NCBI GenBank assembly: GCA_013388555.1 | Contig: JACAFD010000043.1 | Coordinates: 1-32,891 of the forward strand | Direction: 5' to 3' | Length of the DNA: 32,891 nucleotides | Source of the DNA: Nitrospirota bacterium | Lineage (GTDB): Bacteria; Nitrospirota; Nitrospiria; Nitrospirales; Nitrospiraceae | In this document: positions 1 to 32,891 of the stretch, in pieces | Position numbering within the stretch: position 1 is the stretch's first letter | Layout of the letters: each line of letters opens with the position of its first letter | The notes under the pieces: generated by a model | Databases searched by the model: none | Seen by the model: only the letters and a program-made list of their open reading frames with translations | Told to the model about the DNA's origin: nothing | Program-made: the position numbers and the translations under genes

Positions 1-2
1 AC

Positions 3-902
3 ATGGGTACGCTGGTTACGATCACCGCGGTTGCAAAGAACGAGGCGGTTGCCCAAGCTGCGGCCACCGCTGGATTTGCCGAAATCCATCGTCTGGAAGA
101 ACTTCTGAGTACATGGATCCCTGCGAGCGACCTTTCTCGCGTGAATACCTCTGCAGGGGTCAGGCCGGTCTCTGTGAATCCAGAAACACTGGCGGTTGTC
201 CAAAACGCGCTTCAAGTTGCGGAGATGACCCATGGCGGATTCAATATCGCCATAGGTCCGGCGGTGGAGGCTTGGAGTGTGACGGATGGGCAACGCATAC
301 CGGCAGAATCTGAGTTGGATGCTCTGCGTCCCTTGGTGGACCTGCAGGGAGTTCATGTCGATGTGCCGGTGCAGACGATCTATCTTGATAAAGCCGGGAT
401 GCGGATCGATGTGGGGGGAATCGGCAAAGGGTACGCAGCAGATCAAGCCGCCGAAGCGTTGCGGAAGGCGGGCGCTGTTGCCGGTGTTGTGGCCCTGTCA
501 GGAGACATTAAAACATTCGGTCGATTACCTGATGGGAAGATGTTTCCCATCGGCATTCAACATCCGCGGCAGGATGGATCGGTGCTAGTCTGGATTGATT
601 TGCAGGACGAGGCGATATCCACTGCGGGGGATTATGAGCGGTTCTTTGAACGGGATGGGATCCGGTATCATCATATTCTCGACCCCCACACGCTTCAACC
701 GGCGCGCGGCTGCCAGAGTGTCACAGTGATTGCCCGCGAAGGGGTCTGGGCTGATGGGTTGGACACAGGAATATTTGTCATGGGGGCTGAATCGGGGATG
801 AGGCTTGTCGAAGCCTTGCCGGATGTGGAGGCCATCATCGTAGATCATGAAGGCGTGGTCCATGTGTCCTCGGGGTTACGGGATCGGATACGCAAACCGT
901 GA
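3..902 (+). CDS. apbE: FAD:protein FMN transferase (ApbE family), 5' end outside window
   Basis: ApbE enzymes move FMN from FAD onto a Thr/Ser of target proteins such as RnfG/NqrC-type subunits, usually in the periplasm, with Mg2+. The visible 299 residues cover the catalytic domain. There is a Gly-rich flavin-binding stretch DVGGIGKGYA at about 136-145, the STAGDYER motif at about 206-213, HILDPHT at about 224-230 and the metal-binding ADGLDTG at about 250-256. In this family the MGT...I motif normally follows a signal or lipoprotein leader of a few dozen residues. The ATG at position 3 is therefore probably that internal MGT and the true start lies upstream of the window. The gene is co-directional with the small lipoprotein gene that follows after a 53-base gap. 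No target protein is visible in the window. Confidence 0.9.
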   Translation: MGTLVTITAVAKNEAVAQAAATAGFAEIHRLEELLSTWIPASDLSRVNTSAGVRPVSVNPETLAVVQNALQVAEMTHGGFNIAIGPAVEAWSVTDGQRIPAESELDALRPLVDLQGVHVDVPVQTIYLDKAGMRIDVGGIGKGYAADQAAEALRKAGAVAGVVALSGDIKTFGRLPDGKMFPIGIQHPRQDGSVLVWIDLQDEAISTAGDYERFFERDGIRYHHILDPHTLQPARGCQSVTVIAREGVWADGLDTGIFVMGAESGMRLVEALPDVEAIIVDHEGVVHVSSGLRDRIRKP

Positions 903-955
903 AGCAGAGGGCCACGGACAATCAGTCTGTCGATTGACGAAGAAGGGACTGATTC

Positions 956-1270
956 ATGCACCGGCCTGGAAATGCAGGATGGGTTGCCGTTATGTTGATA
1001 GGGTCAATGGCATGCAGTGAATTTGAGACCGGCTACTTTAAAGGCCGTGTCGATGAGGCGACAGAGCGGGCCGTCGTCAACCGATATGGCCCGCCTCATA
1101 AGGTTGGACAGCGTGAAGGCGATCAGACGGTCTGGACCTACTTTGACCGGGGAAGCGCCACCTCAGGCTACGCTGGCACAGTCCGTTCATCCTATTGCCG
1201 CGCCTATGTGCTGACATTTGATCGACAGGAAATCCTACGAGGCTGGCAGCAACAGGAGTGCCGAAACTGA
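956..1270 (+). CDS. Small putative lipoprotein, unknown function
   Basis: This is a 104-residue protein with a short hydrophobic leader (WVAVMLIGSMAC) ending in a plausible lipobox Cys at residue 20, so it is probably attached to a membrane by lipidation. The mature part has the look of small SmpA/BamE-like or YD-type outer-membrane lipoproteins: an early Tyr/Gly/Pro motif (NRYGPPHKVG) followed by a WTYFDRG strand and a Cys near the C-terminus. I cannot assign a family with confidence. The ATG is preceded by AAGAAGG about ten bases upstream, which supports the start. It follows apbE on the same strand and converges with tonB, with only 25 bases between the two stops. The genes may be read as one unit with apbE. 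Confidence 0.65.
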   Translation: MHRPGNAGWVAVMLIGSMACSEFETGYFKGRVDEATERAVVNRYGPPHKVGQREGDQTVWTYFDRGSATSGYAGTVRSSYCRAYVLTFDRQEILRGWQQQECRN

Positions 1271-1295
1271 CAGGCTATACTCCGCTTCGCTCAGC

Positions 1296-2192
1296 CTATC
1301 GGTCCAACCGGTAGTTCATGGGGATTTTGATCGTCATGCGTGGCTGTCCTAATGGGTGCGGTAGATGAAACGGGGCCGCCTGCCGCATGGTTTCAACAGC
1401 GGCCTTATCGAGCATGGGATATCCTGAACTCTGAAAGACTTCCACCTCGCCTAGGTTTCCGTCCTCATTGATCACGGCCTTGACCACGACTTTCCCTTCG
1501 GCTCGATCCACCCGTGCTGAGGCGGGGTAGCGTTTCAACTCTTCCAGACGACGAAAGATCGCGTCGGAAAGCCAGCCGTAGTCGCGCTTGGCTGGTGGAT
1601 TCGATGGGACCTGTGAAATGGCCGCCATCTGCACCGGGGCCTGATCAGGTGGAGCAGCCATGGTGTCAGACTCCGCAGAGGCAGCGGTTGAGGCGTCGAC
1701 CGGTTTCACAATGGATGAAGGTTCGGCGGCCATCGGCGCCATACTCTCCTGTGCGATTGGCTCAGCTGATTGTGTTGTGTGAGCCGTTGATAGTGAGGGC
1801 GGTGTTGGTTGTGCTGGCGGGGGCTCAGGGATCGCGGGGGTGGCGGCTCGCTCTGAAATCGGTGGCATCGTCTGCTGCGCGGGCGGTTGAGGTGACGAGA
1901 GTCTCTGTGCCGGAGTTATCTGCTGTGCAGAGAGAGAAGGAGCCGATGTCGTCGGTGGAACTGATTGGGTCGGAGCGTCGTTATGAGTCGATGCCGTCGA
2001 TTGAACTTGCTGTGCTGGCGACACCAGAGCGACGTTCCATTTGAAGGCTTCGTTCTGCGGTGCGAGTTGGACTTGCTTCACAAGCAAGAGTGCTGTGAAC
2101 GCCACGGTGCCGTGCAAGAGGACAGAGATAATCCATCCCTGGGCATGCGCTTCCTTCTGGCCTCCGGAGCGATGTGGCCCAGCAGCGATCAC
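1296..2192 (-). CDS. tonB: Energy transducer TonB
   Basis: TonB couples the inner-membrane proton-motive force, through ExbB-ExbD, to ligand uptake by outer-membrane receptors. The 298-residue protein has the classic three-part layout: one N-terminal membrane anchor at about residues 20-38, a long Pro/Gln/Ser/Ala-rich periplasmic spacer at about 60-200, and a C-terminal TonB domain at about 203-298. That domain contains the RYPASAR and SSGYPMLDKAAVETM motifs. The start is GTG and overlaps the exbD stop by four bases (GTGA). GGAGG inside the end of exbD serves as ribosome site, so the two are translationally coupled. It is the last gene of exbB-exbD-tonB, downstream of fur-fbpABC, which points to iron uptake. 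No TonB-dependent receptor lies in the window. Confidence 0.92.
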   Translation of the reverse strand: MIAAGPHRSGGQKEAHAQGWIISVLLHGTVAFTALLLVKQVQLAPQNEAFKWNVALVSPAQQVQSTASTHNDAPTQSVPPTTSAPSLSAQQITPAQRLSSPQPPAQQTMPPISERAATPAIPEPPPAQPTPPSLSTAHTTQSAEPIAQESMAPMAAEPSSIVKPVDASTAASAESDTMAAPPDQAPVQMAAISQVPSNPPAKRDYGWLSDAIFRRLEELKRYPASARVDRAEGKVVVKAVINEDGNLGEVEVFQSSGYPMLDKAAVETMRQAAPFHLPHPLGQPRMTIKIPMNYRLDR

Positions 2193-2563
2193 AGTCGAAT
2201 GACCTCCAGGCTGACTTGTTGAAATCCCAACCCCCGCACTTCGTCGACCACCGACACGAATCGTTCGAGCAGGGTGACTTTATCCGCCCGCACGACGACC
2301 GCCGATTCTCGAGGTTCCGCGGTCAGCGCGCCCTTGAGGCCTCCTTCGGGAATCGTACGGTCATTGAGAAAGAGGGCGCCATCGGCAGTCAAGGTAATGA
2401 CAATAGGGGCCTCTTTACGATTGCCGACTTCCTTCGCTTTAGCCAAATTGACCGGTATCTGCCCGCTACTGATAAAGGTGGCGGTGGTCAGTACGATAAC
2501 CAACAGAACCAGCATGACGTCCACGAGGGGGATGACGTTGATCTGATCAATGTCGCGTTGCAT
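2189..2563 (-). CDS. exbD: Biopolymer transport protein ExbD/TolR
   Basis: ExbD forms the proton-conducting complex with ExbB and energises TonB. The 124-residue protein has a short cytoplasmic N-terminus, one membrane helix at about residues 12-32 carrying the essential membrane Asp (D15 in IPLVDVMLVLLV), and a periplasmic domain. This is the usual length and layout of ExbD. The ATG is preceded by AAGGA. Its first 17 bases overlap the end of exbB and its stop overlaps the tonB start, so the three genes form a tightly packed operon. TolR is the alternative reading, but the adjoining tonB favours ExbD. Confidence 0.92.
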   Translation of the reverse strand: MQRDIDQINVIPLVDVMLVLLVIVLTTATFISSGQIPVNLAKAKEVGNRKEAPIVITLTADGALFLNDRTIPEGGLKGALTAEPRESAVVVRADKVTLLERFVSVVDEVRGLGFQQVSLEVIRL

Positions 2564-2978
2564 GGTGTTCCTTGTGCAGCGCGAGAAGCTCGGTCACTTT
2601 TCGTCTGAGCACATTATTCATGACGACGCAGGGAATTGCGACGAGCAATCCGACCGCCGTGGCTTTCAGTGCGAGGCTGAGTCCAATCATGATGGCGTTG
2701 ACAGCCATGGTACCGGAGGTGCCCATCGTGTGGAATGTGAGCATAATACCAAGTACGGTGCCCAATAAGCCAATATAGGGAGCGTTTGCGGCGACGGTGC
2801 CAATGATAACCAGGCGTCTGGTCAGAACCATTTCCAACCCCAGGCTGTCGGGGTACTGGGCGAGATCGACACGGCGGTAAAAAAGCCACCGCTCTACGGC
2901 GATGGCCATTGTCCAGACACTGAGTGCCAGCAGAAGCCCGATGATTCCGTAATCGACCACGTCTTGTAACGCGTTCAT
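2547..2978 (-). CDS. exbB: MotA/TolQ/ExbB proton channel family protein (short ExbB)
   Basis: This is the proton-channel partner of ExbD. At 143 residues it is much shorter than E. coli ExbB (about 244). It keeps three hydrophobic segments, at about 9-28, 55-80 and 95-117, and the conserved ANAPYIGLLGTVLGIM and ALKATAVGLLVAIP helices, but has only a small cytoplasmic loop. Such short ExbB forms are known in TonB operons of several phyla. The gene begins 121 bases after fbpC on the same strand. That gap contains a perfect TTGACA at 3070-3075 (minus strand) but no convincing -10 box, so separate transcription is possible but not shown. Confidence 0.88.
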   Translation of the reverse strand: MNALQDVVDYGIIGLLLALSVWTMAIAVERWLFYRRVDLAQYPDSLGLEMVLTRRLVIIGTVAANAPYIGLLGTVLGIMLTFHTMGTSGTMAVNAIMIGLSLALKATAVGLLVAIPCVVMNNVLRRKVTELLALHKEHHATRH

Positions 2979-3099
2979 GGGCGAAGCCTCGAGTCCTCTG
3001 AGTGATTCACGGATCGGTGTGGCAGGAGACCGTCATGAGGGTCTATCAATGCCAGATTGTGAAAAAGCCTGTCAATGCTTGTCGAACCGGCGAGGACGC

Positions 3100-4254
3100 C
3101 TATCCGATGGAATCCTCCCGGCGAAAGAGTACGGTATGGGTTGCCAAGACACGAATCTCTACCGTCGTGCCGGGCTGATAGATGCTTGTGGATCCTTGGC
3201 TGCTATGGACAATTTGGCCGGAGGGGAGACTGACCGTATACAGATTTTCCGAGCCATGGAATTGGCGAGATAGGACGCGTGCCTGGGCGCCTTTAGTGGG
3301 GACGAGGTGAATATCGTCCGGCCGAATCATGACGACCACGGCAGTGCCGTCTTTGGACTCGATCGTGTCGGGAAACTCTCCCAGTTCAGTGTGGACCATG
3401 CCCTGGGAGACGGTCCCAGGAATGAAGTCTGCCTGACCAACAAAGTCGGCTACGAATGGTGTGGCTGGCATGTGATAGGTCATCTCCGGCGTGTCGAACT
3501 GCTCCAAGCGGCCTTGGTTGAGGACGGCGATACGATCGGCCATGGCAAACGCTTCGTCATGATCGTGCGTCACGAGCACTGTCGTTGTTTTCGTTCGGCG
3601 TAACAGATCGTGCAATTCTTGGCGCATGCGTCCAGCCATGTCAGGGTCCAAATTGCTGAATGGCTCATCGAGCAACAGCACGACGGGATTCTGGACAAGG
3701 GCGCGAGCCAGCGCAACCCGCTGTTGCTGACCACCTGATAATTCGTGCGGATACCGCCGCTCGAATCCCTCCAGTCCTGTAAGACGCAACATTTCCTGGA
3801 CTCGTGCGGCGCGCTCGCTTCGAGCGAGGTGGTGAAGCCCAAAGGCGATATTGTCCTGCACACGCAGGTGAGGAAACAGCGCATATTCTTGAAAGACCAT
3901 CCCGACGTGCCGGTTCTCCGTGGGCACCGTCACGTCCGGAGACGACACGAGTTGACCCGATAAGAACAGGTGCCCGGAGCGAACCGGTTCGAACCCGGCG
4001 ATCGCTCGCAGGATCGTCGTCTTCCCACATCCTGAAGGGCCAAGCAGGCAGAGAATCTCCCCTTCTCGTGCCGAAAAAGATATTCCCTGGACCGCGGGGC
4101 GTCCTGGCTCGTAGGCGCAGGAAACTGCACGCAGTTCCAAGACTGAGGAGGCCGCTGTAAAGAGGTGGCCCTCAAATGTGGCCTCCATCGAGTGCGTTGG
4201 TGCGGTGGAACGGTCTGGGGTCACGGGGTTCACATTCCTTCTATTAGGCGGCAC
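3100..4254 (-). CDS. fbpC: Ferric-iron ABC transporter, ATP-binding protein
   Basis: This is the ATPase that drives the FbpAB iron importer. The 384-residue protein has Walker A GPSGCGKTT at about 72-80, the Q-loop FQEYALFPH, the signature LSGGQQQR at about 172-179, Walker B VVLLLDEP at about 191-198 and the His switch LVTHDHDE at about 228. A C-terminal TOBE-like regulatory domain (about 290-384) includes MIRPDDIHLVP. The called GTG start overlaps the end of fbpB by 11 bases. The first 35 or so residues are poorly conserved in character, and an AGAAGGA sequence lies just after the fbpB stop. A start at GTG 4233, GTG 4224 or ATG 4188 is therefore also possible. Spermidine or thiamine transporter ATPases look similar; the partner genes and fur favour iron. 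Confidence 0.88.
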   Translation of the reverse strand: MPPNRRNVNPVTPDRSTAPTHSMEATFEGHLFTAASSVLELRAVSCAYEPGRPAVQGISFSAREGEILCLLGPSGCGKTTILRAIAGFEPVRSGHLFLSGQLVSSPDVTVPTENRHVGMVFQEYALFPHLRVQDNIAFGLHHLARSERAARVQEMLRLTGLEGFERRYPHELSGGQQQRVALARALVQNPVVLLLDEPFSNLDPDMAGRMRQELHDLLRRTKTTTVLVTHDHDEAFAMADRIAVLNQGRLEQFDTPEMTYHMPATPFVADFVGQADFIPGTVSQGMVHTELGEFPDTIESKDGTAVVVMIRPDDIHLVPTKGAQARVLSRQFHGSENLYTVSLPSGQIVHSSQGSTSIYQPGTTVEIRVLATHTVLFRREDSIG

Positions 4255-5827
4255 GCCAATCTTTCGAAACCAATAGAGCCAGTGCCGGGAGGCTCAGCAA
4301 GACAATGAGAAGTGCAGAGGGAGCGGCGAGTTGATAATACTCCTCGCTCGCTTCCATCCAGACACGAATAGCCAGGGTGTCGAATCCCACCGGCCGCAAC
4401 AAGAGTGTCGCTGGTAATTCCTTCATGGTCTGGAGGAACATCAGGACCCAGGCAACGACAAATCCATTCCGAACGAGTGGCAGCGTCACCCGCCGCCAGG
4501 TGTCACGCATTCCAAGGCCAAGGGTGCGAGATACTTCTTCCAGATTCGGCGACATCTGCTGGAGCGCCGGCTCCAGTGACTGGAGTCCGGCCGGGAGAAA
4601 GTGGATTACGTAGGCCACGATGAGGATCAGCGCCGAGCCATAGAATACCGGAGCCACTGTGGTAAAGAGAATGAGGACGGCCAGTGCCGCCACTGGCCCG
4701 GGAAGCACATAGCCGGCATAGGCGGCTTGTAGGCAGCTCAGGTTCAGGAGGGTCGGGCGGCGACAGGCGAGATAGGCGAGTGGCAAACCGACCAATACGC
4801 CGCCGGTAGAGGCACTGGCAGCCAGGATGGCGCTGTTCCAGACAAATCCAAAAAACCGGTTATCGATGGTCGCTAGTGCTTCGGGCGACAGGCTCCATTG
4901 AATCAAGAGTGAGGCTGGGAGGGCGAAGGCCGCGCCAACGATCAGCCCCAGATAGCTGATGACGGCAAGGGTGCCGAGCCGACCATAGCGATGCCGTTCC
5001 GGAGCTCGATAGCGGCCAGTGGTCTGATAAAACCGGCTCCGTTGGCGGAACCACCGTTCAGTGATCAGGAAAATCAGCGCGATCACGACCAGCAAAAGGC
5101 TCAAGATGCTCGCTGCAGTATTGTCGGACCGTCCGGTCATCTGTTGGAACACGGCATAGGTCAGCGTCTGATAGCGAAGCAATGACACAGCTCCGAAATC
5201 CGAGACGACGTACAAGATAACGAGCGCGATGCCGGCGGCAATCGAGGGGCGCATCAACGGCAACGTCACGCGCCAGAGAGTCGCGAGACGGGAGACGCCG
5301 CTGGCCCGCGCCACTTCCTCGAACGACACATTCATACTGAGGAGGGCACTGCGGCTTAGGAGATAGACGAAGGGAAACGTATCCAACGCCATGACGAGTG
5401 TGGCACCCCAAAAACTGTGGGGAGAAAAGATTCTCGCTTGTGGACCGGCTGCAAGCTGCCAGAGATGCTCGGCGGGACCACCGAATCCCAATAGGTAGGA
5501 ATAGACATAGGCCAACACGTATGTCGGCATCGCCAACGGAAGAACCAAAGCGCCTTCCCATAGCCGGCGACCGGGTACTTCTACGCGTGTAACCAGCCAG
5601 GCGGTCGAGACGCCCAGGATCAGCGTGACGACCGCCACGCTGGCAGCCAGCGAGACGGTGTTGAAAAGCAGCTCTGGAATGCGGGTTGCCCACAGGCGCC
5701 CCCAGACGACCGGATCGGCTGAGAGGGCTTGTGCGGTGACATAGCCGAGTGGAAGCAGGATAATTCCAGCAGTTGCTAAGGCGAGGAGTTGCAGTGGCGA
5801 AGCAAGCTGTTGGCGAATCGTGACCAC
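4244..5827 (-). CDS. fbpB: Ferric-iron ABC transporter permease, fused two-domain type
   Basis: This is the inner-membrane channel of the iron importer. The 527-residue protein is a tandem permease, with about twelve hydrophobic segments and one coupling (EAA) loop in each half: EEVARASGVSRLATLWRV near the middle and EEVSRTLGLGMRDTWRRV near residue 430. One chain therefore supplies both halves of the channel, as in FbpB/SfuB proteins. The start is GTG with AAGGGA six bases upstream. It begins 16 bases after fbpA and overlaps fbpC, which fits a single operon. Confidence 0.9.
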   Translation of the reverse strand: MVTIRQQLASPLQLLALATAGIILLPLGYVTAQALSADPVVWGRLWATRIPELLFNTVSLAASVAVVTLILGVSTAWLVTRVEVPGRRLWEGALVLPLAMPTYVLAYVYSYLLGFGGPAEHLWQLAAGPQARIFSPHSFWGATLVMALDTFPFVYLLSRSALLSMNVSFEEVARASGVSRLATLWRVTLPLMRPSIAAGIALVILYVVSDFGAVSLLRYQTLTYAVFQQMTGRSDNTAASILSLLLVVIALIFLITERWFRQRSRFYQTTGRYRAPERHRYGRLGTLAVISYLGLIVGAAFALPASLLIQWSLSPEALATIDNRFFGFVWNSAILAASASTGGVLVGLPLAYLACRRPTLLNLSCLQAAYAGYVLPGPVAALAVLILFTTVAPVFYGSALILIVAYVIHFLPAGLQSLEPALQQMSPNLEEVSRTLGLGMRDTWRRVTLPLVRNGFVVAWVLMFLQTMKELPATLLLRPVGFDTLAIRVWMEASEEYYQLAAPSALLIVLLSLPALALLVSKDWRAA

Positions 5828-5843
5828 GGTGAGTCCCTTCGAA

Positions 5844-6884
5844 TTACCGGAGACCCACTTGTTCGATCAGGGCGAGAGTTGGCTCGCGCAGTTCGGCCAG
5901 TTTGGTGAGCGGGACCAGCGCTGCGCGGAAATTCTTCCGTTCCACGAGTGCCGGGTCCGCCCTCACATCCTGGTGGAGAGGATACTCCTTGTCAAGTTCA
6001 GCAAATAGCTTCTGCCCTGCTTGAGCGACTAAGAATTCTATGAGCAGCTTGGCGCTGTCGAGGTGCTTGGTCGACTTGACGATGCCGACTCCTGCGACGT
6101 TCATGATCGCCCCCATGCCGCCATCTTGCTGGTCCGGCATCAAGGCCGCGATGGGCGCGTCAGGCTGTGTGGCCAGGTGCCGATAGATGTAGTAGTGATT
6201 CACGATACCCAGCGCGACTTGCCCCTTGGCGACTGCATCCACAATTTGCGAGCTTTTCTGGTAGACCTGATTGTCGGCATTGGCCTTGAGGCCCTGTAAG
6301 AATTGCCTGGTCTTTTCCTCGCCGTAGGTTGCGCGGATGACCGATACGCCGGCTTGTAAATATTCACTGCCAGAGTTTGGAATCGCAATCTTATCCTTCC
6401 ATTTCGGATCGGCAAGGTCGAGAAGAGAGTTCACCTGGTCCGGTTGCACCATTGTGCGGTTATAGACCACGATCCAGAATCGTCCGGAGAGCCCCACCCA
6501 GGCATTATCCGGCGCCCGAAATTGGGCGGGAATGGCTCGGTCGATTTCCCGCATATTCAAAGGGCGGAGGAGGCCGGCTGTTCGTGCCAGTTCCAGGCTG
6601 CCGGCGTCATTTGTGATGAAGAGATCCGCCGACGTGCGATCGCCTTCAGCCTTCAGCCGATTGAGCAATTCCGTCGTGCCGGAGGACAATAACTGGATTT
6701 GAATCCCGGTCGTTGCTGTAAAGGCATCGAGTACTGGCTTAATGAGACGTTCCGAGCGGCCGGAGTAGATCGTGAGGTTATCGGCCGCCGACACGGAGGG
6801 TACGAAGGTCCCGGCGATAACGAGGAGCAGGAGACTGGAGAGGACTATTCGGTACAGTGTGGATAGGGGGCATACGAATAACAT
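5844..6884 (-). CDS. fbpA: Ferric-iron ABC transporter, periplasmic substrate-binding protein
   Basis: FbpA-type proteins capture Fe3+ in the periplasm and hand it to FbpB. The 346-residue protein starts with a signal peptide of about 33 residues (a hydrophobic core ending in VSA-AD) followed by the family opening LTIYSGRSERLIKPVL. The tandem tyrosines in NHYYIYRH match the pair that coordinates iron in FbpA. The ATG has AAGGA eight bases upstream. A strong promoter precedes it, and AT-rich DNA just downstream of that promoter is a candidate Fur site. Solute-binding proteins for other ions share this fold; neighbouring fur and tonB support iron. Confidence 0.9.
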   Translation of the reverse strand: MLFVCPLSTLYRIVLSSLLLLVIAGTFVPSVSAADNLTIYSGRSERLIKPVLDAFTATTGIQIQLLSSGTTELLNRLKAEGDRTSADLFITNDAGSLELARTAGLLRPLNMREIDRAIPAQFRAPDNAWVGLSGRFWIVVYNRTMVQPDQVNSLLDLADPKWKDKIAIPNSGSEYLQAGVSVIRATYGEEKTRQFLQGLKANADNQVYQKSSQIVDAVAKGQVALGIVNHYYIYRHLATQPDAPIAALMPDQQDGGMGAIMNVAGVGIVKSTKHLDSAKLLIEFLVAQAGQKLFAELDKEYPLHQDVRADPALVERKNFRAALVPLTKLAELREPTLALIEQVGLR

Positions 6885-6902
6885 GGGGAGTCCTTATCGA
6901 AT

Positions 6903-6917
6903 TGAAATTGATAAACT
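6903..6917 (-). promoter_or_regulatory. Possible Fur operator in fbpA leader
   Basis: A 15-base stretch matches the 7-1-7 Fur consensus TGATAATNATTATCA at 9 of 14 informative positions by eye. It lies at about +2 to +16 relative to the predicted fbpA transcription start, a usual place for repression. The match is weak and the DNA is simply AT-rich, so this is a suggestion supported mainly by its position between fur and an iron importer. Confidence 0.3.
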
Positions 6918-6925
6918 GTCTCAAA

Positions 6926-6954
6926 ATTATACTAAAAAAAATGTAGTGCGTCAA
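6926..6954 (-). promoter_or_regulatory. Sigma70-type promoter of fbpABC
   Basis: On the minus strand the -35 box TTGACG (6949-6954) and a perfect -10 box TATAAT (6926-6931) are 17 bases apart. The -35 box overlaps the TGA stop of fur (6951-6953). fbpABC can thus be transcribed on its own as well as by read-through from fur. Confidence 0.75.
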
Positions 6955-7385
6955 TGACGGCAGGAAGAGCAGAGGCCGTAGAGCTCAAGACGATGGTTTT
7001 TGATCGTAAATCCATTCCGGGCAGCCACTTCTTCTTGGAGCCGCTCAATCTCCTCATTCTCAAATTCCACGATCTTCTCGCAACCGGTGCAGATGAGGTG
7101 ATCGTGGTGACCCTTGTGCGAGACGTTGTCGTATTTCGTCTGAGAGCCGAAGTGCCTGGCTTGTGCAAGGCCGGCATCGCAGAACAGATTGAGCGTCCGG
7201 TAGATTGTCGCGAGTCCAAGATGGGGATCCGCTTTAGCCAGTTGGTGATACATCGCTTCCGCGGTGATGTGTTCTTGCCGGAGAAAGGCGTTTAGAATCA
7301 GCTCACGTTGGCGAGTGAGCTTGAGTTGATGCTTGCCCAGGTGCTCCTTCAGGGCTTCCATTTCTTTCACATGCTTATGTGGCAT
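6951..7385 (-). CDS. fur: Fur family transcriptional regulator
   Basis: Fur-family repressors bind operators when loaded with metal, most often Fe2+. The 144-residue protein has the winged-helix DNA-binding domain at about residues 5-85 (recognition region TAEAMYHQLA...ATIYRTLNLF). It also has the His-rich metal motif HKGHHDHLICTGC at about 90-102 and a second CxxC (C139, C142), giving the two CxxC pairs that hold structural zinc. An upstream in-frame ATG at 7427 would add 14 residues. The start at 7385 is preferred because GGAGG lies about seven bases before it and it gives the normal family length. It stands at the head of the iron block, so iron sensing (Fur) is more likely than zinc or peroxide sensing (Zur, PerR), but sequence alone does not separate these. 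Confidence 0.9.
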   Translation of the reverse strand: MPHKHVKEMEALKEHLGKHQLKLTRQRELILNAFLRQEHITAEAMYHQLAKADPHLGLATIYRTLNLFCDAGLAQARHFGSQTKYDNVSHKGHHDHLICTGCEKIVEFENEEIERLQEEVAARNGFTIKNHRLELYGLCSSCRH

Positions 7386-7406
7386 GACGGGCCTCCGATG
7401 GGTCAC

Positions 7407-7435
7407 ATTAAAGACGAAACTGCACAACCGGTCAA
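7407..7435 (-). promoter_or_regulatory. Promoter of fur
   Basis: On the minus strand TTGACC (7430-7435) and TTTAAT (7407-7412) are separated by 17 bases. Transcription would start about 15 bases before the fur ATG at 7385, which supports that start codon over the upstream one at 7427. Confidence 0.65.
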
Positions 7436-7470
7436 GGGGTCTTGTGTATGCTCGACACAGCGTGGATTGA

Positions 7471-7500
7471 TTGACGGAGGTCTCCGGCGCTGTCTATAGT
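7471..7500 (+). promoter_or_regulatory. Promoter of the SocA-like gene
   Basis: On the plus strand TTGACG (7471-7476) and TATAGT (7495-7500) are 18 bases apart. Transcription would begin near 7507, so translation must start downstream of that point. The promoter is divergent from that of fur, only about 35 bases away. Confidence 0.6.
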
Positions 7501-7539
7501 GCGGCCTGCAAAAAGCAGAACGAACGAGCGATTACCTGC

Positions 7540-8112
7540 ATGCGGCAACCCAATCAGATTACGGTCGACCGGGCCCTTCTGCTCTATGTACTGCATCGTG
7601 CAGAACCCTACGGGCTGCTCAGCGATGTGAAACTACAACAACTCTGCTTTCTATGCGAGCTGCAAATGTTCGGCAAGGGCTTTAAAGGTTTTCATTTTGA
7701 GTTCTTTCGGTTTGCCTATGGGGCATTCAGCAAGGATCTCGATAACGACCTGACGTCGCTGCGCCGGAAGGAACGGGTAGAAAACTTCACGCTGTCCGAC
7801 CAAGCGCAGGAAGAAATCATTCCTTTGCTGGAGAAAAGTATTGAAGGGGTTGAGACAAACGTAAAAGTGGCGGAAATCCTGAAGGCGGTGGTGACGGTAT
7901 ATGGGCCTCAGGATAGCGGGGTTATCACTCAGTCCGTCGAGTCAGTCGAATTGAGCACCCCTCAACAACCGGAGTTCAAGATCCCGATTCGCGACATTGT
8001 TTTTCACACGACGCTCTTAGTACCGACTCGGATCGAGGTGCAGGACGAGTTTACGTTGCCCGCTGGGAGCCTGACAAAGCTGAATGAGGCGATGGGATAT
8101 ACAGGCTTCTGA
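7540..8112 (+). CDS. DUF4065/SocA-like (Panacea-type) protein
   Basis: This 190-residue protein resembles the DUF4065 family, which includes the antitoxin/adaptor SocA and phage-associated GepA. The recognisable part is the opening helix pair, LLLYVLHRAEPYGLLSDVKL followed by QQLCFLCELQMFG, and then FHFEFFRFAYGAFSKDLDNDL, where the family has its Tyr-Gly-Pro/Ala-x-Ser motif. The C-terminal third is not recognisable to me. The ATG at 7540 is chosen because the predicted promoter would start transcription near 7507, ruling out the earlier TTG at 7471. No clear Shine-Dalgarno is visible. Panacea-type antitoxins normally have a toxin next to them. None is present here: the neighbours are fur (divergent) and a peptidase (convergent), so a toxin-antitoxin role is not supported. 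Confidence 0.65.
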   Translation: MRQPNQITVDRALLLYVLHRAEPYGLLSDVKLQQLCFLCELQMFGKGFKGFHFEFFRFAYGAFSKDLDNDLTSLRRKERVENFTLSDQAQEEIIPLLEKSIEGVETNVKVAEILKAVVTVYGPQDSGVITQSVESVELSTPQQPEFKIPIRDIVFHTTLLVPTRIEVQDEFTLPAGSLTKLNEAMGYTGF

Positions 8113-8279
8113 AAAAATCCGCCAGCAGGGGGGACTCACCGGGCCATCCTACGGAAATATAAACGAGCAAGCCTGGAAGGATTATCTTTGGTCATTCGCT
8201 GTGGCCTTGCTTGGGATAACGCGCGTCTTGGCGCGCCAGGATTAGGAGGGTGAGAAGTCTGGCCTTTTTGGGCGGCCTG
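8101..8279. repeat. Degenerate palindromic intergenic repeat (family 1, copy D)
   Basis: The DNA between the convergent SocA-like and carboxypeptidase genes has weak terminal arms: CAGGCTTCTGAAAAAATCC at the left and the complement of CAGGCCGCCCAAAAAGGCC at the right. They match at about 12 of 19 positions. Like the better copies, it has a run of A bases on the left arm and a run of T bases on the right. Inside, CGCTGTGGCCTTGCT (8197-8211) matches copy C (24293-24307) at 14 of 15 bases, and GCGCG/CGCGC can form a short hairpin. It probably also serves both genes as a transcription barrier. Confidence 0.4.
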
Positions 8280-9812
8280 CTAGAGCTTGTAGATCTCGCC
8301 GTATTTTTTCTCAACATACGATAAGAAGGGTTCAGGGTCGAGGCTCTTTCCCGTCACTCGCCGGGTGAGGTGATCCGGGGTGAACATCCGGCCCCAGCGA
8401 TGGATCTTCTGTCCGAGCCAACGCTGTAGCACCATCAGTTGTCCTGCCGCAATTTCATCCTCCAGGTGCGGAATTTCAAGTTTGGCCTGTTCATAGAATT
8501 GAACGGAGTAGAGATTTCCGAGCGTGTACGTCGGGAAATAGCCGAAGGCGCCCAAAGACCAGTGCACGTCCTGGAGCACGCCTTCCGCGTCGTTGGAGGG
8601 GACGATGCCTAAGTATTCTTCCATCTTCCGGTTCCAGATTCCCGGAAGGTCTTCTGCGCGTGTCCGCCCTTCGATGAGATCCTGCTCGATTTCGAACCGC
8701 AGCATGATGTGGAGATTGTAGGTGAGTTCATCGGCCTCGACCCGAATCAGGGATGGCTTCACGCGATTGATGGCCGCATAGAATTGTTCCCCATCGAGGC
8801 CGCGCAGTTGATGGTGAAATGTCGCCTGCAGCATGGGGTAAAAGAAGCGCCAGAATGCGCGAGACCGGCCTACGCAGTTTTCCCACATGCGAGATTGGCT
8901 CTCATGAAATCCGAGGGAAACCGAATCACCCAGCGGGGTGCCGAAGTAGCGGGGGTCGAGACCCTGGTCGTACAGCCCATGGCCGCCTTCATGGATGCAA
9001 CTGAACAGGCAGGATTGGAGATCATGCTCGTGCACCCGTGTGGTGACGCGAACGTCCGTCGGATGGAATGACGTCGTGAAAGGGTGCGCCGACAGATCGA
9101 GACGTCCCCGCTCGAAGTCATAGCCCATGGCGATCAACACCAACCGGCCGAATTCCAGTTGCCGTGCCTGATCGAAGGTGTGAAATAACATCGTATCGTC
9201 GATCTTCACCGGACTCTGCTGAATTTTTTTGAGCAGCGGCACGAGACGTCCCTTGATCTGTACAAACAATGGGCGCAATGCCGCGATGGTGGAGCCAGGC
9301 TCGTACACATCGAGCAGTGCATTGTATGGCGACTCCCGGTAGCCGAGGTACTCGGCTTCCTGTTGCTTGAGCGACAGGACTGTGCGGAGATTTGGGAGAA
9401 ACTGCGAGAAGGCGTGATTGTCTTTTGCCTCGGCCCATACCTGTTGCGCCAGCGAACATTCCCTGCTGAGCCTCACGACGAAATCGGAAGGCAACTTCTT
9501 CGCACGGCTAAAGTCACGCCACACTTCTCGGAGCAACGATCGAGCGGGCTCGTCCCATGTATCTCCTGGGTTGTCCCGAAGCTCACCGGTCTCCAGATCG
9601 ACCCAATTCACGAGCAGTTTTTCAATGTCTGGTGAAATGAGTTTCTGGTGCGCAATGCCTTGGAGCGTTGAGATCTGTTCGGCGCGGGCCTCGCCCCCGC
9701 CGGCCGGCATGTAGGTTTCTTGATCCCAGGAGAGAAGTGCGGCCGCGCTGTTAATGCGCTGGATTTCCAAGAGCGGGGTCGTTAAGGCTTCCAGCGACTT
9801 CAGGGTCTTCAC
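8280..9812 (-). CDS. Carboxypeptidase, M32 family
   Basis: M32 (Taq-type) metallocarboxypeptidases remove residues one by one from peptide C-termini in the cytoplasm. The 510-residue length is typical. The zinc motif HEGGH lies at residues 274-278, followed by the expected third ligand Glu at about 304 (GFHESQSRMWEN). Family blocks LLSWDQETYMP near residue 27 and NLHIMLRFEIEQDLIEG near residue 390 are also present. The start is GTG, with GGAG about 11 bases upstream, a slightly long spacing. It is a single gene, convergent with the SocA-like gene and divergent from the methyltransferase. It is probably a housekeeping peptide-recycling enzyme. Confidence 0.95.
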   Translation of the reverse strand: MKTLKSLEALTTPLLEIQRINSAAALLSWDQETYMPAGGGEARAEQISTLQGIAHQKLISPDIEKLLVNWVDLETGELRDNPGDTWDEPARSLLREVWRDFSRAKKLPSDFVVRLSRECSLAQQVWAEAKDNHAFSQFLPNLRTVLSLKQQEAEYLGYRESPYNALLDVYEPGSTIAALRPLFVQIKGRLVPLLKKIQQSPVKIDDTMLFHTFDQARQLEFGRLVLIAMGYDFERGRLDLSAHPFTTSFHPTDVRVTTRVHEHDLQSCLFSCIHEGGHGLYDQGLDPRYFGTPLGDSVSLGFHESQSRMWENCVGRSRAFWRFFYPMLQATFHHQLRGLDGEQFYAAINRVKPSLIRVEADELTYNLHIMLRFEIEQDLIEGRTRAEDLPGIWNRKMEEYLGIVPSNDAEGVLQDVHWSLGAFGYFPTYTLGNLYSVQFYEQAKLEIPHLEDEIAAGQLMVLQRWLGQKIHRWGRMFTPDHLTRRVTGKSLDPEPFLSYVEKKYGEIYKL

Positions 9813-9923
9813 AGTAGGGTGTCTCCTCTGGGAACCGTCGTGCTATGATTGCACTGATCCGCAGCTGGTCGTGCATTGTACGTAACGATTCATTCGTTTT
9901 CAAACCACTTCGCGTTCAACGTG

Positions 9924-10604
9924 ATGAATAGATTTGTGTCTGCGAAGCTCGAGGCCTATGCCCAGGCCCACTCCATGCCGGAATCAGATCTCTGTCGCGC
10001 ATTGCGGGAAGAAACGCAGCGGCGAATGGCCTCTCCTCAGATGATCGTCGGGCCGCTCGAAGGGGCCTTTCTGAAAATGATGACGCAGCTGGCTCAGGCG
10101 ACCAGCGTGCTGGAGATCGGCATGTTTACCGGATATAGCGCACTCTGTTTTGCGGAAGCGTTACCGCCGGAGGGGACTGTGCTCACCTGCGAAGTTGATG
10201 AGGAGTCAGCGGCTCTCGCTCGCCGGTATTTTGCGCGCTCGCCGGTCGGTAGAAAAATCGATGTTCGCATGGGCCCGGCGCTCGATACGATAAGGCTCCT
10301 CACGGGACCGTTCGATCTGATCTTCATCGACGCAGACAAAATCAACTATGTGAATTACTATCGGCGGGCGCTCGATTTAATGTCGCCGCGTGGTCTGATT
10401 CTTATCGATAATGTCCTATGGGGCGGGGATGTGCTGAAACAACCGGCGCCGGATGAGAAGACGGCGGTGATTCAGGAGTTGAACCGTGTGGTTTCATCTG
10501 ATCCGCGTGTCACAGCGGTGCTTGTGACGATCAGGGATGGGATCTTGATGATCAGGCCACAATCCGAATGCAAATCGCTTGATGCCCGTCAACAGGGACT
10601 GTAA
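9924..10604 (+). CDS. SAM-dependent O-methyltransferase, CCoAOMT-like
   Basis: This is a class I methyltransferase of the caffeoyl-CoA/catechol O-methyltransferase family (226 residues). Motif I VLEIGMFTGYSAL at about 62-74 binds S-adenosylmethionine, CEVDEESAALAR at about 89-100 follows, and IDADK (135-139) and DNVLWGG (162-168) supply the divalent-metal and substrate residues. Its true substrate cannot be read from the sequence. The ATG at 9924 gives the normal family length; a reading from TTG 9876 would add 16 unconserved residues. No clear ribosome site is seen at either position. It is followed nine bases later by an EamA transporter gene, so the two are probably co-transcribed. Confidence 0.88.
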   Translation: MNRFVSAKLEAYAQAHSMPESDLCRALREETQRRMASPQMIVGPLEGAFLKMMTQLAQATSVLEIGMFTGYSALCFAEALPPEGTVLTCEVDEESAALARRYFARSPVGRKIDVRMGPALDTIRLLTGPFDLIFIDADKINYVNYYRRALDLMSPRGLILIDNVLWGGDVLKQPAPDEKTAVIQELNRVVSSDPRVTAVLVTIRDGILMIRPQSECKSLDARQQGL

Positions 10605-10613
10605 CCGCTGCAC

Positions 10614-11516
10614 ATGACACCTCAGACAAGCCGGCTGGCCTATGGTGCGATCATTGCTGCGGCTGTGCTGTGGGGGGGATCGATCGTGGCCCAGAAACTG
10701 GCCCTCAGCGGATTCTCAGCGGTTGAAGCCTCAGTACTGAGAGACATCGGCGGCCTGGCGATCCTTCTGACCACTTGGTGGTGGCAGGAAGGCAGCGTGG
10801 TCAAATTGACCAAGTCGGATGTACGAATGCTTGGACTGCTGGGGCTCGGCGTGTTGGGGAATCATCTGCTCATTCTCATGGGGCTCAAGTATGTGAGTGG
10901 GGCCGTAGGAGGGGTGATCATAGGATCGAGCCCAGTGGTGACTGCGCTGCTCTCGGCGATGTTGATTCGCGACGTCCCGCTGCGCGCTGTGTGGGCGGGC
11001 AGTCTCCTATCCTTCGCAGGGGTTGGGCTGGTCTCCGTGGCGGGGTTCCAGGCTGCGGGCGATCAGCCGCTGCTCGGCAGCTTGCTGGTGTTTCTTGGCG
11101 TAGTGAGCTGGGCACTCTACAGTATCGGTGGTCGGCAGCTCATGGAGCGCCACTCGGCCCTCACCGTCAATTGGACGACCTTGCTCGTCGCTACCGTCAT
11201 CCAAATTCCCCTCTTGTGGACAGATCGTAAGATGCTGGATGCAGGACTTGAGTCCGTGACGCCGGCAGACTGGATGGCGCTGGGGTATCTGGTCCTCTTC
11301 GCCACAGCTATCGCGCAACAGGCTTGGCTGTATGGCGTGAAGGGGATCGGGCCTTCACGCGCTTCGGTTCTTGGCAATCTGACTCCGGTGGCCGCCATTG
11401 CTCTGTCTGCGGTGCTGTTGAACGAATCAGTGGGCATGAATGAAATCCTGGGCATCGTGCTGATTCTGGCCGGAGTCTGGGTCGTGGACCGGCAAACATC
11501 CCGCCTCACAGCTTAA
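10614..11516 (+). CDS. EamA/DMT-superfamily transporter
   Basis: This is an inner-membrane transporter of 300 residues with about ten hydrophobic helices arranged as two EamA repeats (about 10-140 and 155-295). Typical motifs are the first helix AAVLWGGSIVAQKLAL, and the end of the second repeat SVLGNLTPVAAIALSAVLLN followed by GIVLILAGVWVV. Members export amino acids, metabolites or drugs, and the substrate here is unknown. It begins nine bases after the O-methyltransferase stop, suggesting one transcript and perhaps export of a methylated product, which is only inference. A family 1 repeat starts within three bases of its stop. Confidence 0.88.
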   Translation: MTPQTSRLAYGAIIAAAVLWGGSIVAQKLALSGFSAVEASVLRDIGGLAILLTTWWWQEGSVVKLTKSDVRMLGLLGLGVLGNHLLILMGLKYVSGAVGGVIIGSSPVVTALLSAMLIRDVPLRAVWAGSLLSFAGVGLVSVAGFQAAGDQPLLGSLLVFLGVVSWALYSIGGRQLMERHSALTVNWTTLLVATVIQIPLLWTDRKMLDAGLESVTPADWMALGYLVLFATAIAQQAWLYGVKGIGPSRASVLGNLTPVAAIALSAVLLNESVGMNEILGIVLILAGVWVVDRQTSRLTA

Positions 11517-11518
11517 TC

Positions 11519-11686
11519 GGCTGCTGAAAAAGGAGGGAAAGGGTAGTCTGGCCGTCCTCCTGCTCGCGGCACGCGAGCGCTCGGAAGGTGCTCGTTCGAC
11601 GCGCGCAATCGAGGATCGACCAGGCCACCCTTTTGAGAGCGAGTACTAAACTGCTACAGCTTTGCTGACAGCCTTTTTGAGCAGCC
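11519..11686. repeat. Palindromic intergenic repeat (family 1, copy A)
   Basis: Terminal inverted arms GGCTGCTGAAAAAGG (11519-11533) and CCTTTTTGAGCAGCC (11672-11686) match at 14 of 15 positions. A second, nested pair (AAAGGGTAGTCTGG near 11538 against CCAGGCCACCCTTT near 11620) and an inner CTCGCG-GCA-CGCGAG hairpin allow the whole element to fold as a long branched hairpin. It directly follows the EamA gene stop. There is no open reading frame of credible character inside. Confidence 0.7.
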
Positions 11687-11888
11687 TCCAAAGATTGAGT
11701 ACTTTCTGCTTCTTCTACCCGATAAAGGGAATAGCCAGGCCATCCTTCCCTGCGGGCATCGGGCGAGCGCCGCTTCATCGTGCGTGTTCTACGAGCGAGA
11801 ACGATAGCCCGGCTATTTCCATCTTCTCTCGCCCCTGTCTTTGTAATTGCAGTATGATACGGCCCATTGTTCAGGTAAGGAGCCGCGT
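11687..11888. other. Intergenic DNA upstream of the NTF2-like gene
   Basis: About 200 bases between repeat copy A and the NTF2-like gene. A TATGAT box is present at 11853-11858 but no matching -35 box, so the promoter is uncertain. An open frame on the minus strand here has no protein-like features and is rejected. Confidence 0.4.
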
Positions 11889-12281
11889 ATGTTGGAACAA
11901 CGCATCGAGGAAGTGAACAAAGCAAACCACGCGTTCTATGCCGCGTTTGGCAATCTCGACATTGGCGAGATGGACACGATTTGGGCGCACCTAGATTATG
12001 TGACCTGCATCCATCCCGGCTGGTCGTTGCGGTCGGGCTGGCCGTCCGTGCGTGACTCCTGGGTTTTGATTTTCAACAATACCTTTTCGATGACGTTCGA
12101 GCTTACCGATGTCACGGTGCAGGTGGCCGGCGATCTGGCCTGGGTCGTCTGCGTGGAGCACATCACGAGCCAGCAGTCCGACGAACCACAGCAGGCGCAG
12201 GTGTTAGCCACGAATCTCTTCGAGCGGATCGGGGATGAGTGGTTGTTGATTCATCATCATGGGAGTGCGGTGATGGGGTAG
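11889..12281 (+). CDS. NTF2-like/SnoaL-type domain protein
   Basis: This is a 130-residue single-domain protein of the NTF2/SnoaL superfamily, a cone-shaped fold used by small enzymes and ligand-binding proteins. Features are the N-terminal helix with NKANHAFYAAFGNLDIGEMDTIW, the CIHPGW motif at about 40-45, the SVRDSW helix and the final strand pair LATNLFERIGDEWLLIHHHGS. This pattern is that of the SnoaL_3/DUF4440 group. The ATG has AAGGAG six bases upstream, which rules out an earlier in-frame start at 11847. The last codons and the stop lie within the left arm of a 16-base inverted repeat. The biochemical role is unknown. Confidence 0.8.
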   Translation: MLEQRIEEVNKANHAFYAAFGNLDIGEMDTIWAHLDYVTCIHPGWSLRSGWPSVRDSWVLIFNNTFSMTFELTDVTVQVAGDLAWVVCVEHITSQQSDEPQQAQVLATNLFERIGDEWLLIHHHGSAVMG

Positions 12282-12374
12282 AGGGGGTGTCCCTCTTGCT
12301 CCCGCACCCCCCACATCAGAATGTGCGAGGTGGACGGGCGCAGCTGAGTGACAACCCCCTCTACCCCATTTTTA
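12273..12374 (+). terminator. 16-base inverted repeat with T-run overlapping a stop codon
   Basis: The arms ATGGGGTAGAGGGGGT (12273-12288) and ACCCCCTCTACCCCAT (12354-12369) are exact complements, and TTTTT follows the second arm. The left arm contains the TAG stop of the NTF2-like gene. The 65-base middle has its own smaller complementary pairs (CCCGC/ACGGG region and CACAT/ATGTG). It probably ends transcription, but the size and the perfect arms also resemble a small mobile palindrome. Confidence 0.6.
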
Positions 12375-12885
12375 GAATTAGGGGGAGAGAATGGATCGTT
12401 CGACAGGCCCAGTGGGAGAACCATTCAGCCCATAACCTAAAGGAGTAGGGAGAGAGATCGCGGATCGCGCGCCCTGAGAAGCGCCTCGATCGACGCGCGC
12501 ATTGGAGAGAGGAGCCGTCTCATCCCATTGTTTTAGGGGGGGGAAGAAAGGACTGTTCGATGGGCTCGGTGGGGCATGAGTGGATAGCCCAGCGGACCAT
12601 CTCTGACGGTGACTCGTTGGCCAGATAGACTGCAGGGTTCGCAGTTTATCCCGGTCGGTGGAACAGGACAAAGTATGGAACAAGTATTTGATTTCCAGGT
12701 AGACTTCCACTAGGGCTCCAAGGTTACCGTGCTATACTGCACGGCCGCCCGCAGCAGGCTTATTAGTTATGCCTAGTATTGAATTAGCCAATTTCTCGAT
12801 TAACAGGAATTTATCTAGACCTCCACAACAATTTTGGCAGGAATAAGGTGGCAGGAACCGTTTTATTGCGTGAAGGCGTGGGGCG
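12375..12885. other. About 510 bases without a recognised gene
   Basis: This lies between the inverted repeat and the small Cys/His protein gene. It has imperfect direct repeats (GATCGTTCGACAGGCCCAG near 12394 and ACTGTTCGATGGGCTCGG near 12551) and a GC-rich stretch ATCGACGCGCGCATTG near 12489, similar to part of repeat copy A. It also has a perfect six-base hairpin CCGTGC/GCACGG at 12727-12744. The single longer open frame (12378-12710, minus) is low-complexity in character and shows no domain. It is probably decayed repeat DNA. Confidence 0.4.
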
Positions 12886-13128
12886 CTAGGTTTTTGGCGC
12901 TGAGGCGGTTGGGACTTCTTCGACGCGGATGGTGTTGGCCCACTCGGCAACGTAGGGGTCTCGTTCTTCCATCGTCATTCCGGCATACTTCAGAAACATC
13001 TGCGGACCTTTTCGGCGACGCCAGGTGAGATAGCTCAGGAAGTGCTCGCGGCAAATGCTGTGTGTGCCAGCCGGGGCATAGATTCTCCCTTGGCAGCCTT
13101 TGATGAGACAGGTCAGATCGTGCATCAC
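12886..13128 (-). CDS. Small Cys/His protein, possible zinc-binding, unknown function
   Basis: This is an 80-residue protein I do not recognise. It has Cys7, Cys12, Cys26 and His29 (CLIKGC...SICREH), a spacing (C-x4-C-x13-C-x2-H) compatible with a small zinc site. A basic stretch YLTWRRRKGPQ and a helical acidic tail MTMEERDPYVAEWANTIRV follow. Composition is protein-like, and the ATG-ATG start has GGAG five bases upstream. It is divergent from the PhoD-like gene, with about 100 bases between them. A nucleic-acid-binding or adaptor role is possible but unsupported. Confidence 0.55.
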   Translation of the reverse strand: MMHDLTCLIKGCQGRIYAPAGTHSICREHFLSYLTWRRRKGPQMFLKYAGMTMEERDPYVAEWANTIRVEEVPTASAPKT

Positions 13129-13225
13129 GTACTCCGTTTCGTAAAGGCAGTATGCGGGATAGAGGGCTGAATTTTCAACCAGCCCAACCTTGACGTATTG
13201 GCCTCGCTCCGGTAAGCCATTCCAT

Positions 13226-14704
13226 ATGATGCGTCAGTTCCATCCGTTTTTACTTCTTGCCTGTATGCCAGCTGTGTTTGGCTGCGTATCAGCGTCTCGC
13301 GAAGGGCTTCCTCCCGGGAGTCCCTTTGCCGAGGCAGCAGCTGTCTCGGCAAATCTGCTGCCGCAGGGGATTGCGGTGGGGGATGTGACGAGCGAGTCGG
13401 CTCTGCTCTGGTTGCGGACGGATGGACCGATGATGGTTCAAGTGGAGTGGGCGCCGGTGGCAGCCTGGGATGCCCTGTCGAAGATGACGACAGCCATCAC
13501 GCACGTGGCGCGGTCGCCGATGTTCACGACCGGCCAGGAAACGGATTTCACTCTGACAATTCCCCTTGAGGGGTTAACGCCGGCTACACGATACCGATTG
13601 TATGTCTCTGTCGGCACGAAGGGACGTGAAGGGACACAGACTGAGGCACGAACAGCGGCACAAGGGGAATTTACGACGCTTCCCCATGCGAAGAGTCACG
13701 TGCCCGTGACTCTTGCCTGGAGCGGAGATCTGGGAGGCCAGGGACGTTGTAGGCGTGGCGTTTCCGGATACCCCATCTTCGATGTGATGCGCGCCCAGCA
13801 GCCCAATTTTTTCTTGTTTCTCGGCGATACGATGTACGCCGATGATGTGTGCCCGTCGCCTCCGAACGAACCGGGCGCTGAATTTCGGGCGACGACCCTG
13901 GCCGAGTACCGTGCGCGGCATCGCTACCAGCGTGGTGCGGAGGCTTTGCGGCGGTTTTTGGAGGCCACCCCAGTCTATACCATATGGGATGATCATGAAG
14001 TGCGGAATAACTTTGCAGGACCTGTTGAAAGCCAGATGCCGGTCGGGCGCCAGGCTTTGCGCGAGTATTGGCCGATCCGCGAGGCGTCAGACGATCCCCA
14101 GCGGCTCTATCGAATGGTGCGTGCCGGAGCGGACCTAGAGTTGTTCATACTCGATACGCGGCAGTATCGGAGTCCTAATGCCGATCGGGATGGTCCGGCA
14201 AAGACGATGTTGGGAGAACAGCAGCTTCAATGGTTGCTGAGCGGGCTTACCGAGTCAACTGCGACGTGGAAATTGGTTGTGACGAGTGTACCGCTGTCCA
14301 TTCCGAAGGGAGGAGGCGCGAGTGTGCCCGGGAACGATGGCTGGGCCGGAGGGACGGATGGCACTGGATTTGAGCGAGAGCGGCAGGTGATTGTGAATGG
14401 TATTCTGAGTCGGGGGGTGAAGAATGTGGTCTTCCTGGGCGGCGATGTTCACTATGTGCAGGCTAATGCGTATGACCCGAACGGTGACGGGATACCTGAC
14501 TTCCATGAGTTTGTGGTTGGTCCCTTATCCGCCGCGCCTGGCCGACTGGCGCCTGTCAGTGTGGAATTACGCCCGACGACGTTGATTCATGAAGGCGGGT
14601 ACATGAATTTTGGTCTGGTTCGAGTCACGCAGTCATCCCTCGATGTGACGGTCCTCGACGAGGTTGGTGTCACGCGGTTTTCTCATCATCTGGCCGCCAG
14701 GTAA
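13226..14704 (+). CDS. phoD: PhoD-like alkaline phosphatase, putative lipoprotein
   Basis: PhoD enzymes are secreted Ca2+/Fe3+-dependent phosphomono- or diesterases that free phosphate from organic esters. The 492-residue protein starts with a hydrophobic leader ending in FGC (Cys20), suggesting a lipoprotein or Sec substrate; the usual twin-arginine motif is absent. An N-terminal beta domain (about 45-150) precedes the metallophosphatase core. The core carries SGDLGGQGRC, FFLFLGDTMYADD, IWDDHEVRNNF, FILDTRQYRS and FLGGDVHYVQ, the last holding the Gly-Gly-Asp-x-His metal motif. DPNGDGIPD near the end resembles a calcium loop. The start at 13226 (ATG-ATG) is chosen because the signal sequence begins there; 12 residues further upstream are unlike a leader. 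Two small genes follow on the same strand. Confidence 0.88.
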   Translation: MMRQFHPFLLLACMPAVFGCVSASREGLPPGSPFAEAAAVSANLLPQGIAVGDVTSESALLWLRTDGPMMVQVEWAPVAAWDALSKMTTAITHVARSPMFTTGQETDFTLTIPLEGLTPATRYRLYVSVGTKGREGTQTEARTAAQGEFTTLPHAKSHVPVTLAWSGDLGGQGRCRRGVSGYPIFDVMRAQQPNFFLFLGDTMYADDVCPSPPNEPGAEFRATTLAEYRARHRYQRGAEALRRFLEATPVYTIWDDHEVRNNFAGPVESQMPVGRQALREYWPIREASDDPQRLYRMVRAGADLELFILDTRQYRSPNADRDGPAKTMLGEQQLQWLLSGLTESTATWKLVVTSVPLSIPKGGGASVPGNDGWAGGTDGTGFERERQVIVNGILSRGVKNVVFLGGDVHYVQANAYDPNGDGIPDFHEFVVGPLSAAPGRLAPVSVELRPTTLIHEGGYMNFGLVRVTQSSLDVTVLDEVGVTRFSHHLAAR

Positions 14705-14805
14705 CTGCCACCGTCCGCTGAAAAGCTTCTCTTGAAATTGGGATGAGCGACCAGTTACCGTACACATTCGTTGTGCGCGTGACTGAGGCTCCGACGAGGT
14801 GCGCG

Positions 14806-15054
14806 ATGTTGTTACAGGTCATATCCGTCCTGGGTGCTTTGATGGTGCTGTCGGCCTATGGCCTGCTTCAGGGTGGGATCTGGCGTGAACTGAACGCGGG
14901 ATATCTGGCGTTCAACATCGTCGGGTCGCTGTTGCTGGGGATTGTCGCGATTGTGGATCAGCGGGTCGGATTCATTTTCTTGGAGTTTGCGTGGGCCGGC
15001 CTTGGATTGATCGGCGTAGCCAGGGCTATGAAGGCTAGGCATAGCGCGGGTTAA
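14806..15054 (+). CDS. Small membrane protein, CBU_0592-like
   Basis: An 82-residue protein made of three hydrophobic segments (about 2-22, 27-47 and 53-73) with few soluble residues. The motif pattern, LLQVISVLGALMVLSAYGLL followed by YLAFNIVGSLLLG and then FIFLEFAWAGLGLIG, resembles a family of small membrane proteins named after Coxiella CBU_0592, whose function is unknown. A longer reading from 14743 would add 21 residues before the first helix. The ATG at 14806 is preferred because GAGG lies about six bases before it. It sits between the PhoD-like gene and a soluble unknown protein on the same strand. Confidence 0.65.
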   Translation: MLLQVISVLGALMVLSAYGLLQGGIWRELNAGYLAFNIVGSLLLGIVAIVDQRVGFIFLEFAWAGLGLIGVARAMKARHSAG

Positions 15055-15081
15055 CAGTGGTTGAATGAAAGGATGACACAC

Positions 15082-15564
15082 ATGGCAGGTCTGATGTCAG
15101 CGGATGAGATTTTTGACAAGGCGCACAATTCCGCTTCGGCGGCGACGGGGCTTGATGAAAAGCCCTTGCAGATCGATTACCCATCGTTGAAGGAGAAGAT
15201 CCGCGCGGCCCTCGGCGACCGCAAAGTCGGGCTGTGCCATATCAACAAGTTTTTGCCGGAGGGCTATGAAGATCAAGGGCGCTTTAATCTCCTGTTGCTC
15301 ACCGTCGGTAACGTGCTGTTCGACATGGTGATCGGCGATTCGTACTTTCGCTACGATGTTGTGTCGGTCGGGCAATTGGACAAGGTCCAGGTGATCGATG
15401 CGATGTGGGACAACAAAGAGAAGCGTCGGGAAGAACCGTTCCTAAGCCTGCGCCTCATGCACGGCGAGGAAGCGCATCTCTTGCTGGCGTTGGATGATGA
15501 CGAACGCGCAAGCTTGCTCGCGTTTGCGCGAGCAGTCTCGGCAGCGAGAAATCCGGAGAAATAG
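15082..15564 (+). CDS. Conserved-looking soluble protein, unknown function
   Basis: A 160-residue soluble protein with no membrane segment or recognised motif. It has a helical N-terminus (SADEIFDKAHNSA) and a central alpha/beta region (YPSLKEKIRAALGDRKVG; FNLLLLTVGNVLFDMVIGDS). Its C-terminal part resembles a small beta domain ending in a helix (RASLLAFARAVSAA). The repeated aromatic-acidic strand YFRYDVVSVGQLDKVQVIDAMW suggests a PH-like or sheet fold, which is speculation. The ATG at 15082 has AAAGG at good spacing, while earlier starts at 15061 and 15073 do not. It lies 27 bases after the small membrane protein gene and may be part of the same transcript. Confidence 0.6.
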   Translation: MAGLMSADEIFDKAHNSASAATGLDEKPLQIDYPSLKEKIRAALGDRKVGLCHINKFLPEGYEDQGRFNLLLLTVGNVLFDMVIGDSYFRYDVVSVGQLDKVQVIDAMWDNKEKRREEPFLSLRLMHGEEAHLLLALDDDERASLLAFARAVSAARNPEK

Positions 15565-15655
15565 CCGACTGGTAAGGTGTCAGGGGTGAGGGGGATGGGG
15601 TAAGGGGCGAACCACGAACGACACTTCATGAGTACCGCGAGCGCCCCACGCTTGC

Positions 15656-16393
15656 TTATGGTTCCAGCAACGGTATCAACGCTGTGTGGCCTTGCTGGCG
15701 CGCACGATCGACCGGGCGTTGGCCTTTGGTGTCCTTTGCCGATTTATCTGCCCCCTGTATAACCAGCAAGGCCACGATCTCTCGATGGCCTTTTGCTGCG
15801 GCGACATGCAAGGCGGTCCAGCCGTTCGTGGTGGCGGGTTCGACATCCGCGCCGTGGTCCAAGAGCAGCGCCACGATCTCCCGATGCCCCTTCGCCGATG
15901 CGATGAGGAGTGGGGTTGCACCGTTTTCCCTCTTCGTCTGTTTCACGTCCGCGCCGTGGTCCAGGAGCAGCGCCACGATCTCCCGATGTCCTTCCTGGGC
16001 TGCGATAAAGAGTGGAGGTTCACCGTTGTCTGCCCGCTCTTGTTTCACGTCTGCGCCCTTGTCCAAGAGCAGCGCCACGATATCTCGATGCCCCATCTCG
16101 GTTGCAATGTGGAGTGCAGTCGCACCGTCCGTCGTCGCCTGCGTCAGGTTTGCGCCCTTGTCCAGGAGCAGGGCCACGATGTCTTGATCTCCCTTCTCAG
16201 CCGCATTGTAGAGGGGGGTCGTGCCGTCTATGTCCACTGCGTTGACGTCGGCCTGTTTCTCGATGAGAGTCTGCACCAGACTGAGATCACCTTTGGACGC
16301 AGCTTTGAGCAGCGCGTCATCCACCGGCCGCATGGCCAGGATCATCGGCAAGAATCCGAGCACCGCGATCAGCACCATCCACCGTTGGGTCAT
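15656..16393 (-). CDS. Exported ankyrin-repeat protein (downstream copy)
   Basis: A 245-residue protein with an N-terminal hydrophobic leader (RWMVLIAVLGFLPMILAM) followed by about seven ankyrin repeats of about 33-35 residues. The repeats have the regular pattern GxTPLxxAAxKGHxxIVALLLDxGADV. Ankyrin repeats bind other proteins, and the leader suggests a periplasmic or membrane-anchored location. The start at ATG 16393 is supported by GAGGAGG six bases upstream; a longer reading to 16459 lacks this. Leader and first repeat are nearly identical to those of the next gene upstream, so the two arose by tandem duplication. The partner protein is unknown. Confidence 0.88.
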   Translation of the reverse strand: MTQRWMVLIAVLGFLPMILAMRPVDDALLKAASKGDLSLVQTLIEKQADVNAVDIDGTTPLYNAAEKGDQDIVALLLDKGANLTQATTDGATALHIATEMGHRDIVALLLDKGADVKQERADNGEPPLFIAAQEGHREIVALLLDHGADVKQTKRENGATPLLIASAKGHREIVALLLDHGADVEPATTNGWTALHVAAAKGHREIVALLVIQGADKSAKDTKGQRPVDRARQQGHTALIPLLEP

Positions 16394-16442
16394 GTAGCCC
16401 TCCTCACTTAGCCTAGCGGGTCCCAGTTGACGTCTGTTGCGA

Positions 16443-16465
16443 GACACTGAGAAGCGCACAGTGTC
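16443..16465 (-). other. Hairpin between the ankyrin genes
   Basis: GACACTG and CAGTGTC form a perfect seven-base stem around a nine-base loop, just after the stop of the upstream ankyrin gene. No T-run follows on the minus strand, so it may stabilise or separate mRNA segments rather than terminate. Confidence 0.35.
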
Positions 16466-16469
16466 CTTG

Positions 16470-17414
16470 TTACGGTTTCAGGATCGGCAGCTCCAGCATT
16501 GGCACCAGTGCGTTGTGGCCCTGCTGTCGCGCAAGATCCACAGGTCGGTCTCCTGTTGCTGCCCTGGCTGATTTGTCGGCTCCCTGTTTGAGCAGCAGGG
16601 CCACGACCTCTCGATGTCCGTGTAATGCGGCGACATGCAAGGCGGTCGTGCCGTCCGTCGTCGCTTGCTTCACATCCGCGCCCTTGTCCAACAACAGTGC
16701 CACGATGGCTCGATGTCCCTGTCCTGCCGCCACGATGAGCGGGGTTGTGCCGTCCGTTCTCGCCCGGGCCACCTCGGCGCCGCTGTCCAACAGCAGCGCG
16801 ACGGTTTCTCTATGCCCGTTTTGGGCTGCGATGAAGAGCGGGGTCGAGCCGTCCGTTCTCGCCTGCTCCAGGTCTGCGTTGTGGGCCAGCAGGAGCGCGA
16901 CGATGTTCCGATGCCCCTGCTGGGCTGCCAGGAAAAGCGATGTCGTGCCGTCTGTTCTCGCCTGCGCCACATCCGCTCCGTGGGCCAGCAGAAGCGCGAC
17001 AATGTCCCGATACCCCTTCTCTGCTGCGGCGATAAGCGGGGTTGTGCCGTTCGCCGCCGCTTGCTTCACCACCGCGCCGTGAACCACCAGCAGTGCCACG
17101 ATTTTCCGATGCCCTTTTTCGGCTGCGGCGATGAGCGGGGTTGTGCCGTTCGCTGTCGCCTGCTTCACCACCGCGCCGTTGGCCAGCAACAGGGCCACGA
17201 TCTTTTGATGTCCCTTCTCTGCTGCGACGATAAGTGGGGTGAAGCCGCCCGTATTGGCCGCGTTGACGTCGGCCTGCTTCTTGATGAGCGTGGTCACTTC
17301 GCCAAGATCCCCTCTGAACGCTGCCTTGAGCAGCGCGTCATCCACTGGCCGCATGGCCAGGAGGATCGGCATCAGTCCGAGCACCACTATCAGCACCATC
17401 CACCGCTGTGTCAT
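16470..17414 (-). CDS. Exported ankyrin-repeat protein (upstream copy)
   Basis: A 314-residue paralogue of the following gene. It has the same leader (RWMVLIVVLGLMPILLAM followed by RPVDDALLKAA) and about nine ankyrin repeats, with consensus GTTPLIAAAEKGHRKIVALLL. Several neighbouring repeats are almost the same at the DNA level, a sign of recent unit expansion. The extra two repeats compared with its neighbour account for the greater length. The start ATG has AGGAGA about six bases upstream. As an exported ankyrin protein it probably binds an envelope protein; no target can be named. Confidence 0.88.
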   Translation of the reverse strand: MTQRWMVLIVVLGLMPILLAMRPVDDALLKAAFRGDLGEVTTLIKKQADVNAANTGGFTPLIVAAEKGHQKIVALLLANGAVVKQATANGTTPLIAAAEKGHRKIVALLVVHGAVVKQAAANGTTPLIAAAEKGYRDIVALLLAHGADVAQARTDGTTSLFLAAQQGHRNIVALLLAHNADLEQARTDGSTPLFIAAQNGHRETVALLLDSGAEVARARTDGTTPLIVAAGQGHRAIVALLLDKGADVKQATTDGTTALHVAALHGHREVVALLLKQGADKSARAATGDRPVDLARQQGHNALVPMLELPILKP

Positions 17415-17463
17415 CTTGCTCTCCTAACTTGGCTGCTGGCAAATTCGAGCAGTTTGTCTAGTC

Positions 17464-17539
17464 GATGTGGTTTGTTGGGTCAGTCGGATGTGTTGAGTCA
17501 CATTCGACTCGCCAGATGGGCCAGACAGACCAGATCACC
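17464..17539. repeat. Imperfect inverted repeat (family 2, copy 1)
   Basis: GATGTGGTTTGTTGGGTC near 17464 and CCAGACAGACCAGATCACC (17521-17539) are imperfectly complementary (about 13 of 19). The right arm matches the right arm of a second copy at 27869-27887 at 16 of 19 bases in the same orientation. An inner perfect GAGTC/GACTC pair lies at 17495-17510. Confidence 0.5.
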
Positions 17540-17633
17540 AGAAAGACATCTTAGATGAAACGAGACGCGGTGAGAAGGTCGCATGCTGAGTCCATGTACA
17601 GGCCTTCCTGAGGACGGCTTGCTGGAATATGTG

Positions 17634-18725
17634 CTAGCCCTTTGTATAGAAGGGCAAGGCGTGGACAGTGGCCGGATGGCTACGACCGTCGAATTCCATG
17701 GTCAGCTCCGTTCCTGGCTCGCTGAAATCCCGCAATGGAAAGCCGAACGCGATTACGGCGTTTAGGTGTGGCGAGCTCGTCGCGCTGCTGACCCAGCCCA
17801 CTTCACGATCTCCGCTAAAGAGTTTCGCCCCGTGGGGCGGTACTGCCGCATCTTTCAGCACGAATCCCACCAGCTTCCGTCGTACGTTGCCATAGGTATC
17901 CATCCGTGCGACGACCTCTTGGCCTGGGTAGCAGCCCTTGTTGAGGCTAAAAGCTTTGCCTTCCAGGTTCGCCTCCGGTGGGACGATCTCTTCGTTCAGG
18001 TCAGACCCGGCCTTTGGCAGGCCTGCTTCGATGCGGAGGGCCTCCCGAGCGTGACTGCCAACGGCTTTGATGCCGTATGTGACACCTGCCTCCATGAGTC
18101 GTTCCCAGGCTGTGTTGAGGGCCTCAGCAGGTAATAATACTTCGAGGTCGACCTCTCCGGTTTCCTCTGTACGGAGGACGAACGAGGTATGACCACCGAT
18201 CTTGGCCGAGATGGTACTCACCGGCTCGAGGTCGCTCATCACGACACCGAAGGCGGCATTGACAGTTGCGCAGGCCTTGGGCCCAGCGACAAGCAAGAGC
18301 CCCCAGGACTCTCCACAGTTTTCCATCTTTGCTTTGACGCCGTAGAGCAGAAACTTTCTGAGGGTTTGAAAGGTGGCCTCGCCGACTTCGCCGACATCTT
18401 CCACCCAGAGGCTGTCGGATAGGGCATAGACTCGAAAGTAGCCGAGCATCTTGCCCTTGTGTGTGAGGAAGCTTGAATAGCGGCCTTGGCCTGGCTGGAG
18501 GGGGAGAATGTCGTTGCTGATGAGGCCTTGCAGCCATTTGACGCGGTCGTCTCCCGTGACGCGGATCTTGCCTCGGTGCGAGAGGTCGGAGAGTCCGACT
18601 GCTTGACGCACGGCCCGATATTCTGTGACCCAATCTCCATACTGAGTAGGCATGTTCCACCCGCCGACCTCTTCGAAGGTTGCACCGAGTTTCAGATGGT
18701 GTTCGTGGAGGCGTGAATGTTTCAT
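17634..18725 (-). CDS. ygfZ: YgfZ/GcvT-like folate-binding protein
   Basis: YgfZ-type proteins are tetrahydrofolate-binding relatives of the glycine-cleavage T protein that help maintain certain iron-sulfur enzymes. The 363-residue protein has the GcvT-like N-terminal domain and the YgfZ hallmark KGCYPGQE at 263-270, with its conserved Cys265. It also has an alpha-beta C-terminal barrel. The opening (HHLKLGATFEEVGGWNMPTQYG) is GcvT-like, so the family is intermediate between the two; the Cys motif favours YgfZ. The ATG has GGAAG upstream. It is the last gene of the minus-strand run that begins with thiC, itself an iron-sulfur enzyme. Confidence 0.85.
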   Translation of the reverse strand: MKHSRLHEHHLKLGATFEEVGGWNMPTQYGDWVTEYRAVRQAVGLSDLSHRGKIRVTGDDRVKWLQGLISNDILPLQPGQGRYSSFLTHKGKMLGYFRVYALSDSLWVEDVGEVGEATFQTLRKFLLYGVKAKMENCGESWGLLLVAGPKACATVNAAFGVVMSDLEPVSTISAKIGGHTSFVLRTEETGEVDLEVLLPAEALNTAWERLMEAGVTYGIKAVGSHAREALRIEAGLPKAGSDLNEEIVPPEANLEGKAFSLNKGCYPGQEVVARMDTYGNVRRKLVGFVLKDAAVPPHGAKLFSGDREVGWVSSATSSPHLNAVIAFGFPLRDFSEPGTELTMEFDGRSHPATVHALPFYTKG

Positions 18726-18749
18726 GATTCTTCCATAGCGTGGAAGCCT

Positions 18750-18791
18750 TCAGCGGTCAGCCGTCAGCTTTTGGATTCAGCTGACTGCTGA
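18750..18791 (-). repeat. Inverted repeat at the end of the receiver-like gene
   Basis: TCAGCGGTCAGCC (18750-18762) and AGCTGACTGCTGA (18779-18791) pair at 11 of 13 positions, with a further GTCAGCT/AGCTGAC pairing as an alternative. It overlaps the stop of the receiver-like gene and lies about 25 bases before ygfZ. It may act as a weak terminator or mRNA stabiliser. Confidence 0.4.
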
Positions 18792-19161
18792 TCACTTCTT
18801 CGACCAGATCTTTCAGGCGACTCGAAAATTCATTGCGCGAGACGATTGTGGTCACCCCTAGCGCTCTGGCGCGGTTGAATGTATCGACTTCTTCATGATT
18901 CGCGAAGGCAAGGATGGGAATAGTCTTCAATCGAGCGTCGGTCTTAAGGGTTTCCAGGCTTTGAAAGGCATCGAATCTGTCGTCGTTCATGTTCAATATG
19001 AAGGCTGACGGGATCATCGCCGAGGCTTTTTCGGCGATGTCCTGTTGCGTACGAGCCCGCTCGATCCGGTAACCCTTCGACATCAGAGCGTCGCGGACTT
19101 TGGTATAGAAAAAGATATCAGTCACACCGACGAGAATGGTTTTCTGTATAGAGTCGGTCAT
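18757..19161 (-). CDS. Receiver-like (CheY-fold) protein lacking the phospho-Asp
   Basis: A 134-residue single domain with the alternating strand/helix layout of a response-regulator receiver: KTILVGVTDIFF at the first strand, AFILNMNDD at the third and IPILAFANHEE at the fourth, with GVTTIVSRNEF at the fifth. The residues needed for phosphorylation are replaced. The phospho-acceptor Asp is Asn57, the acidic pair is Val-Thr-Asp, the switch Thr/Ser is Ala and the conserved Lys is Arg/Ser. It is therefore likely a pseudo-receiver that works by binding rather than by phosphotransfer. The ATG lacks an obvious ribosome site. It sits between a TPR gene and ygfZ on the same strand; no histidine kinase is near. 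Confidence 0.75.
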   Translation of the reverse strand: MTDSIQKTILVGVTDIFFYTKVRDALMSKGYRIERARTQQDIAEKASAMIPSAFILNMNDDRFDAFQSLETLKTDARLKTIPILAFANHEEVDTFNRARALGVTTIVSRNEFSSRLKDLVEEVISSQLNPKADG

Positions 19162-19189
19162 AGGGAATGGCTAACAAGTGTGCAAGCGA

Positions 19190-19256
19190 ACAGGCTGACA
19201 ACTCGTTGTGGCAACCATCATTCTGGACATGTCAGCATGGAGTCGTGTCAGCCTGT
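19190..19256. repeat. 11-base inverted repeat between the TPR and receiver-like genes
   Basis: ACAGGCTGACA (19190-19200) and TGTCAGCCTGT (19246-19256) are exact complements around a 45-base loop containing GTTG-TG-GCAAC, and GCTGACA occurs three times nearby. There is no T-run. It occupies most of the 98-base gap. Confidence 0.5.
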
Positions 19257-19259
19257 CAG

Positions 19260-19775
19260 CTAGTTCAATGAACTAATCAGTCGTCCCAGGGCTTTCTTTG
19301 CCAGGGTATAATTGGGATTGAGTGCCAGAGCTTTCTTGTAGGAATCGATGGCTTCGGTCCATTGGCCCTTGCGCTCATAGACCCGACCGAGGTTGAGATG
19401 AGGGAAGGCCGGGCTCTCAGAGCGTCTTGCCTGCAGGGCTTTCTGAAACCAAACAATCGCTTCGTCTAATTCACCCTTTTCGATCAAATAGGCCCCGATG
19501 TCATTATAGGGGTTGCCGAAGTCTGGGTCCTGCGCGATGGCCTTGTGACATTCCTCGATCGCATCATCGAGCCGCCCCATGAAGCTATAGGTCCATCCGA
19601 GGAAGGTATAGGCCTCGGCGGTGGGATGAGTCTCAATCGATTTTTTGTAGAGCGTCACGGCGTCTTCCAACTCGCCCTTCATCTGCCGTTCGTAGGCCTG
19701 CTGAAAGAGCTGCCAGGCCTCGCGCTTGTCTTCTTCGCGACCCTCGCCTTGTACTAAAAAATCCTGTACATCCAT
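19260..19775 (-). CDS. TPR-repeat protein
   Basis: A 171-residue soluble protein with about four tetratricopeptide repeats from residue 17 onward. Examples are EAWQLFQQAYERQMKGELED, AEAYTFLGWTYSFMGRLDDA, PYNDIGAYLIEKGELDEAIV and PHLNLGRVYERKGQWTEAID. TPR proteins are scaffolds for protein-protein contacts; the partner is not known. There is no signal peptide. The only start that fits is the ATG at 19775, which has no Shine-Dalgarno. The DNA just upstream belongs to repeat copy B, which begins five bases away. It follows thi4 on the same strand and may be reached by read-through from the thiC promoter. Confidence 0.82.
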   Translation of the reverse strand: MDVQDFLVQGEGREEDKREAWQLFQQAYERQMKGELEDAVTLYKKSIETHPTAEAYTFLGWTYSFMGRLDDAIEECHKAIAQDPDFGNPYNDIGAYLIEKGELDEAIVWFQKALQARRSESPAFPHLNLGRVYERKGQWTEAIDSYKKALALNPNYTLAKKALGRLISSLN

Positions 19776-19780
19776 AGTTA

Positions 19781-19901
19781 GGCCGATGAAAAAGGTCCCC
19801 AGCGTCGTTCTCAGTCGTGCAAACTCCTCAACGTACCCCTGAGGGTACGCCTCCGGGTTCGCACTCCCTGCGGCCTCGCTGGATGACCTTTTTGATCGGC
19901 C
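19781..19901. repeat. Palindromic intergenic repeat (family 1, copy B)
   Basis: Terminal arms GGCCGATGAAAAAGGTC (19781-19797) and GACCTTTTTGATCGGCC (19885-19901) match at 16 of 17 positions. In the middle CGTACCC-CTGA-GGGTACG (19832-19849) is a perfect hairpin. Blocks TCGTTCTC, CTCAACGTACC, GGGTACGCCTC and GCTGGA are shared with copy C. It fills the gap between thi4 and the TPR gene and forms the leader of the latter. Confidence 0.75.
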
Positions 19902-19922
19902 TCCAGGAACCGCGAGGACAGG

Positions 19923-20723
19923 TTATTCGTTCTTCAGCTTCTTCTTGATCAATTCTGCGCCGTAGCGGCCTGAGAGCAACATTGAGCCGAAGGCCGGGCC
20001 CATGCGCGGTGTACCGTGCACGGCGGCTACGGCCAGTCCAATCACAAAGCAATTGGGGTACACCTCGCCGGTGTGATTCATCACATCTTCTTCCGAGCGC
20101 GAGACCCACATGGCGCCGTTGCCGGGAACTGCGGTGTAAAGGTTGCGTTTGTGCAACAGATTGACCACAACCGCATCGTGGCCTGTGGCATCGACGACGA
20201 TCTTGCTTTCGAGCCCGATCGGGTCGACGTGAATGAGGTCGTGGCCTGCCATTTCTGCGGTCGTGTTGTTCACGACGACACCTTCAAGCACCCCGTCTCG
20301 ACGGAGAATAAGATCGACGACGCGCGTGAGGTTCAGAACCTTGGCGCCTCCGCGATAGGCGGCGGCCACGAGGGCGCCGGTGGCATGCGGCGGATCGACC
20401 ATGTACATCCCGTCACAGTCCTTGATCTTTTTGCACGGGACCCCGACCTCTTCGAGGATCTTGTGAGCGGGGGCACAGATCGTGGCTTTGTTCATTAGAT
20501 ATCCGCCGTGCCAGAACCCTCCGCCGAGCGCGAGGCTCTGTTCGACGATGACGGTGCGAAAACCCATGTCTGCCAGGTCATGGGCGCAGATCAGACCGGA
20601 AGGCCCGGCTCCTACGATGATGACATCGCTCTCGATGAGCTGGTCGAATTCCTTATAGTATTCCCGTGCAATGTGGCGCGTAATATCTCTTTCCCGAAGG
20701 GGTGCTGGTTTTAGCTTAGTCAT
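19923..20723 (-). CDS. thi4: Thiamine thiazole synthase, Thi4 family, His-type
   Basis: Thi4 makes the adenylated thiazole half of thiamine from NAD, glycine and sulfur. The 266-residue protein has the dinucleotide motif IIVGAGPSG (residues 35-43), GGGFWHGGYLM at about 67-77 and VVDATGHDA at about 176-184. Eukaryotic Thi4 donates sulfur from its own Cys, in a C-M-D-P context, and so works once. Here the equivalent residue is His165 (IHVDP), as in the archaeal enzymes that use sulfide and are truly catalytic. It lies nine bases after thiC on the same strand, pairing the thiazole and pyrimidine branches, and is probably under the same TPP riboswitch. Confidence 0.92.
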   Translation of the reverse strand: MTKLKPAPLRERDITRHIAREYYKEFDQLIESDVIIVGAGPSGLICAHDLADMGFRTVIVEQSLALGGGFWHGGYLMNKATICAPAHKILEEVGVPCKKIKDCDGMYMVDPPHATGALVAAAYRGGAKVLNLTRVVDLILRRDGVLEGVVVNNTTAEMAGHDLIHVDPIGLESKIVVDATGHDAVVVNLLHKRNLYTAVPGNGAMWVSRSEEDVMNHTGEVYPNCFVIGLAVAAVHGTPRMGPAFGSMLLSGRYGAELIKKKLKNE

Positions 20724-20732
20724 GGGGAACTC

Positions 20733-22726
<1,994 letters not shown>

Positions 22727-22751
22727 AGAGAGACCAACGGTGCTCGGTTGT

Positions 22752-22840
22752 TCTCGCTTCCCTACGCTGGTATTACCCAGGTCAGGTTCTGAGGGTCATC
22801 CGGTTGGGCGGACTCTCAGCCGTGCGGCTCCCCTAGCTTC
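22752..22840 (-). promoter_or_regulatory. TPP riboswitch (THI element)
   Basis: The minus strand carries the conserved parts in order: AGCCGCACGGCTGAGAGT, then GACCCTCAGAACCTGA, then TGGGTAATACCAGCGTAGGG. These are the THI-box core that binds thiamine pyrophosphate. The P2/P3 arm is short. A promoter lies immediately upstream and an intrinsic terminator downstream, so it acts on transcription of thiC and probably thi4. Confidence 0.95.
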
Positions 22841-22848
22841 GACGAAGG

Positions 22849-22877
22849 ATCGTATCGCCGGTCCACTGCATTGTCAA
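22849..22877 (-). promoter_or_regulatory. Promoter of thiC
   Basis: Minus-strand TTGACA (22872-22877) and TACGAT (22849-22854) are 17 bases apart. Transcription would start near 22842, right at the front of the riboswitch. Confidence 0.7.
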
Positions 22878-22952
22878 CGGGGTATTAGGCCTACTGTAGT
22901 TGAACCGACTGGACTATTGAGGGGCTGGGACTTCCTTTCAATGGCCGGTTCA

Positions 22953-22981
22953 TTGATTGTCGGGGTGCCCTAACGTAGAAT
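22953..22981 (+). promoter_or_regulatory. Promoter of nadA
   Basis: Plus-strand TTGATT (22953-22958) and TAGAAT (22976-22981) are 17 bases apart, giving a leader of about 25 bases before the nadA ATG. It is divergent from the thiC promoter about 75 bases away. Confidence 0.55.
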
Positions 22982-23011
22982 GACGCCAGGCGCCATTTTC
23001 CGGAGGAACGA

Positions 23012-24115
23012 ATGCCGATAGTCTCGACACTTCTTAAACCGATCACGGACTACCAGCGATTGTCTGTGGAGGAACTGTTCCGCCGGACGGCTGAAGCGAA
23101 ACGCCTGTTGGGTGAACGGGTCATGATCCTGGGCCATAATTATCAACGGGATGAAGTGATAGAACATGCGGATTTCAGGGGGGATTCCCTTCTCCTCTCA
23201 AAACTGGCAGCTGAGCGGTCGGAACGACCCTATATCGTCTTTTGCGGCGTCCATTTCATGGCTGAGACGGCAGACATCCTGAGCCGCTCCAAACAAACTG
23301 TGATCCTCCCGGATATGGCTGCCGGCTGTTCCATGGCGGACATGGCTGCCATCGAACAGGTCGATCAATGCTGGGAGACACTAGGACGGATACTTCCGGT
23401 GGAAGAGACGGTCATGCCCGCGGTCTATGTGAACTCTGCCGCAGTCCTCAAGGCATTTTGCGGCGAACATGGCGGGATTACCTGTACATCCTCCAATGCG
23501 AAGGCGGTAATAGAGTGGTGCTGGGCCAGGCGGGAGAAGATCCTCTTCTTCCCCGACGAACACTTGGGCCGCAATACAGCCAACAAGATGGGGTTACCGA
23601 GGGAAGAGATGATTGTCTGGGACCCCTTTCAACCCAATGGGGGCAATACTCGCGGAGCGATCCAACGAGCCAAGCTGATTCTCTGGAAAGGCCACTGTAG
23701 TGTGCACCAGATGTTCCAGCCAGTTCATGTGGACAACTTCCGGAAGCAATATCCGGAGGGGAAAGTCATCGTCCATCCTGAATGTCATGAAGATGTCGTC
23801 AACAAGGCGGATCTATCCGGTTCGACGGAATTTATCATCAAGACCGTGACAGCAGCTCCAGCCGGTACAGCCTGGGCGGTTGGCACAGAACTCAATCTAG
23901 TCAACCGTCTCAAGCGCGATCTGACCGATAAGAAAGTCTTCTTCCTTTCGTCTACCGTCTGCCAGTGCGCAACGATGTTCCGGATTGATGGAGCCCATCT
24001 CTGCTGGGCCATGGAGAATCTTGCTGACGGCCACGTCGTGAACCATATTGTCGTTCCTGACGATGAGAAACATTGGGCGAAGATTGCGTTGGACCGCATG
24101 ATGGCCATCAGTTAG
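23012..24115 (+). CDS. nadA: Quinolinate synthase
   Basis: NadA condenses iminoaspartate with dihydroxyacetone phosphate to quinolinate in NAD synthesis, using an oxygen-sensitive [4Fe-4S] cluster. The 367-residue protein has the three cluster cysteines in their usual contexts: C106 (DMAAGCSMAD), C258 (VHPECHEDVV) and one of C317/C319 (STVCQCATM). The GHNYQRDEV motif is near residue 41. GGAGG precedes the ATG at good spacing. No nadB or nadC is adjacent. It is followed by repeat copy C rather than by a gene in operon. Confidence 0.95.
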   Translation: MPIVSTLLKPITDYQRLSVEELFRRTAEAKRLLGERVMILGHNYQRDEVIEHADFRGDSLLLSKLAAERSERPYIVFCGVHFMAETADILSRSKQTVILPDMAAGCSMADMAAIEQVDQCWETLGRILPVEETVMPAVYVNSAAVLKAFCGEHGGITCTSSNAKAVIEWCWARREKILFFPDEHLGRNTANKMGLPREEMIVWDPFQPNGGNTRGAIQRAKLILWKGHCSVHQMFQPVHVDNFRKQYPEGKVIVHPECHEDVVNKADLSGSTEFIIKTVTAAPAGTAWAVGTELNLVNRLKRDLTDKKVFFLSSTVCQCATMFRIDGAHLCWAMENLADGHVVNHIVVPDDEKHWAKIALDRMMAIS

Positions 24116-24119
24116 CGAG

Positions 24120-24330
24120 CGGGACCGTGAAAAACGGCTTGATTCTACCCGCCCAGCCCCGGTGCGCCGAGAGGCACCTTTCACCAGGCGTCGTTCTCGC
24201 GTCGCTCAGATGCTCAACGTACCGCCCGGAGTAGAACGGTTCTGACTGTTCGGGGCGGGCGGGGTGTGAAGGGTACGCCTCGCATGTTCGCTCGCTGCGG
24301 CCTTGCTGGAAGTCGTTTTTGACGATCCCG
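24120..24330. repeat. Palindromic intergenic repeat (family 1, copy C)
   Basis: Arms CGGGACCGTGAAAAACGGCTT (24120-24140) and AAGTCGTTTTTGACGATCCCG (24310-24330) match at 18 of 21 positions. It shares internal blocks with copy B but carries an extra stretch of about 48 bases between CAACGTACC and GGGTACGCC. It lies five bases after the nadA stop and may end transcription. Confidence 0.7.
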
Positions 24331-24433
24331 CATCAAAGCTAAGGACTGGTGCCTCGTCTGTCATTCCGGTATATTCCAACCCTTGATTCCCATCACGTTT
24401 TAAGTTTTTTCGCGAGAGACCAGACAGATCATT

Positions 24434-27256
24434 ATGGACTACAAGACCACACTCAATCTGCCGAAAACTGATTTCCCTATGAAGGCGAATCTTCCGCAGC
24501 GGGAGCCCGAGCTTCTCGCCTTGTGGGAGCAGGAGGGTTTATATGAACAGATTCAGGCGGCGGGGAAAGGCAGGCCGCGGTACATCTTGCACGATGGGCC
24601 CCCCTACGCCAATGGCCACATTCATATTGGGCACGCGCTGAACAAAATTCTTAAAGATATCATCATCAAATCGAAGACCATGGCCGGTTACCAGGTGCCC
24701 TATGTGCCGGGGTGGGACTGCCATGGCCTTCCGATCGAACATCAAGTCCTCAAAGAGCTCGGCGACAAAAAGAAGATGCTCGATACCCCGGCCATCCGCC
24801 GACTCTGCAGGGAGTATGCGGAGAAGTATGTCAAGATTCAGCGAGAAGAATTCCAACGGCTCGGAGTACTAGGCGATTGGCAGCATCCGTATCTCACGAT
24901 GAATCCTTGCTATGAGGCCACGATCATTCGGGAGTTCGGTAAATTTGTGGAGCGGGGAGGTGTCTATAAGGGACTGAAGCCGGTGCTCTGGTGCACGGCG
25001 GACCAAACCGCCCTTGCTGAGGCGGAGGTGGAATATGAGGATCACACCTCACCGTCGATCTATGTGAAGTTTCCGGTGGTAAGTTCACCGCGAGTACTGT
25101 CTTCGGGGGCGGGGCTCAACTTTCCTTTCCCCTCAGATATAAGAAATGTCTCGATTGTTATTTGGACAACGACACCCTGGACTCTTCCCGCAAATCAGGC
25201 AGTCTGCCTGCATGCCGACATTGATTATGCTTTTGTCTTGGTTGGAGATGAGGTTTTGGTCATCGCTGAGAAGTTAGTTGATGCAGTGACCAAAGCGTGC
25301 AGGTTAGACCATGCTCGCGTGCTCGGTGTAAAGAAAGGGAGTGAAGGGTTTGAAGGACTGGAAACGCAACGCCCATTAACCACCGGCTTGTCACCGATTC
25401 TGCTCGGCGACTTCGTGACTCTCGACCAGGGAACCGGCTGTGTCCATATCGCGCCAGGCCACGGCATGGAAGACTACATCCTCGTCCTTGAGCACAATGC
25501 CAAGGCTTCGCCGGGAGAACGGCTGGAGATTCTAGCGCCGGTTGATAACGGCGGGCGGTTTACCGAGATCGTGAAAGAGTTTGCCGGCCAGCATGTGTTG
25601 AAGGCAAATCCGAAGATTGTGGAGTTTCTGCAGGCCAACGGACGGTTGCTGGGCCAGGGGTCGTTGAACCACTCCTATCCGCACTGTTGGCGTTGCAAGA
25701 ATCCTGTCATCTTCCGCGCCACCGAGCAGTGGTTCGCATCGATGGACGCGAACGAGCTTCGAAAAGAGGCGCTGGCGGAGATTGACCGGGTCCGCTGGAT
25801 TCCTGCCTATGGCCGTGATCGGATCAACGGAATGATCGAGAATCGCCCCGACTGGTGTTTGTCGCGTCAGCGTGTGTGGGGCGTGCCGATTCCCGGCTTC
25901 ACGTGTCAGGGGTGCCGTTCTGTGCTGGCCGATCCGACCGTGATCGAGCACATAGCTACGTTGATGGAATCCAAAGGGGCCGATATGTGGTTTGAGCAGT
26001 CGGCTGCTGAGCTCTTGCCCAAGGGCACGACCTGTTCGAACTGCGACGGGACATCATTCGAAAAGGAGCGCGATATCCTCGACGTGTGGTTCGAGTCGGG
26101 CGTCAGTTACGCTGCGGTGTTGAAAGAACGGAAGTGGTGGCCGGCCGATCTCTATCTCGAAGGGTCGGATCAGCATCGGGGTTGGTTCCACAGCGCCTTG
26201 CTGGCCGGCGTCGTCACCGACCATCGCGCGCCTTATAAGGCTGTCTTGACCCACGGATTTGTTCTCGATGGGCAGGGCAAGAAAATGTCAAAGTCGGCGG
26301 GAAATGTCGTTGCGCCGCAGGACGTGATCAAACAATCGGGCGCAGAAATCCTGCGTCTGTGGGTTTCAGCGCAGGATTATCGTGATGATGTGCGAATTTC
26401 TCCGGAAATCCTGACCCATCTCATCGAGGCGTATAGAAAGATTCGGAATACCTGTCGCTTTCTCCTGAGTAACCTATACGACTTCGACCCGGACACAGAC
26501 CAAGTCCCGTATGGGCAGTTGCCAGAATTGGATCGTTGGGCATTGCATCGGCTCAACGAACTGATTCCGCGAGTTTTGAAATTCTATGAAAATTTTGAAT
26601 TTCACGCGATCTTCCATGCGCTCAACAATTTTTGCTCAGTGGATCTGAGCGCCATCTACCTCGATATTCTCAAGGATCGTCTCTATACCTTCCGGGCCGA
26701 TTCGCCCTTGCGTCGGGGGTCGCAGACGGTGCTGTTCGAGATCATCGTGGCCATGACGAAGCTCATGGCTCCAGTGCTGAGCTTTACTGCCGAAGAGATC
26801 TGGCGGACTTTGTCCACGCAGCCGGGAAGGCATCTCGGAATGAGCAGTGTTCATCTGAGTGGATTTCCGGAGGCCCAGCCCCAGTGGCAGAATGCCGATC
26901 TCGCTCAGCGATGGGAGCAGCTGTTAGAGGTAAGAGTGGCGGTGCAAGCAGCCTTAGAGGATCAGCGACGCGACAAGGTCATTGGCTCCTCACTTGAGGC
27001 GGATGTGCAGATAAAGGCAAATCCCGAGAGGCACAAGCTTCTCGAGCAGTATGTAAAAGACTTACCCGCCATTTTTATCGTGTCACGGGTTGAACTGGAG
27101 AAAGTCAATCACCTCCCGCACAAGCCTGATTTTCTAGCCATAGTTTCCAAGGCTAAAAGCAAAAAGTGCGAACGCTGTTGGAACTACCGAGAAGCGGTCG
27201 GGGAAAATTCTACCCATCCGACGCTCTGTGACCGCTGCGTGGAGGCAGTGCGGTGA
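24434..27256 (+). CDS. ileS: Isoleucyl-tRNA synthetase
   Basis: IleS charges tRNA-Ile. The 940-residue protein is full length for the bacterial type. It has the HIGH-type motif PPYANGHIHIGHAL at about 56-69, an editing domain (WTTTPWTLPANQAV; GTGCVHIAPGHG) and the catalytic DVWFESG block. KKMSKS lies near 616, and there is a C-terminal zinc-binding tail CERCW...CDRC. This zinc tail marks the bacterial, mupirocin-sensitive type in known families. No T-box leader is seen in the 100 bases upstream, and the ribosome site is weak. lspA overlaps its stop, the common ileS-lspA arrangement. Confidence 0.97.
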   Translation: MDYKTTLNLPKTDFPMKANLPQREPELLALWEQEGLYEQIQAAGKGRPRYILHDGPPYANGHIHIGHALNKILKDIIIKSKTMAGYQVPYVPGWDCHGLPIEHQVLKELGDKKKMLDTPAIRRLCREYAEKYVKIQREEFQRLGVLGDWQHPYLTMNPCYEATIIREFGKFVERGGVYKGLKPVLWCTADQTALAEAEVEYEDHTSPSIYVKFPVVSSPRVLSSGAGLNFPFPSDIRNVSIVIWTTTPWTLPANQAVCLHADIDYAFVLVGDEVLVIAEKLVDAVTKACRLDHARVLGVKKGSEGFEGLETQRPLTTGLSPILLGDFVTLDQGTGCVHIAPGHGMEDYILVLEHNAKASPGERLEILAPVDNGGRFTEIVKEFAGQHVLKANPKIVEFLQANGRLLGQGSLNHSYPHCWRCKNPVIFRATEQWFASMDANELRKEALAEIDRVRWIPAYGRDRINGMIENRPDWCLSRQRVWGVPIPGFTCQGCRSVLADPTVIEHIATLMESKGADMWFEQSAAELLPKGTTCSNCDGTSFEKERDILDVWFESGVSYAAVLKERKWWPADLYLEGSDQHRGWFHSALLAGVVTDHRAPYKAVLTHGFVLDGQGKKMSKSAGNVVAPQDVIKQSGAEILRLWVSAQDYRDDVRISPEILTHLIEAYRKIRNTCRFLLSNLYDFDPDTDQVPYGQLPELDRWALHRLNELIPRVLKFYENFEFHAIFHALNNFCSVDLSAIYLDILKDRLYTFRADSPLRRGSQTVLFEIIVAMTKLMAPVLSFTAEEIWRTLSTQPGRHLGMSSVHLSGFPEAQPQWQNADLAQRWEQLLEVRVAVQAALEDQRRDKVIGSSLEADVQIKANPERHKLLEQYVKDLPAIFIVSRVELEKVNHLPHKPDFLAIVSKAKSKKCERCWNYREAVGENSTHPTLCDRCVEAVR

Positions 27257-27816
27257 TGGGACGGCCCCTTCGCTATCTGCTCCTGGCGTTGCTCGCCGGT
27301 GCGATCGTAGCGATCGATCAGGCAACGAAGCTGTCCATCATGCAATCGATGCGACTGAATGAATCTATTCCGATCGTTCCCAATCTCTTCAGCCTAACCT
27401 ATATCCGCAATCCCGGTGCGGCCTTTGGGTTGCTGGCCGGCAGTAGCGATGCATTTCGCATGGTATTTTTTGGGATCACGTCGCTTTTTGCTCTGGCCCT
27501 ACTGGGCACGATCCTCTTCCGGCTGCCGCAGAGAGATTGGAAGGGGCAGTTTAGTATTGCCGGGATTCTTGGAGGGGCAATCGGAAATCTGATTGATCGA
27601 TTACGGTATGGCGAGGTGATCGATTTTCTTGATGTCTATGTGGATACCTACCATTGGCCGGCCTTCAATGTCGCCGACTCGGCAATCAGCGTGGGGGTGG
27701 TCTTCCTGATCATCCATTTTGCCTTTGAAAAGAAAGATGTGCCGCTCTTGCCTCAAGAGATTCCGCCTGCTTCCTGGCGGGATGCTGGGAAATCCGCCAG
27801 AGACCGTGACGTGTGA
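27256..27816 (+). CDS. lspA: Lipoprotein signal peptidase (signal peptidase II)
   Basis: LspA cleaves the signal peptide of lipidated prolipoproteins in the inner membrane. The 186-residue protein has four hydrophobic segments and the family motifs DQATK (21-25), NPGAAFG (52-58), GNLIDRLRYGEVIDFLDV and FNVADSAI; the catalytic aspartates are about D123 and D141. The ATG shares its first base with the ileS TGA. A GTG three bases earlier (27253) is an equal alternative, with GGAGG about eight bases before it. Translation is coupled to ileS. Several predicted lipoproteins in the window would be its substrates. Confidence 0.95.
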   Translation: MGRPLRYLLLALLAGAIVAIDQATKLSIMQSMRLNESIPIVPNLFSLTYIRNPGAAFGLLAGSSDAFRMVFFGITSLFALALLGTILFRLPQRDWKGQFSIAGILGGAIGNLIDRLRYGEVIDFLDVYVDTYHWPAFNVADSAISVGVVFLIIHFAFEKKDVPLLPQEIPPASWRDAGKSARDRDV

Positions 27817-27834
27817 GACCTCGCTTGGTGCTTT

Positions 27835-27887
27835 TGTTTATTTGGTTTGTTTGGTTGAACAAAACACACCAGATAAACCAGATCAAC
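27835..27887. repeat. Imperfect inverted repeat (family 2, copy 2)
   Basis: GTTTATTTGGTTTGTTTGGT near 27835 pairs with a right arm that includes CCAGATAAACCAGATCAAC (27869-27887) at about 16 of 22 positions. The right arm matches that of copy 1 at 16 of 19. It lies just after lspA. Confidence 0.55.
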
Positions 27888-27938
27888 CCGCCTCGCTCGT
27901 CCCGCCTGTCTTGCTCGGATATTCTGCGAGGGGGAGCC

Positions 27939-28208
27939 TTATGTCGAAAGGGTGATGATGAACCCGCCTTGCTCGCGGAATTGCCGTTGCTGTTCGGAGG
28001 AAAACATTACAAGGGGTTCGGAGTGGCAGAACTGACATTCCTTGACCGTAACCGGCACGTTGCCTTCCCCAAGACTCGCCAAATGTTTTTTGGCGAGGGT
28101 CAGTGCCGTCGCCTCATCAGTCGTCATCACGTCGAAATGCAGCAGCCCTTTCGTGCCTCTTACCCAGGTGTCGAAGACATGGACCGTATCGGATTGAGAC
28201 TGAGCCAT
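27939..28208 (-). CDS. DUF2024 family protein
   Basis: An 89-residue soluble protein recognised by VHVFDTWVRGTKGLLHFDV at the N-terminus, ALTLAKKHLASLGEG in the middle and the KECQFCH motif at about 58-64. These are hallmarks of DUF2024, a small family of unknown function. CQFCH could bind a metal. The ATG at 28208 has AGGAGG at good spacing, and the stop of uppP lies inside that ribosome site (TAGGAGG), so translation is probably coupled to uppP. A longer frame extending into uppP is not credible. Confidence 0.85.
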   Translation of the reverse strand: MAQSQSDTVHVFDTWVRGTKGLLHFDVMTTDEATALTLAKKHLASLGEGNVPVTVKECQFCHSEPLVMFSSEQQRQFREQGGFIITLST

Positions 28209-28222
28209 CGTGAGAAATCCTC

Positions 28223-29101
28223 CTAGAAGCCAAAGATATAAAAGACAACGATGCCCATTAGAATGCGATAATAGGCAAAGGGCCGGAGAGTATGCCGTTT
28301 CACAAACGAGAGAAAGGCCGCGATCACAATCCACGCGACGACGAACGACACGACCATTCCGATCCCGAGTGCCAGGTAGTCGGCTTGCCGGAAAACATCC
28401 CTCGATTTCCACATCTGATAGCACGTCGCCGTGATCAGGGTCGGGAGAGCGAGGAAAAAAGAGTACTCTGTTGCGACTTTCCGGTCAAGCCCCACGAAGA
28501 GTCCTCCGATGATCGTGGAACCGGACCGGGACATACCGGGTAGTAGTGAGGCACACTGGGCTACGCCGATCCAGAATGCCGATGCCAGGCTCACCTGTTC
28601 GAGTTGGTGGACGCGTGCCTGGTCGCGACGCGCTTCGACGGCGAGTATGATCAGGCCCCCGACGATTGAACAGACAGCCACGGTTTGAGGTGTAAAGAGA
28701 TGGCTTTTGATCCAGCTGTGCGTGAGGAACCCGATCGCGGCCGCTGGTAAGAACGCGAGTCCGAGGCCGATGAGAAACCAGAGGTTCCGATGAGTCGCCC
28801 AGGAGGTTCGTAGAATTGCCGGCCAGGGGGTTGTCCCACGTGATCGGATCATGGCAGAGATGTTCTGCTGCTCTCGGGCGGCTTGTCCGATCATGGACAG
28901 GAGTTTGTGGCGTTCATAGGCGATGACGGCCAGGATGGCGCCAAGTTGGATCGAAATGTCCGCGCTGGCCGCGAAGTCTCCCTCAAACCCCAGGAAGTGG
29001 CCGACGAGAATTAAGTGGCCGGTGGACGAGACGGGTAGAAATTCTGTCAGCCCTTCCACGATTCCTAAGATCGTGGCGAGACCAGGACCCCATTCGTTCA
29101 T
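28223..29101 (-). CDS. uppP: Undecaprenyl-diphosphatase UppP (BacA)
   Basis: UppP is an inner-membrane phosphatase that recycles the undecaprenyl carrier used for peptidoglycan and other envelope polymers; extra copies raise bacitracin resistance. The 292-residue polytopic protein has the two catalytic motifs, EGLTEFLPVSSTGHL (16-30) and LLPGMSRSGSTI near residue 187, together with the usual hydrophobic helices. The ribosome site before the ATG is weak (AGAAAGA). The gene is followed by a DUF2024 gene overlapping its stop region. Confidence 0.95.
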   Translation of the reverse strand: MNEWGPGLATILGIVEGLTEFLPVSSTGHLILVGHFLGFEGDFAASADISIQLGAILAVIAYERHKLLSMIGQAAREQQNISAMIRSRGTTPWPAILRTSWATHRNLWFLIGLGLAFLPAAAIGFLTHSWIKSHLFTPQTVAVCSIVGGLIILAVEARRDQARVHQLEQVSLASAFWIGVAQCASLLPGMSRSGSTIIGGLFVGLDRKVATEYSFFLALPTLITATCYQMWKSRDVFRQADYLALGIGMVVSFVVAWIVIAAFLSFVKRHTLRPFAYYRILMGIVVFYIFGF

Positions 29102-29245
29102 GCGATGTCTTTCTAGGACAGGTTGCGTCTAGACGGCGAGTCTTCAGCATATTCACAAAGTGGGGACAGTCCGTCAAGCAGACAGACGATTCGCCCCTAA
29201 CTCTCGCTTACGACGATCGGTGATCGCGGAGGACCCTCAAATCTA

Positions 29246-29286
29246 TTGACAAAATGCTAAGCATGGCATACACCCAACACTATAAT
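29246..29286 (+). promoter_or_regulatory. Possible promoter with an operator-like palindrome
   Basis: A perfect TTGACA (29246-29251) lies upstream of the coiled-coil lipoprotein gene. The palindrome ATGCT-A-AGCAT (29254-29264) sits between it and a possible weak -10 box TACACC (17-base spacing). A better-looking TATAAT at 29281-29286 is 29 bases away, too far for a normal pair. The palindrome may bind a repressor. This reading is tentative. Confidence 0.35.
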
Positions 29287-29395
29287 AATTTAAGTAATGG
29301 TGTCGTAGTACCATCTCATACCGGCTGACCTGTTGGTGAAGAGCGGTGGCCGACATTTATAGCAGATACCATGTTCAGTGGGAGGGGAGGTTCGC

Positions 29396-30097
29396 ATGAA
29401 GTCAGGGTGGATGATGGTGGTGGTGTTCGGTGTGGTTTCATTAGTCGGCTGTGTCAGTCAAAAGAAGTATGAAGAGGCGATGGTCGATGTCGATTCGGCG
29501 AAGTTTGAGTTGGAGCGGACGCGTGTGCAAAAGAATGCCCTGGAACAGCAGGTCAAGACGCTCAAGGATCTCAATGTAAAATTCGTCAACGAAGCCCAGG
29601 TTGCCCACGACGAGCTTGAGCGCATTCAGCATGGCCGTGATAAGGAGCGTGGCAGTGTCGAGGGCCGGACCAAGGAACTCGAGGACCGTGTGAAGCAGCT
29701 CTCATTCCAGAACCGGGCTCTTCGTCAGGAATACGAGGATGTGAAGAGACACAACGAAACGCTCAAGGCTCTGGTTGCCCGCTATCAGAAGGAGTTAAAA
29801 GATCAGTCGCGCTCGGTCGCGGGGTCCCCGGCACCGTCCGTGTCGTCTGTGAATCCTGCTCCTACAGGAGAGCCTGCATCCCCGGGCACGAATACTTCTC
29901 AGCCCATGACTTCTTCCATGAACATCAACAAGGCGTCTGCGGCTGATATGGTACTGGTACTCGGTCTTTCGAAAGATGTGGCAGACCGCATTGTGACGAA
30001 TCGTCCATACCGCCTGAAGGGCGAATTGGTGGCCAAGAATGTGGTACCCAAGGACACCTTTGATATGATCAAGGAGCGGATCAGCGTCAGTCCCTGA
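29396..30097 (+). CDS. Lipoprotein with coiled coil and helix-hairpin-helix domain
   Basis: A 233-residue protein. Residues 1-19 form a lipoprotein leader ending in SLVGC. About residues 22-130 are a long charged heptad-like coiled coil rich in Glu, Lys, Gln and Leu, about 131-170 are a Ser/Pro/Thr-rich linker, and about 172-233 resemble a ComEA-like helix-hairpin-helix. In that last part NINKASAADMVLVLGLSKDV and ADRIVTNRPYR correspond to the NINTAS..L..LPGIG..LA..I pattern, though the second hairpin is degenerate. GGAGG precedes the ATG. The architecture suggests an envelope-anchored spacer with a DNA- or protein-binding tip; the function is unknown. A strong terminator follows. Confidence 0.75.
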   Translation: MKSGWMMVVVFGVVSLVGCVSQKKYEEAMVDVDSAKFELERTRVQKNALEQQVKTLKDLNVKFVNEAQVAHDELERIQHGRDKERGSVEGRTKELEDRVKQLSFQNRALRQEYEDVKRHNETLKALVARYQKELKDQSRSVAGSPAPSVSSVNPAPTGEPASPGTNTSQPMTSSMNINKASAADMVLVLGLSKDVADRIVTNRPYRLKGELVAKNVVPKDTFDMIKERISVSP

Positions 30098-30122
30098 TCG
30101 GAGCCGTGGTTCGGCAAGTCTG

Positions 30123-30162
30123 ACAGGCCGTCCGCCGATCGGCGGACGGCCTGTTTGTTTTT
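30123..30162 (+). terminator. Intrinsic terminator, perfect 32-base palindrome
   Basis: ACAGGCCGTCCGCC (30123-30136), GATC, then GGCGGACGGCCTGT (30141-30154) form a perfect palindrome followed by TTGTTTTT. It ends transcription of the lipoprotein gene. Confidence 0.9.
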
Positions 30163-30258
30163 ACAACGTCCGATTGAGGCTGTTTCAATCAGGTGATTCC
30201 CCGCAGCCTTGTTGATACAATGCCTTCTCAGTCGGCGAGGAAATTAGGGAGCGAGTCG

Positions 30259-31536
30259 ATGCGCCGTGCTGCCTTGATTATCGGTGTCCTGGCTGTTGGA
30301 TTAACGATCGGAGGCTATGTCGTCTTCAATGGGGAACGAAAAGCTCCGGTTCGATATCGAAGTGCCCCAGTCGAACGAGGCCCAGTCATTTCGCTCGTGA
30401 CGGCGACTGGCACGATCAATCCAGTTGTCTCGGTGCAGGTTGGGACGCAGGTCTCCGGCATGATCAAGAGCCTGCATGCGGATTTTAATTCCGTGGTGAA
30501 GGCCGGCGACGTCGTTGCCGTGATCGATCCCGAACCGTTCAAAGCCCGGCGAGATCAGGCTGCCAGTAATCTTGAAATGTCGAAGGCGAATGTTGCAAGA
30601 GCCAAGACCGACCTGGCTCAACGCAAGCGCGAACTGGATCGGGTGAGATCGCTGGTGGCGCAACAGTTCGTCTCTCAAAACGACGTCGATGTAGCGGCGA
30701 CGAATTTTCAGGCCGCTGAAGCGCAGACGAAAGTGGCAGAAGCGCAAGTGAAACAGGCCGAGGCAGTGCTGAATGCCGCAGAGCTGGACTTGAAGTACAC
30801 CGTCATTCGCTCACCGGTGAACGGGATTGTGGTCGCCAGAAACGTGGAGGTCGGTCAAACGATTGCAGCCAGCTTTGCCACACCGAACCTCTTCTTGATT
30901 GCGCTCGATCTGACAAAGATGCAAGTCGATACCAACGTGAGTGAGTCGGACATTGGGGGAATCACCGAAGGGAAAGAGGCGGCCTTCACGGTTGACGCCT
31001 ATCCAGGGTATCAATTTGCCGGCACGATCCGTCAGGTGCGTCTTGCACCGATCAACGTGCAAAATGTGGTGACTTACAATGTGGTGGTCAGCGTCGATAA
31101 TGAGGATCTTCGCCTGAAACCTGGTATGACTGCGAATGTCTCCATCGTGGTGGCTCAACGAGAGGGTGTGCTCAAAGTGCCGAATGCCGCGTTGCGATTC
31201 ACTCCTCCGTCAGCGGGCCAGGGAGATCGCTCTATACCTGACGGTAAGCTAGCCAAAGAAAATGGGAGAGAGCAGACAATAGGGGCCGGCAGAGGGATTG
31301 GGGCGCCAAGTCGTACGGTGTGGAAACAAGGATCGTCTGGGGAGCTCGAGCCCATTCGGGTCCAAACGGGAATTTCTGATGGATTGGTAACGGAAATTGT
31401 GTCGCAGGAATTGTCCGAAGGTGCGCTGGTAGTCGTGGGTATTGACCGGCCAAAAGGTGATCGGAGCGGAAGCGATCTGCCTCCAGGATTTGGGAGTGGC
31501 GGACAGCGGGGCTCCTCCCGCAATCGGGGGATGTAA
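30259..31536 (+). CDS. macA: HlyD/MacA-like periplasmic adaptor of an ABC exporter
   Basis: This is the membrane-fusion subunit of a tripartite exporter that links an inner-membrane MacB-type ABC transporter to an outer-membrane TolC-like channel. The 425-residue protein has an N-terminal anchor (about 4-23), the first lipoyl half (TQVSGMIKSLHADFN..V.AGDVVAVIDP, about 63-91), a helical hairpin (about 95-178), the second lipoyl half (YTVIRSPVNGIVVARNVEVGQ, about 180-200), a beta-barrel, and a Gly-rich tail. ATG 30259 is chosen because GGGAG lies about nine bases upstream and the anchor begins there; longer readings to 30193 add an unlikely leader. The ATPase and permease genes follow. The substrate is unknown. 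Confidence 0.88.
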   Translation: MRRAALIIGVLAVGLTIGGYVVFNGERKAPVRYRSAPVERGPVISLVTATGTINPVVSVQVGTQVSGMIKSLHADFNSVVKAGDVVAVIDPEPFKARRDQAASNLEMSKANVARAKTDLAQRKRELDRVRSLVAQQFVSQNDVDVAATNFQAAEAQTKVAEAQVKQAEAVLNAAELDLKYTVIRSPVNGIVVARNVEVGQTIAASFATPNLFLIALDLTKMQVDTNVSESDIGGITEGKEAAFTVDAYPGYQFAGTIRQVRLAPINVQNVVTYNVVVSVDNEDLRLKPGMTANVSIVVAQREGVLKVPNAALRFTPPSAGQGDRSIPDGKLAKENGREQTIGAGRGIGAPSRTVWKQGSSGELEPIRVQTGISDGLVTEIVSQELSEGALVVVGIDRPKGDRSGSDLPPGFGSGGQRGSSRNRGM

Positions 31537-31637
31537 CCACCTGTGAATCGTCTCTTGCCGCACGCGAATCACGCACGACAAGTCAGTCGGAGTGCAGTTC
31601 CAATCTGTCCATTACCCGCCATTCTTTTATCTCTTGG

Positions 31638-31665
31638 GTTTCACGTTTCACGTTTCACGCATCAC
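31638..31665. repeat. Heptamer tandem repeat
   Basis: GTTTCAC is repeated exactly three times (31638-31658) and followed by a variant GCATCAC (31659-31665), in the 140-base gap between the adaptor gene and the ATPase gene. Confidence 0.7.
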
Positions 31666-31676
31666 GAGAACCACCC

Positions 31677-32396
31677 ATGAGTCCGCTGATCGAATGCGAG
31701 GGTGTGTGGAAGATCTATCGGGTCGGCGACGTGGAAGTCCAGGCCTTGCGCGGCCTGAGTGTCACGATTGAGCAGGGTGAGTTCGTCGCCATCATGGGGT
31801 CTTCCGGTTCCGGCAAGTCTACCTTGATGAATATTCTGGGCTGCCTTGATCAACCGACGAAGGGGCACTATCGGTTGAACGGAATTGAGGTGGGCCACCT
31901 GAAGCCTGATCAGTTGGCCGGTATTCGTAATCAGCAGATTGGGTTTGTCTTCCAGAGCTTCAATCTCATTCCCAGAACCAGCGCGCTCGAAAATGCGCAG
32001 CTTCCGCTGTTCTATCGAGGGCTCTCGCTCAAAGAGCAACGGGCGCAGGCCGCGGCGGCGCTAGGGCGGGTGGGGCTGCAGGGCAGAGAACACCATTATC
32101 CAACCCAATTGTCCGGAGGACAGCAACAGCGCGTGGCGATCGCGCGGGCACTCGTCACATCGCCCTCGTTGCTTCTCGCCGATGAGCCGACCGGTAATCT
32201 CGATACCGGGTCGAGCCAGGAAATAATGAAGATCCTGGAAACATTGAACCGCGATGAAGGGATTACGATTATTTTGGTGACGCACGAAGTGGATGTCGCG
32301 GCCTATGCCGCCCGCGAAATCGTGATCAAAGACGGACAAGTGTTAAGCGACCATGTGACCAAAGCGCGGTCAGCTTCCAACAGAGTTGGAGTCTAG
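31677..32396 (+). CDS. MacB/LolD-type ABC transporter ATP-binding protein
   Basis: This 239-residue ATPase powers the MacAB-like exporter. Walker [10 protein letters not shown] lies at 41-49, FQSFNLIPR at about 92-100, LSGGQQQR at 145-152, Walker B with [12 protein letters not shown] at 165-176 and VTHEVD near 200. The DEPTGNLD form and size are those of the MacB/LolD/FtsE group. It is a separate protein, as in many non-enteric MacB systems, unlike the ATPase-permease fusion of E. coli MacB. The ATG lacks a clear ribosome site. The permease ATG follows its stop with no gap. LolCDE is an alternative, but the adaptor gene upstream favours MacB. Confidence 0.92.
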
Positions 32397-32891
32397 ATGT
32401 CGGCGTTTGTGTGGCTTACGATTCTCACCGCGTTGCGGATCTTGGTTCGCAATCGAATGCGTGCCGGTCTCACGATGCTCGGGATAGTCATCGGCGTGGG
32501 CGCCGTCATTGCGATGGTGAGTATCGGCGAGGGCGCCAAGCGTGCCGTGCAAGCGCAGATTGCGACGATGGGTACGAATGTCATCGTTATCTTTCCGGGG
32601 GTGACCTCTGCAAGCGGGGTACGGGGGGGACAGGGGAGTGCGGTGACCCTCACCGTGTCCGACGCGTTGGACTTGAAAAAACGCATTCCCTTGCTGGCTG
32701 ATACAGCCTGGGCCAAGCGCGATGTGATGCAAATCGTCTATGGAAATCGAAACTGGAACGGGACGATTAACGGCATCTCGCCGAGTTATCTCACTATTCG
32801 GGACTGGTCCTATACGAGTGGTGGTCCCTTCACCCAGACGGATTTGGAGAGTGCCGCTCGAGTGGCGCTCATCGGCCAAACTGTCGTGGAG
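32397..32891 (+). CDS. MacB/FtsX-type ABC transporter permease, 3' end outside window
   Basis: The visible 165 residues begin directly after the ATPase stop. They show an N-terminal amphipathic segment and the first membrane helix (RAGLTMLGIVIGVGAVIAMV), followed by SIGEGAKRAVQAQIATMGTN. This is the signature opening of MacB-type permeases, where the helix leads into the large periplasmic domain. The remaining residues (VIVIFPGVTSASGVRGGQG onward) are the start of that domain. The reading frame stays open to the right edge, so the second half, with the other three helices, lies outside. It completes the adaptor-ATPase-permease operon. Confidence 0.92.
   Translation, partial: MSAFVWLTILTALRILVRNRMRAGLTMLGIVIGVGAVIAMVSIGEGAKRAVQAQIATMGTNVIVIFPGVTSASGVRGGQGSAVTLTVSDALDLKKRIPLLADTAWAKRDVMQIVYGNRNWNGTINGISPSYLTIRDWSYTSGGPFTQTDLESAARVALIGQTVVE

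Follow-up and report, generated by a model that had tools for sequence, protein, structure and literature searches.

THI4 in plants and yeast is a costly enzyme that works only once, and catalytic replacements for it are of interest (PMC8454699). Hwang 2014 (PMC4215014) found Cys165 of H. volcanii Thi4 to be essential. In a survey of 199 non-Cys prokaryotic THI4s, 171 had His, and of 26 THI4s chosen for study 23 were tested, 16 of which complemented an E. coli delta-thiG strain in air (Joshi 2021; PMC8454699). One enzyme active in air is that of Thermovibrio ammonificans (TaTHI4), whose donor-position Met158 can be changed to His, Lys, or Cys with performance like wild type; its metal ligands are Asp160 and His175, and Arg239 serves the glycine carboxylate (PMC8454699). 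Nitrospira defluvii THI4, in contrast, showed little or no activity in the same thiazole auxotroph (PMC8454699, Table 1). Neither the donor residue nor the ecology of the source (oxygen, sulfide) explained activity in air, and the authors note that an enzyme may fail in E. coli for many reasons (PMC8454699).

We analyzed a 32,891-nucleotide stretch of DNA from a Nitrospirota bacterium (hereafter the window), which carries a thi4 gene directly behind thiC. The features that concern us are as follows:

19923..20723, minus strand: thi4, non-Cys Thi4-family thiazole synthase, 266 aa (ORF, TIGR00292, PF01946)
20178..20180, minus strand: His182, equivalent of TaTHI4 metal ligand His175 (alignment; ligand per PMC8454699)
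20220..20270, minus strand: donor loop, residues 152-168, 17 residues, NNTTAEMAGHDLIHVDP (length comparison with aligned rows)
20223..20225, minus strand: Asp167, equivalent of TaTHI4 metal ligand Asp160 (alignment; ligand per PMC8454699)
20229..20231, minus strand: His165, donor position, codon CAC (opposite Cys of 1rp0 and Met of 7rk0 in the alignment)
20733..22706, minus strand: thiC, phosphomethylpyrimidine synthase, true start perhaps inside (NF006763, 1066 bits, cut-off 650)
22742..22844, minus strand: TPP riboswitch ahead of thiC-thi4 (RF00059, 70.9 bits, gathering threshold 54.3)
23012-24115, plus strand: nadA, divergent neighbor of thiC-thi4

Elsewhere in the window we note a protein of 314 aa whose similar repeats look ankyrin-like (16470-17414, minus strand; read by eye) and ABC transporter genes (3103-6884, minus strand) that match 2-aminoethylphosphonate uptake models best, at scores below the equivalog cut-offs.

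The thi4 reading frame is complete from ATG to stop. Its product scores 243.7 bits with TIGR00292 (curated cut-off 148.3) and 210.4 bits with the Pfam Thi4 model PF01946 (cut-off 26.2), and since both curated cut-offs are exceeded we assign it to the THI4 family. The host genome measures 3.5 Mb in 327 contigs and is 99.54% complete. Some of the nearest Thi4 proteins in the best 80 of 144 related loci belong to Nitrospira sp. CG24E (98% identity) and N. moscoviensis (94%), so the host is Nitrospira or a close relative, in a class that we take to be Nitrospiria. Members of Nitrospira oxidize nitrite in air. The gene is under strong purifying selection, with dN/dS of about 0.02 in the three computable of four pairs with near relatives: 0.019, 0.022, and 0.022, the third at a dS of 2.07, near saturation; in the fourth pair dS is saturated and dN is 0.032. 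An AlphaFold model built from a 20-row alignment has a mean pLDDT of 38.

In phmmer alignments to PDB sequences, residue 165 falls opposite Cys in Arabidopsis Thi4 (1rp0, QSCMDP), opposite His in three methanogen enzymes (LHIDP/LHVDP), and opposite Met, the residue named Met158 (PMC8454699), in T. ammonificans THI4 (7rk0). The alignment with plant and methanogen enzymes thus puts no Cys at the donor position, which bears out the first-pass annotation in its claim that His165 replaces the sacrificial Cys. Across 169 rows (the window and 168 fetched loci, some of which share one genome) the position is His in 168 and Cys in one, and within the host's class it is His in each of the 142 distinct rows and never Cys; His165 is therefore neither chance nor a sequencing error, and it rules out suicide chemistry by a Cys at that position. 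Equivalents of Asp167, His182, and Arg240, the last corresponding to TaTHI4 Arg239, are kept in 169 of 169 rows and in every aligned row except one degraded sequence from Natrinema. Other positions have changed. By alignment, the adenine-contact Ser178 of TaTHI4 is Val185 here, and TaTHI4 Arg58 is Ser63, an Arg that the methanogens are also without. Several residues that do not vary within the class are replaced in most of 16 rows from outside it: 14 have Arg or Lys for Gln62, nine Glu for Asn202, 15 Met for Leu230, and 15 Ala for Cys46. Cys83 is present as Cys in 155 of the 169 rows.

The donor loop, counted from the conserved Asn152 to Pro168, has 17 residues in all 16 aligned Nitrospira-class rows and in all seven Cys-type rows (plant, yeast, Halarchaeum, and four Nitrospirota Cys-type enzymes). 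Nine other non-Cys rows have 14: three methanogens, T. ammonificans, Parabacteroides, and four His-type enzymes of one Nitrospirota family (f30), the only four of the 169 rows with the loop gap. Published sulfide use or complementation is known for three of the nine, namely M. jannaschii, M. igneus, and T. ammonificans. Loop length is a trait that we see in aligned rows, not a published criterion, and our search of the open literature found no report on it among the matches listed. Given its 17-residue loop together with His165, the window enzyme cannot simply be classed with the archaeal-type His enzymes. The first-pass annotation had likened it to archaeal enzymes: The residue is indeed the same, but the loop is longer than the 14 residues of the methanogen, Thermovibrio, and Parabacteroides rows. 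Among non-Cys proteins for which both loop and complementation result could be read, three 14-residue enzymes worked (T. ammonificans, M. jannaschii, and M. igneus) and the single 17-residue one failed (PMC8454699); four cases prove nothing. Loop length, 17 or 14 residues, is a simple sequence trait by which the active and inactive non-Cys THI4s in print may be told apart. In two f30 loci (L200, 5156-6480; L202, 2119-3210) a gene for a YedE-like transporter is divergent to the short-loop His-type thi4, and in L200 a TusA-like gene follows; these were named by reading the sequences.

We built a tree of Thi4 without the loop columns, omitting the degraded Natrinema row and with thin sampling outside the phylum. 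In the best tree the Nitrospira-class enzymes join the Cys-type Nitrospirota and Halarchaeum enzymes (support 92/91), and the short-loop set is separate (97/97). These groupings suggest, as a lean and not a proof, that the Nitrospira His may have arisen separately from the methanogen His, on a Cys-type scaffold. We rejected the phylogeny as proof of a Cys ancestor: Forcing all non-Cys rows into one clade is not rejected (p-AU 0.295), long branches meet, and the window enzyme is nearly as close to M. jannaschii (47% identity) as to the Cys-type Nitrospirota enzymes (47%-49%). For the same reasons we rely on loop length and call the origin unsettled. Plasmids gave three records, the Natrinema one among them looking degraded, and two single-protein queries found no relatives in viral contigs.

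Only nine bases separate the thiC stop from the thi4 start on the same strand, and the two genes would be cotranscribed. Of 163 host-class loci, at least 142 have thiC directly upstream of thi4 on the same strand (some genomes being counted twice; of the rest, seven contigs end too early, three have no thiC, and 11 were scored as having it elsewhere). All seven thiC-thi4 loci of the class that were scanned have the TPP riboswitch (the window, L074, L144, L146, L176, L178, and L180), whereas none of four thiSGE loci of the class has one, even at E up to 1. As far as the scanned loci show, thiamin feedback within the class therefore acts on thiC-thi4 and not on thiSGE. Outside the class, a riboswitch precedes thiS in two thiS-thiG-thiE-thiC clusters (L191 and L192), Cys-type thi4 in three of three loci (L125, L198, and L199), and f30 thi4 in one of three (present in L201, absent in L200 and L202).

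The genome of the window also encodes ThiS, ThiG, and ThiE, clustered together on a different contig, and thus has a possible source of thiazole other than Thi4. Among 245 sampled genomes of the phylum, 88 have a TIGR00292 match at E up to 1e-20, with a donor His in 87 and a Cys in one (G203); 83 of the 88, all with His, belong to the host's class. Among the 88 genomes sampled from that class, Thi4 and ThiG occur together in 80, Thi4 alone in three, and ThiG alone in five, and no genome is without both; the genomes with a single enzyme may reflect incomplete assemblies. Outside the class, Thi4 occurs in five of 157 genomes, four of them without ThiG, which is missing in nine of the 152 genomes without Thi4 (P = 1.4e-4, Fisher's test, a value that is too kind since three of the four come from one family). 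A further draw of 120 genomes from the class of G203 gave seven with Thi4, four of them already seen; the three new ones are all Cys-type, two having no ThiG match and one a 25-bit partial match. Elsewhere in the phylum, then, Thi4 is rare and occurs without ThiG in seven of eight genomes, the partial match being counted as absent. Our search of the open literature found no report on the Thi4/ThiG pair of Nitrospira among the matches listed.

We note two further features of the ThiG route. Neither ThiH nor ThiO scores above its cut-off in any of 51 genomes, that of the window included, although most have ThiG. There is one ThiH match below cut-off (G142), the single BATS-domain match in each of six genomes checked is presumably BioB, and weaker ThiO matches (E up to 1e-10) occur in 23 of the 51; the ThiO-like match in the window's genome (106.4 bits, cut-off 250.8) was not counted, lying away from the thi genes on a 4.3-kb contig. 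The idea that Thi4 supplies the imine to ThiG found no support: ThiG genomes without Thi4 (e.g., G014 and G067) are also without ThiH and ThiO. In addition, the ThiS proteins of the host's class extend 2 to 16 residues past Gly-Gly-Gly in all four read (L193, from the window's own genome, L195, L196, and L203), tails that may need trimming; a tail is also seen in L191, outside the class, and is absent in L192 and L197.

We consider it probable, on balance, that the gene encodes a thiamin-regulated thiazole synthase that takes its sulfur from outside, as the second gene of a thiC-thi4 operon controlled by the TPP riboswitch. The enzyme most likely makes the thiamin precursor ADP-carboxythiazole from NAD and glycine, with the metal presumably held by Asp167 and His182, and it would work beside the ThiS-ThiG route, whose four examined loci have no such riboswitch. 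Since no Cys sits at the donor position, an external source has to supply the sulfur, whether sulfide or another donor, small or protein-bound, which would probably make the enzyme a true catalyst. In favor of this reading are the TIGR00292 score above cut-off, the retained ligands and Arg, the thiC neighbor, the riboswitch, the low dN/dS, and the missing donor Cys. Against it stand the little or no complementation by N. defluvii THI4 in E. coli delta-thiG, an enzyme 88% identical if it is L074; the presence of ThiG in 80 of the 83 Thi4 genomes of the class, together with the five class genomes that have ThiG and no Thi4; and the substitutions at Ser178 and Arg58.

Some of this evidence could be read differently: Thi4 may no longer be a working thiazole synthase, or may have a related role, for example in binding NAD-derived intermediates, with thiazole made by ThiG. 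The ThiS-ThiG-ThiE cluster in the same genome, the near inactivity of the N. defluvii enzyme in E. coli, the class-fixed Gln62, Asn202, and Leu230, and the loss of the adenine-contact Ser all fit such a loss of function, which we nevertheless regard as unlikely, at perhaps a chance in five, given the strong purifying selection on a protein that keeps its metal ligands, the conserved thiC neighbor with its riboswitch, the lack of a recognizable imine supplier for ThiG (ThiH and ThiO each 0 of 51 above cut-off), and the many possible causes of failure in E. coli (PMC8454699). A suicide enzyme that uses another donor cysteine, for instance Cys46 or Cys83, seems to us the least probable reading of all: The class-wide Cys46, Ala in nearly all outside rows, and the widespread Cys83 invite it, but neither lies inside the donor loop, Cys46 comes after the dinucleotide-binding GAGPSG motif (read by eye), and Cys83 is not universal.

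The first-pass annotation held that the His implies free sulfide or low oxygen at times, or an adapted Thi4; we take the first of these as the reading of an archaeal-type sulfide enzyme and hence a sulfide-rich or oxygen-poor habitat. The residue shared with the methanogens, an identity to M. jannaschii nearly that of the Cys-type relatives, and the single clade of all non-Cys rows that the AU test does not reject speak for it. However, the loop length differs, the residue tracks neither ecology nor aerotolerance (PMC8454699), Thi4 is found in 83 of 88 host-class genomes as against five of 157 elsewhere in the phylum sample, and the ThiG route is present in the same genome. We therefore do not uphold that implication and hold this habitat reading to be very unlikely; the adapted Thi4 that the annotation offered as its alternative may apply. 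A CysK-type cysteine synthase gene in a related genome (G055) indicates that sulfide can be an ordinary intermediate of assimilation. For sulfite reductase, the host yielded only NirA/sulfite-reductase-like proteins below cut-offs, one of them partly read. What weighs most against any simple sulfide model is the negative E. coli result of the N. defluvii enzyme, which makes multiple turnover with sulfide an assumption for the Nitrospira clade.

A more specific form of the externally supplied thiazole synthase is a long shot: The Nitrospira-class enzyme might be a former suicide enzyme that lost its donor Cys, kept the long loop, and takes sulfur from a carrier-protein thiocarboxylate rather than from free sulfide. 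Such a donor, if E. coli does not supply it, would explain why N. defluvii THI4 failed while short-loop His and Met enzymes worked. The window's genome and G055 have carrier-protein sulfur clusters (ThiS-like, ThiF, JAB protease, and PLP enzymes). In G055 (L211, 2048-7562) the order is ThiS-like, cysteine synthase, ThiF, threonine-synthase-like PLP enzyme, ThiS-like, ThiF, and JAB protease, and the window's own genome (L212) has the last four of these.

How the locus compares with described systems can be summarized as follows. N. defluvii THI4 (L074, taken from the organism name to be the protein tested in PMC8454699) belongs to the same clade and shares the donor-position His, the 17-residue loop, and a TPP riboswitch in the locus; it is 88% identical to the window enzyme, and 12% of residues differ. 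The methanogen enzymes of M. jannaschii (4y4m) and M. igneus (4y4n), 44%-47% identical, have the donor His and the Asp and His metal ligands in common with it but differ in their 14-residue loop, in an Arg after the conserved Glu where the window clade has Gln62, and in a Ser in place of Val at the adenine-contact position. T. ammonificans THI4 (7rk0; 39% identity) is likewise a bacterial non-Cys enzyme in which the metal ligands and the Arg239 equivalent are kept, but it has a donor-position Met and a 14-residue loop.

Halarchaeum Thi4 (L182), a haloarchaeal enzyme 42% identical to that of the window, shares the 17-residue loop but has a donor Cys (TCVDP). A 17-residue loop and a donor Cys are also seen in the Cys-type enzymes of another Nitrospirota class (L125, L185, L186, and L187), whose 47%-49% identity is barely above that of M. 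jannaschii; ThiG was not found in three of these four genomes (one 83% complete), the fourth having the 25-bit partial match. Unlike in the window, a gene for a DUF6775 "probable metallopeptidase" directly follows thi4 in all four (L125, 4326-5165; L186; L187/L199; L185/L198), and it precedes thiC in the three loci that reach thiC (L125, L198, and L199). PF20565 occurs in one of the 245 sampled genomes of the phylum, the only one of them with a Cys-type Thi4. We found no mention of DUF6775 in the open literature searched; its protein is a candidate protease for clearing spent suicide enzyme.

A Thi4 with His for Cys is thus already known, and what is new here is the suicide-type loop length, together with the ordinary bacterial enzyme in the same genome. 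A clade in which a suicide-type loop carries His, with strict selection and an adjoining thiamin riboswitch, in organisms known as nitrite oxidizers, offers a natural comparison with the costly plant and yeast enzymes, and asks whether a suicide scaffold can become a catalyst, and with which sulfur donor.
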